Below are positions 1 through 64,000 of a stretch of 64,000 nt of DNA, one piece after another. The translations under genes were made by a program, and so were the position numbers. Location: positions 124,001 through 188,000 of the forward strand of contig JACRQG010000007.1 of NCBI GenBank assembly GCA_016222805.1, written 5' to 3'. Numbering within the stretch: the stretch's first letter is position 1; every line of letters starts with the position of its first letter. The DNA comes from Verrucomicrobiota bacterium (GTDB lineage Bacteria > Verrucomicrobiota > Verrucomicrobiia > Opitutales > Opitutaceae). Below the pieces are notes generated by a model, which was not told the origin of the DNA, did no database searches, and saw nothing but the letters and a program-made list of their open reading frames with translations.

Positions 1-952
1 GTTGCACCGTGTCAGTGGCGGCGCCGCCGAAGGTCGTCGCCATCGGGACTGGCCGCGGCAGGAACACATCCAGCGTCCACGGCCGCACCTCGGGGGCGGC
101 TCCGCCAAGGCTGGGTTGCGCGGTGGACAGCGTGAGGGAGACGCCCTTCCAGTCCTCGCCGGTGTTCTGGCGGACGAGACCCTGATAGCCGAGGGCGACC
201 GTCTTGTCGTTGGAATTGACGCGGGCGTCGTAACCCGGGGTCCAGGAGGCGCCGGGCACGGCGTAGCTCAGCGAGAGCTCGAGCTTGCCGGTGGAGGTGA
301 CGTCGAGGCGCACGGCGACGCGTTTGAAGGTGCGGCCGCCGGAGCCGCGCAGTTCGTTGAGCGTGCGCTGGGCGGCGTCAATCCTGGCGGCGACTTCCTC
401 GATCTGGGCGTCGAGGGCCTGGCGGTCGGAGGCGAGCTTCCCCCGCTGTTCCTCGAGGAAGGCCAGCAGCTTGGTGGATTCGTCGAGGGAGAGGCGGGGG
501 GCGCTGTCCTTGGTGGGCGGGGTCGTGGCGGCGTTTTCGAGGCGGCCCAGCGTGGTTTCCTGGGCCTTGAGCACGGAGGCGCGGTCGTCGAGTTGCCGGC
601 GCTGGCGGGCCAGGTTGCGGAGCTCATCTTCCAGACCCTTCACCCGTTCGTTGGGGGAGAAGTCGACGTGGGCGGCGCGGGCAGTGACATCCAGGATGGT
701 GACGCCGGCGGCGCCGCGTCCGGACACCTGGAGCGAGGCGTCGACCAGGGTGGCTGGCAGGCGGTCGAAGATGACTTCGGTCGGTCCGGAGCCGGCGAGG
801 TCGAGGGAAGCGGTGCGGGTCACGACGGCGCGATCAGTGTAGACCGTAACTGCGGTAATCGCGGACGCGGCAGACAGCGCCTGGGCGGCGAGGGACACGC
901 CCGGCGCGAAGAGAGTGACGACCAGGCCGGCGGCGAGGAGGCGAGGGTTCAT
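1..952 (-). CDS. MuiA-family (mucoidy inhibitor-like, DUF4140/DUF4139) protein, C-terminus cut off by window edge
   Basis: Read manually on the minus strand from ATG 952-950; the frame is open to the window edge and absent from the ORF track. MNPRLLAAGLVVTLFAPGVSLAAQ(signal)...ITAVTVYTDRAVVTRTASLDL...VIFDRLPATLVDASLQVSGRG...LSYAVPGASWTPGYDARV is typical of DUF4140/DUF4139. Confidence 0.8.
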   Translation of the reverse strand, partial: MNPRLLAAGLVVTLFAPGVSLAAQALSAASAITAVTVYTDRAVVTRTASLDLAGSGPTEVIFDRLPATLVDASLQVSGRGAAGVTILDVTARAAHVDFSPNERVKGLEDELRNLARQRRQLDDRASVLKAQETTLGRLENAATTPPTKDSAPRLSLDESTKLLAFLEEQRGKLASDRQALDAQIEEVAARIDAAQRTLNELRGSGGRTFKRVAVRLDVTSTGKLELSLSYAVPGASWTPGYDARVNSNDKTVALGYQGLVRQNTGEDWKGVSLTLSTAQPSLGGAAPEVRPWTLDVFLPRPVPMATTFGGAATDTVQ

Positions 953-1103
953 GGAAGAGCAGAATGAGACTGCACGAACCTTCAGACGTGCCAACCGGCA
1001 AAAACTTGGCCTGGCGCCCGCTGGCCCGATGCCGGCGATCGCCGCTTCAATGCGGCCTCGCGAGGCCGACCATCGGCACGAGAGGACCTCCGGCGATTTC
1101 CCC

Positions 1104-3737
1104 TTAGTTGTAGAACACGGCCTCGTTGGTCTGAAACAGGGCGTGGGCGAGCTTGGTCCAGGCGTCGAGGGGATGCCGGGTTTCGTAGGCGCCTCCGACC
1201 TGGGTGGCAAAGCGCCCCTGTTGCTTGGGAGGCGGAGCCTTCTTCTTGGCGGCGCGCGGTCCGGCCTTCTCCGGAGGCAGGTCGGCGGTGAGGACGACGT
1301 CGGTGCCGCTGGGATTGGATTTCACGTACTTCAGGCCGAGCTCCACCTCCCGTTTCGTAGGCCACCGCTGGAAGATCGCGAGATAGAGCAGCGTCACCCG
1401 CTCCTCGTCCGATTTCAGCTCGGCGAAGGCCGGGCGGTCGACGAGCTTGCGGGCCGTCTCGATGACCATCGGGCTGTTCATGAGAAACAGCGCCTGCTGC
1501 GGCACGGTGGTTTCGTAGCGGCGTCCGGAGGCGACGTCGGGGTTGGGAAAATCGAACTGGGTCAGGAGTTCCGGCGGGCTCGTGCGATCGATGATGGTAT
1601 AGATGGCGCGGCGCTTCGCAAAGCCCTCGCTGCTGATCGCGACCGGCTTGCCGCCGTAGGTCCGGTCGAGCTCTCCGGTGATCGCGAGCAGCGAGTCATG
1701 CATCTCCTCGAATTCCATGCGCCGGAGATTGTACCGCCAGAGGAACTTGTTGTTGGGATCGATCTCGGCGTAGCGCGGGTTGTTTTGGCTGCTCTGCTGG
1801 TAGGTGGCGCTCAGGACCATCAGGCGGTGGAGGGATTTGATGGACCAGTTGTTCTCCACGAAAGTCGCCGCCAGCCAGTCGAGGAGTTCGGGATGCGTCG
1901 GGGGGGACGACATGTTGCCGAGATCGTCGGGCGTCTCGACAAATCCGGCGCCCCAATGCTGCTGCCAGAGGCGGTTGACAAGGACGCGCGCGGTGAGGGG
2001 GTTCTTGGGATCCGCGATCGCGAGCGCGAGCTGCCAGCGCCCGGAACCCTCCCGCCATTCGGGGCGCTTCTTGGGATCGGGGGAGAGAATCTCGAGGAAG
2101 CGCCGCGGCACGATCTCCCCGCGGTTGCCGGCTTCGCCGCGGAGCAGCACCGGAAAGTCGCGGGAGCGGGGCACGTCGTGGACGGTATTGGCGCGAGCCG
2201 GGGCGCCGGGATGCTGGGTCTCGAGGTTGGTGATGTCGCGCTGCAACTCGCGCTCCATGCGCTGCAGTTGTTGGCGCAGCTTGGGGTCGATCCGCGGGGA
2301 GGATCCGGCCTCCTTGGTCTTGGCCTTGCCCCCGGTCGCCCGGACGGCGCGCCGGAGTTCCTCCTGTTTCTCCTTCAGTTCGGCGGCGCGTTTGTCGAGG
2401 GCGGCGGATTTCTCCAGATAGTCGAGAAAGGTGGCGGTCGACGGCACCGTCGTCTGCACGGTGGGAAGCACCGTGGGCTGCACGCTGTTGGCGAACACGC
2501 CGTACAGCGAATAGTAGTCCTTGGTCGGAACCGGATCGAACTTGTGGTCGTGGCAGCGGGCACAGGCGACCGTGAGGCCGAGAAACGCCTTGGTTGTGAC
2601 GTCAATCTGGTCGCCGATGATGTCGTCGCGCCGCCCGTTGAACTGGTTGCCCAGGGTCAGGAAGCCCAGCGCCGGCAGCATGGTGCGCTTTTCGGGCGTT
2701 GGGAGCTTCTTTTCGGCGGCCTTCTTGTCGATGGCGGATTGGAGGCGATCGCCGGCGAGTTGGGCGATGATGAACTGGTTGTAGGGCAGGTCGGCGTTAA
2801 ACGCGTCGATCACCCAGTCGCGATAGGTCCAGGCGTGCGGATAGCGGTTGTCATCCTGTCGCGGGGCATCGCCCTTGGTGTCCGAGTAGCGCGCGACATC
2901 GAGCCAGTAGCGGGCCCAGTGTTCGCCGTACTGCGGAGAACTGAGCAGGCGGTCCACGACCTTGGCGTAGGCGTCGGGCGACTCGTCCTTCACGAAGGCG
3001 AGGACGTCACTCGGGTGGGGAGGAAGCCCGATGAGGTCGAAATAGACGCGGCGGATGAGAGTGGCCTTGTCGGCGGGCGCATTGGGCGAGAGACCGTTGG
3101 CCTCGAGCTTCGCGAGCACGAAGTGGTCCACGGGATTGCGCGCCCAGGCGCTGTTCCTGGTTTCGGGCACCGCCGGCTTCTTCACGGGCTGGAAGGCCCA
3201 GTGGTTGCGGCCGACGCCGCCGTAGGACTTGGCCACGCCGGGAGCGGTGGCGGTGCGGGGATCGGGGGCACCGCGTCGCACCCATTCGACCAGGTCGGCA
3301 ATCTGCTGGTCGGAGAGTTTCTCCCCCTTGGGAGGCATCTGGAGATCCTCGTCCTTGTAGCGGATGGCCTGGATCAGCAGCGATTCGTCGGGCTTGCCGG
3401 GCACCAAGGCGGCGCCGGTGTTGCCGCCGGCGAGCAGGCCTTCGCGTGTGTCGAGGAGCAGGCCGCCGCGGACCTTGTCCGCCTGCCGGCTGTGGCACTG
3501 GTAGCACTTGTCGGCAAGGACCGGACGGATCCTGGACTCGAAGAACTGCAGATCGGCGGACGAGAGCTTGGCGGTCGCGGCCGGCGCGGCGGCAAAGGAC
3601 GAGATGGCGGTCAACAGGGCCAGCGCGGATGCGAAAACGCCGCGGCGCCGGCGGGGACCATGTGGCGATCGCGTCGCGGAATCCGGTCGGGAGCGTGTGG
3701 CCGGTGAAAGCGAGAAGCGGGGAAGGACGGCGGGCAT
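1104..3737 (-). CDS. DUF1549/DUF1553 domain protein with N-terminal planctomycete-type cytochrome c (PSCyt1) domain
   Basis: FFESRIRPVLADKCYQCHS (CxxCH), FDLIGLPPHPSDVLAF, ARYWLDVARYSDTKGD, NRLWQQHWGAGFVETPDDLGNMSSPPTHPELLDWLA. Confidence 0.93.
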   Translation of the reverse strand: MPAVLPRFSLSPATRSRPDSATRSPHGPRRRRGVFASALALLTAISSFAAAPAATAKLSSADLQFFESRIRPVLADKCYQCHSRQADKVRGGLLLDTREGLLAGGNTGAALVPGKPDESLLIQAIRYKDEDLQMPPKGEKLSDQQIADLVEWVRRGAPDPRTATAPGVAKSYGGVGRNHWAFQPVKKPAVPETRNSAWARNPVDHFVLAKLEANGLSPNAPADKATLIRRVYFDLIGLPPHPSDVLAFVKDESPDAYAKVVDRLLSSPQYGEHWARYWLDVARYSDTKGDAPRQDDNRYPHAWTYRDWVIDAFNADLPYNQFIIAQLAGDRLQSAIDKKAAEKKLPTPEKRTMLPALGFLTLGNQFNGRRDDIIGDQIDVTTKAFLGLTVACARCHDHKFDPVPTKDYYSLYGVFANSVQPTVLPTVQTTVPSTATFLDYLEKSAALDKRAAELKEKQEELRRAVRATGGKAKTKEAGSSPRIDPKLRQQLQRMERELQRDITNLETQHPGAPARANTVHDVPRSRDFPVLLRGEAGNRGEIVPRRFLEILSPDPKKRPEWREGSGRWQLALAIADPKNPLTARVLVNRLWQQHWGAGFVETPDDLGNMSSPPTHPELLDWLAATFVENNWSIKSLHRLMVLSATYQQSSQNNPRYAEIDPNNKFLWRYNLRRMEFEEMHDSLLAITGELDRTYGGKPVAISSEGFAKRRAIYTIIDRTSPPELLTQFDFPNPDVASGRRYETTVPQQALFLMNSPMVIETARKLVDRPAFAELKSDEERVTLLYLAIFQRWPTKREVELGLKYVKSNPSGTDVVLTADLPPEKAGPRAAKKKAPPPKQQGRFATQVGGAYETRHPLDAWTKLAHALFQTNEAVFYN

Positions 3738-3743
3738 CTCGAT

Positions 3744-5201
3744 TCAGGCGAGGACGGACTTGACGACGTTGCCGGCGACGTCGGTGAGGCGGAAATCACG
3801 GCCGTTGAAGCGGTAGGTGAGCTTCTCGTGATTGAGGCCAAGGCAGTGGAGGATGGTGGCGTGCAGGTCGTGCGGATGCACCTTGTCGTGAATTGCCGCG
3901 GAGCCGAGTTCATCGGTGGTGCCGTGGACGGTTCCGCCCTTGATGCCGCCACCGGCGAGCACGACCGAGAAGGCCTTGGCGTTGTGGTCGCGCCCCGGGT
4001 CGTCGAAGCCGTTGCGATCGCGGGTGGATTTGCGCCCGAACTCACCGCCCCAGATAACGAGGGTGGAGTCGAAGAGCCCCCGTTGCTTCAGATCATGGAT
4101 TAGGGCGGCGAGGGGTTGGTCGATTTCGCCGGCCTTCTGGGAAAGACGAGTCTGCAACTGCTGGTGGTGATCCCAGCCGGTGTGCCAGACCTGCACCATG
4201 CGCACGCCGCGCTCGACCAGGCGGCGGGCGATGAGCAGTTGTTTGCCCTGTTCGCTGCTGCCGTAGGCGGCGCGGGTGTCGGCGGATTCCTTGTTGAGGT
4301 CGAAGGCGTCGAGCGACTCCGCCTGCATGCGGAAGGCGATCTCGTAACTCTCCAGGCGTGTCTCGAGGGCGGCGTCACGCTGCAGGTTCTTCGCGTGGAG
4401 TTCGTTCAGCTGGTGGATGAAGTCGAGTTGGCGGCGTTGCTCCTTGGGCGAGACGTAGGTGTTGCGGATATTCTGGATCATCTGCGGCACGGAAGGTGCC
4501 TGCGTGTTGATCGAGGTGCCCTGAAACACCCCCGGCAGGAAGGCCGCCTGGTAGTTGGCCGCGCCGCCCGGAGGAAGGCCGCCGCCACGCAGCGCGATGA
4601 AGCCGGGCAGGTTCTGGTTCTCGGTACCCAGGCCGTAAACCAGCCACGAACCGAGGCTGGGTTTGGCGATGCGCAGGGAGCCGGTGTTCATGAACACCGT
4701 GGCAACCTCGTGGGCCGGGATGTCCGTCCACATGGAGCGGATGACGGCGAGATCGTCGGCATGGGCGGCGGTCTTGGCAAAGACACTGCTGACCTCCAGG
4801 CCGCATTGGCCGTACTTCTTGAACTCGAAGGGAGAGCCCAGCGCGATCTCTCCGTTGGCGATCGACTTCCCGTTCATCCGCGTGAGGGTCGGCTTGGGAT
4901 CCCAGGTATCCAGATGAGAGGGGGCGCCCTGGGCGAAGATATGGATGACCGCCTTGGCCTTGCCCGGAAAGTGCGGGGGGCGAGGGCTGAGCGGGCTGCC
5001 CGCCGCCGCCGTTTTCGCCGGGGCCGCCGCCAAGGCCGCGGGTTCCAGGAGATGGGCCAGGGAGAGGGCGCCCATGCCCATGCCGACCCGGTTGAGGAAC
5101 TGGCGGCGGGTGAGGAAGTAGTCTTCGAGATTGGTGGAATGCCCGCAGCACGGGTGCAGGTCGCGGGCGTGATCGTCCGAAGGCGGATGCGCAGTGGGCA
5201 T
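3744..5201 (-). CDS. DUF1501 domain-containing protein (Tat-like N-terminus)
   Basis: TRRQFLNRVGMGMGALSLAHLLEP; FAQGAPSHLDTWDPKP; GGEFGRKSTRDRNGFDDPGRDHNAKAFSVVLAGGGIKGG. Confidence 0.92.
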   Translation of the reverse strand: MPTAHPPSDDHARDLHPCCGHSTNLEDYFLTRRQFLNRVGMGMGALSLAHLLEPAALAAAPAKTAAAGSPLSPRPPHFPGKAKAVIHIFAQGAPSHLDTWDPKPTLTRMNGKSIANGEIALGSPFEFKKYGQCGLEVSSVFAKTAAHADDLAVIRSMWTDIPAHEVATVFMNTGSLRIAKPSLGSWLVYGLGTENQNLPGFIALRGGGLPPGGAANYQAAFLPGVFQGTSINTQAPSVPQMIQNIRNTYVSPKEQRRQLDFIHQLNELHAKNLQRDAALETRLESYEIAFRMQAESLDAFDLNKESADTRAAYGSSEQGKQLLIARRLVERGVRMVQVWHTGWDHHQQLQTRLSQKAGEIDQPLAALIHDLKQRGLFDSTLVIWGGEFGRKSTRDRNGFDDPGRDHNAKAFSVVLAGGGIKGGTVHGTTDELGSAAIHDKVHPHDLHATILHCLGLNHEKLTYRFNGRDFRLTDVAGNVVKSVLA

Positions 5202-5440
5202 GGGCAGCGTGGGAATTCCGGCGAGGTGGGTGGACCGGGTGGTTCGCCCGAGAGACGGCGCGCGAGGCGGCCGGTTTCAGGCGAAGTGACCGACCCTGTT
5301 GGGGGTGCCGGGGAGGAAATGCAACCGCGGTCGCGTGGCAACGGGGAACGCTGCGTAGCCGGGCCGCACCACCACGCTCTTCGCGGGCTCAGCATGGCTG
5401 CGGTTGACGGGCGTGGATCGCCTGCCCAGCGTCGACCGCG

Positions 5441-6748
5441 ATGCATCCTACCCCCGAGTCGGCGGCAGCAGCCGACGCGCCCCCCAAACGCAACACCCTT
5501 TATCTCCAAGTCCTCGCCGGAATCGTCCTCGGAGGGCTGCTCGGCTATTTCAAGCCGACGTGGGGAGTGGAGCTTCGTCCGCTGGGCGATGCGTTCGTGA
5601 ACCTCGTCAAGATGCTCATCGGACCGATCGTATTTGCGACGGTCGTGGTCGGAATCGCCGGGATGGGGGACCTGAGGAAGATCGGACGGGTCGGGGCGAA
5701 GGCCCTGATCTACTTCGAGATCGTGACGACGTTTGCGCTCATCATCGGCCTGGTGGTGGCCAACGCCTTCACGCCTGGGGCGGGATTCCACGCCGACCCG
5801 TCAAAACTCGAGACCGGCGGCCTCGCCCGGTACACGGGAGCCGCCAAGCAGATGAGCACCGTGGACTTCCTGATGCACCTCATCCCGAAGACCTTTGTGA
5901 GTGCCTTTTCCGAGGGGGAGATCCTGCAGGTGCTGCTCCTCGCCATCCTCTTCGGGCTGGCGCTCGGGCGGTGTGGCGAGCACGGGCGGCCGGTGCTCAA
6001 TCTCGTCCACGAGATTGCCCGGGTCTTCTTTGGCATCGTGAGCATCGTCACGCGCTTTGCGCCCCTCGCGGCGGGTGGGGCGATGGCATTCACGATCGGG
6101 GAGTACGGCGTGGGCAAGCTGGCCCAACTGGGTTATCTGATGCTCTGCGTCTACCTCACGTGCTTCCTCTTCATTGTGGTGGTGCTTGGGCTGATCGCGC
6201 GGCTCTTCGGCTTCAGCCTGTGGAAGGTGATCAAGTACACGCGGGAGGAACTGCTGTTGGTGTTGGGTACGTCGTCGTCCGAGTCGGCGCTCCCCGGCCT
6301 GATGGAGAAGATGGAGAAGGCGGGCTGTGCCCGGCCGGTGGTCGGCATCGTCGTGCCCTCGGGGTATTCCTTCAATCTCGACGGCACCTGCATCTACCTG
6401 ACGATGGCGGCGCTTTTTGTCGCGCAGGCGACGGACGTGCACCTGACCATGGCCGAGCAACTGGGGCTGCTGGGCGTCCTGCTGTTGACCTCGAAAGGGG
6501 CGGCGGGCGTCACGGGCAGCGGCTTCATCGTCCTCGCCGCCACCCTGGCCGCGACAGGCAAGATCGATGTGCGCGGCATGGTGCTCATCCTGGGGGTGGA
6601 CCGCTTCATGTCGGAGGCGCGGGCGATCACGAACTTCATCGGCAACACGGTGGCCACCCTCGTGGTCGCGAAGTGGGACGATGCGTTCGATCCGTCCAAG
6701 GCGGCGGAAATCCTGGCGCATCCTCCGAAGCCACCGGTCACGGGCTGA
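5441..6748 (+). CDS. Dicarboxylate/amino acid:cation symporter (DAACS/GltP-DctA family)
   Basis: [89 protein letters not shown]. Confidence 0.93.
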
Positions 6749-6790
6749 AGGACGGGGTCGGGGCGGTCCGCGACGGTACACGGCGCCGGT

Positions 6791-8755
6791 TCAGCCGGCG
6801 GCAAGCGGAGGCATCGGACAGTCGAGGGCGGCGGCGATGGCGCGCAGCAGTTCCGCTTCGCTCACGAGAATCCGGCCATCCGCTCCCACCGTGTGTGCGG
6901 CCGCGGTTAGGGTGCGCTGCTTGATCGGTCCGCTCGCCCGCGCGAGTTTCTCCAGGGCGGTGTCGAGATGGGCGAGGCTGGCGGCGGCGGGTTCCAGGAA
7001 CTGAAGCCGCGGTCCGGCGAGGGGAAGTTGCGCGGCACCCGCCGCGAATGCGCGATTCACATCGCCCGGATCGGAGGTCGCAGCGCGAGCCACGACGGAA
7101 AGGACCACGGAGAGTTCGGGCGCCACTGCCGGGAAGGCATGGAAATCCGCCCGGACGGCTCCCGGAGCCTCGCCCAGCGAAAGGGTTCGGACCAGGAGCT
7201 TCTGCAGCGCGAATTCGAACGGAGACACCTCGGCGTCGGCGTGAACGAGTTCGTCGAGGATTTCGAGAAACAGGGTCAGCGAGGCGCGGGGAATACCGCG
7301 GAGCACCGGCAGCGCCAGGTTGAGAAGGGGCAGGTGCTGGCCGGGTTGGAGCTGCCGCAGGGACGGGTCCAAGGCGGCCAGCTGCCGGGCGACATCACTA
7401 CCGGCGCGGCTGGAGACGATCTCCACTTGGCGGGCCCGCAGGACGTCGTGCGGAGAAAGCAGCAGTCCGTAGACCAGGACGGGGGCGAGATCCGGATGGT
7501 AGGCGGCATCGCGCAGCGGGCCTGGCACCGAGTCGAGCAGCACTTGGGCGTTGGCGAGTTGCTCCCGGGTCAACGACCCCACCTGCGCCACCGCCTGGGT
7601 GGCCGCTGCGGGCGCCAGGATGGTCGGAGCGGCCGAACGGCGGGGAGCGAGGCCGGCGGACGCAAACGACTCCCGCTCGACGTCCACCACCGTCTCGGGC
7701 TCGTACATTTCGCCGTCGAAGCTGGGCTCGATGGCCCGGACGCGTTCGTCCAAGGGCGGATGAGTGGCCCAGAGACCGCCGAAGAAGGAACGGAACCCCT
7801 GCGCAAAAAAGAAATGGCCGATGGTGGCGGCCTGGTCGGATTGGATGGCGGATCCCAGGGCATAGCCGCCGATCTTCTTGAGGGCGCCGGTCAGGCCCGA
7901 GGGGTTGCGCGTGAACTGCACCGCGGAGGCATCGGCGAGAAACTCGCGCTGCCGCGACACCGCCGCCTGCAGGAGCCGGCCGAAGAAGTAGCCCACATAA
8001 CCGATGATCATCAGGGACAGGCCGACCAGGAACAGCCCCGCCACGACCCCGCCGCCTTTCCGGTCGCTGCTTGAGCGCACCCGCACGCGGGAAAGACCAC
8101 GCAGGACGGTCCGGCCGATGAGGCCGATCAGGAGGATGCCGAAGATAATCGCCGACAGCCGGACATTGAGCCGCATGTCGCCGTTGAGGATGTGGCTGAA
8201 TTCATGGCCGATCACGCCCTGCAGTTCGTCGCGGTTCAGCTTCTCGAGGGTGCCGCGGGTCACCGCCACGACCGCATCGTGGGTCGTCAGGCCGGCGGCG
8301 AAGGCGTTGATGCCGGCTTCCTCCTCCAGCACGAAGGTGGCGGGCACCGGGAGCCCCGAGGCGATGGCCATTTCCTCGACCACGTTGAGCAGGCGGCGCT
8401 CGGCCAGATTCGTGGTGCGCGGATCGACGCGCCGCGCCCCGACGCTTTCGGCGACCGCGGACCCGCCGGTGCGGAAGCGGTTCCATTGATAGAGCGAGCC
8501 GAGCCCGACCACCGTCAAAGTGCCGAGAGCCACGGGCACCAGGATTTCCGGACGCCAGTAACGGGCGAGGTCCGCCTCCGGGGAGCCAAACGAGGCACGG
8601 TGGTTCGAGGGGGAGGATTCCTCGCTGAGGTTGACGGCGAAGGCGACCGCCACGGCATACGTGGCGAGGATCGTGCCAAGAACCGCCAGGGCGAAGAGCG
8701 CCACCAATCGGGACGTCCGCTGGCGGGCGCGAGCCTGCGCTTCAAAAAAATCCAT
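6791..8755 (-). CDS. M48 family (HtpX-like) metallopeptidase with long C-terminal extension
   Basis: GVIGHEFSHILNGDMRLN (HExxH), RQREFLADASAVQFTRNP, N-terminal TM segments; 654 aa. Confidence 0.88.
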   Translation of the reverse strand: MDFFEAQARARQRTSRLVALFALAVLGTILATYAVAVAFAVNLSEESSPSNHRASFGSPEADLARYWRPEILVPVALGTLTVVGLGSLYQWNRFRTGGSAVAESVGARRVDPRTTNLAERRLLNVVEEMAIASGLPVPATFVLEEEAGINAFAAGLTTHDAVVAVTRGTLEKLNRDELQGVIGHEFSHILNGDMRLNVRLSAIIFGILLIGLIGRTVLRGLSRVRVRSSSDRKGGGVVAGLFLVGLSLMIIGYVGYFFGRLLQAAVSRQREFLADASAVQFTRNPSGLTGALKKIGGYALGSAIQSDQAATIGHFFFAQGFRSFFGGLWATHPPLDERVRAIEPSFDGEMYEPETVVDVERESFASAGLAPRRSAAPTILAPAAATQAVAQVGSLTREQLANAQVLLDSVPGPLRDAAYHPDLAPVLVYGLLLSPHDVLRARQVEIVSSRAGSDVARQLAALDPSLRQLQPGQHLPLLNLALPVLRGIPRASLTLFLEILDELVHADAEVSPFEFALQKLLVRTLSLGEAPGAVRADFHAFPAVAPELSVVLSVVARAATSDPGDVNRAFAAGAAQLPLAGPRLQFLEPAAASLAHLDTALEKLARASGPIKQRTLTAAAHTVGADGRILVSEAELLRAIAAALDCPMPPLAAG

Positions 8756-8782
8756 GCGAAGGGCGGGGTCTCCCCGCGGCGG

Positions 8783-9175
8783 TCAGGACATCTGACGGAC
8801 GAAGAGGGGAATGCCGCCTTCGTGCCGTCCGTCGATCGCCAAATCGATGGAATACTCGCCGAAGGCGTCGAACTTCAGGCCGGCGATATTGGCGACGACC
8901 TGGATGGCGTTGGTGTGGGCGTCGGGAGGCATCCCGACGCGGATCGGAATCTCCATCTGCGGAAGGACCGGATGGCCGTCGTCGTCCGTGATGGAAAGGC
9001 GCAGCGTCTTGGCGCCCTCCTCGACCCGCTCGAAGCGCAGCTTGACTGCGATGCAGCAGTGGGCGTGCACCGCCGGGACTTGGCGGGCATAGATGCTGTC
9101 GAACGCACCCACGACTGTCAGCTTGCCGGCATAGTCGGCGGCGAAGTCGCAGAGGGAGAGAATTTCCACCTGCAT
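8783..9175 (-). CDS. DUF6941-like small conserved protein
   Basis: MQVEILSLCDFAADYAGKLTVVGAFDSIYA...VRMPPDAHTN...; position between LemA and M48 genes. Confidence 0.6.
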   Translation of the reverse strand: MQVEILSLCDFAADYAGKLTVVGAFDSIYARQVPAVHAHCCIAVKLRFERVEEGAKTLRLSITDDDGHPVLPQMEIPIRVGMPPDAHTNAIQVVANIAGLKFDAFGEYSIDLAIDGRHEGGIPLFVRQMS

Positions 9176-9184
9176 GGCGCCGGG

Positions 9185-9787
9185 TCAGGAGAAGCTCACC
9201 TTGGGGGCGTTGCGCTCGGACGGGTCCTCGATCTTGAACAGCTCGGCGGGTTGGAAGCCGAAGGCGCCGGCGATGACGACCGTCGGGAAAGTCTCCCGCG
9301 TCGTGTTGTAGACCATCACGCTGTCGTTGTAGGCCTGCCGGGCAAAGGCGATCTTGTTCTCGGTCGAGGTGAGCTCCTCGGTGAGCTGCAGCATGTTCTG
9401 GTTGGCCTTCAGATCCGGGTATTGCTCGGCCACCACCATCAGGCGGGAGAGGGCGCCGCCCAGTCCGGCTTCGGCGGCGACGAGATTCTTGATCGCACCG
9501 GCATCCGACGGATTGGCCGCGGCCGACTGGGCCGCGGCGGCCGCGATGTTGCGGGCCTTGATCACCGCCTCGAGCGTCTCCCGCTCGTGTTTCAGATAGC
9601 CCTTCGCGATCTCCACCAGGTTTGGGATCAGGTCGTACCGGCGTTTCAACTGCACGTCGATCTGCGAGAAGGCGTTCTTGAACCGATTGCGGAGGTCGAC
9701 GAGGCGGTTGTAGATCGAGGCGAGCCAGAAGCCCAACACGAGGGCGACGACGAGCAGGAGGCCGAGCACGACAATCAGGGAGATCAT
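9185..9787 (-). CDS. LemA family protein (start set at MISLIVV, not the longer ORF start)
   Basis: IYNRLVDLRNRFKNAFSQIDVQLKRRYDLIPNLVEIAKGYLKHERETLEAVIKARN. Confidence 0.93.
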   Translation of the reverse strand: MISLIVVLGLLLVVALVLGFWLASIYNRLVDLRNRFKNAFSQIDVQLKRRYDLIPNLVEIAKGYLKHERETLEAVIKARNIAAAAAQSAAANPSDAGAIKNLVAAEAGLGGALSRLMVVAEQYPDLKANQNMLQLTEELTSTENKIAFARQAYNDSVMVYNTTRETFPTVVIAGAFGFQPAELFKIEDPSERNAPKVSFS

Positions 9788-9914
9788 GGCGATGGAGGCG
9801 GTGAGTGCGGAAGACGAAACGGCTTCACCTTGCCCCCTGCAGGCGACCCCGGCGAGACGGAACTGATTACAACGCGGTTGATTGTTTCCGCGGCTGCCGC
9901 AACGTGGATCGCCG

Positions 9915-12635
9915 GTGAGACCCTTCTGGACAGTCCTGCGTTTCCTGGCTGGTGGCATCGCCGCCGGCGGGGTGGCGCCGGCACAGGAGCCGCTGAATCC
10001 GCCGGCTCCGCTGGTGGCCGTGACGGGCGGGCCGTCCGCGGGTGGCGAAGCGGTGGCGGTGGCGGCGGCGCAGCGGGCGCAGACCCTCGGGCTGCCCGGG
10101 GTCGCCGCGGATCTGTTCCGGCGGGCGCGGGACAGTGCCGGCGTCGACCGTGATCGGCTCTCGCTCGCCCTGGCGACGGCCCTGCTTGATTCCGGACAGC
10201 CGGAGGAGGCGGAAAAGGTACTGAACGAGATTACGGGGCCGCGCGGATCCGCCTGGCAACTGCGGGCCGGGCTGGCGGCGGCACAGCTGCGCCGGTTCGA
10301 GGCCGCCCGGGCGGCGGCGGCGCAGGTGCGGGAAACCGAATTGTCTCCGGGCGATCTGCCGTGGCACTGGTTCCTGCAGGGAGAACTGATGCTGGCGCAG
10401 ACCTCGGAGTTTTCTCGGGCAAACGAGTTCTTCCGGAAGGCCGAGGAGGCCGCGCGAACCGAACTCAGCCGGGCGCGATTCCAGCTGGCGGCGGAGATGC
10501 TGCGGCTCCGGATGAGCGCGCCTCGCGATGCGGACCTGAAGGCGATGCGGGAGAACTACGAAAAGCTGCAGGGCACGCCGATTGGGTACGGCTTCGCGCA
10601 GAACTACGCGGTGGCGCTGGAGGCGGCGGGGCAAAAGGGACAGGCGGTTGCCTTCCTTCAGGGCGTGCTGGTGGCGCTGCCCCGGCGTGAGCGGATCTGG
10701 TGGGATCGCCTTCGCCTGCTCCTTGGGCTGATCGGCGACAAGTCCCGCAACGGAGCCGGGCGCAATGCCCTGGGCCAGCTCCTGGAAACGGGCAGCGATC
10801 CACTGCTGCAGCGCCAGGCGCTCCAGATCCTCGCGGCGGAATCCGGGGCCGAGCCCGAGCGCCTGCACTTCCGCACCTTGCTGACGCGGTTGATCGACCT
10901 GCAGCCCGATCACCCGATCAAGGAGAACCTCCTGCTGTTCCGGGCGCAGCTGGTCCTTGGCGAACAGTTGTTTGCGGCGGCCGAAGAGGACGCGAACGCG
11001 TTGTTGAAGCAGTTTCCGCTTTCGCCCCTGCGCGCCCATGCGCTCGGAATCCTGACCCAATCGGCGTGGGAGCAGCGGCGTTACCGTCTGGCCGCGGACT
11101 TTGCCCAGAAGACCCGCACGGAATTGCGGGCGCTGGCGGCGGCCGCGCCGGCCGACGGGCCGGCGGTGGAAAGCGCGAATCGCCGGGCGCAGGCGGTGCT
11201 GGGCGTGCTGGAGGCGGAGGCCTGGTTTCGCGCCGGGCTGGCCGCCGGGGATCGCAGCGATTTCCGGAGTGCGGCGGACGCCTATGGCGCGGTGTTGCGC
11301 GAACGGCCCGCCGAGCTGCCGGTCGGGCGCGTGGGCGCGCTGATGTTGCAGCGCGTGCTGGCCGAGATTCGCGCCGGTTCCAAGGAGGTGGGCCGCATCC
11401 TGGACGAGCTGGCGCGGGATCCCGCCTTTGACCTGGAAAACCGCTGGCAGGCCGAGTGGAGCCTGGCGCGGTCATTGCAGCTGCAGGGGACCGAGGGCGT
11501 GCGGGAGGCCTATTCCCGGGTCAACCAGCTCCTGGCCGCGGGAGAGGCTGCGGGCGCCGGACTGCGGCCGGAGCTGCGCGCCCGCATGGCGTGGTTGCAG
11601 GCCCGGCTGTCGTTCGACAGCGGCGACCTGGCCCGGACGCTGGAGCTGGTCGAGAACCTGTTGGGGCAGGGCGGGGGAATCGCCCCGGCGCTGCGCGCGG
11701 AAATCGCGAGCACCGCCATCCTGCTCCGGGCGCGGGCGGAGTTCGCCCTGGGGCGCGAGGCGGGGGCGCTCGAGACGTTGAAGCGGCTGCGGGCGGAGTA
11801 CCCCACCAGTGATGCCGCCGCGTCGTCGTTTCTCGTCGAATCCGAGCACTTCGCCGAACAGGAGAAGATCGACGAGGCGCGGACCAGGCTCATTCAACTG
11901 ACCGACAACCCCGCCTTCCGGACGAGCGAGTACGTGCCGTACGCCCTCTTTCGGCTGGCCACCCTCGCCGAGCGGCTGGGCCGGCCGGAGAACCTCGAGG
12001 AGGCCTACCGCCGCGCCGAGGAACTGGTGAAGCATCCGTCCGCCGCCGGGCAGGTCGATCTCATCTTTGCCGCGCGGATGAAGCAGGGGAATCTCCTCCG
12101 CAAGCGCAACGACTTCGCCGCCGCGCAGCGGATCTACGAATACCTCGTCAACACGTATCCGCTCCGGCCGGACGTCGTGCTCGCCCAGCTGGCCCTGGCG
12201 GAATGTCACAACGCCCAATCCGCGGCGCGGGACCCGGCCGCCACGGGGTCGGCGCACGCGGAGAGTGCCCAGCTGATCTTCGAGCAGCTGCGGGATCGGG
12301 TGGACGCGCCCAGCGACGTGCGGGTGGAGGCGGGCTACAATCTCGGCCTCCTGCTCGTGCGGCGGGGCAAGCCCGAGGAGGCCGTGGTCGTCTGGTCGCG
12401 GGATGTGGTGCTGCCCTTCCTGGAGAAGGAGACCCGGCCGTTCGAGTCGGATGCCAAGCGACCGTACTGGCTGGCCCGGACCCTGCGGGATCTCGGCGAT
12501 CTGCTCGAAAAGCTCGGCCGGATCGAGGAGGCCAAGGCGGCTTACCAGCTCCTGCTCGAGAAACGACTCCCCAATGGCGAGGCGGTGGCGCGGGCCCGCC
12601 TGGAGCAATTGGGCGTGCTGGGACCCCGGCGATGA
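9915..12635 (+). CDS. Secreted TPR-repeat protein (GTG start proposed)
   Basis: Signal-like VRPFWTVLRFLAGGIAAGGVAPAQ; repeated alpha-helical TPR-like units; followed by ExbB/ExbD genes. Confidence 0.75.
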   Translation: MRPFWTVLRFLAGGIAAGGVAPAQEPLNPPAPLVAVTGGPSAGGEAVAVAAAQRAQTLGLPGVAADLFRRARDSAGVDRDRLSLALATALLDSGQPEEAEKVLNEITGPRGSAWQLRAGLAAAQLRRFEAARAAAAQVRETELSPGDLPWHWFLQGELMLAQTSEFSRANEFFRKAEEAARTELSRARFQLAAEMLRLRMSAPRDADLKAMRENYEKLQGTPIGYGFAQNYAVALEAAGQKGQAVAFLQGVLVALPRRERIWWDRLRLLLGLIGDKSRNGAGRNALGQLLETGSDPLLQRQALQILAAESGAEPERLHFRTLLTRLIDLQPDHPIKENLLLFRAQLVLGEQLFAAAEEDANALLKQFPLSPLRAHALGILTQSAWEQRRYRLAADFAQKTRTELRALAAAAPADGPAVESANRRAQAVLGVLEAEAWFRAGLAAGDRSDFRSAADAYGAVLRERPAELPVGRVGALMLQRVLAEIRAGSKEVGRILDELARDPAFDLENRWQAEWSLARSLQLQGTEGVREAYSRVNQLLAAGEAAGAGLRPELRARMAWLQARLSFDSGDLARTLELVENLLGQGGGIAPALRAEIASTAILLRARAEFALGREAGALETLKRLRAEYPTSDAAASSFLVESEHFAEQEKIDEARTRLIQLTDNPAFRTSEYVPYALFRLATLAERLGRPENLEEAYRRAEELVKHPSAAGQVDLIFAARMKQGNLLRKRNDFAAAQRIYEYLVNTYPLRPDVVLAQLALAECHNAQSAARDPAATGSAHAESAQLIFEQLRDRVDAPSDVRVEAGYNLGLLLVRRGKPEEAVVVWSRDVVLPFLEKETRPFESDAKRPYWLARTLRDLGDLLEKLGRIEEAKAAYQLLLEKRLPNGEAVARARLEQLGVLGPRR

Positions 12636-12693
12636 GAAGACGCCGCCGCTTTCGGGTTTGCCGCCGTTCCGGTTAATCCAACGCTGCCCCACC

Positions 12694-13356
12694 ATGCCCG
12701 GTTTCGAACTCAGTCTCTTCGCGCGGGGAGGACCCATGATTTGGGTGCTGGCCGGCCTCGCGGTGCTTTGCCTGACCCTCTTCGTGGAGCGGATGCTCTT
12801 TCTCCACCGCGGCCAGATCCGGGCCAAGGCGTTCCTCGACGGGATCAAGAACATCCTCGCCAAACGGCGTCTCGTCGAGGCCCTGACGGTGTGCGAGGAG
12901 ACTCCGGGACCGGTCGCCGCCGTGGTGAAGGCGGCGCTGCTCCATGCCGAGGCGCCGGCCGAGGTCATGCGGTTTCACGTGCAGGAGGCGGCGGTGGTCG
13001 AACTGCCGGTGCTCGAGCGGCGCATCGGCGCGATCGCCGCCATCGCCCAGGTCGCGCCCCTGGTGGGGATCCTCGGCACCATCCTCGGGATGATCACCAC
13101 CTTCGTGGCGTTCGAGAAGGGCGGGAACTATGCGATGGCGGCCGCCCTCTCCCGCGGCATGTGGCAGGCGCTGCTGGCCACCGCCGGCAGCCTGATGCTG
13201 GCCATCCCGGCCCACCTCGCCCACCACCTGCTGGCCGCGCGGGTGCGCTCGATCGTGCGCGACGTGGAATGGTCCGGCAACGAGATCATGAAGTATCTGA
13301 CTACCGAATACCGCAGCGCCCCGGGGGAGGGGCGGGAGTCCGGCGCCGGTCACTGA
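12694..13356 (+). CDS. MotA/TolQ/ExbB proton channel family protein
   Basis: VERMLFLHRGQIRAKAFLDGIKNIL; AAIAQVAPLVGILGTILGMITTF; LLATAGSLMLAIPAHLAHHLLAARV. Confidence 0.9.
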   Translation: MPGFELSLFARGGPMIWVLAGLAVLCLTLFVERMLFLHRGQIRAKAFLDGIKNILAKRRLVEALTVCEETPGPVAAVVKAALLHAEAPAEVMRFHVQEAAVVELPVLERRIGAIAAIAQVAPLVGILGTILGMITTFVAFEKGGNYAMAAALSRGMWQALLATAGSLMLAIPAHLAHHLLAARVRSIVRDVEWSGNEIMKYLTTEYRSAPGEGRESGAGH

Positions 13357-13357
13357 C

Positions 13358-13807
13358 ATGCTCACCCGTCCGCTCGAGCTCTCCTCCCGCCTGCGGCCGG
13401 CGCCCCGCGGCCTGGCTTGGCCCTTCCTGGTGAACGCCGGGTTGCTCGTGCTCTTCTTTTCCCTGTTCGGATCGCGTTTCGTGCTGGCGCCGGGGCTGGG
13501 GGTGGATTTCCGCCTGCCGACGGTGGCGGGCGCGAACGCCAGCGCCCGGCCCGCGACGCATGTGATCAGCGTGATCAACTCGGGCCAGATCTTCACCCAC
13601 GACGGCTTGCACAAGCTCTCCGAGCTGGGTTCGTGGCTGAAAAGGGAGGCGGCGCGTACCCAGGGGCCGCTCCTGCTGGTCCGGGCGGGGGCCGACGTGC
13701 CGACTTCGGTTCTGGCCGAGGTGGCCAGTGCGGCGCGGGAGGCGGGTTTCGAAATGATCTGGGCGGCTGGGGAGGCGGGAGGGACGGCGACGCGTCCGAA
13801 CTCCTGA
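13358..13807 (+). CDS. ExbD/TolR-like biopolymer transport protein
   Basis: Single TM then VDFRLPTVAG...VISVINSGQIFTHDGLHKLSELGSWLKREAARTQGPLLLVRAGADVPTSVLAEVASAAREAGF; directly follows exbB-like gene. Confidence 0.72.
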   Translation: MLTRPLELSSRLRPAPRGLAWPFLVNAGLLVLFFSLFGSRFVLAPGLGVDFRLPTVAGANASARPATHVISVINSGQIFTHDGLHKLSELGSWLKREAARTQGPLLLVRAGADVPTSVLAEVASAAREAGFEMIWAAGEAGGTATRPNS

Positions 13808-13813
13808 GGCAAG

Positions 13814-14560
13814 ATGGCTGCGAATGGCACCAAGCGAACCTGGGGAATCGCCGCCGCCGCGGCGATCGTGGTGGTGGGTGGGTTGGCGGCACTCTTCCGG
13901 GCGCCGGAGGCCGGCACTCCGGGCCGGATTTCGGGCCAGAGGCCGCCAACTGTCCAGCTGGCACGGCCGACGGAGGCGGATGCGGTGCTCAAGGCCGAGG
14001 CGGAGATGCGGGATCTTCGTCCGCTCTTCCTCCCCACCAAGTTCAACGTGGCCCTGGCAGAGCCGCGACGCGAACCGGGTCGCACGCTCCTTGACGAAGA
14101 GCGGCCAACTTGGGCGTTTATTGAAACCGATCCCGGCTTGGGCCGGGAACTGCCCCCGGTCGCGACCTTGAACGGAAAACCCGCCGACAAGGCGCAACCA
14201 ACGGATACGCTGGCATCTGCGATGGCAGGAGTCGGATTGGTGGGGTTTGGACGAGCGGACCGCAAGGTGGCCCCGGCCCCGGCCCGGGCGGGCTTCCTCG
14301 AAGTCGTCGCCGTTTCAACCGGCAGGACCGTCCTGGCGGAGCCGCTGCCGGCATCAATGGCGGCCCCCGCTGGGAAGCCTTGGGAACCGCTGGAATTGTT
14401 CGCTACGATCGACGCGGCGGGACTGGCCGCGCCACTGGTGGTCACCGAGGGATCGCGCGTTGAAGACGTGGACGTTCACTTCAAGAAAGCCCTCGCGCAA
14501 ACCTATCGAATCGGTGAGCGTTTGAGCCCCGGATTTTACCGGATTGTCGTCGGTCCGTAG
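13814..14560 (+). CDS. Hypothetical single-TM protein in ExbB/ExbD cluster
   Basis: ORF 6 nt after the exbD-like gene; KRTWGIAAAAAIVVVGGLAALF TM anchor; no family recognised. Confidence 0.65.
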   Translation: MAANGTKRTWGIAAAAAIVVVGGLAALFRAPEAGTPGRISGQRPPTVQLARPTEADAVLKAEAEMRDLRPLFLPTKFNVALAEPRREPGRTLLDEERPTWAFIETDPGLGRELPPVATLNGKPADKAQPTDTLASAMAGVGLVGFGRADRKVAPAPARAGFLEVVAVSTGRTVLAEPLPASMAAPAGKPWEPLELFATIDAAGLAAPLVVTEGSRVEDVDVHFKKALAQTYRIGERLSPGFYRIVVGP

Positions 14561-14652
14561 AATTTTGATCGAAGCTTCGAATTTGCTGTTGACGGTGCCT
14601 TGGGCGGGCTGCACGGTTCTCGGCTCTTTTCGTTTTTTGGCACTCCTTTTCT

Positions 14653-14728
14653 GCCCAGATAGCTCAGTTGGTAGAGCACCCCCTTGGTAAGGGGGAGGTC
14701 GACGGTTCAAGTCCGTTTCTGGGCTCCA
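14653..14728 (+). tRNA. tRNA-Thr(GGT), CCA encoded
   Basis: GCCCAGA acceptor/TCTGGGC, AGCTCAGTTGGTAGAGC D-arm, anticodon loop CTTGGTAAG, GGTTCAAGTCC T-arm, CCA end. Confidence 0.96.
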
Positions 14729-14810
14729 GGGTCAGAAGACACGTCGACTCAGGCTTCTACGACGCAAATCAAGAGGTCAATTTTCACTATCACCCAAACA
14801 TCCGTCTCCC

Positions 14811-16001
<1,191 letters not shown>

Positions 16002-16027
16002 TCTCCCTACAATTGCCACGGCGACGT

Positions 16028-16055
16028 GCCGAGGCCCCTTCGGCGGGGCCTCGGC
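16028..16055 (+). terminator. GC-rich hairpin downstream of tuf (no T-tract)
   Basis: GCCGAGGCCCC-TTCGGC-GGGGCCTCGGC perfect 11-bp stem between tuf and tRNA-Trp; no poly-T, so possibly a processing or pausing structure. Confidence 0.5.
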
Positions 16056-16080
16056 TATGTCGTCTAAAGGACCAAACTAC

Positions 16081-16156
16081 AGGCGTGTAGCTCAATTGGT
16101 AGAGTAGCGGTCTCCAAAACCGTCGGTTGGGGGTTCGAGTCCCTCCGCGCCTGCCA
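16081..16156 (+). tRNA. tRNA-Trp(CCA), CCA encoded
   Basis: AGGCGTG/CGCGCCT acceptor, AGCTCAATTGGTAGAG D-arm, CTCCAAA anticodon loop, GGTTCGAGTCC T-arm, GCCA end. Confidence 0.96.
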
Positions 16157-16166
16157 GCACTTTCGA

Positions 16167-16370
16167 ATGAAAAACCCGTTCCGCAGCACCCGCATTTTTC
16201 TCGGCGAGATGGTCGGCGAGCTTCAGAAGGCGACCTGGCCCACCAAGGCGGAGTTGCGCGATTCCACGATCGTCGTGATCGTGGCGGCGATCATCCTCGG
16301 CCTCTTCACGAGCATTAGCGACTTTTCGCTCACGCAGGTGGTGATCCTCTTCACGGATCTGGTCAACTGA
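16167..16370 (+). CDS. secE: Preprotein translocase subunit SecE
   Basis: FLGEMVGELQKATWPTKAELRDSTIVVIVAAIILGLF; between tRNA-Trp and nusG. Confidence 0.95.
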   Translation: MKNPFRSTRIFLGEMVGELQKATWPTKAELRDSTIVVIVAAIILGLFTSISDFSLTQVVILFTDLVN

Positions 16371-16389
16371 GGCCGGTCCCCCCCGCATC

Positions 16390-16968
16390 ATGCCCGCTCC
16401 TTCGACCGCCCCGGCTGGCGCCCAGTGGTTTGCGCTTCACACACTCTCCGGACAGGAGAACAAGGTGAAGTTGTATATCGACAAGTTCAAGAAGGCCGAG
16501 GAACTCGACGAATACATCTTCGAGGTGCTTTTGCCGACGGAGGTCGTGTCCGAGGTCAAGGGCGGGAAGAAGTCCACCAAGGTGCGCAAGCTGTACCCGG
16601 GTTACGTTTTTATCCAGGCAAAGCTCTACGGTGAGGACGGCAAGTTGATCAACAAGCCCTGGTATTTCGTGAAGGAGACGACCGGCGTGATCGGCTTCGT
16701 GGGCGGCGACCGTCCCGCGGCCCTGCGCCAGGCCGAGATTGACGAAATCTACTCCCGGATCGAGGCGGCCAGCGGCAAGGAAGTGCCGAAGGTGCAATAC
16801 TCGGTCGGTGAAGAGGTGAAGATTACCGACGGGGCCTTCGCCTCCCTGAGCGGCCGGATCGACGAAATCGATCCGGAACGCGGCAAGCTCAAGGTCTCCG
16901 TTTCCATCTTTGGCCGGTTCACGCCGGTCGAACTCGAGTACTGGCAGGTCCAGCGCATGACCGAATAG
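16390..16968 (+). CDS. nusG: Transcription termination/antitermination protein NusG
   Basis: WFALHTLSGQENKVKLYI; LYPGYVFIQAKL; GVIGFVGGDRPAAL; VGEEVKITDGAFASLSGRI. Confidence 0.97.
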   Translation: MPAPSTAPAGAQWFALHTLSGQENKVKLYIDKFKKAEELDEYIFEVLLPTEVVSEVKGGKKSTKVRKLYPGYVFIQAKLYGEDGKLINKPWYFVKETTGVIGFVGGDRPAALRQAEIDEIYSRIEAASGKEVPKVQYSVGEEVKITDGAFASLSGRIDEIDPERGKLKVSVSIFGRFTPVELEYWQVQRMTE

Positions 16969-17013
16969 GTCCCTCCTTTCCGCCACCGTTTCCCTTTTCC
17001 GCCTTCCTTTCCC

Positions 17014-17439
17014 ATGGCCAAGAAGATTCAAGGATACATCCGCCTTCAGCTCCCTGCCGGCGCCGCCAATCCGGCGCCGCCTGTTGGACCCGCCCTTGGC
17101 GCCCAAGGCGTCAACATCATGGCGTTCTGCAAGGAGTTCAACGCCCGGACCAAAGACCAGAACGGCATGATCCTCCCGGTGGTCATCACGGTCTTTTCCG
17201 ACAAGAGCTTCACTTTCATCCTGAAGTCTCCGCCGGCCTCGGTCCTGCTGAAGAAGGCGGCGAACATCGCGAGCGGTTCGGCCAAGCCGAATCAGGACAA
17301 GGTCGGCAAGGTCACGAAGAAGCAATTGCTCGAGATCTATAACATCAAGAAGAACGACCTGAACGCGACCAATCCCGAGGCGGGCATCAAGGTGATCGCC
17401 GGGACCGCCCGCAACATGGGCATCGAGGTCGTCGACTGA
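17014..17439 (+). CDS. rplK: 50S ribosomal protein L11
   Basis: [38 protein letters not shown]. Confidence 0.99.
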
Positions 17440-17555
17440 ACTTTTCCCGGGCGGGGGAGGGTCGCCGCGCCATCGCGCCCGGCCCGCTCGCGCACTGGAA
17501 TCCGAAACCCATCCCGCGGGAGTCCTTCCGGACGCACGCACCGCCAGGAGCCAAC

Positions 17556-18254
17556 ATGCCAAGAAAACACAGCAAGCGATACAACAGCGCCGTCAAGGTC
17601 GCTGACCTCACCAAGGATTATCCGCTCAAGGAAGCGGTTGAAATCCTCTCGAAGTTCCCCAAGGCCAAGTTCGACGAGACCGTCGAGCTCTCGTTCCGGC
17701 TCGGGGTCGACGCCACCTCCGGTGAGCAGAATGTCCGTGGCACCACGCCGCTGCCCAATGGGTCCGGCAAGAAGGTGCGCGTCCTCGTTTTTACCGATGA
17801 TCCGCAGAAGGCCCTTGGCGCCGGCGCTGACTTTGCCGGCCTGCAGGACATGATGCAGAAGATCAACGAGGGCTGGCTCGACTTCGACGTCGCGATCGCG
17901 ACGACCGAGGCGATGAAGCAGGTCCGCACGCTGGCGCGGGTGCTGGGTCCGAAGGGCCTGATGCCCAACCCGAAGGCCGGGACGGTCACCGACGACATCG
18001 CCGGTGGCATCAAGGCGGTGAAGGCCGGTCGCGTGGAGTTCAAGATGGACAAGACCGCCAACATCGGCGTGGGGGTGGGCAAGCGCTCCTTCACGCCGGC
18101 CCAGATCCTCGAGAACGCCGCGGCGGTGCTCGAGGCCGTGGGCAAGGCGAAGCCGAACACCTTCAAGGGCGGTCAGTTCATCAAGTCCGTCACGATTTCC
18201 TCGAGCATGAGCCCGAGCGTGCGGATCGCGTCCACCGAATTCAGCAAGTACTGA
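17556..18254 (+). CDS. rplA: 50S ribosomal protein L1
   Basis: GKKVRVLVFTDDPQKALGAGADFAG; LGPKGLMPNPKAGTVTDDI. Confidence 0.99.
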   Translation: MPRKHSKRYNSAVKVADLTKDYPLKEAVEILSKFPKAKFDETVELSFRLGVDATSGEQNVRGTTPLPNGSGKKVRVLVFTDDPQKALGAGADFAGLQDMMQKINEGWLDFDVAIATTEAMKQVRTLARVLGPKGLMPNPKAGTVTDDIAGGIKAVKAGRVEFKMDKTANIGVGVGKRSFTPAQILENAAAVLEAVGKAKPNTFKGGQFIKSVTISSSMSPSVRIASTEFSKY

Positions 18255-18265
18255 GGAGTCCGACC

Positions 18266-18784
18266 ATGAGAGCCGAAAAACAATACCTGATTTCCGAGGT
18301 CGAGACCCACCTCAAGAAGAGCGAATACGTCATCCTGGCGAATTTCACCGGCGTGTCGGTGGCCGACACCGCGGACCTGCGCAAGAAGCTCGCGGTGGAG
18401 AAGGCGGAGTTCCACGTCGTCAAGAACAGCTCCCTGCGGGTGGCGGCGAAGTCGCTGGGCCTGCCGGAGTTCGAGGCCTCGCTCACCGGCCCGACCGCCA
18501 TCGTCGTGGGTGGCAAGAACTCCCCCGGCGTCGCCAAGGTCCTGAAGACCTTCTTCAAGGAGAAGCAGAAGCTGCAGGTGAAGTCCGCCGTGCTGGGCAA
18601 GAAGCTGATTTCGGCCCAGGACGTCGAGGCGCTCGCCGAGATGCCCTCGCTCGATTCGCTCCGCGCCCAGCTGCTCGGCCTGCTCAACCAGCCGGCGGGC
18701 ATGTTCGTGCGCGTCCTCAACGCCGCGCCGAGCGGCCTGGTCAACGTGCTCCAGGCCAAGGTGCGCGCCGCGGAGGCCAAGTAA
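18266..18784 (+). CDS. rplJ: 50S ribosomal protein L10
   Basis: YVILANFTGVSVADTADLRKKLAVEKAEFHVVKNSSLRVAAKSLGL. Confidence 0.97.
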   Translation: MRAEKQYLISEVETHLKKSEYVILANFTGVSVADTADLRKKLAVEKAEFHVVKNSSLRVAAKSLGLPEFEASLTGPTAIVVGGKNSPGVAKVLKTFFKEKQKLQVKSAVLGKKLISAQDVEALAEMPSLDSLRAQLLGLLNQPAGMFVRVLNAAPSGLVNVLQAKVRAAEAK

Positions 18785-18791
18785 CCGCGAC

Positions 18792-18826
18792 GGAGGGTGC
18801 GTCCTGCGCGCCCTCCTCCCTCTTTT
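18792..18826 (+). terminator. Attenuator-like hairpin between rplJ and rplL
   Basis: GGAGGGTGCG-TCCTG-CGCGCCCTCC (one G-U) followed by TCCCTCTTTT. Confidence 0.55.
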
Positions 18827-18966
18827 CACCCACCAACCATTTCAGTGGCGCCCCGTCGTTCCGGCGGGCGCCCGTGAAAGCCCAACATCAATCGTCCAGC
18901 GCTAGGGGATACGTCTCTTAAACGTGCGGCATTCCCGCCGTCGCTAGCGCCGGTCAGGAGATCATC

Positions 18967-19359
18967 ATGAGCAACATCACCAAGGAACAAGTCATCGAGT
19001 GGCTCTCCAGCCAGTCGGTTCTCGAAATCGCCGGTCTCGTCAAGGACCTCGAGGCCAAGTGGGGCGTCTCCGCCGCCGCTCCGGTCGCCGTCGCCGCGGC
19101 TCCCGCCGCCGGGGCCGCTGCCGCCGCCGCTCCCGCCGCCGAGGCCCAGACCGAGTTCACCGTCATCCTGAAGGAAGCCGGAGCGAACAAGATCGGCGTC
19201 ATCAAGGAAGTCCGCGCCATCACCGGCCTCGGCCTCAAGGAGGCCAAGGACCTGGTCGAGGGTGCGCCGAAGCCCGTCAAGGAGAATGCTCCCAAGGCCG
19301 AGGCCGAGGACATCAAGAAGAAGCTCGAGGCGGCTGGCGCCAAGGTCGAGCTCAAGTAA
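18967..19359 (+). CDS. rplL: 50S ribosomal protein L7/L12
   Basis: Ala/Pro hinge; [44 protein letters not shown]. Confidence 0.98.
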
Positions 19360-19409
19360 TCCAGCCGAGAAGCTTGGCGACTTCGCTCGCACAACTTCCC
19401 GCTTTGCCG

Positions 19410-19450
19410 GGACAGGCCGCGCCGGGGCGTGGCCTGTCCTTTGCCTTTTC
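19410..19450 (+). terminator. rplL-rpoB intergenic attenuator
   Basis: GGACAGGCC...GGCCTGTCC stem followed by TTTGCCTTTT. Confidence 0.75.
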
Positions 19451-19549
19451 TAGTTTCAACCCCGGGGTGGGCCGCCCCGCCCGATCCTCCGCCCGCTGAG
19501 GGCACTGCCGCGTCCTTTCCTGTCTCCTAATCTCCACTGGGAATTCCTC

Positions 19550-23329
<3,780 letters not shown>

Positions 23330-23378
23330 GCCGCGGCGCGTCCTGTTCACCTTAGGAAATCAGCAGGGAGACCACACC

Positions 23379-27521
<4,143 letters not shown>

Positions 27522-27547
27522 TCGCAAAATCCTGGCATCCACTTCAA

Positions 27548-27580
27548 GGCCGCGGGCTGGTCCCGCGGCCTTTTTCTTTT
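27548..27580 (+). terminator. Rho-independent terminator after rpoC
   Basis: GGCCGCGGG-CTGGT-CCCGCGGCC followed by TTTTTCTTTT. Confidence 0.93.
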
Positions 27581-27655
27581 ACCCGCGGGGCCACCAACGC
27601 AAACCGCTGGTTTTTGTGCTCTCTCTGCAATTTGCCCTTGTGTTGGCGAGGCAAG

Positions 27656-27749
27656 TTGACACGTTTTTCATCCCTCCCGCCAAAAACCGAATGTCGAGCC
27701 TAGCTCCATTCGGTTTTACGCCCGCTCGAAAGAGCGGGCGGTTTTTTTT
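27656..27749 (+). ncRNA. Candidate small RNA / orphan tandem-hairpin transcript
   Basis: TTGACA at 27656-27661; AAAACCGAATG/CATTCGGTTTT 11-bp stem (27683-27717); then CGCCCGCTC-GAAA-GAGCGGGCG + T8 terminator (27719-27748); no ORF in phase. The -10 element is not convincing. Confidence 0.4.
27719..27749 (+). terminator. Strong intrinsic terminator with GAAA tetraloop
   Basis: CGCCCGCTC GAAA GAGCGGGCG GTTTTTTTT. Confidence 0.9.
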
Positions 27750-28091
27750 GGGGGTGAGCCGAGTTCTGGAGCTACTCGGTTGGCGCAGATCAGTTGGGAA
27801 TAAGGGATGACGTCGGTTGGTGGCGCGTGTCCCACAAGGCAGTCCAAGATGGCCACCGGCCCGTTGCTCTTCCAGCTGCTTGGGTATCTTCGCCATGACC
27901 CCGCACCCCTTGTTGCTGGTCGAAGACCAAACCGTCGTAACGGTAGCGGGCCGGTTCTTGGTTTGCTGACGCGAAGCAGGCATCACCGAAGGCGGTAGCC
28001 GGCACAGGCCCACGCCAACTGAGGGGGGAACCGGACTCATGTCTGTGCCGTGGACTCCATGCGTTGGTGCGGACCGGCCGGATTACAAAGA

Positions 28092-28108
28092 TGTAATCAC
28101 GCGGTCAC
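28092..28108 (+). promoter_or_regulatory. Putative regulator box upstream of cytochrome-porin gene
   Basis: TGTAATC-ACG-CGGTCAC, matching 31746-31762; overlaps palindrome GATTACAAAGATGTAATC (28081-28098). Confidence 0.55.
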
Positions 28109-28184
28109 GAAGTCGTGCGCTGCCTGGGCGCATAGTCGGGGGGTTACGTCACCCGAACCTGACAACCTCAACCTAGAAAATGTA

Positions 28185-29459
28185 ATGAAATCCTGCCGTT
28201 TCCTGCTCGTGGCCACGCTCGGAGGGCTCGCTGCGACTTCCGCCCACGCCATCCCTGCATGGTCCCGCTCCGAAGCCACCGCGTGTTCGAGCTGTCATGC
28301 AACGCCCACGTGGCAACTCACCAATGTCGGTCTCGACTTCCTGAAGAACGGGCACCGCAACGATCCCTTCAAGCACAACAACAACGCGATGAAGTGGGAC
28401 AACTACTTCAGCCTGCTGTGGAAGGCCCGGGCTTGGAACGATCGGCTTGACGACGCAAGGACCGGCAACGCCAACACGCAGCGGCCGAGCACCAACTTCG
28501 AGCAACACTCCTTTGCGCTCTATACCGGCGGCTCCCTCGCTGAGCGGTTCTCTTACTTTACCGAGATCTACCTGAGTGAAAACACCGGAGCTACCTCCGG
28601 TGGAAACATCGGGCAGGGCGACGCCGCGCGCAAAAAACTTGCCGAGGCGTTTCTCCAATACAATCACCCGATCGCACCCGACACGTTTCTGGCGGTGCGC
28701 GGTGGCGAAATTCTCCCGGCGATTCTCCACGTGTTCGGGGTGGGGGCCCGCTCAATCGAACAGCGCCCGGTGGTGTTGAACGACGCACTGGCCGGCAGCC
28801 TCAATACGTACCGCCCCTTCAGCCGCCAGCAGGGCGTCGATGCGACCCTGACCGGCAAGCACTACGAGGTCAGTGTCGGCATGGTCAACGGTTCGGACAC
28901 CTCGACCACGAATTCCTGGGATGCAGACAGTCACAAGGATCTCTACGTGTCCGGCATCTACAACTTCGATGAACACGAGTCCGGCGCGGGCGTCTTCCAC
29001 TACGACGGCCAGTTTACCAACTACACGGTAAAGCAGGATTTCAGCACGCCGATTCTGTTCCGAAACGACTTCTATCGCACGGGATTGTTGGGCCGCTTCA
29101 TCCGCGACAAGTGGCGGATCGTCGGCACCTACTTCGTGGGAGAGGAGATGATTTCCGCGGCGAAGGCCAAGGCAAAGAACGTCGGCTACTATCTGCTGGC
29201 CGACTACAATTTCTCGGATCGGATCGGTATCTTCGGCCGCTATGATCGACTGGATCCCAACAAGGACCTGAGCCGGAACGAAACCTCCCAGGTCATTTTC
29301 GGTGGCAACGGCCTCCTCTACGCCACCCTGAAGAGCGCCGCCCGGCTCTCGATCGAATACTCGATTCGCGAGACCTATCTCGGTGGCACGATCTCGGCGG
29401 CCGGCACAACGAAATACAAGGACCACCGGATTTACACCCAGCTCACCTGGGGGTTCTGA
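28185..29459 (+). CDS. Monoheme c-type cytochrome fused to outer-membrane beta-barrel (Cyc2-like architecture)
   Basis: Signal MKSCRFLLVATLGGLAATSAHA; IPAWSRSEATACSSCHATPTWQLTNVGLDFLKNGH (single CxxCH); remainder alternates like a porin and ends in Phe (IYTQLTWGF). Confidence 0.75.
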   Translation: MKSCRFLLVATLGGLAATSAHAIPAWSRSEATACSSCHATPTWQLTNVGLDFLKNGHRNDPFKHNNNAMKWDNYFSLLWKARAWNDRLDDARTGNANTQRPSTNFEQHSFALYTGGSLAERFSYFTEIYLSENTGATSGGNIGQGDAARKKLAEAFLQYNHPIAPDTFLAVRGGEILPAILHVFGVGARSIEQRPVVLNDALAGSLNTYRPFSRQQGVDATLTGKHYEVSVGMVNGSDTSTTNSWDADSHKDLYVSGIYNFDEHESGAGVFHYDGQFTNYTVKQDFSTPILFRNDFYRTGLLGRFIRDKWRIVGTYFVGEEMISAAKAKAKNVGYYLLADYNFSDRIGIFGRYDRLDPNKDLSRNETSQVIFGGNGLLYATLKSAARLSIEYSIRETYLGGTISAAGTTKYKDHRIYTQLTWGF

Positions 29460-29496
29460 GCCGCTCCCTTTGTCGCAGGTCAGGTTGTATGGTCTG

Positions 29497-29528
29497 CCAG
29501 CGCGGTTTGGTCACCGCGCTGGCTTTTT
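29497..29528 (+). terminator. Intrinsic terminator after cytochrome-porin gene
   Basis: CCAGCGCGGT-TTGGTC-ACCGCGCTGG-CTTTTTG. Confidence 0.85.
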
Positions 29529-29626
29529 GCTGAACCGCTTTCCGCGGCCCCCGTCGAACAAGAAATGCGATGGAATTCCCAAGGACGGAAAACCCTTCCT
29601 CGTCGCCAACGTCTGGCCTTCCATCC

Positions 29627-30310
29627 ATGGCTAACGCGATGCGCATCCTGGTCGTCGAAGATGAGCGCAAGGCTGCCGACTACCTGAAGAAGGGACTTTC
29701 GGAGTCAGGCTTCGTTGTCGACATCGCCCATCGCGGAGAGGACGGGCTGCATCTGTCGCTGACCGAGTCCTATGACCTGATCGTGCTGGATGTGATGCTT
29801 CCAGGCTGCGACGGCTGGTCGATCCTGACCGCGTTGCGCACGTCCGGCCGGACGACCCCCGTGCTTTTCCTGACGGCGCGCGACAGTGTGCCGGACCGGG
29901 TGAAAGGCTTGGACCTGGGGGCCGACGATTACCTGGTAAAGCCCTTCGCCTTTTCCGAGTTGCTGGCGCGGATTCGGACCATCCTCCGGCGCGGCCCCAG
30001 CCGGCAGAGCGACGTTTTTCAGATCGCGGATCTCGAGATCAACCTCCCGCGGCATCGAGCCTCCCGTGGCGGTCAGCGACTGGATCTGACTCCGAAGGAG
30101 TTTGCCCTGCTGGCGCTGCTGGCCCAGCGCAAAGGAGAGGTGCTGTCGCGAACCCTCATCGCCGAGCAGGTCTGGGAAATGAATTTCGATAGTGACACCA
30201 ACGTGGTCGATGTCGCCATCCGCCGCCTACGGGCAAAGGTGGATGACGGCTTTCCGCGACCGTTGCTGCATACGGTGCGCGGAGTCGGTTATGTCCTTGA
30301 AGAACGCTGA
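29627..30310 (+). CDS. OmpR-family heavy-metal-type response regulator (CusR/IrlR-like)
   Basis: [85 protein letters not shown]...[13 protein letters not shown]. Confidence 0.95.
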
Positions 30311-31742
30311 AGCTACTCCACGTCCGCCCGCCTGGTCGTTGGCGAACCGACTTACCCGGCACTATGTTTTGTCTGCGGTGATCATTCTGGGGCTGGCGGT
30401 GTTCACGCTGCATTGGACGCTGGAACGCTCCCTCGATGCCCGGGATCGGGCACAAGTACTGAGCAAGGTGCAGGTGCTGCAGACGCTCTTGCGGGAGCAC
30501 TTTGACAAGCCGGAAATCCTGATCAGCGAGATCGAGCACGAGGCGGCGGAGAATCAGGCGCTCAGGTACTATCTGCGCATCCTTGATGCGCAGGGGGTGA
30601 CCTTAATGGAAACGACTGGAATGAGGCAGGTTCTGCCGCCTTCCATCTTTCCGCCGGCGGCTCCTGTGGCCATAACGCGATTTGCTGGCGGGAGTGGCGC
30701 CTTGTTCGAGCACCAGACCTTTCTACTTGCATCGGTCGAGGCGATTGCCGGTGGAGGACCTTCGCGGAAGCGTAGTCTGCAGGTGGGCTTGGAACTCACG
30801 CCCACGATCGTCTTGATTGAGAGCTACCACCGCGTGTTGCTGGCGGTGCTGGTGGGGGGCGCGGCGCTGATGGGATTGGCCGGCTGGGTGATCGCCCGTC
30901 GAGGCGTCCGGCCCCTGTGGGATCTGGCGGACGCGACGCGGAGAGTCACCGCCAGCCGGCTGAGCGAGCGGGTGAGCGGCCAGCAGTGGCCCGCTGAACT
31001 CGGCCACCTGGCCGGTGCCTTCGACGAAATGCTGGTTCGTCTCGAGGATTCATTTCGGCGCCTGACGGACTTTTCCTCCGACCTTGCGCACGCGTTGCGC
31101 AATCCCATCAACAACCTGCGGGGAGAAGCTGAGGTGGCGCTGGCGCGCGCACGTAGCACCGAGGAGTACCAACAGGTGCTGGCCTCAAGTCTCGAGGAAC
31201 TCGAGCGACTCTCTCGGATGATCGACGGACTGTTGTTTCTGGCCCGGTCCGATGATGCCCGCGTCGCCATCCAGCGGGTAACGCTCAAGGCCCGGCGCGA
31301 ACTCGAAGCGGTGCGCGAGTTCTACGACGCCGTGGCTACAGAGGGAAAGGTGACGCTGCGTTGCGAAGGCGAAGCGGCGTTTCAGGGCGATCCGATGCTG
31401 GTTCGACGGGCGGTGAGCAACCTCGTGGGCAACGCACTTAAGCACACCCCGCCTGGAGGGAACGTCGTCGTAACGGCTCGGGAGGAAGAAGGGGGAGGCG
31501 CGGAGATTTCCGTGCGCGACGATGGGGCTGGCATTCCTGCCGAGCTGCTGCCGCGAGTATTCGAGCGCTTCTTCCAAGTGGACAAGTCCCGCGACCTGAC
31601 CGCGAAAGGAGCGGGTCTGGGCCTCGCCATTGTCCAGTCGATCATGCGGCTGCACGGTGGAGAAGCCAGGGTGGAGAGTGTCCTCGGCCGCGGGACTACC
31701 GTCACGTTGCGTTTTCCAGGGTCCAGGCATCCGGTGTCGTGA
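30291..31742 (+). CDS. Heavy-metal-type sensor histidine kinase (CusS/IrlS-like)
   Basis: Two TM regions, HAMP-like region, [62 protein letters not shown]; overlaps RR by 20 nt. Confidence 0.95.
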
Positions 31743-31745
31743 AAT

Positions 31746-31762
31746 TGTAATCTGTCGGTCAC
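31746..31762 (+). promoter_or_regulatory. Putative regulator box upstream of 4Fe-4S membrane protein
   Basis: TGTAATC-TGT-CGGTCAC; followed 21 nt later by TAGGAT (-10-like, 31784-31789). Confidence 0.55.
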
Positions 31763-31834
31763 CCTCTGGCAGGCTTGTGCTGCTAGGATGGCTGCATGAA
31801 GGCGCATACCGGAGCTGGTGAAGGGGAAGGTGGC

Positions 31835-33202
31835 ATGGAGTCAGGAGACATTGACTTGATGCGTCGGCCGGCCGTATCGGCCCTGTTGCGTGCGGCGTGG
31901 TTCCCGCGGATCGTGCAATGGCCACTGCTGGTGTTGTTCCTCTCCTTCATCGTGGTGGGTTGGGGGCTGCTTCCGCCCGCTGGCGTGAACGACAAGCTGT
32001 ATGCCCGTTCCAACCTGGTTACCCTCGTGGTCTGGGGAATCTGGTGGCCCTTGATGGTCTGGGGAGCCTTTTGGTTGGGGCGGGCATGGTGCCTGGTCTG
32101 TCCGCTCGAACTGGTCAACAACCTTGGCGAGCGCGCGGCCTCGCGGACCGGGCGGAGCGCGCCGTCTCTGCCGCGGCACCTGGCCGGCGGAGCGGTCATC
32201 CTCGTGCTCTACTTCGGCCTCCAGATGCTCGTACCCGGGGCGGGCCTGCACCGCACGCCGGCGTACACCGCATGGTTCCTTCTCGGCTTGGTGACGTTGG
32301 CCCTGACGGTCGGGTTTGTCTGGCGTGACCGGGCGTTTTGTCGCGGGTTCTGCCCGGTGGGACTGCTCCTCGGAACCTACGGTCGCGGCGGCATGGTGGC
32401 CGTACGTCCGGCACCCCACCAACCTGCCGGGGCTCCTGCTGGTCCCGATGTCCGAAGCTGTCCAAGCCTGCTTCATCCTTCGCGGCTTTCTGACAATGCC
32501 GACTGTCTCGTCTGCACGCACTGTTTCAAGCAGGCTCCCGCGGGTTCGATGCGGTTATTGCTGCGCCGGCCGTTCTCTGCGACTGACCAGCGGGAGTCGC
32601 TCGCCTCCTGGCCTGTCACGGGATTCGTGATGGTCGCGTCCGGCTTTGTCAGCAGCGAGCTCTGCTCCGAGTGGGCGGCGGCCAAGAAGGTGTATCTCGC
32701 CGCTCCCAAATGGGCGACGGCGCAGGCTGGCTGGCAGGCCGGTGCCGGCTGGATCGAAGGCGTCTGGACGCTGCTGGTCGTGCCGGGGTTGATCTGGCTG
32801 GTGCTGGGCGGAATACTGCGACTGGCCGGAGAGAAGGCGCCGCTGCCGGAGCTGTGGCGGCGCATTGCCCTACCGGTGGCGGTCGTGGTGGCGGCCGGGC
32901 ATTTGAGCAAGGGACTCGCGAAACTCATCTCCTGGGTACAGTTCCTTCCAGGCGCGATCAGCGATCCGGCGGGCAGGGAAACCGCGCGGGCGATCACACA
33001 CCACAAGGTCACGGCGCCGGCTCCCGTACTCAGCGTGCAGACGGCCTCTTGGGCGGGTGTGGCCCTGGTGGCGCTGGCGCTAATCGTAGCGGTGCGGGAG
33101 TACCGGCTGGCCCGGCCGGAGGCCCCTGGGATTCAGCGCGGTGCCTGGCCGCTCGCCACCTTGGCCGGCGGCTACGGCTTCGTCATCGCGGGTTGGAATT
33201 GA
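31835..33202 (+). CDS. Polytopic membrane 4Fe-4S-type (NapH/FixG/NosR-related) protein
   Basis: GRAWCLVCPLELVNN, DRAFCRGFCPVGLLLGTYGRGGM, DVRSCPSLL...DCLVCTHCFKQAP, multiple TM segments; start chosen at MESGD (upstream ATG 31796 possible). Confidence 0.78.
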   Translation: MESGDIDLMRRPAVSALLRAAWFPRIVQWPLLVLFLSFIVVGWGLLPPAGVNDKLYARSNLVTLVVWGIWWPLMVWGAFWLGRAWCLVCPLELVNNLGERAASRTGRSAPSLPRHLAGGAVILVLYFGLQMLVPGAGLHRTPAYTAWFLLGLVTLALTVGFVWRDRAFCRGFCPVGLLLGTYGRGGMVAVRPAPHQPAGAPAGPDVRSCPSLLHPSRLSDNADCLVCTHCFKQAPAGSMRLLLRRPFSATDQRESLASWPVTGFVMVASGFVSSELCSEWAAAKKVYLAAPKWATAQAGWQAGAGWIEGVWTLLVVPGLIWLVLGGILRLAGEKAPLPELWRRIALPVAVVVAAGHLSKGLAKLISWVQFLPGAISDPAGRETARAITHHKVTAPAPVLSVQTASWAGVALVALALIVAVREYRLARPEAPGIQRGAWPLATLAGGYGFVIAGWN

Positions 33203-33249
33203 TTGCCGACGCTCGGTCGCAGGGACGCAAGAGGAGCCGTTGAACCAGG

Positions 33250-33570
33250 TCAGCGACGGTGAATTTCTCCAGTCAGCTCCCGCAGACGCGCTTCGACTTC
33301 TGCCAAGACTTTCCGGCCGGCGGCGGTGGTCCGGTAGGGGCAGGCCTCCTTGGAGGCGCGCCGGGCATGCTTCTTCACCCGGGCGAGCCAGCCGAGTTTT
33401 TCCATCCGTGCCAGCAAGGGGTAGAGCGTGCCGGGACTGACCCGGTAGCCGTGTTCCCGCAGTTCCTCCAGCATCCAGTGGCCGACAATCGGGCCCTCCT
33501 CCGCATGGTGCAGGATGTGCACCTTCCAGAGTGGGCGGAGGATCTCGCGTTCCAGGGCTTGCTCGTTCAT
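33250..33570 (-). CDS. PadR family transcriptional regulator
   Basis: VHILHHAEEGPIVGHWMLEELREHGYRVSPGTLYPLLARMEKLGWLA...YRTTAAGRKVL. Confidence 0.93.
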   Translation of the reverse strand: MNEQALEREILRPLWKVHILHHAEEGPIVGHWMLEELREHGYRVSPGTLYPLLARMEKLGWLARVKKHARRASKEACPYRTTAAGRKVLAEVEARLRELTGEIHRR

Positions 33571-33578
33571 CGATGTCG

Positions 33579-33609
33579 GAGACAGATTACGACAGTCGTA
33601 ATAGGTCTC
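33579..33609. promoter_or_regulatory. Palindromic operator candidate between padR and RND operon
   Basis: GAGAC-AG-ATTACGAC-A-GTCGTAAT-AG-GTCTC; perfect 8+8 core, 9 nt upstream of padR start. Confidence 0.7.
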
Positions 33610-33729
33610 TGTGCGGAGACGGGAAGGAAAATGCGTCGTCTGGGCAGGAACTGCTTGTCTTCACGGTCTCCCGTGTAACCAATCCGGCACGCGTTCGTCT
33701 GTGCCCCGACCCCCGTCCAGCCTCCCGGC

Positions 33730-36700
33730 ATGAATTTCCTGCAACTCGCCCTGCGTCGTCCCCTCACGGTTCTCGTCCTAGTCATCGCAGTCGCCCTGGC
33801 GGCCGGGCTCGCCGTCCAGCGGATGTCGCGCGACATCTTTCCGCCGCTCGGCGTCCCGACCATCTATGTCGCGCAGCCCTTCGGCGGCATGGACCCGGCC
33901 CAGATGGAGGGATACCTGACTTATCGGTACGAGTACCACTTCCTCTACATCGCGGGCATCTCGCACGTGGAGTCGAAGTCCATCCAGGGGGCTTCGATCA
34001 TGAAGCTCCAGTTTCACCCGGGCACCGACATGTCGCAGGCGCTTTCCGAGGTGATCGCCTACGTCAACCGCTCCCGCGCCTTCATGCCGCCGGGCACACC
34101 CGCGCCGTTCGTCACCCGCTTCGATGCCGGCAGCGTCGCCGTCGGTTACCTGGTCTTCTCGACCACCAATCCCAACCGCACGCTCGGAGAGATGCAGGAT
34201 CAGGCGCTCAACCGCGTCCGCCCGTCCTTTGCGACGCTGCCGGGCGTGTCGGCCCCGCCGCCCTTCGGCGGCAGTTCCCGCGGCATCATCGTCAACGTCA
34301 ACCCGGAGCGCATGCGCTCCTACGGCCTCTCGCCCGACGAAATCGTGCAGGCCCTGGCCGAAGCCAATCCCATCAGTCCCTCGGGCAACATGAACCTCGG
34401 GGACAAGTATCCGATCGTGGAGATGAACTCGATCGTGAAGAACCCGAAGGACCTTGAGGCCGTGCCGCTCAAGCGCGGGGCCGGCGGCGCCGTGTTTGTC
34501 CGCGATGTGGCCACGATCGAGGATGCCTCCGACGTTGTCACCGGCCACGCGCTCGCCAACGGACTCCGCACGGTCTACCTGCCGGTCACGAAACGCGGCG
34601 ACGCCTCGACGCTCGAAGTGGTGCGCCTGGTGAAGGAGAACATCCCCGAGTTCCAGAAGATCCTGCCCGACGATATCAAGGTCAGCTACGTCTTCGACCA
34701 GTCGCCGGTGGTGAATCGCTCGATTCAGGACGTGCTCAAGGAAGGCGGCTTTGGCGCCCTGCTGACCGGCCTGATGGTGCTGCTCTTCCTGCGCGACTGG
34801 CGCAGCGCCTTCATCGTGGTGATCAACATTCCGTTGTCGCTGCTCGCCGCGGTCTTCGCCCTCTGGATCACGGGGCAGTCGATTCACCTGATGACGCTGG
34901 GCGGACTGGCGCTGGCGATCGGCATCCTGGTCGACGAGTCGACGGTCGCGGTGGAGAACATCCACGCGCACATCGCCCGCGGCGATTCGGTGGCGCGGGC
35001 GGCGCTCGAAGGCACGCGCGAGACGGCGCTGCCGCGGCTGCTCGCGATGTTGTGCATCCTGGCGGTCTTCATCCCCGCCTTCTTCATGGTGGGTTCCGCG
35101 AAGGCGCTCTTCGTGCCGATGGCGCTCGCGGTCGGCTTCTCGATGATCGCGTCGTACCTGCTGTCGAGCACGCTGGTGCCGATCCTGTCGGTCTGGTTCC
35201 TGCGCGGCCACGGCGCGGAGATTCACGAGGCCTCCTATTTCGGCCGCATGCAGCGGGCCTACGCCGGCCTGCTGCGCGGATTCGTGACCCTGCGCTGGCC
35301 GCTGGCCATCCTCTACCTGGCGGTCTGCGGCGGGGTCATCTGGGGCGTGGGCGGCCGGCTCGGCACGGAGATCTTCCCCAAGACCGACAACGGCCAGTTT
35401 GCCCTCCGTCTGCGGGCGCCGAGCGGCACGCGGGTCGACAACACCGAGGCGCTCGCCAAAAAGGTGCTGGAGACCATCGCCCGCGAGGCGGGCGGGGTCG
35501 ACAGGATCGAGGTCTCCATCGGCATGGTCGGCGTGCACAATTCGAGTTTCCCGGTGAACCTCGTGCATCTCTGGAACGGCGGCCCCGAAGAGGGCTGGCT
35601 GGCGGTGCAGTTCAAGCCGGGCACCGGCCTCCGCATCGAGGCGTTCAAGGAGAAGTTGCGCGGCATCTTCGCCCGGGAGTTTCCCGACGTGCGTTTTTCG
35701 TTCGAGCCGCAGGACATCGTGGCGCGGGTCATGAGCTTCGGCTCCCCGACGCCGATCGAAATCGCCATCAGCGGCTCTTCGCTGCCGGTCAGCAAGGAGT
35801 ACGCCGACCGCATCATCGAGCGCCTGAAGGCGATTCCGTACCTGCGGGACATTCAGATCGCGCAGACGCTCGATTACCCGACGGTTGCGGTGAACGTCGA
35901 TCGCGAGCGCGCCGGCCTGCTCGGGGTGCGCATCTCCGACGTGACGCGCTCGCTCGTCGCCGCGACGACCTCGAGCCGTTTCACCACGCCCATCTTCTGG
36001 GCCGATCCGGGCTCCGGCATCAGCTTCAACGTGCAGGTGCAGATTCCGGAGGCGAAGACGACCACGCTCGAGGATCTCGGCAACGTGCCGGTCAAGGCGG
36101 CCGCCGGCGAGGACGCCGTGCTCCTGCGCAACCTCGCCACGATCACCCAGGGAACGGCGCCGGGCACCTACGAGCGTTACAACGTCGCCCGGCTTCTGAG
36201 CATCACCGCCAACATTCACGGTTCCGACCTTGGCACGGCGTTGCGCGGCATCCGGCAGGCGGTGGCGCAGGCCGGCGCGCCGCCCGAGGCGCGGACGAAG
36301 GTCGACTACCGCGGCCAGGCGATTCCACTCGGTCAGCTCATGGACGGTTTTCGTTCGGGTCTGATCATCGCCGTCGTCGTGATTTTCCTGATGATCATGG
36401 CGAACTTCCAGTCGGTGCGCCTGGCGGTCGCGGTCATCTCCACCGTGCCGGCCGTGTTGTCGGGTGTGGTACTGACGCTCTGGTTCACCGGCACGACGCT
36501 CAACATCCAGTCGGCGATGGGCGCCATCATGGCGGTGGGGGTCGCGGTCGCGAATTCGATCCTGCTGGTGACCTTCGCCGAACAGACGCGCGTCAAACGG
36601 GCCGATCCGGTGGCCGCGGCCATCGAGGGTGGCAGCAGCCGGCTGCGGCCGATTCTCATGACCAGCTTTGCCATGATCGCCGGCATGATGCCGCTCGCCC

Positions 36701-36897
36701 TCGGCCTCGGCGAGAGCGGCGACCAGACGGCTCCGCTCGGTCGTGCCGTCGTCGGCGGGCTCGCCTTCGCGACGGTGGCCACCCTCCTGGTGCTGCCCAG
36801 CGTCTTCACCCTCCTGACGTCCCGGACGGTTCGCTCTCCGTCCCTGGATCCGGATGACCCGGCGAGTTCCCACTATTCCCAGTCCCGCACTTCTTGA
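33730..36897 (+). CDS. RND efflux permease (AcrB/HAE-type)
   Basis: MNFLQLALRRPLTVLVLV; GLALAIGILVDESTVAVENIHAHI; IPAFFMVGSAKALFVPMALAVGFSM; MGAIMAVGVAVANSILLVTF. Confidence 0.95.
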   Translation: MNFLQLALRRPLTVLVLVIAVALAAGLAVQRMSRDIFPPLGVPTIYVAQPFGGMDPAQMEGYLTYRYEYHFLYIAGISHVESKSIQGASIMKLQFHPGTDMSQALSEVIAYVNRSRAFMPPGTPAPFVTRFDAGSVAVGYLVFSTTNPNRTLGEMQDQALNRVRPSFATLPGVSAPPPFGGSSRGIIVNVNPERMRSYGLSPDEIVQALAEANPISPSGNMNLGDKYPIVEMNSIVKNPKDLEAVPLKRGAGGAVFVRDVATIEDASDVVTGHALANGLRTVYLPVTKRGDASTLEVVRLVKENIPEFQKILPDDIKVSYVFDQSPVVNRSIQDVLKEGGFGALLTGLMVLLFLRDWRSAFIVVINIPLSLLAAVFALWITGQSIHLMTLGGLALAIGILVDESTVAVENIHAHIARGDSVARAALEGTRETALPRLLAMLCILAVFIPAFFMVGSAKALFVPMALAVGFSMIASYLLSSTLVPILSVWFLRGHGAEIHEASYFGRMQRAYAGLLRGFVTLRWPLAILYLAVCGGVIWGVGGRLGTEIFPKTDNGQFALRLRAPSGTRVDNTEALAKKVLETIAREAGGVDRIEVSIGMVGVHNSSFPVNLVHLWNGGPEEGWLAVQFKPGTGLRIEAFKEKLRGIFAREFPDVRFSFEPQDIVARVMSFGSPTPIEIAISGSSLPVSKEYADRIIERLKAIPYLRDIQIAQTLDYPTVAVNVDRERAGLLGVRISDVTRSLVAATTSSRFTTPIFWADPGSGISFNVQVQIPEAKTTTLEDLGNVPVKAAAGEDAVLLRNLATITQGTAPGTYERYNVARLLSITANIHGSDLGTALRGIRQAVAQAGAPPEARTKVDYRGQAIPLGQLMDGFRSGLIIAVVVIFLMIMANFQSVRLAVAVISTVPAVLSGVVLTLWFTGTTLNIQSAMGAIMAVGVAVANSILLVTFAEQTRVKRADPVAAAIEGGSSRLRPILMTSFAMIAGMMPLALGLGESGDQTAPLGRAVVGGLAFATVATLLVLPSVFTLLTSRTVRSPSLDPDDPASSHYSQSRTS

Positions 36898-37964
36898 TGC
36901 CTCCCGTGACCACCCCCGCCATGACTTCCTCCCGTTCTCTCGCGCTCAGCGCGGTCGTGCTTTGCGCTGCGGTCGCCCACGGCGCCCAACCCGCTCCCGA
37001 GGTGCCGGTCACCAGCCCGCGGCGTGGCGACATCCACCGGTTCGTCACGCTGCCCGGTTCGCTCCGCGCCAACCAGCAGGTGACGCTGCACGCGAAGGTC
37101 CCCGGCTATCTCAAGGCGATCAAGGTCGACAAGGGCGACGCGGTGAAGGCGGGCCAGTTGCTGGCGGAACTTGATCTGCCGGAAATCACCGCCGAACGCG
37201 CCCGCCACGACGCCGAGGTGCGGCTCGCGCAGGCCGAGTTGAATCGCATCAAGGCGGCCCAGGCCAAGGCCCCCGACCTTATCACGCCGCAGGCGGCCGA
37301 TACCGCCAACGCGCGGCTCGCGATGGCCCAGGCGGCCTTGCGCCAGAGCGACGCGCTCCTGCGGTACGGCCGGGTCACGGCCCCGTTCGCCGGCGTCATC
37401 ACAGCACGGTTCGCCGACCCGGGCGCGTTTGTCCCGGCGGCGACGGCGGGCGGCAATCCGGCGGCGGCGGCAGTGGTGGCGCTTTCCGATTACTCCGTCG
37501 TGCGTGCGCAAGTCGCGGTGCCCGAGATCGAGGCTGCGCGCATACAGCTCGGCCAGCCCGTGATCATTGGCTCGGATGCCCTGCCCGGGCGCACCTTCCG
37601 TGGCGTCGTGGCGCGCCACGCCGGCGCACTCGACGAGAAGACGCGCACACTTTCGGTCGAGGCCGATTTTCCCAATGCCGACGGCACCTTGCGCCCGGGC
37701 ATGTATGTGAACGCCCGCGTCGGGGTGGAACTGCATCGCAACACCCTGCTGGTGCCGGCGGCGGCGTTGGTGCGGGAGAAGGCGGCGGGTTTCCTGTTCC
37801 TGCTGGTCGATGGCAAGGCCAGCCGGGTGCCGGTGAAGTACGGATTCAACGATGGCACGTCGGTCGAAATCCTGGAGGGCGTCGCCGAAAACGCGCGCGT
37901 GCTGGTCCCGGGCAAGATCGCGCTGACCGCGGGTCAGGCCGTGACGGCGGTGGAGGCGAAATGA
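36894..37964 (+). CDS. RND periplasmic adaptor (membrane fusion) subunit
   Basis: RFVTLPGSLRANQQVTLHAKVPGYLKAIKVDKGDAVKAGQLLAELDLPEI; RYGRVTAPFAGVITARFADPGAFV. Confidence 0.95.
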   Translation: MMPPVTTPAMTSSRSLALSAVVLCAAVAHGAQPAPEVPVTSPRRGDIHRFVTLPGSLRANQQVTLHAKVPGYLKAIKVDKGDAVKAGQLLAELDLPEITAERARHDAEVRLAQAELNRIKAAQAKAPDLITPQAADTANARLAMAQAALRQSDALLRYGRVTAPFAGVITARFADPGAFVPAATAGGNPAAAAVVALSDYSVVRAQVAVPEIEAARIQLGQPVIIGSDALPGRTFRGVVARHAGALDEKTRTLSVEADFPNADGTLRPGMYVNARVGVELHRNTLLVPAAALVREKAAGFLFLLVDGKASRVPVKYGFNDGTSVEILEGVAENARVLVPGKIALTAGQAVTAVEAK

Positions 37965-39325
37965 AGGCCATGAGCGTGATCGGTTTCCCCTGCGGCTTTC
38001 GACTGGAGGGCGCGGCGAGGGCCTTTGGCCTTCGCGCAGGACTGGCGTTGCTGGGTGCGGCCGCGGGGTGGGCCGGCGAACCCACGCCGACCAATATCGA
38101 CCTGGCGACCGCGCTGAAACTCGCCGGCGGCAGCAACCTCGAGGTGGAGATTGCCCGGGCCAAGGTCGCCGAGGCCAGGGCGGCCAGCGAGTCAGCCCGT
38201 TCCCGCTTCTTGCCCTGGCTGGCGCCGGCGATCGTGGTGCGCCGGCACGACGCCAATGTCCAGGCGGTGAACGGTCCCGTGATCGATGCGGACAAGCAGT
38301 CCTTGTCGGCGGCCATCGGGGTCAACGCGCAGTTTGATCTGGGGGAAACTTACTTCCAGAACCTCGTGGCCAAGCAAGTGGTGCGCAGCAGCGAGGCCGC
38401 GCTGGCGGGGCGCACGCGAGAGACGGTCCTGCGGGCCGCCACGGCGTACTTTGAGCTGGCGCGCCTGCGGGCGGCAGTGACGGCGGCGGAGGAATCGGCC
38501 CGGGTCGTGGCGCGGCATCTGGAGCAGGTGACGGCGACGGTGACGGCAGGACTGACCTTCCAGGGCGATGCGGCCCGCGTGCGGGCGGCCTACGAACGGG
38601 CGGAGTTGACGACCACGCGGTTGCGCGCGGAACAGCGGATCGCGGCGGCGCGCCTCGCCGAAATCCTGCGGCTCGATCCTGCGGTGGATCTCGTGCCGGC
38701 GGAAACCGAACTGGCGCCGATCGTCCTTCTGGACAGCGGGGATTCGCCCGGGCCCCTCATTTCCCGGGCCCTGGCGGTCCGACCTGAATTGGATGAAGCC
38801 GCGGGGCGACTCGAGGTCGCCCGCACGCAGCGGCGCAGTGCCACGGTGGGACCCTGGATTCCGACGGTCGGAGCCCAGGCCACGTTGGGCGGCCTCGGAG
38901 GCGGCCCCTCCGGTTCGACCGTGACCCGTGATTGGGGCTACAGTGGCGACTACGGGATTGGCCTCAGTTGGCGGGTGGGCCCGGGTGGTTTGCTGGATGA
39001 GAACCGAAAGCGCGAGACGGCGGCCCGGGAAAGGCAGGGGGAACTCGACCTCGAACGCGTGCGGGATGCGATTCGACGCCAGGTGGTGGAGCAGCACACG
39101 CGGGTGCGCGCGCTCAAGACCCAGGTCGATTTCTCCCGAAAGGCCCTCGAAGCGGCGGAAATGACCGCTCGCCTCTCGCGGCAGCGCCGGGAAGTAGGGG
39201 TCAGCCAGGTGCTGGAGGATTTGCAGGCGGAGGAGGAACTGGCGAGGTCGCGACGCGAGTACCTGACGATGCTGGCTGAGCACAATCAGGCGCAGTACGC
39301 CCTGAAGTTCGCGGTCGGAGACTGA
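37961..39325 (+). CDS. TolC family outer membrane protein
   Basis: NIDLATALKLAGGSNLEVEIARAKVAEARAA; coiled-coil periplasmic pattern; 4-nt overlap with adaptor gene. Confidence 0.9.
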   Translation: MKAMSVIGFPCGFRLEGAARAFGLRAGLALLGAAAGWAGEPTPTNIDLATALKLAGGSNLEVEIARAKVAEARAASESARSRFLPWLAPAIVVRRHDANVQAVNGPVIDADKQSLSAAIGVNAQFDLGETYFQNLVAKQVVRSSEAALAGRTRETVLRAATAYFELARLRAAVTAAEESARVVARHLEQVTATVTAGLTFQGDAARVRAAYERAELTTTRLRAEQRIAAARLAEILRLDPAVDLVPAETELAPIVLLDSGDSPGPLISRALAVRPELDEAAGRLEVARTQRRSATVGPWIPTVGAQATLGGLGGGPSGSTVTRDWGYSGDYGIGLSWRVGPGGLLDENRKRETAARERQGELDLERVRDAIRRQVVEQHTRVRALKTQVDFSRKALEAAEMTARLSRQRREVGVSQVLEDLQAEEELARSRREYLTMLAEHNQAQYALKFAVGD

Positions 39326-39417
39326 GGGAGCTTCCCGCAAAGTTTGCGCGGAGCTTGGCAAGTGCTGCGCAGCGGCATAGACTGGCGTTTGCCATAGTTT
39401 CTCCGGCCCCCACAGCC

Positions 39418-40824
39418 ATGATTCTTCCCACTGAACCTACCGTTTCCAGTCGCGCCGCCCCCCTCGCGCTGGATCTGATCCGCAAGTACTCGATTCCCGG
39501 GCCGCGCTACACCTCCTACCCCCCGGCGACTCAATTCACCGCCGACCTCCCGACGGTGCGACTGGAAGATGCTATTGCGGAGGATAATGCGCCGGGAGCG
39601 GGTCCGGTCTCCCTGTATTTTCACCTGCCGTTTTGCGAGACCCGGTGCTGGTTTTGTGGGTGCAACACCGTGATCACGCGGCGACGGGATGCCGCCGGGG
39701 AGTATCTCGACGACTTGGCGCGGGAAGTGAAGCTGACCGCGGCGCGGATGGACCGGACGAGACCGGTGACCCAGGTTCACCTGGGCGGTGGCACCCCGAC
39801 CTTCTTTCCCCCGGATCAACTGCGGCGCCTGGGAGCCCTGCTCCGGGAGTACTTCCAAATCGCCCCGGACGCGGAGTTCAGCGTGGAAGTGGACCCGCGG
39901 CGACTGACGGAAGAGCACGTGGTGGCCCTGCATGAGATTGGGGCCAACCGGGCTTCACTCGGGGTTCAGGACACCGATTCCCGGGTGCAGTTGGCCATTC
40001 ATCGCTTCCAGCCGCACCACCTGAACCAGCGGGCGTTCGAGTGGATGCGGGGCCACGGTTTCGAGTCGGTCAATGTCGACCTGATCTTCGGGCTGCCGTT
40101 GCAGAAAGCCGAGGGCTTCTCGCGGACGATCGAGGATGTGCTGGCGCTCAGCCCGGACCGGCTGTCGGTGTTCAGCTATGCGCATGTGCCGTGGATCAAG
40201 CCGGCCCAGCGGATCTTCGATGATCGCGGACAGCTGCCGACGGCGGAGGAGAAGCTCGCGATGTTCGCGCTGGCCCACGAAAAGCTGACGGCCGCCGGGT
40301 TTGTGGACATCGGGCTCGATCATTTTGCCCGGCCGGACGACTCGCTGGCGGTGGCGCAGCGTTCCGGGACCCTGCACCGGAACTTCCAGGGATATACGAC
40401 GCAGGCGGGGGCGTCGCTCTACGCCTTTGGGATCTCCTCAATCTCGTCCACGGCAAACACCTACCGGCAGAACCACAAGGCGCTGTTGGAGTGGCGGGCC
40501 TCGCTCACGGCCGGGGAGCTCCCGGTGGAGCGAGGGCTGCGTCTGACGGAGGAGGACCAGCGCCGGCGCACGATTATCATGCGTCTGATGTGCGATCGCC
40601 GCCTGGACTATTCCGTGCTGTCACGATTGCTCGGATTGGACTTCGCGGCGACCTATGCCGCCGACCTCGGCCGCCTGGAGGACTTGCGAGAGGACGGGCT
40701 GATTCGCTTTTCGCCGCAGGGCCTCGAGGTGACGCCGGTGGGCATTCCCCTGCTGCGCGTGATCGCGATGCGGTTCGACCCGTTGTTTACCGCCGCCCCG
40801 CGGCGTCACGCGCAGGCAATCTAG
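39418..40824 (+). CDS. hemN: Oxygen-independent coproporphyrinogen III oxidase
   Basis: KYSIPGPRYTSYPPATQF; YFHLPFCETRCWFCGCNTVITRR (radical SAM CxxxCxxC); VHLGGGTPTFF; VNVDLIFGLPLQ. Confidence 0.96.
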   Translation: MILPTEPTVSSRAAPLALDLIRKYSIPGPRYTSYPPATQFTADLPTVRLEDAIAEDNAPGAGPVSLYFHLPFCETRCWFCGCNTVITRRRDAAGEYLDDLAREVKLTAARMDRTRPVTQVHLGGGTPTFFPPDQLRRLGALLREYFQIAPDAEFSVEVDPRRLTEEHVVALHEIGANRASLGVQDTDSRVQLAIHRFQPHHLNQRAFEWMRGHGFESVNVDLIFGLPLQKAEGFSRTIEDVLALSPDRLSVFSYAHVPWIKPAQRIFDDRGQLPTAEEKLAMFALAHEKLTAAGFVDIGLDHFARPDDSLAVAQRSGTLHRNFQGYTTQAGASLYAFGISSISSTANTYRQNHKALLEWRASLTAGELPVERGLRLTEEDQRRRTIIMRLMCDRRLDYSVLSRLLGLDFAATYAADLGRLEDLREDGLIRFSPQGLEVTPVGIPLLRVIAMRFDPLFTAAPRRHAQAI

Positions 40825-40842
40825 GACCGGTTTGCTTTTTCG

Positions 40843-40879
40843 GTAGCCGCGCTTCAGCCGAAGGCAAAAGCGCGGCTAC
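40843..40879. repeat. Extragenic palindrome (REP-like)
   Basis: GTAGCCGCGCTT-N13-AAGCGCGGCTAC, perfect 12-bp arms, in convergent intergenic space. Confidence 0.7.
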
Positions 40880-40897
40880 GGAAGCACGGAGAGCGTC

Positions 40898-43009
40898 CTA
40901 CGTCAGTGACAGGCGCCGCAGCCGAAGCGCGTTGGCGACGACGGTGATGGAGCTGAGGCTCATCGCCACCCCGGCAAACATCGGGTTGAGCAGCCAGCCG
41001 GTGAAAGGAAACAGGGCTCCGGCCGCGAGCGGCAGGCCGGCCAGATTGTAGGCGAAGGCCCAGAAGAGGTTCTGCTTGATGGTCCGCAGCGTCGCCCGGC
41101 TCAGGTGCACGGCACGCACGAGGGCGGCCAGATCGCCTTGGACGAGCACAAGGCCGGCACTGTGCATCGCCACATCCGTGCCGGTGCCCATGGCGATGCC
41201 GACGTCGGCGGCGGCGAGTGCCGGCGCGTCGTTGAGCCCGTCCCCGGCGAAGACCACCCCGTGCTCGTCCGAGCGATGGCTGCGGACGAGTTCCTGCTTT
41301 TGGGCCGGGGTGACCGCGGCATGGTAGCCGTCCAGCCCGAGCTGGGTGGCCACCGCCCGGGCCGTCGACTCCCGGTCGCCAGTGACCATGATCACCCGGA
41401 ACCCCAGTCGCTGGAGTTCGCGAATCGCCGCCGGGGTGGTGGCCTTGACCTCGTCGGCGAGCGCAATCGTGCCGATTCGTTCTCCCTCGACGGCGACGGC
41501 CACCAGCGTCGCGGTGGCAAATGCTCCGACATCATGGACGGCCCGGGACACCTCCACCAGGCGACCCTCGATCCGCGCACGCACCCCGAATCCGGGCTCC
41601 ACGGCGAAATCGGTCGCGATGGGAAGAGCCAGTCCCCGCTCCTGGGCGGCGCGGACGATTGCGCGGGCGAGAGGATGTTCGCTGGCGGATTCCGCTGCCG
41701 CGGCGTAGGTCAGCAGTTGCGCCTCCCGTGCCGATGCGGCCGGGCTGGAGGCCGGAGTTTCGCCCGTGCCGGAGAGTTCAAGTCCGACCACCCGGGGATG
41801 TCCGGCCGTGAGCGTGCCGGTCTTGTCGATCAGCAGGGTGCGCACCCGGGCAAGGCGCTCAAGGGCAGCGGCGTCCTTGACCAGCACGCCAGCCTGGGCG
41901 CCGCGGCCGATGGCGGTTACCAAGGCGACCGGCGTGGCCAAGCCAAGGGCGCAGGGACAGGCGATGATCAGAACGGCGACGGCGTTGATGAGGCCGAAGA
42001 CCCAGCCGGGTGCCGGCCCGGCGATCGTCCACACCAGGAAGGTGACGGTGGCAATCGCGAGGACGATGGGAACGAACACCGCGGAGACCCGATCGGCGAG
42101 GCGCGCGATCGGCGCTTCGCTTTCTTGGGCTTCCTCGACCAGGCGCACGATCTGCGCGAGCAGGGTGTCGCGGCCAATCCGTTCGGCCCGGAAGGTCAGG
42201 GTCCCGGTGGTGTTCAGGGTGCCCGCATGGACCGGGCTGCCGCTGGCCTTCTCGACCGGCTCAGGCTCACCGGTGAGCATCGATTCATCGACGCTCGTGG
42301 CGCCCTCGAGGACGGAGCCGTCGACCGGGATTTTCTCGCCCGGGCGGACCCGAAGGGTGTCGCCGACCTTCACCTCTGCAACCGGGATGTCGGTTTCGAC
42401 TCCCGTCTGATCGAGGCGGTGGGCGATTTTCGGTGCGAGATCCATCAGCGCCCGGATGGCGAGGTCGGTCCGGGCGTGTGCCCGTTGTTCCAGAATCTGA
42501 CCAAGCAGAACAATCGTGGTGGTGACCGCTGCGGCCTCGAAGTAGAGCGGGACGCCGTGGGCGCTGCGGAACGCCTCCGGAAAGCGCGCGGACAGCAGCA
42601 GGGCCGCGGTGCTGTAGAAGTAGGCGGCCCCGGTGCCGGTCACGGTCAGCGTGAACATGTTGGTGTCACGCTCCCGGATGGAGGTCCACCAGCGCCGGAT
42701 AAACGGGGCGCCACTCCAGAAGAACACCGGCGTGGTCAGCAGGAACTGGAGCCAACCCGACAACTGCGGGTTCACGTGGTGAGCCAGGGAAGGCCAGACC
42801 ATTTCGCCCATGGAAAGGACGAGCACCGGCAGGCTGAGGGCGGTGGCGGCGAAGAACCGCGGTCGAAGGTACCGCTCGTGTGGCAGGCCCATGTAGACCG
42901 GTTCGGAGGCCGACTCCGCTGAGGCGCCGGAGGCCTGGGCTCCATGGTGGTGACCGTGGGCGTGGCCGGGATGGTCGGGAAGAGAAGGAGAAGGGGACGG
43001 TTTCATCAC
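40898..43009 (-). CDS. Copper-translocating P1B-1 ATPase with His-rich N-terminus
   Basis: [12 protein letters not shown]-term; [43 protein letters not shown]-x6-YN-x4-P ([14 protein letters not shown]) and MSLSS signatures of P1B-1. Confidence 0.95.
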
Positions 43010-43251
43010 TCAGGAGACGGAGCCGAAGCGCGGATCTTACAGCTTCCCACCCAGAGGGTCGTGCGGGAGGGGAAACACTCTGGCGCCGCCCGACGGCGAT
43101 TCACAACGCCAGATGTCCGAAGGCGGACGGGAGGCGCACACCGAGGACCGGCGACGCGAGAGCACGCCGACGGCGCGGTCGCCCGGTCGCCGTCGTTTTT
43201 GCCCGCCTTCACGGTACGACCGCCGAGGCAGGTAATCCGCCTCGCTGGCCT

Positions 43252-43872
43252 TCACGGGGGCGGAACCCTCGGTCGCCGGGACGCGGATTGCGTAGCCTTC
43301 GCGGTGGTCGCAGGCTGGCGGGGGTTTTCCGGAGGACAATCGCAGTCGAGGCACTTGCCGCGGGCGCATTCCCCGCAGAACTCCAGCAGCTTTCGGCGGA
43401 GTTCCTGCCGAGCGCGGTGGAGGGCGACGCTGGCATGGTTGGGGGTGAGACCGAGTTCGGCCGCTGCCGCCGCCACGGAGGCGCCCTGCCATTCCACCAG
43501 ACGCAGAAGGTGCGCCTGACTGGGCTTCAAAGTGGAGATGACGTGATCGAGACAGGCGCAGACCGCCCGGGCGGCCGTGGCATCGTTTGCAGACAACGCC
43601 ATGAAGTCCTCGGTCCAGGCCTGCTCCCGGCGTCGGGCAGCGGTGCGACTCCTTCGGAAATCCACCGCAGCGCGGCGCAAGATCTGGTAGAACCAGGCGA
43701 CCGCCTTTTCCTCCTCCTTCAGCTCCGGCGCCTGGCGGAGGGCTTTCACCAGCCCGTGCTGCAGCAGGTCATCGGCATCGGCGGCATTGCCGAGGCGGGC
43801 GGCCAGAAAGGATCGAAAGGCCTGGCGTTGCGCCAGCAGTCGACGGGCCAGGGTGGACGCGGAGGCAGGCAT
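43252..43872 (-). CDS. ECF sigma factor with C-terminal Cys-rich tail (CorE-like)
   Basis: AVAWFYQILRRAAVDFRRSRT; VCACLDHVISTLKPSQAHLL; LTPNHASVALHRARQELRRKLLEFCGECARGKCLDCDC; start overlaps upstream stop by 1 nt. Confidence 0.88.
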   Translation of the reverse strand: MPASASTLARRLLAQRQAFRSFLAARLGNAADADDLLQHGLVKALRQAPELKEEEKAVAWFYQILRRAAVDFRRSRTAARRREQAWTEDFMALSANDATAARAVCACLDHVISTLKPSQAHLLRLVEWQGASVAAAAAELGLTPNHASVALHRARQELRRKLLEFCGECARGKCLDCDCPPENPRQPATTAKATQSASRRPRVPPP

Positions 43873-44516
43873 CAGGGGGAGAACCACTGCAAGCCCAGGG
43901 CGAACCACGCGCAGAGGACGAGGCCGCTTCCCAACGCGATGCCTCCCTGCCAGCGCAAACGGGAGCGGAGCAACCAGGAGACGATCCCGGTTCCCACCAG
44001 CGCGATGATCCCGAGCGAGAGCGCGTCCATCGTCCAGACCCAGAGGGAGGTCAGCCACCAATCCCGATCGTTCAAGGAGTCGTTTGCGCGCACGCCCGAA
44101 AAGGTGTGCAGCGCCCGGCTGACGCCCCAGCCATTGACCGTGGTGGTCTGGAGCACCACCCGGCCCGCGCGGAGGTCAGCCTTCACTTCCACCTGCCGGC
44201 CCGGGCGCTGGACCCGGAAATCAAGGCGCGTGGCGTCCGCGGGGGTGACGAGCCAGTGCACCTCGCCGGTCAGCCGGAGCTGGTGCAGGAGGTGCCTGGC
44301 CTGTTCGAGAGGGGAACCCGGCGGCGGAGCGACGACGGCCACCTCGGTCGTTTCCACCCGTCGCTTCGACCAGAACTCGGCGAAGCCCCAGGCGTGGTTC
44401 AGCAGCAGTCCTGTCAGGGCGAACAACCAGAGAGCGAAAAAGAAGTACAGTCCCAGCAGGATGTGGATGCGACGCATCCACGATGTGGCGACACCTTCGG
44501 CTTGTGGGGAGTTCAT
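43872..44516 (-). CDS. PepSY-associated TM protein
   Basis: RRIHILLGLYFFFALWLFALTGLLLNHAW; HTFSGVRANDSLNDRDWWLTSLWVWTMDALSLG. Confidence 0.72.
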   Translation of the reverse strand: MNSPQAEGVATSWMRRIHILLGLYFFFALWLFALTGLLLNHAWGFAEFWSKRRVETTEVAVVAPPPGSPLEQARHLLHQLRLTGEVHWLVTPADATRLDFRVQRPGRQVEVKADLRAGRVVLQTTTVNGWGVSRALHTFSGVRANDSLNDRDWWLTSLWVWTMDALSLGIIALVGTGIVSWLLRSRLRWQGGIALGSGLVLCAWFALGLQWFSP

Positions 44517-45139
44517 CGCACCAGGGCCCCGACCAGGCCGGCCAGGGTGCAGGCTCCGACGGCGAAGAAGATCACGCCGGAGCGGCGCAGGGTGTGAGAC
44601 CACCACCACCAGAGAAGGCCGCTGACGGTGACGCCCAGCACCAGCACGACACTGGCATCAGCCACCCAACGCCAGGCCTGCATGAAGCCGGAGTTGCCAC
44701 GGATCGCGACGTTGTGTGGTCCCGGCATGCGATGCAGGTAGATCAGGGCGTCCGCCAGGCCGGTGCGGCGGGTCGTGAGGTCGGCCGTGCGGGCCTCGAG
44801 GTGCAAATCCACGGTCGTTTCCCGGCCGGGAAGGCTGACGGGCAGGACCATCCGTCGTTCCCGCGGCACGTAGCGCACGTGGCCGATTTCTCCGCTGACC
44901 TGCAGCTGCGCCAGGAGGCCGCGCAGGGCCGTCAGTTGGTCGGCGAGGGGGCGCTTTTCCAGGTCGGGAGGAACGGGGAGATCGGACACGGTTCGCTTCT
45001 CGACGGCGCCGGCGGTGCGCGGCGCCCAGCCGTGAACAAGGAGGATCGCGCTGACGGCGAAGAGCAGGAGCAGGGGACTGACAAAGAGGCCGGCCAGCAC
45101 ATGCAGGTCGCGCACGGTGCGCTGGACGCGGGCGTTCAT
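44513..45139 (-). CDS. PepSY-associated TM protein
   Basis: VQRTVRDLHVLAGLFVSPLLLLFAVSAILLVHGWAP; LHRMPGPHNVAIRGNSGFMQAWRWVADASVVLVLGVTVSGLLWW. Confidence 0.75.
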   Translation of the reverse strand: MNARVQRTVRDLHVLAGLFVSPLLLLFAVSAILLVHGWAPRTAGAVEKRTVSDLPVPPDLEKRPLADQLTALRGLLAQLQVSGEIGHVRYVPRERRMVLPVSLPGRETTVDLHLEARTADLTTRRTGLADALIYLHRMPGPHNVAIRGNSGFMQAWRWVADASVVLVLGVTVSGLLWWWWSHTLRRSGVIFFAVGACTLAGLVGALVR

Positions 45140-48100
45140 GCGGATTCCGGCGCAACGATGGCTGGGCCCGGCGGGACGGGTTGCGTTGCGGGGGCGCGGG
45201 CGAGCTTCCTCTCCCAGTACCAGGTGAAGAAGACCGGCACCGAAAAAAGCGACACGACGTCGAAGAGCATCCCGCCGACGACGGGAAGGACCATGGGCTG
45301 CATGAGCTCGGACCCGCGCCCGGTCGACCACAGGACGGGAATGAGGGAGAGCATCGTGGTGGCGTTGGTCATGATGGCCGGCCGGCGGCGGCGAAGACCG
45401 GCGTAGAAGACGCGCCGGTGGACCTCGGCGACGTCGCGTGGCGGTGTCTTGAACTGCTCCTGGATATAGGTGCCGAGGAGGATGCCATCGTTGAACATCA
45501 CGCCGAGCAGGACAATGAAGCCGACGATCACGGCCGTGGTCATCTCCGCTCCCCACCACCAGACGAAGAAGAAGCCCCCGGCAGTGGTGACACTGGCGTT
45601 GCAGAGGATGATGATACTGGTGATCAGCCAGGAGCGCGTGCCGACGTAGATCAGGACCACCATCACCGCCATCGAGGCGGCGATGATCCAGCGCAGTGCC
45701 TCATCGGCCTTCAACTTCTGCTCGTAGCGGCCCACCCAGCGGTACGTGGCGCCGGGCGGCAGGGTGAGCCGGCCGTCGGCGAGCGCGGCGCGCAGCCGGG
45801 CCTCGGCGTCCTGCACCACCTCGACTTCCCCGCGACCGCGGGCATTCAGGAGCACGTACTGGGTGCGTTTGCCGCCTTCGGAGCGGATGGCCATCGGCCC
45901 AATCGTATAGGTCAGACCCGCTTCACTGGGACGCTGGTCGACGACCGAGAGCGAAAGCGTGGGGGTGAGGGCGAAGGTGAGGCCCGTGCGGCCGGGCGGT
46001 GACGGGCGAGCCGAAGGGGCAAAGGGCAGCGGATCACCGGCCGGGATGGTCAGTTCGGCGCGGGTCGGCGAGAGGATTGTCAGGTTGCGTTGGTGAGCCA
46101 GCGGCAGGGCAGCCAGCAAGGCGGCGGTATCCGAGGTCTCGAGGGTATACACCGTCGGCGTTGCGAGCAGGTTCCAGAGGGGAATGGCGCCCATGCCGGA
46201 TGTGACCGGCACCCGCAGTTGGATCCACTCATCGGCGTCGTCCCGACGTTCGCGGAGGTAGCGGATCCGCACGGGATACCGCAGCGCGCCCTCGACGGAG
46301 TAGGTCACTGCCATGCCGCCGAGAGCACTTTCGACGGCGCGCATCACCTGCTCGTTGGTGAGCCCGAACCGCGCGAGTTTCTCCGGTTCAAGCCGGATTT
46401 CGGCGTAGGGCTTTCCGCCTTCGCGCTGCATCTGCACGTCCGCAGCACCCGGCGTGGGCTGAATGATCTTCTCGGCCGCCTCGGCAAAGCGCTCCAGGGC
46501 GTCCGAGTCGTCGCCGAGCACCTGCAGGGCAATAAGGCTGCGGATGCCGGTGGAGAGCATCACGACGCGCGTCTCGATCGGTTGAAGCCAGCTCGGGGCC
46601 ACGCCGGGAATGTCGGTGATGGCCGCGAGGGCGCCGCGCACCTCGGCCAGCGTGCGTGGGCGGCGCTCGGTGGTGCCGTCGTCGCGGCTGAAGTCATGGG
46701 TCGGCCATGCGGCATACGGCTTCAGGAGGACGACGGTCTCGATCATGCCGATCGGAGCGGGGTCCAGGGCGGTTTCCGCCCGTCCCATCTTGCCCATCAC
46801 TCCGGCCACCTCGGGGATCGATTCAATCCGCCGGTTCTGTTCCAGCATGATCCGCTGCGTTTCGCCGAGGCCACCCGTCGCCGGGATCGAGGGCATGAAC
46901 AGCAGGCTGCCTTCGTCGAGCGGCGGCAGGAAACTCGACCCCACCCCGGGAAACCAGCGGGTCATCGCCTGATCGAGGCGAGTCGTCGCGAGATCTCCTC
47001 CGGCGGCGGCGATGACGTGCCGCAACGGTGCACTCAACGTCTGCCAGCCGAGGCCCAGCAGGTAACCGCCGCCGGCGAGAATGCTGATGGCGAGCGTAAA
47101 GGCGACCTTGTGGCGCTGGATGCGCTGGTAGGCCCACTCGTAGGCGACGTGGATCGCGTGGCTGGCCGGATTTTCCTCATAATTGACCAACTCCTCGCGC
47201 CCCAGCCGCCAGACGGTGAAGGCGACAAGTCCGCCGAAGATCGGCGCAAACAACCAGCCCGGTACGGTCACGGCCCAGCGCCCATAATCCATCGGGAGGC
47301 TCCAGCCATCGCGGAGGAACCAGCCGAACGCCAAGCCCCCCGCCAGGCCTGCGAGGCACACCAGAAGGCCGCGACGCAGGTGCCACGGCGGGAGCAACAG
47401 GCGGCAGAGCACCGGCACCAGGAAGACCCCGAAGAGCACCGCGCCGCTGATCGCCAGGGATTTGGTGAGCGCGAGAGGTTCGAAGAGACGGCCGGCCTGA
47501 TCCTGCAGGGCGAAAATGGGCAGGAAGCCGATGACCGTGGTGGCCGCCGAGGTCAGCAACGGCCGGGCGACTTCCTCCGCGGCGGTGACCACGGCGGCGG
47601 TGATTTCGGGATCGAACGGCGAGGTGGGCATCGGGCGTCCCTCGCGCCGGCACCTGGCCTGCAGATCCACCAGGTGCTGGGTGATGTTTTCGGTCATGAT
47701 GATGCCGAAATCGACCATCACGCCGACGGCGATCGCGATGCCCGCGAGGCTCATGATGTTCGCCCCGACACCGACTCCCCACATCACCAAGAACGTGAAG
47801 AGCATCCCGAGGGGCAGGCTGATGGCGACCGCCAGGCTGGCGCGGACGTGGAGGAGAAACGCCACGACCACGACGACCGTGGTGACCACGGCTTCGACCA
47901 GGGTCGAAGACAGCGTCGCGGTCGTCTCCTGGATCAGCTGGGAACGATCGTAGAAAGGCACCGCGGAAATCTGTTCGCGGGCGAGCGTGGGACCGAGGTC
48001 GGCGAGCCGCCGCTTAACGGCGTTGATGACGGTCTTGGGGTCCTCGCGGACGCGCATGCCGACGATGGCACCGACATGCTCCTGATGGCCGTCGGCGAGA

Positions 48101-49038
48101 AGCCCCTGGCGAAACTGTCCGCCGAGCCGAACCTGGGCGACGTCGCCCAGGCGGAGTCCGGCACCCTTGGCCCGACTGCCCCGGAGGATGATGTTCTCGA
48201 CATCGCTCACCGAGCGGAGGAAGCCCACGCCGCGGATCATTGTTTCCACGCCGCTCTGCTCGACGCTCATCGCCCCGACGTCGCGCCCGGCTTGCTGCAC
48301 CGCCATCATCAGCATGTCGAGCGTCAGCCCCTGCGCCTCCAGGCGGTTGGGATCGACATCGATTTGGTACTCGCGCACGACTCCGCCGGCCGGGGCCACT
48401 TCGGCCACTCCGGGAACGGCCCGCAGGGCTGGCACCACGACCTGATCCAAGAGGTAGCGTTTCGACTCCGGATCGCGCGGTCCCTGCAGGGTAAAGGCGT
48501 AAACCTGGCCCATGGCCGTGGCGTCGGGACCGAGCCGTGGGTTCACCCCGGCGGGCAGCAGACCCTGGACTTGGGACAGTCGTTCAAGGACGCGCGTGCG
48601 GCACTCGTACAGATCGCGCCGCTCGTCGAAGATGACGTAGAGGTAGCTGGCTCCATAGAGGGACATGCCCCGCACCGTTTGGACGCCGGGAAGTCCCTGC
48701 AGTTCGCGCGCGAGTCGGGAAGTCACCTGCTGGTCCATGTCCTGCGGGCTCTTGCCCGGCCACTCCGCCCAGACGATTACCTGGTTGTCGCTAAGATCGG
48801 GGATGGCATCGACCGGGACGTGCCGCCACGCCCAAAAGCCTGCGAGCGCCAGGGCAAACGCGGAGGCGAGGGTGAGAAACGGATTGCGGATGGCGAACGA
48901 GAGCACGTGAAAGACGAAGAACAGGTGGACGTGGGTCCAATCAGGCTCGCTGAGCCACGTTTGTGAGGGCGGTGCGACTTTGCCCGGTTGGTACCGCTCC
49001 ACGCGGGTCCATTTTCGGGGCGAGGGCGCCCCGCCCAC
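45136..49038 (-). CDS. Heavy-metal RND efflux permease (CusA-like; exact start uncertain)
   Basis: [105 protein letters not shown]. Confidence 0.94.
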   Translation of the reverse strand: [1300 protein letters not shown]

Positions 49039-49079
49039 AGGGAGTGCCTGGGTCTGGTTTGGGAGACGGCATGGTGGGA

Positions 49080-50405
49080 CTAGTGGGAGTGGCCGGACGC
49101 CGGGGCGGCGGCGCCGCGGGTGAAGAGGAGGCTCGCCGTGCCGGCGAGCTGGGCCTGGGCGTCAATCAGGAACGCGCCCTGGGCGGCCACTTCGTCTCCG
49201 GGGCGCAGGCCGGCGCGGACGACCAGCAGGTCTTGTCCCGCTTCGCTCTCCAGGCGCGGCCCAAGGGCGAGTGGGACGAGTTCGAAGCGCAGCCTTCCGT
49301 CGGTCAGACGTTCGGCGACGCGCCAGGCCACGTGGCGAACCCCGGTGGACAACACCGCGGCCTTCGGGACGAGCGTGAAGGTGCCTGCGGCTCCGGCGAG
49401 CGAAGGATCAACCGGGTTGCCGTCGGCACCGAGGGCAGCGGCGAGGCGGGCCTGGACGAGACTGCCGGCCAGCAGGCGGCGGGCAGGATCCTGGAGATGC
49501 AGATGGACCTCACGGGATCGGAGCTCGGCGTTCAATTCCGGTGAGATCCAGGAGATGGAGGCGGTCACTTCCGGCAGCTCCCCGCGGTCGTCGGAGGCCA
49601 GGTGGGCGGGTTGCCCCACTCGCAGCCAGTGCGCGCGCGCCTCCGGCACTTGCAGGGTGATCATGAACGACCGTGGCTCGACCAGCCGAAGGAGGACCGT
49701 ATCGGCCATGACCTCCTGTCCAACTTGGGGCAAACGGGTGGCATCCATGGTGCCGCCCTCGGGACCTGGCACCACGAGTCCGGAAAAGGGCGTGGTGAGG
49801 GTGAGGGTGTCGACCGGTGCCTTGCCTTCCACAATCGCGGCCGCGACGGCCGCGAGGTTCCAGCGCATGAACCGTTCGACCAGGGCGTGGATCGTGTGGG
49901 CATCGCCCAGTTTCACGGCGGCGGCCAGTTCGCCCTGGGCGGCAAAGGCCTCCGGGCTGTAGAGATCGACCACGGGGGCGCCCGCGCTGACCTCGGTGCC
50001 GAAATGGAGGGCGGCCGGGTGGCGGCGCACGATGCGCCCGGGAACACGGGGGACGACAACCTGCAGGGTCCGGTCGTCATAGCGCACCGTGCCGTAGGCC
50101 CGGAGGGTGGCCACGGCGGGACCGGAGCTCACTCGCACCAACTCCACGCCCATGCGGCGCTGCTGCTCCCGCGTCAGCTCACCCGCGGTGACCTTGGTCA
50201 TCTTCATTCCGCAGACGGGGCAATCGCCGGGTTTGTTGCCGATGAAGTCCATCATCGGGCACGCGTAACGCGCTCCCGTGACCGCAGCATCCTCGGATGC
50301 GTGGTCGGCATGCGGCGCAAAGAGCGTTTGCTCCGGCAGGGTCAGAATGAGCACGGCTCCCGCGGTGAGACCGACCGTGGCGGTCATCCAGTTGGTCCAG
50401 CGCAT
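49080..50405 (-). CDS. RND periplasmic adaptor with heavy-metal-binding domain (CusB-like)
   Basis: YACPMMDFIGNKPGDCPVCGMKMTKV; GRIVRRHPAALHFGTEVSAGAPVVDLYSPEAFAAQGELAAA. Confidence 0.92.
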   Translation of the reverse strand: MRWTNWMTATVGLTAGAVLILTLPEQTLFAPHADHASEDAAVTGARYACPMMDFIGNKPGDCPVCGMKMTKVTAGELTREQQRRMGVELVRVSSGPAVATLRAYGTVRYDDRTLQVVVPRVPGRIVRRHPAALHFGTEVSAGAPVVDLYSPEAFAAQGELAAAVKLGDAHTIHALVERFMRWNLAAVAAAIVEGKAPVDTLTLTTPFSGLVVPGPEGGTMDATRLPQVGQEVMADTVLLRLVEPRSFMITLQVPEARAHWLRVGQPAHLASDDRGELPEVTASISWISPELNAELRSREVHLHLQDPARRLLAGSLVQARLAAALGADGNPVDPSLAGAAGTFTLVPKAAVLSTGVRHVAWRVAERLTDGRLRFELVPLALGPRLESEAGQDLLVVRAGLRPGDEVAAQGAFLIDAQAQLAGTASLLFTRGAAAPASGHSH

Positions 50406-50414
50406 GGCGGGTAT

Positions 50415-50792
50415 TCAGCGGCTGAGGACTTCGTTCCGCAGGTAAAGCGGACCGTATTTTTCAGGCTCCGCCTTGAACTTCGGCGGGCACATCTTGCAGC
50501 CAAATCCGATGGTCTTGCCCTGGTAGGTCGCCGTGGGGAGCTTCGGATCGACCGGCATTCCGCAGATGGCACAGACGGTGTTGACAGGTGTGGCCGAGGT
50601 AGGGGAGGTGGAGGGGACAGCCGAACTGGCGTGCCCCGCGTGGTCGGGAGCGGTCGCCGCCTGGGTCCGGGACTCGGGCGCGGGAACGTCCGCGGCTTTC
50701 CCGTGCGGTTGGTGCCGGGCGGTCCGGGCGCCGAGGGCAAGCAAGGCGCCCACGAGAAAGGTACCGAGGAAGAGGAAGACGTGTCGGGTCAT
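50415..50792 (-). CDS. Secreted YHS/TRASH-like metal-binding protein
   Basis: VCAICGMPVDPKLPTATYQGKTIGFGCKMCPPKFKAEPEKYG; His-containing linker. Confidence 0.78.
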   Translation of the reverse strand: MTRHVFLFLGTFLVGALLALGARTARHQPHGKAADVPAPESRTQAATAPDHAGHASSAVPSTSPTSATPVNTVCAICGMPVDPKLPTATYQGKTIGFGCKMCPPKFKAEPEKYGPLYLRNEVLSR

Positions 50793-50813
50793 GGCGGGAG
50801 GAGGCCGGGAGGT

Positions 50814-52055
50814 TTAGTGCGCCAGGCGGAGTATCCGGACGGCGGGGACATGTCTCCAGAGTTCCGCGCGTGCCACTCGCACGGCGATCTCGGCCTCGAT
50901 GATTTGCATCTGGAGTTCGGTGGACTTGTCGAGGATGTCGATGGCGTGCAGCACGGCGGAGTCCCCGCCCATTCCGGCGGCGGCGCCGGCGCTGATGGCG
51001 CGGTTGAGCGAGTCATGCTCGGCGTCGAGGCGGGCCTGGGTGTCGGCGGCGAGCCGGCGCGCCGTGGCCGCCACGCGTTCCGCGCGTTCCACCCGGCTGA
51101 TCACGCCGGTCGTTCGGTGCCGGGCGGCGTCGGCGTCGGATTGGGCGGCAGTCCGGGCCAGCTCGGCGGCCCGGCTTTCGGCCCGGGCATACCGGCGGGT
51201 GCGCCAGGGGATTTCAGACGAGACGGCCAGGCCGACGGTGTCCTGGTTGCCCATGCTGCTGCGTTCCCGTTCAAAGCGCAGCCCGACCGCAGTCATCGGG
51301 TTGGCGCTGGCGCGGGCCATCCGCCCCATGGCGTTGGCTTCGGCGACCCGGGCCGAGGCGAGGGCGACGGAGGAGGTTTCCGCCGGCCTGATATCGATGA
51401 CTGCGGGGGCGGAAAAGGCCGGGAGGCCGTTCGCCGGATCCAAGCCGATGCGGCTGCGGGCCTCGGCCCGCGCGTTTTCCGCCGTGCGTCGGACCTCCGC
51501 CACGGCAAGTTGCAGGGAAGCCAGGCGTGACTGCACGGTCAGACGGTCGGCCACGCGGGCCGGAAGCCCGGAAGCCAGGCGGGTGTCCAGGCTTTGCAGA
51601 GCGGCGGCGAGCCGGCCGATCTGCTGTTCGAGGAGGCGGGCCTTTTCATCTGCGCCGTCGGCCTCGGCGAGCGCCATGGCGACGTCAGCGGCGAGGTCGG
51701 CCACGGTCATGGCAAAGTCGGCCTCGGCCATGGTCACACCGGCGGCGGCGCGCTCCCGATCTGCGGCGCGTTCGCCGCGGCGCGGGAGCGGCTGCCGGAG
51801 GGAGACTTCCCACATGTCGCGATTCTCCCCCATTGCGTCGGCGTTGATGCGCGAACCCATCGCTTCCACCTCGGGATCCGCCAGCCGGCCGGAGGCCTCG
51901 ACCCGGACGCGGGCGGAGTCGATGCGACGCCGGGCCGCTTCCGCCGCGGGCGCCCGCGCCACCTCTGTGAGCAGGGGGACGGCGGGCTCCGGCTGCGCGG
52001 GCGCGAGACCGCCGCAGGCGGCGAACAGGGCCCAGGTGATGGCGGGGCGGAACAT
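50814..52055 (-). CDS. TolC family protein (CusC-like)
   Basis: EVSLRQPLPRRGERAADRERAAAGVTMAEADFAMTVADLAADVAMAL; operon context. Confidence 0.85.
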   Translation of the reverse strand: MFRPAITWALFAACGGLAPAQPEPAVPLLTEVARAPAAEAARRRIDSARVRVEASGRLADPEVEAMGSRINADAMGENRDMWEVSLRQPLPRRGERAADRERAAAGVTMAEADFAMTVADLAADVAMALAEADGADEKARLLEQQIGRLAAALQSLDTRLASGLPARVADRLTVQSRLASLQLAVAEVRRTAENARAEARSRIGLDPANGLPAFSAPAVIDIRPAETSSVALASARVAEANAMGRMARASANPMTAVGLRFERERSSMGNQDTVGLAVSSEIPWRTRRYARAESRAAELARTAAQSDADAARHRTTGVISRVERAERVAATARRLAADTQARLDAEHDSLNRAISAGAAAGMGGDSAVLHAIDILDKSTELQMQIIEAEIAVRVARAELWRHVPAVRILRLAH

Positions 52056-52067
52056 GAGACGGCGGAC

Positions 52068-52427
52068 TTACTTGGCCGGGGCGGACTTGGCCTTGGCGGC
52101 GTCGATCTTCTTGAGGAACTTCGCGGGTTCGGCCTTGAAGTCGTCGATGCAGCCTTCGCAGCAGACGAAGATCACGCGGTCGGGCTGCCCGGCTGCCCGG
52201 TAAACATAGCCGGCGGCCTCTCCCATGCTGCCGAGCGGTTCATCCGAGACCAGGCAGGTCTTGAGCGGATAGCTGGCCCGCGCCTTGGCGATAATCTCGG
52301 CGTCGGCGGGGGTGGTGGCCTTCTTTTCGGCGGCGCCGTGGCCGGCGTGTTTGTCCGCCGCGAGGCCGGAGGCGGCCGGGAAGGTCAGGGCGAGAACAGT
52401 GAGGGAGAGGAGGAGGTTGGATTTCAT
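52068..52427 (-). CDS. Small secreted TRASH-like metal-binding protein
   Basis: ADKHAGHGAAEKK; YPLKTCLVSDEPLGSMGEAAGYVYRAAGQPDRVIFVCCEGCIDDFKAEPAKFLKKIDAA. Confidence 0.75.
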   Translation of the reverse strand: MKSNLLLSLTVLALTFPAASGLAADKHAGHGAAEKKATTPADAEIIAKARASYPLKTCLVSDEPLGSMGEAAGYVYRAAGQPDRVIFVCCEGCIDDFKAEPAKFLKKIDAAKAKSAPAK

Positions 52428-52445
52428 GAGGAGAGTTCGGGGGCA

Positions 52446-52509
52446 ATAACCCCGGGCGAAGAAAATCCCTCGGAAAATTTTCTGCGGGATTTTCGCGCGA
52501 GTGGGTTAT
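52446..52509. promoter_or_regulatory. Mirror-symmetric divergent promoter/operator; 34-bp near-palindrome at its core (52461-52494)
   Basis: GGGATTTTC-N9-GGTTAT on the + strand (52486-52509) and identically on the - strand (52469-52446); both centred on 52477.5. Confidence 0.75.
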
Positions 52510-52529
52510 AGTCAGCAGTCCCTCCTTTC

Positions 52530-52835
52530 ATGGATTCACCTCGCTCTCCCGATTCCCTGTCGCGTCTGCTGGCTTCCTGGCGTGTCAACGCGCCGCGCGA
52601 CCCGCTCTTTCGGACGGCGGTGAGGGAGCGACTGCTCGCGAGGGCGGCCAACCCGTCGTGGATCGGCTATGCGCGGCGTCATGCCGCGGGGGTCGGAACC
52701 GCATTGGTGCTGGCCGTCGTGGCCGGCGCGATGACCGGTCATGAGCGGGCCCGGGCCCGGGTTGCGGCAGACAGCGCCCGGCTGGCGGCGGCCTATGTGG
52801 AAGGCCTGGATGCCCGGGCGATGTCGGGACGTTGA
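52530..52835 (+). CDS. Small single-TM protein, putative CnrY-like membrane anti-sigma
   Basis: 101 aa; cytoplasmic-type N-term, TM RHAAGVGTALVLAVVAGAMTG, C-term YVEGLDARAM; first gene of cnrYXH-like order. Confidence 0.6.
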   Translation: MDSPRSPDSLSRLLASWRVNAPRDPLFRTAVRERLLARAANPSWIGYARRHAAGVGTALVLAVVAGAMTGHERARARVAADSARLAAAYVEGLDARAMSGR

Positions 52836-52890
52836 GCCGACCGCAAGCCCGACATCGCGACCACGGGTGACCGAGCGAAGTGCCTTGGCG

Positions 52891-53319
52891 ATGAAGAACC
52901 TGCTGATCACGCTCGCGGTGGTGGTGGCGGCCTGTGGGGCCGCCTTCGGCGTTTCCTACCTGGCGGGAGGAAATGCCGAGATGCGGGCGGCCGCCCGGGA
53001 CGGGGATGCCCTAGCCTGGCTGCGGGTCGAGTTCCAGCTCAGCGAGGCCCAGTTCTCCGCGGTGCGGAAGCTGCACGAGGACTTCAGTGTCGAATGCAGC
53101 CGACACTGCGCGGCCATCATGGAGGCCCGGGAGCGGAAGGCGCCGGCGGCCGAGATTGCGACCCTGGAGAAGTACTGCGTCGACCAGATGACGGCTCACT
53201 TCCGGCGCGTGGCGGCCCAGATGGCGCCGGCGCAGGGCGAACGTTACCTGGCGATGATCCTGCCTCGGATTGCAGGTTACGCGCACGAAGGTGCGCCCAA
53301 CGTGCGGGTGGGACCGTGA
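52891..53319 (+). CDS. Periplasmic heavy-metal sensor (CnrX/ZraP-like)
   Basis: N-terminal TM anchor; WLRVEFQLSEAQFSAVRKLHEDFSVECSRHCAAIMEARE...EKYCVDQMTAHFRRVAAQMAPAQGERYLAMILP. Confidence 0.78.
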   Translation: MKNLLITLAVVVAACGAAFGVSYLAGGNAEMRAAARDGDALAWLRVEFQLSEAQFSAVRKLHEDFSVECSRHCAAIMEARERKAPAAEIATLEKYCVDQMTAHFRRVAAQMAPAQGERYLAMILPRIAGYAHEGAPNVRVGP

Positions 53320-53930
53320 GGGCGGAACCGGAGGGTAGTTCCGGGGATGCGGCGGCGGAAGTCGAAGATCGGGCCCTGATGGCGCGCGTCCAGGCCGGTG
53401 ATGAAACCGCCTTCGGCCGGCTAATGGAGCGCTGGGAGTTGCCGGCAAAGGCCGTGATTGGGAGGCTGGTGCTCAACGCCGTCGAGGCGGAGGAGCTGGC
53501 CCACGAGGCCTTCGTGCGGGTGTGGCAGCAGCGGGAGAAGTACCGCCCGGGAGCGGATTTTCGTCCGTGGCTGTTCGCGATTGCCGTCAACCTGGCGCGG
53601 AATCGTCTGCGATGGTGGCGACGGCGCCCGACCGTTTCGTTCGAGGCATGGAGTGAAGCCGAGGGGCGCGGGGGCGGCCAGTCCGACCGGATTCAAGCCT
53701 CGTCCGAAGGAGGCGACGGCCTCGAGGCGAAGGAACGCGCCGAGGCCGTGCGCGACGCGATCGCCGCCCTGCCGGTCGAGCTTCGGGAGGCGATCGTCCT
53801 TTTCGAATACGAGGGAATGGCCCAGGCGGAAATTGCCGCCATCGTGGGAGCCACGCCGAAGGCGGTCGAAACCCGGATTGCGCGGGCGCGCGAGCGCCTG
53901 CGGGTGGCGCTGCGGCGCTGGGAGCGGTAG
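53316..53930 (+). CDS. ECF-family RNA polymerase sigma factor (GTG start, GTGA overlap with sensor gene)
   Basis: ALMARVQAGDETAFGRLMERWELPAKAVIGRL...ELAHEAFVRVWQQREKYRPGADFRPWLFAIAVNLARNRLRW; IVLFEYEGMAQAEIAAIVGATPKAVETRIARARERL. Confidence 0.93.
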   Translation: MRAEPEGSSGDAAAEVEDRALMARVQAGDETAFGRLMERWELPAKAVIGRLVLNAVEAEELAHEAFVRVWQQREKYRPGADFRPWLFAIAVNLARNRLRWWRRRPTVSFEAWSEAEGRGGGQSDRIQASSEGGDGLEAKERAEAVRDAIAALPVELREAIVLFEYEGMAQAEIAAIVGATPKAVETRIARARERLRVALRRWER

Positions 53931-54006
53931 GGGCAACCGCGCCAGTTCGGCGTTTCACCGGCAGGCGAAGGCCGGCAGCGGATTCGCCGTGGATCCGTTC
54001 GAATCC

Positions 54007-54531
54007 TCAGGGAGAGAGGACCACGTCATCCGAGGTCCAGGGCCGCCGATCCGGACCTGCGCTGCGAATCTCCATGCGGGTCGCGCTCTCGGCATGGAAG
54101 AAGAAGGGAGTTCCCCAGCGATCACAGAGCTCACCCTCGCGGTTGAGTGCGGGGTGGGAGGGCGGGATGACCGCGAAGCGCAGGCGGTTGCGCCCGGTGA
54201 GCGCGGCGGTGATCTCGGCGTTGCTGCCGACCGGATTGCCGTCCCGGGGAAAGTTCGAGCGGTAGGTATCGAGGCACGAATGGAGAATCCGGAGGTCGGC
54301 GTGAATGTCACTGGCCGGAGAATTCAGGTCCCTGGCCTGGTCGGAGGTTTCCAGCGGAGGCAGGGCACTGGTGGCGGAGGGCACCGCGACCTGCCCGGGG
54401 AGCCGCGGGAGCGGCGGAGCGGCCACGGTCGGCGCGGTTTCGTCCGTCCCGTCTTCCCGGCTTGGCCAAAGGAACCAGACCGCAACCCCGAGACAAAGCG
54501 CGGCGATCAGGAACAAGGAACGGCGATTCAT
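54007..54531 (-). CDS. Hypothetical single-TM protein with type II secretion G-like C-terminal segment
   Basis: MNRRSLFLIAALCLGVAVWFLW; ...LCDRWGTPFFFHAESATRMEIRSAGPDRRPWTSDDVVL. Confidence 0.7.
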   Translation of the reverse strand: MNRRSLFLIAALCLGVAVWFLWPSREDGTDETAPTVAAPPLPRLPGQVAVPSATSALPPLETSDQARDLNSPASDIHADLRILHSCLDTYRSNFPRDGNPVGSNAEITAALTGRNRLRFAVIPPSHPALNREGELCDRWGTPFFFHAESATRMEIRSAGPDRRPWTSDDVVLSP

Positions 54532-54664
54532 GGGTGGCGGAACCCGGAACTCGGGCGGGGTCGAGAGCACCGCCCGGTAGCGTCGCCGGGCTGGCGAAGC
54601 TGCCGTGGTCGCCTCAGCGGAGGCGAAAGTGGCGGGAGAGCGTGGACGTGCATGGGGCCACGTT

Positions 54665-54688
54665 GTCGCCGCGCTCCAACGCGGCTAC
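54665..54688. repeat. Extragenic palindrome related to 40843-40879
   Basis: GTCGCCGCG-CTCCAA-CGCGGCTAC. Confidence 0.5.
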
Positions 54689-54718
54689 GCGGGAGGCAGA
54701 AGCGATCTTCCCGCCTCC

Positions 54719-56161
54719 TCAGAGAAACCCGAGATTGGGCGTCTTGAACCGGCCGATATTGGGGAGGACCGTCGGCAGATCGGTGCTGCTGACGCCAAAC
54801 CAGGTCGCGAGGGTTGCCGCGTATTCGTCCACGCTGGTGGTGGGAATCCACCGTCCGAGCGACGTATCGTCCGGCCCGCCGACCGTGAGGGTGGGCATCT
54901 TGCCGTAGATGTCGCCACCCTTGACCGCGCCGCCGAGGATGAAGGCATGGCTGCCCCAGCCGTGATCCGAGCCGTCGCCGTTGGAACGATACGTGCGGCC
55001 GAAATCGGACGCGGTGAACAGCGTGACCTGGTTGGGGACTCCCAGTTCGACCGTCGCGCGGTAGAAGGCGTCGACCGCTTCCGAGATCTGGTTGAGGAGG
55101 TTGGCGTGGTTGTCGGCGGCGGCGTTGCTGGTGTTGATCTGGGAGGCGTGGGTATCCCAGCCACCGAGCTGGACGAAAAAGACCTGGCGCTTGAGCCCCA
55201 GCGTCGGAGAGGCGCCGATCAGCCGGGCGGCCATCCGCAGTTGGTTACCGGCGGTGGTGGTGGGGAACGTCGTGGCCAGGGCCGGAGCGGCCGCGAGCAC
55301 GGTATTGAGAAGGTCCGCAGAGACGATGGCGTCGCCGGAAACGGATCCGAAGGCGGCCTCGATCAGGCCGGGCTGGCTGGCGGCGAAGAGGTCCTTCTGG
55401 GCGCGGAAGCGGATCCCGTCGGTCGAGGTGGCGCTGCTGGTGGAGCCGGCGAGGGTGGTCGCACCACCGGTGCCGATGGCGTATTGGGAGACGATGTTGC
55501 CAACCTGGAACGTGTTCTTGCCGGCGATCGAGACCGACATCGAAATGTCGTTGCTCGAATTCAGGTTGTAGAGGAGGTCGGCGATGCGGCCGCCCCAGCC
55601 GGTGGCCGTGGGCTTGTCGGGCACGCTGTGTTGCCACTGCACTTGCTGGTCGGCGTGGGAGAAGAGCTGGGGGGGGAGAGGCACCGTGGCCCGGGTGTAT
55701 TGATCCCGGGTGGTGGGATACACGAGGGTGCCGACGTTACCGAGCAGGGCGAGCCGACCCGCGGCAAAGTGGGACTGCAGTTCGGTCAACGAGCCGTGCA
55801 GGCCCCAGGTGCGACCATCGGAGGTTTTCGGGGAGAGTGGCAGGAGGGAGGAGGAGGGCAGCGCGAGGTTGGAGCGGGCCGTGGCGTAGGAGGCGTAGCC
55901 GGAGCCGGTGGGCACGATCATGTTGTTGGCGTCGTTGCCGCCGTTGAGGAAAAGGCAGACGAGCGCCTTGTAGTCGGAGGCGATGGCGGCGGAGGTGTTG
56001 GGGAGGCGGGGGCCGTTGTCGGGGCTGGCGGCTCCGGCCATGAGGCGCAGACTGCCCAGGGTGGAGAGGAGGCCGGTGTAACCGACGGCGGCACAACAAG
56101 CGGAACCGAGGAAGTCGCGGCGGGTGACGTCGGCGCGGAAGTGGGACTTGGTCTTGCTCAT
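54719..56161 (-). CDS. DUF1501 domain-containing protein
   Basis: TRRDFLGSACCAAVGYTGLL; LVCLFLNGGNDANNMIVP; VFFVQLGGWDTHASQ; TASDFGRTYRSNGDGSDHGWGSHAFILGGAVKGG. Confidence 0.93.
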   Translation of the reverse strand: MSKTKSHFRADVTRRDFLGSACCAAVGYTGLLSTLGSLRLMAGAASPDNGPRLPNTSAAIASDYKALVCLFLNGGNDANNMIVPTGSGYASYATARSNLALPSSSLLPLSPKTSDGRTWGLHGSLTELQSHFAAGRLALLGNVGTLVYPTTRDQYTRATVPLPPQLFSHADQQVQWQHSVPDKPTATGWGGRIADLLYNLNSSNDISMSVSIAGKNTFQVGNIVSQYAIGTGGATTLAGSTSSATSTDGIRFRAQKDLFAASQPGLIEAAFGSVSGDAIVSADLLNTVLAAAPALATTFPTTTAGNQLRMAARLIGASPTLGLKRQVFFVQLGGWDTHASQINTSNAAADNHANLLNQISEAVDAFYRATVELGVPNQVTLFTASDFGRTYRSNGDGSDHGWGSHAFILGGAVKGGDIYGKMPTLTVGGPDDTSLGRWIPTTSVDEYAATLATWFGVSSTDLPTVLPNIGRFKTPNLGFL

Positions 56162-56308
56162 GGGAAGGTCAGGAAGGGAGGAACTCGGGAAACGGCAGAA
56201 AGAAGAAACAAGAAACGGTGAAGGGGGGAGAGGGTCGTTCCTCTTGCTCTTTCCTCTTCCGGCAGTGGTTGGGGAGAAAGAGGAAGAGAAAGAGGAACGA
56301 GAAAGATC

Positions 56309-59300
56309 CTACTTTTGCACGGCGGCGGCCGGCGAAGTGAGGGTGAGGAGGATGGCGGTGTTGACCCGGTCGACGGCCGACGTGGTGGCGGCCAGCGAAG
56401 TCAGGGCGGTGGTGATCCTGGTCCGGGTGGCGGCCGGCATGTTGCCCGCGCACAAGACCAGGTTGAGCCGGTCGAGCAGCGCCGGCACATTGGACACGAG
56501 CGCCTGCTCCGCGGAGGTGTTGAGGGTGATGGCGTAGTCGCGCGCCGTGGTGTTGGGCAGGGTCGCGATGACAAACGTGCGGAAGAAGTTGGGCACCGAG
56601 ATGGCGTAGTTGTCGTCGGTGATCTCGAACTCCGGCACGACGAGGCCGGCCCGGGCGAGGGTGCCGGGCAGGACGTAGTCGGGATGATAGAAATTGAACA
56701 CCGTGGGTGAGCGCAGCGCGGCCTGGGCGAGGCTGCCCTGGACGCCGTCGAGCCGCGTCGGGGCGCCGGCGGTCAGGACGAGCGACTGCGTGCCCGGGTT
56801 GGCGGTGGCAGGCGTCACATACTCGCTGCCGACCATGTGCCGATAACCGGAGAAGCGGCCGCTGATCGAGCTGGCGCCGAACGAACGCAGCAGGCCGGAA
56901 AGCCGCAGGATGGGCTCCTTGAGCTTGCCGAAGGACTGCGTGGCGGCGACGTCCGGACTGCGGGCCTCGTAGTCGGTCAGGATCGCGCGGACGACCGACG
57001 CGAGTTGGGTGGGGCTGGACTTCTGATCCTCCCAGACCTTGGCCACGCGATAGACGTACGCCGGGCTTGGGTTGGAGGTCACCAGCCGTTGGATGAGTTG
57101 CTTCGAGATGAAGGGAGCGGTGTTGGGATGGGCAAACAGGGCATCCAGCGCGAGACGGAGGTCGACCACCCCGCCCTGGTTCGCCGGGATGGGGGTGACC
57201 AGCACCGGGTTCAGATCCTTGGTCCCGGTATCGTGGTTGGCGGGGAAAAGGATCATCGGGTTGGTGAAACCTGCGAGGTTGGTGCCACCGGAGCGGAAGG
57301 ACGTCGTGCCAAAGTAGGACCAGCCGGTGAACACCTTCGCCATTTCCGTGATGGTGTTCTGATTGTAGGTGGCGATGGGCAGCCCGTCATTGCCGAGCTG
57401 CAAGGTGCCGTCGGGCTGCAGCATGTTCAGGCCGATGCTGAAAAGCTGCATCACCTCACGAGCGTAGTTCTCGTCGGGCGTCTGGCCGGTCACGGGATCC
57501 GCCTTGGAGTTGCGCAGGGAGGAGAGGTAGTTGCCCATCATCGGGTGCAAGGTGACATTCTCCAGCAGCGTGCGGTAGTTGCCGAAGGCCCCGTTGCCGA
57601 GCATGTCGTAGTAGTGGGCGAGGGGCTCGGTCTGATTGTCGCCGCCGAGCGAGACATCCGAGATCACCAGGATCTGGCTGAGCGCGAAGGCGACGCGCTG
57701 GCGCAGTTGGTCCGGCGCGGTCAGGACGGTCTTCCACCAGGCGTTCTGCCGGTTGGGGGGGTGGATGGCCTGCCAGTTGGTGACGCTGCTGCTGCCGCCA
57801 AAGGTGTTGCGGTCCTCCAAGGTGGCGGCGCGGTGGGACGTGAAGGGGAGGGCAAGCTGGGCGTCGACCCACGTGGCAAGGCTGCCTCCGGTGAGGGCGT
57901 CGATCTCGGCCTTGGTCGGACCGAAGGTGGCCTGGGTGAGCAGGCGCGCCGCGTCGTTGGCCGTGACGTTGGTGAGGGAAACGGCGGGCGGGGCGGGCGG
58001 TGGGGAAAAGACCCGGGCGCCGGCGGCCTGGATGAAAGTTCCCTTGACCTCGCCGGTCGGGTACTTGGCGGTGTCAATCCGGATGGAGATGTTGCCGCTC
58101 TTGAGTGCGTCGAGGAGCTGGGCGCTCGTGTAGTTGGCGATGGGGGTGAAGAACCACTGGTTGCCGATCACCTGGCCGACGGGGAGCCGCAGGACGAAGT
58201 CTTCATTGGCACCGATGGTGAGGTAAGCGGTGTTCTGCGTGGAGCTCAGGTTGGAAAACGTGACATTCACCGCGGCCACCGTGCCGCTGGCGCTCAGCAG
58301 AATCGTCGCCGTGCCGGACGCCGCCGTGCCACCCGTGGCGGTGGTCGTGGGCCGCACGGAAGCGATGTAAAGCGTGGCGGGATTGTCGGCGATCGTGGCC
58401 GTGGCGCTGGCGGCGGAACCCGCGGTGTAGTTGGCCGTGCCGATCACCGTCACCACAACGGTGTCGGTGCCCTCGTTCTGGAGGTCGGGATTGGGGAGAA
58501 GCGGCAGTTTGACGGTGCTCTCGCCGGCGGGAAAAGTGATGGTCCCGGGCAGGTTGGCGTAGTCGAAGCTGTTCACGGCCGAACCGCCGACGCCGTAGGA
58601 AATCGTGAGGGGCGTCAGGGTGTCCCCGGTCCGGGTGAACAGGAATTCCGCGTTATTGTTGCCGGATTCGTCGGCTGTCGCCTTGGTCGCGGTCACGGTG
58701 ACAACCGGCGGAGTCGCCTGGGTGGTGTCGTAGACCTCGACGATGGCGACACCGCTGGCGCCACTCCCGCCGCCGACCTGGATGCCGTAGTTACCTGCCG
58801 CGACTTCCACCAGCATCGCGGCGTCCCGACTGTTGGAGGGAAACGCGAAGGCGCCGAATTGGCTGAAGGCCGCCGTCAGCGTGGCGCCGGTGGCCGCCGA
58901 AGAGTTGGCGGGGGTGCCCCAGTCGTTGTTGCTGGCCACCGCGGTCGTGGTGCCGGTGGTGCGGTTAAGGGTCATGGTCGGATCCGCCAGGGTGCCTGAA
59001 ACACCGAAGGCCGCCAGGGCCGGTCCGGCCGTACGGGCGAGGAAGCGGCGGGAACTCGCCCCGGGCGACACCACGAAGCCGATGATCGGGCTGAACGTGC
59101 TCGAAACCTGGAGCCGGGTGGAAAGGTTGACCAGCTTGGCCCCGGTATTGCCGACTTCATAGACCTCGACCAGCGCGATTCCGGTGCCGTTGTTGGCTCC
59201 GGTGACCTGGGCGGTGTAGCTCCCGCTCGCCAGCGTGGTGACGATGGCGGAATCCCGGCTGTTGGCCGGGAGCGCGAAAGCCCCGACAGAGCTGAAAGTG

Positions 59301-59611
59301 GAGGCGTCGGAGGAGATCCAGTTGTCGTTGGTGGCAACCACGGTGCCGGTGCTGCTCACCAAGGTGAGTTGCGGGTCAGCCAGCGCCCCCGTGATGCGGA
59401 ACGGCGCGGCTCCCAGGGTGGGGCCGACGGCACGCACGAGGATGCGCTTGTCCGCCCCGGGTCCAATCACGAAGCCCGCGGTGAGGATGTTGTCCCCCGT
59501 CCCTGCCTGGCCGAGCGTCGACAGGTTGGAGAGACGCGGCTCCTGGGCACGCAGGCTGGCAAAGGGCAGTCCGACGAGCACCAGGGCGCAGGCGAAGAGC
59601 TTGGTTTTCAT
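56309..59611 (-). CDS. DUF1800 domain-containing protein with N-terminal pre-peptidase-like repeats, Calx-beta and CHRD-like regions
   Basis: AARLLTQATFGPTKAEIDAL; NRQNAWWKTVLTAPDQLRQRVAFALSQILVISD; NYAREVMQLFSIGL; HPNTAPFISKQLIQRLVTSNPSPAYVYRVAKVW. Confidence 0.93.
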   Translation of the reverse strand: MKTKLFACALVLVGLPFASLRAQEPRLSNLSTLGQAGTGDNILTAGFVIGPGADKRILVRAVGPTLGAAPFRITGALADPQLTLVSSTGTVVATNDNWISSDASTFSSVGAFALPANSRDSAIVTTLASGSYTAQVTGANNGTGIALVEVYEVGNTGAKLVNLSTRLQVSSTFSPIIGFVVSPGASSRRFLARTAGPALAAFGVSGTLADPTMTLNRTTGTTTAVASNNDWGTPANSSAATGATLTAAFSQFGAFAFPSNSRDAAMLVEVAAGNYGIQVGGGSGASGVAIVEVYDTTQATPPVVTVTATKATADESGNNNAEFLFTRTGDTLTPLTISYGVGGSAVNSFDYANLPGTITFPAGESTVKLPLLPNPDLQNEGTDTVVVTVIGTANYTAGSAASATATIADNPATLYIASVRPTTTATGGTAASGTATILLSASGTVAAVNVTFSNLSSTQNTAYLTIGANEDFVLRLPVGQVIGNQWFFTPIANYTSAQLLDALKSGNISIRIDTAKYPTGEVKGTFIQAAGARVFSPPPAPPAVSLTNVTANDAARLLTQATFGPTKAEIDALTGGSLATWVDAQLALPFTSHRAATLEDRNTFGGSSSVTNWQAIHPPNRQNAWWKTVLTAPDQLRQRVAFALSQILVISDVSLGGDNQTEPLAHYYDMLGNGAFGNYRTLLENVTLHPMMGNYLSSLRNSKADPVTGQTPDENYAREVMQLFSIGLNMLQPDGTLQLGNDGLPIATYNQNTITEMAKVFTGWSYFGTTSFRSGGTNLAGFTNPMILFPANHDTGTKDLNPVLVTPIPANQGGVVDLRLALDALFAHPNTAPFISKQLIQRLVTSNPSPAYVYRVAKVWEDQKSSPTQLASVVRAILTDYEARSPDVAATQSFGKLKEPILRLSGLLRSFGASSISGRFSGYRHMVGSEYVTPATANPGTQSLVLTAGAPTRLDGVQGSLAQAALRSPTVFNFYHPDYVLPGTLARAGLVVPEFEITDDNYAISVPNFFRTFVIATLPNTTARDYAITLNTSAEQALVSNVPALLDRLNLVLCAGNMPAATRTRITTALTSLAATTSAVDRVNTAILLTLTSPAAAVQK

Positions 59612-59783
59612 GCAATAGAAAGTCTGTCCTTGGGGGAGGCGAGAAGGCTGGATTGGGGAACCCGCCACAAGAGCGGGTGGCTGAGGTAACTGATTGGCGT
59701 TATGAATGGCCTAGAAAGACCGGGTTGTCGCGGAAAATCTTCCACGGCAACTACGCCCGAACGGCTGGGAGATGGGCGTGAAA

Positions 59784-61220
59784 CTACCGGATGGTGCGGA
59801 GCTGGACGCTGTCCACCAGCCGGTCGGAGGCGACGATGTCGGTGGCAATTACGACCTTGTCGCCGCTGTCCACGCGCCCGGTGCGCTTCAGGAGGGCGAG
59901 GGCGCTTTCGATGGTCTCGTTGGGGTCGGAGGCGAAGACCAGTTGGATCGGATCAACCGCCCGGAGCAGGCGGAGCTGCCGCAGAACCGCCAGGGAGGGC
60001 GTGAAGGCCAGGATCGGGGCGCGGGCCGGACGAAGCAGCGCGAGCCCCTGCGCCATGAAGCCGTGGCGGGTGAAGGTGACCAGCTTGGCGTCGGGAATCT
60101 GGTTGGCGAGGACGACGGCGGACTTCAGCACCTTCATCCGGTCGCCGGTGCCAACGGTGGGTTCCGTCCAGGTCTCGGCGGCTTCGCGCTCGATGCGACG
60201 GGAGATGGCGTCGAGCATTCGCACACATTCGAGCGGGTATTTTCCGATCGTGGTTTCGCCGGACAACATGACGCAGTCGGCCAGTTCATAGACCGCATTC
60301 GCGACATCGGTGATCTCCGCCCGCGTGGGCACGGGCTGGGTGATCATCGACTCGAGCATGTGGGTGGCGACGATGACCGGTCGCCCCTGGGCCAGGCACT
60401 CGCGGACCGCCCGGCGCTGGATCACGGGTAGTTCCTCGAAGGGACATTCGATGCCTAGATCGCCGCGCGCCACCATCAGGCCGTCGCAGCCGGCGATGAT
60501 GGCGGCGAGATTGGAGATGGCGGATTGATCTTCGATTTTGGCGATGATGCGAACCTTGGAGCGCTTTTCCTCCAGAAACGCCCGGAGGAGCTCGATGTCG
60601 GCGGCTTCCCGGACGAAGGAAAGGGCGATGAAGTCGATGCCCTCCTCGAGTCCCACGGTGGCATCGGCGCGGTCCTTTTCGGTGAACGACGGCAGGTTTA
60701 CCTTCACCCCGGGGAGGTTGATGTGCCGGCGCGACTTCAGCTCGCCGGGGATGACGACCCGGCAGCGGATCCGGGCGTCATTCTTCTCCAGCACTTCGAG
60801 GCGGAGCAGGCCATTGTCGACCAGGACCTCGTCACCGACCTGGATGTCGTGGACGAGGCCCTGGTAGTTGACGTCCACCGAGCGGACCTCCTCGCCGCTG
60901 ATTCCCGATGAACCGGGGCGGACGGTGAAGTCGAAGATCTCGCCCGCCTTGAGGGCGAGTGGCACGGCCACGTCGCCGGTACGAATCTCCGGGCCCTTGA
61001 TATCCATCATGATCGCAACCTCGCGTTCGGCGCGGAGGCTGGCCGCCCGGATGCGGCGGATGACCGTGCGGGTCCAGTCGTGCCGGGCATGCGCCATGTT
61101 GAGGCGGATGACATCGACGCCGGCGCGGATGAGGTGTTCGAGCATGGCCTCGCTCTCGGTGGCGGGACCGAGGGTGGCGACGATCTTGGTGCGACGGAAA
61201 GTGGAAGCGGCTTGCGACAT
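59784..61220 (-). CDS. pyk: Pyruvate kinase
   Basis: RRTKIVATLGPATESEAMLEHLIRAGVDVIRLNMAHA; MMDIKGPEIRTG; MVARGDLGIECPFEELPVIQRR; HMLESMITQPVPTRAEITDVANAVYELADCVMLSGETTIGKYP. Confidence 0.97.
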   Translation of the reverse strand: MSQAASTFRRTKIVATLGPATESEAMLEHLIRAGVDVIRLNMAHARHDWTRTVIRRIRAASLRAEREVAIMMDIKGPEIRTGDVAVPLALKAGEIFDFTVRPGSSGISGEEVRSVDVNYQGLVHDIQVGDEVLVDNGLLRLEVLEKNDARIRCRVVIPGELKSRRHINLPGVKVNLPSFTEKDRADATVGLEEGIDFIALSFVREAADIELLRAFLEEKRSKVRIIAKIEDQSAISNLAAIIAGCDGLMVARGDLGIECPFEELPVIQRRAVRECLAQGRPVIVATHMLESMITQPVPTRAEITDVANAVYELADCVMLSGETTIGKYPLECVRMLDAISRRIEREAAETWTEPTVGTGDRMKVLKSAVVLANQIPDAKLVTFTRHGFMAQGLALLRPARAPILAFTPSLAVLRQLRLLRAVDPIQLVFASDPNETIESALALLKRTGRVDSGDKVVIATDIVASDRLVDSVQLRTIR

Positions 61221-61417
61221 GACGACCTTGTGGGTGCCGGAAACGCCCGGGGGGCGCAAGTGTGCGGCGAGGTGCGTCGGGGATGGCCCGTTGGGCTGTC
61301 GACCGGGGGCGCGTGGCGCCCTGACCTTTGGCGCCGGGCGGAGTTGGGCGGCCGGCCCGCGGGTCCCCGAGGGGAATTTCCGTGCACCGGGCGGGGGATT
61401 CGGTACAACGCCGGCGC

Positions 61418-62767
61418 ATGAGTTCGTCTGCCGTGCCCGCTGCCGAGGAATCAAAGCCGACCAAGCCGGTCCTGCCTCCGGGCTATGGCGCGCGACGCGG
61501 CCTCAACTGGAGCATCGTGGGTTTCCTGTACACGAGCTTCTACATGTGCCGGTACAACATCTCGATCGCGAACAAGCCGATGTCCGACGAACTCGGCTTT
61601 TCGAAGGGCGACATGGGCGATATCCTGGCGGGTTTCTTTTACGCCTATGCGTTCGGGCAGGTGCTCAACGGCTTGTTGACGGATCGGATGGGCGGGAAGA
61701 AGGCGATGTTGATCGGGGCCGTCGGCACCATTGCCGCAAATCTGGCCTGCGGGGTGGCCTCCTTCTGGGGCATGCTTTGGCTTTTTATCCTGCTGCGGGC
61801 CATCGACGGGTATTCCCAGTCCTTCGGCGCCCCGGGCTTCATCAAGATCAACGCCTCCTGGTTCAGTCAGAACGAACGCGGGACGTTTGCCGGCGTCTTC
61901 GGGTTCATGATCAACCTGGGGCGGGTGGCGATCAACCAGCTGGGGCCCGCGATCCTGGCCGGTTTCGTGTTCGTGGGGTTGTGGCAGATTCCTCCCCTGC
62001 ACTGGCGCTGGCTGTTCTGGGTGCCGGCGGGGATCGCGGCTGCGGTGGCGGTGGTGTTGTCGCTGGTGGTGAAGGACACGCCGGAGGAGGCGGGTTTTAG
62101 CGGGATCTACAAGGGCGAGGCCGACCACGACGGGGATCCGCACGGAAACCTGAAGGACGTGTTCGTGCAGATTGTGACCAACAAGTACGTGTGGATCATG
62201 GCGGCGGCGTATTCGTGCACGGGCGCGGTGCGGCAGACGATCGACCAGTGGTTTCCGCGGTACATGCAGGAGGTGCACAAGATCGACCTCGATTCGGGAC
62301 TGTTCCTGGTCGTCGGCTTCCTGATTCCCTTCGTGGCGTCGGCGGGTTCGTTCATTTCGGGCGTGGTCTCCGACAAGCTGTTCGGGGGGCGCCGGGCGCC
62401 GGTGGCCGCGGGAATCTACTGCCTGGAGATCCTGGTGATCCTCGTGGCTTCGCGGGCGGAGGGTGCGGTGCCGATCGCGATGGCGTTTGTGATGGTGGCG
62501 TTCACGGCCAACTCGACCCACTCGTTGCTGGGCCCGGCGGCGGCGATGGATATCGGCGGACGCAAGGCGGCGGGCTTCGCCTCGGGCTGCATCAATTCGT
62601 TTCAATACATCGGTTCCGGGGTGGCGATGCAGTTGCTCGGCCGGCTCCTGGATCGCACCGGCTACACGTATTTCTTCTACTTCATGATCCCGTGGGCGAT
62701 CATCGGGGCGACGCTGATGTTCAGCATGGCCAAGCAGAAGGATCTGCGGAAGCGGCCGCGCGGCTGA
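61418..62767 (+). CDS. MFS transporter, OPA (GlpT/UhpC-like) type
   Basis: GLNWSIVGFLYTSFYMCRYNISIANKPMSDELGFSKGDMGDI; DRMGGKKAMLIG; multiple TM. Confidence 0.92.
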   Translation: MSSSAVPAAEESKPTKPVLPPGYGARRGLNWSIVGFLYTSFYMCRYNISIANKPMSDELGFSKGDMGDILAGFFYAYAFGQVLNGLLTDRMGGKKAMLIGAVGTIAANLACGVASFWGMLWLFILLRAIDGYSQSFGAPGFIKINASWFSQNERGTFAGVFGFMINLGRVAINQLGPAILAGFVFVGLWQIPPLHWRWLFWVPAGIAAAVAVVLSLVVKDTPEEAGFSGIYKGEADHDGDPHGNLKDVFVQIVTNKYVWIMAAAYSCTGAVRQTIDQWFPRYMQEVHKIDLDSGLFLVVGFLIPFVASAGSFISGVVSDKLFGGRRAPVAAGIYCLEILVILVASRAEGAVPIAMAFVMVAFTANSTHSLLGPAAAMDIGGRKAAGFASGCINSFQYIGSGVAMQLLGRLLDRTGYTYFFYFMIPWAIIGATLMFSMAKQKDLRKRPRG

Positions 62768-62776
62768 CCGCCGGAA

Positions 62777-63580
62777 TCAGGTCAACTCGTACCACGGCGT
62801 GCCCTGGCCGGGTTCGACGATGGAGAACTCGCAGCCCGCGAGGGCGGCGCGCAGCTCGACCAGGGCGAGTTCCACGGCCGCCCGCGAATTGCAGTCGCGC
62901 GAGAGGTGCGTGAGGTAGACGTGCCGCCAGCGCGGGCTGGCCACCGAGGCGAGCAGCTCGCGCGCGGCCTCGTTGGAGAGATGACCGTGGCGACCGGCGA
63001 TGCGCTGTTTCGTGGCCCAGGGGCGCTTCGCATCCGCCTGCAGCAGCCGCGGGCAATGGTTGGACTCCACCACGACGACGTCGCATTCGCGGATGCACTC
63101 GCGGATGTTGAGCGGCGCGTGTCCGAGATCGGTCAGCCAGGCAAGCGAGCGCCGCGGGGCGACGAGGTCGTCGTCGTGCCCGTGGGTGAAACGGAAACCG
63201 ACGGGATCCTGCGCATCGTGCGGCACCGCGAACGACTCGACCTGCAGGTCGCGGAACCGGAACCGCGCTCCGGTCTCGAAGACCTGCCAGTCGGCGCGCC
63301 AGGAAAGCCCGGCCTGCACCGCGCGGCGGGTGGAGTCGTTGGCGAAGATCCGAATGTGGGGAAACTTCTTCAGCCCCTCGATGCCGGCGGCGTGGTCGCC
63401 GTGCTCGTGCGTGAGAAAGACCGCGTCGATCTTCTCCAGCGACTCGCCCAGCAGGGCGAGAAGCTGACCCAGCTTGCGGGCGGAGAACCCGGCGTCGACG
63501 AGCACCCGGGAATTCTCGGTCACGAGCAACGCCGCGTTGCCCGAACTGCCGCTCCCGAGAATGCTGAAACGCATCGCCAT
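62777..63580 (-). CDS. MBL-fold metallo-hydrolase (YycJ/WalJ-like)
   Basis: MRFSILGSGSSGNAALLVTENSRVLVDAGFSARKLGQLL; FLTHEHGDHAAGIEGL; VVESNHCPRLL. Confidence 0.92.
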   Translation of the reverse strand: MAMRFSILGSGSSGNAALLVTENSRVLVDAGFSARKLGQLLALLGESLEKIDAVFLTHEHGDHAAGIEGLKKFPHIRIFANDSTRRAVQAGLSWRADWQVFETGARFRFRDLQVESFAVPHDAQDPVGFRFTHGHDDDLVAPRRSLAWLTDLGHAPLNIRECIRECDVVVVESNHCPRLLQADAKRPWATKQRIAGRHGHLSNEAARELLASVASPRWRHVYLTHLSRDCNSRAAVELALVELRAALAGCEFSIVEPGQGTPWYELT

Positions 63581-63694
63581 GGCGGGAGTCATGTGGCGCC
63601 CACCGCGGCGGGCGCCAGAAAAAAACACCGGCAGGCGGGCGCTGGTCGGACCCCGCAAGGAGGGCGGGTTCTGCGGGCGTCGGCCGCGCCGCGA

Positions 63695-64000
63695 TCAGCC
63701 GCGGTTCTTCTTCGCCTTCCGCTTCTCGCCCTTCGCGGCGCCCGGCTCCGGGCCGTCGTTGTCACCGCCGCCGCCGCCGCCCCAGAGAGGCGCGACGTTG
63801 GCGGCATTCCAGGCGCGCCATCGGGCCTCGAGGTCCTTCACCTTGTCCGGCATGGCCTCGGCGAGGTCGCGGGATTCGCCGACGTCGTCGCGCAGGTTGT
63901 ACAGCTTGGTGGCGGTCACCCCCTGGTTGCGGCCGCCGGTGAGGGTGTCGGCGTTCTTGTCGTAGCGCACGAGCTTGTAGTCGCCCACGCGGATCGCCAT
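63695..64000 (-). CDS. Sulfatase C-terminal fragment (N-terminus outside window)
   Basis: MAIRVGDYKLVRYDKNADTL...KLYNLRDDVGESRDLAEAMPDKVKDLEARWRAWN; Gly/Lys-rich tail. Confidence 0.8.
   Translation of the reverse strand: MAIRVGDYKLVRYDKNADTLTGGRNQGVTATKLYNLRDDVGESRDLAEAMPDKVKDLEARWRAWNAANVAPLWGGGGGGDNDGPEPGAAKGEKRKAKKNRG

Follow-up and report, generated by a model that had tools for sequence, protein, structure and literature searches.

Metal-responsive ECF sigma factors have been described in several bacteria. In Cupriavidus metallidurans, the cnrYXHCBAT determinant is transcribed from two promoters, cnrYp and cnrCp, with leaders of 24 and 25 nt (PMC9045368). CorE of Myxococcus xanthus is a copper-dependent ECF sigma factor with no linked anti-sigma factor, which senses copper via its own Cys-rich domain; a CorE-type protein has also been reported in Opitutus terrae (PMC3107203). 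For sigma-F of Caulobacter crescentus the promoter motif GTAACC-N16-CGAA has been given (PMC3511200). ECF promoters frequently carry AAC in the −35 element and CGT in the −10 element, although the newer classification drops this requirement (PMC8103513).

The locus analysed here lies in the 64-kb window (the whole stretch of DNA under study) and comprises a predicted sensor cassette and a divergent metal-efflux operon separated by a symmetric 64-bp element. With a probability of about 85 % this element constitutes two complete ECF-sigma promoters set back to back and read by one sigma factor, for which both the start sites and the recognition are predicted.

The symmetric block and its flanking genes

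Inspection of the sequence confirmed the 34-bp near-palindrome with two mismatched pairs reported in the first-pass annotation, at positions 52461-52494, as well as the equally spaced GGGATTTTC-N9-GGTTAT pattern on each strand (52486-52509 on the plus and 52469-52446 on the minus strand), both arms having the common centre 52477.5. The start codons are located at 52530 (+) and 52427 (−), with 20 and 18 intervening nt, respectively; the previously listed 21 and 19 nt are right as position differences. When the 64-kb window was scanned, 52477.5 was the sole centre with at least 15 of 17 pairs. The exact GGGATTTTC-N9-GGTTAT pattern was found twice in the 7.9-Mb genome, both times at 52477.5 and in facing orientation, with no control matches, in comparison to 0.002 copies of the 24-mer pattern expected genome-wide (iid estimate). 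Allowing up to three mismatches yielded only two further matches in the whole genome (three for the reversed control), and the pattern search for a wider regulon in this genome gave nothing above the control level apart from the two arms at 52477.5.

A position weight matrix (PWM) derived from 70 relatives places the cassette-side promoter at 52483-52510 (+), with the −35 element TGCGGGATTT at 52483-52492 and the −10 element GGTTATA at 52504-52510 (34.8 bits), and the efflux-side promoter at 52445-52472 (−), with the −35 element CGAGGGATTT at 52472-52463 and the −10 element GGTTATT at 52451-52445 (27.9 bits). The cassette-side arm is one of only two sites of at least 13 bits in a PWM scan of the window. 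GGGATTTTC, originally proposed as the −35 element, proved to be only the 3' part of the longer conserved TGMGGGATTT, and the −35 elements do not overlap as had been supposed, since the 10-bp A/T-rich core GAAAATTTTC (52473-52482) lies between them. This core forms an upstream T-tract common to both promoters and could have an UP-like role; PWM positions −8 to −3 are conserved as T-rich. The predicted start sites, at about 52516 and 52439, lie approximately 78 bp apart, and each would be placed some 10-15 nt upstream of a start codon. The bases that follow the −10 core differ between the two sides (52504-52511 and 52451-52444 here, and in the relatives), being mostly TATAG on the cassette side and often TATTG, TAGTG or TATGA on the efflux side. 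This difference possibly sets unequal strength of the two arms.

The plus-strand cassette starts with an orf of the conserved family A1 (52530-52835) for a CnrY-like single-pass membrane protein of 101 aa, predicted to be the anti-sigma factor from the gene order and its one hydrophobic stretch. It is followed by the gene for a predicted CnrX-like periplasmic sensor of 142 aa (52891-53319, +), recognized by alignments and a sub-threshold match to Pfam Metal_resist, with the invariant residues C69, H72, C73, C96, H103, M111 and H132 in the alignments and an all-helical structure model. The third gene (53316-53930, +) encodes an ECF sigma factor of 204 aa with Pfam Sigma70_r2 and Sigma70_r4_2 above the cut-off, the predicted reader of both promoters.

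On the minus strand the efflux operon opens with P119, a secreted Cys-rich protein (52068-52427, orf of the conserved family A3), followed by a TolC-like outer-membrane factor (50814-52055, Pfam OEP), a YHS-like periplasmic protein (50415-50792, Pfam YHS, sub-threshold), a CusB-type adaptor with a heavy-metal-binding domain (49080-50405, Pfam HlyD_D23 and HMBD), a CusA/CzcA-family RND pump (45136-49038, NCBIfam TIGR00914 above the cut-off; its start may lie downstream) and two PepSY_TM-like membrane proteins (43875-45139, Pfam). The last gene of this minus-strand run (43252-43872) encodes a second ECF sigma factor, CorE-like, with the Cys-rich C-terminal tail CGECARGKCLDCDC (Pfam, NCBIfam SigZ-like). 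Just downstream of it, the region 40898-43009 (−) appears to encode a metal ATPase of P1B type whose N-terminus is His-rich. The metal is most likely Cu or Ag, judging from the invariant sensor residues, the CusA-type pump, the HMBD adaptor, the PepSY proteins and the nearby P1B-type-like ATPase.

By analogy with Cnr and established ECF biology, the CnrX-like sensor and the CnrY-like anti-sigma factor would keep the cassette sigma factor (53316-53930) inactive until excess periplasmic metal, probably Cu or Ag, led to its release. The freed sigma factor would drive transcription of its own cassette, in a positive feedback, and of the divergent CusABC-type efflux operon. The sequence evidence supports such co-regulation of the cassette and the efflux operon; if the twin-promoter reading is true, the alarm (the sensor genes) and the pump would be switched on together.

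The element in related cassettes

The scan of related genomes proposed in the first-pass annotation was carried out with the exact pattern in 194 genomes of the order and gave few matches, among them one in G040, a member of the same family with the same divergent layout. The relaxed pattern gave 33 matches in 250 family genomes versus 4 for the reversed control; about two thirds lie upstream of genes for CnrY-like or secreted Cys-rich proteins and the remainder look like chance. A search with the CnrY-like profile was positive in 153 of the 250 family genomes, and the positives in a phylum sample fell mostly in the same family. The named relatives belong to Opitutaceae or Opitutia and nearly all come from lake, groundwater and other metagenome assemblies.

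Seventy cassettes with a strong CnrY-like hit were used for iterative motif fitting. The fitted motif, AATTTTTTGAGGGATTTT-N9-GGKKTATAG, was placed in 69 of them in the last round, and its core form, TTTTTTGAGGGATTTT-N9-GGKKTATA, was present at all 70, each time above the 1 % shuffle threshold of the core matrix. The consensus comprises the −35 box TGMGGGATTT and the −10 box GGKKTATA, and the spacing between them is rigid, being the same in 64/70 cassettes when it was left free. In 69/70 cassettes the −10 box is located 8-25 nt upstream of the start codon. Downstream of the CnrY-like gene a CnrX-like gene was found in 69/70 and an ECF gene in 67/70 cassettes; two of the three lacking the latter end prematurely at contig or locus edges.

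A second copy of the element, on the opposite strand and within 220 nt, accompanies 59 of the 70 cassettes at a threshold of 1 % false positives in dinucleotide shuffles. Efflux genes were found downstream of the second arm in most of 43 named loci. Where readable, the first gene behind this arm usually encodes the Cys-rich P119, and otherwise a TolC-like outer-membrane factor, a CusB-type adaptor or a small secreted Cys-containing protein, in a survey based on automatic orf choices, a few of them clearly out of frame. The element at 70/70 cassettes and its second copy at 59/70, as raw counts that ignore relatedness, support the original suggestion of twin promoters for one ECF sigma factor, probably that encoded at 53316.

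The element also occurs near CnrX-like/ECF genes in the distant relatives L167-L169. The distant cassettes L168 and L169 (Limisphaerales among them) carry one copy on each strand, some 450 bp from one another, which suggests an origin of the promoter code before that of the family. L066, L070, L071 and L081, apparently a paralogous cassette group with weaker CnrY-like hits, seem to have a related promoter upstream, with the −35 element GAGGGTTT and the −10 element GTAT or GTAA.

The motif provides a promoter code, valid across the family, for a group of metal-sensing ECF sigma factors that seems to be uncharacterised, with a −35 element departing from the usual AAC, and it lets the regulon be called in unculturable lake and groundwater genomes. 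No literature on the Opitutaceae cassette sigma factor was found among open-access papers.

Arm spacing and the sigma factor reading the arms

Divergent metal-resistance operons often have palindromic operators, and the 34-bp near-perfect dyad could in principle be an operator for a dimeric metal regulator, with the promoters located elsewhere or overlapping it. We regard this as very improbable, since the distance between the half-sites is not fixed but varies from 13 to 126 bp, lone arms occur (L227, L236), and every arm has the rigid two-box structure and a promoter-like distance to its own start codon. The dyad itself is explained by two identical −35 elements together with their T-tracts. 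The palindromic operator was rejected on the variable arm spacing and the lone arms.

The distances between the two GGG starts fall into the ranges 13-17, 26-30, 36-40 and 51-126 bp, with the internal spacing of each arm fixed; this range and the lone arms mark the two arms as separable promoters. The 13-17 bp class holds 34 of 62 twins and none of the 62 falls at 18-25 bp; few independent origins stand behind these clusters, the 26-30 bp class appearing in at least three places on the ECF tree. Lineages with relaxed spacing have mostly 26-30 or at least 36 bp. Arms of the same locus are identical at −10 positions 19-20 in 31 of 59 cases versus 15.0 expected, a value reached in 0 of 2000 shuffles (raw counts, relatedness ignored), and three spacer positions tested showed no excess agreement between same-locus arms.

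Since the predicted starts are so close, simultaneous occupation of the block by two polymerases is doubtful, and polymerases at the two arms may compete instead of firing in lockstep as the first-pass annotation supposed. A more far-reaching and rather speculative proposal, which we consider unlikely, is that the tight back-to-back spacing is itself selected: two holoenzymes could not be accommodated together, leaving the sensor cassette and the pump operon in competition for each activated sigma factor. Because the facing copies occur at several natural distances, the set lends itself to testing whether ECF promoters placed back to back help one another, act independently or compete.

The variable distance between arms with a fixed interior, the single arms, the shared variants and the rarity of the element away from the cassette all argue for two ECF promoters. 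The −10 box contains TATA, the T-tract a partial TTGA, and the arms may be aligned as TTGAGG-N19-TATAGT; a 19-bp spacing is known from MerR-family promoters. It is nevertheless hardly credible that these are poorly spaced housekeeping-sigma promoters activated by an unlinked MerR-type regulator: the strongest conservation falls outside the hexamers (GATTT after TTGAGG and GG before KKTAT), the spacer is mostly unconserved, its consensus contains no dyad, and the element tracks the ECF cassette.

The element stands before the cassette encoding this ECF sigma factor in 70/70 relatives. As a control, 40 P119 genes that have no cassette next to them were inspected, and only 3 carry the element. 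Two of these three are lone arms, with a cassette some 9.5 kb away on their contig, and the third belongs to G404, a genome without a CnrY-like hit, where it is placed beside a CorE-like ECF gene. This twin-like element (L218/L269) scores 19.0 and 11.7 bits and lies between P119 and the gene for a 180-aa helical periplasmic protein.

The G404 arrangement, with the element between P119 and the neighbour of the CorE-like ECF gene, and the location of the CorE-like gene (43252-43872) in the minus-strand efflux run speak for reading of the twin promoters by the CorE-like sigma factor, or by both sigma factors. This is nonetheless improbable, as 53 of the 70 element-bearing cassettes are in genomes without a CorE-like hit (1e-25), just one CorE-like locus out of 30, searched mostly over some 1.5 kb on each side, had a clear copy of the element, and G235, with three CorE-like ECF genes, lacks the element at its P119 genes. 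Relatives of the CorE-like ECF were found in 49 of 250 family genomes. Because no CorE-like ECF was detected in most of the genomes that bear the element, it was ruled out as the general reader, although it may take part in reading where it occurs. A CorE-like gene is divergent from a CnrY-like gene in G221, G405, G196 and G392.

The sigma factor encoded at 53316-53930 is the best-supported candidate, and probably reads both arms, as the presence of the element tracks the adjacent cassette and not the other ECF gene of the locus. The covariation test of sigma residues versus promoter bases had few independent changes to draw on in this set.

Comparison with known systems

The cassette sigma factor has the sigma2 and sigma4 domains that define ECF (group IV) proteins, and a predicted promoter of its own, as expected for ECF autoregulation, precedes the cassette in 70/70 relatives. 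The AAC (−35) and CGT (−10) hallmark is missing from the element, which has TGMGGGATTT and GGKKTATA instead.

The first-pass annotation described the cassette as cnrYXH-like and its sigma factor as CnrH-like, which holds for the gene layout and not detectably for the sequences, generic ECF likeness aside. No significant sequence match between the CnrX-like sensor and CnrX was detected, Pfam Metal_resist stayed below the cut-off, and CnrX entries recurred in the fold search with E values of 2.7-7 only. The profile of the CnrY-like protein retrieved no CnrY from the PDB set and the protein has no Pfam match, remote homology being possible. Among solved structures the 53316 sigma factor matched CnrH (4cxf, 6.4e-19) behind 6in7 (sigma-H), 8z6g and E. 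coli RpoE. On present evidence, the sensor, anti-sigma factor and promoter are not assignable to Cnr, though the system would work like CnrYXH.

Like CnrYXH, the cassette has the order membrane anti-sigma factor (predicted here), periplasmic sensor and ECF sigma factor, and the sigma factor is predicted to act at two promoters, one for its own cassette and one for an RND efflux operon. Unlike in Cnr, with its two separate promoters in cnrYXHCBAT, the cassette and efflux genes diverge here from one symmetric block, and the sensor is Cys-rich, pointing to Cu or Ag rather than the Ni and Co of Cnr. The system resembles CorE in the probable ECF control of copper genes, and a CorE-like ECF gene closes the present efflux operon, so that sensing of metal in the periplasm and in the cytoplasm may be linked in series; the 53316 sigma factor, unlike CorE, has no Cys-rich C-terminal tail. 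The sigma-F regulon is likewise a small ECF regulon for metal stress in which nearly identical promoters precede the sigma operon and the target genes, whereas its promoter motif and gene set are different.
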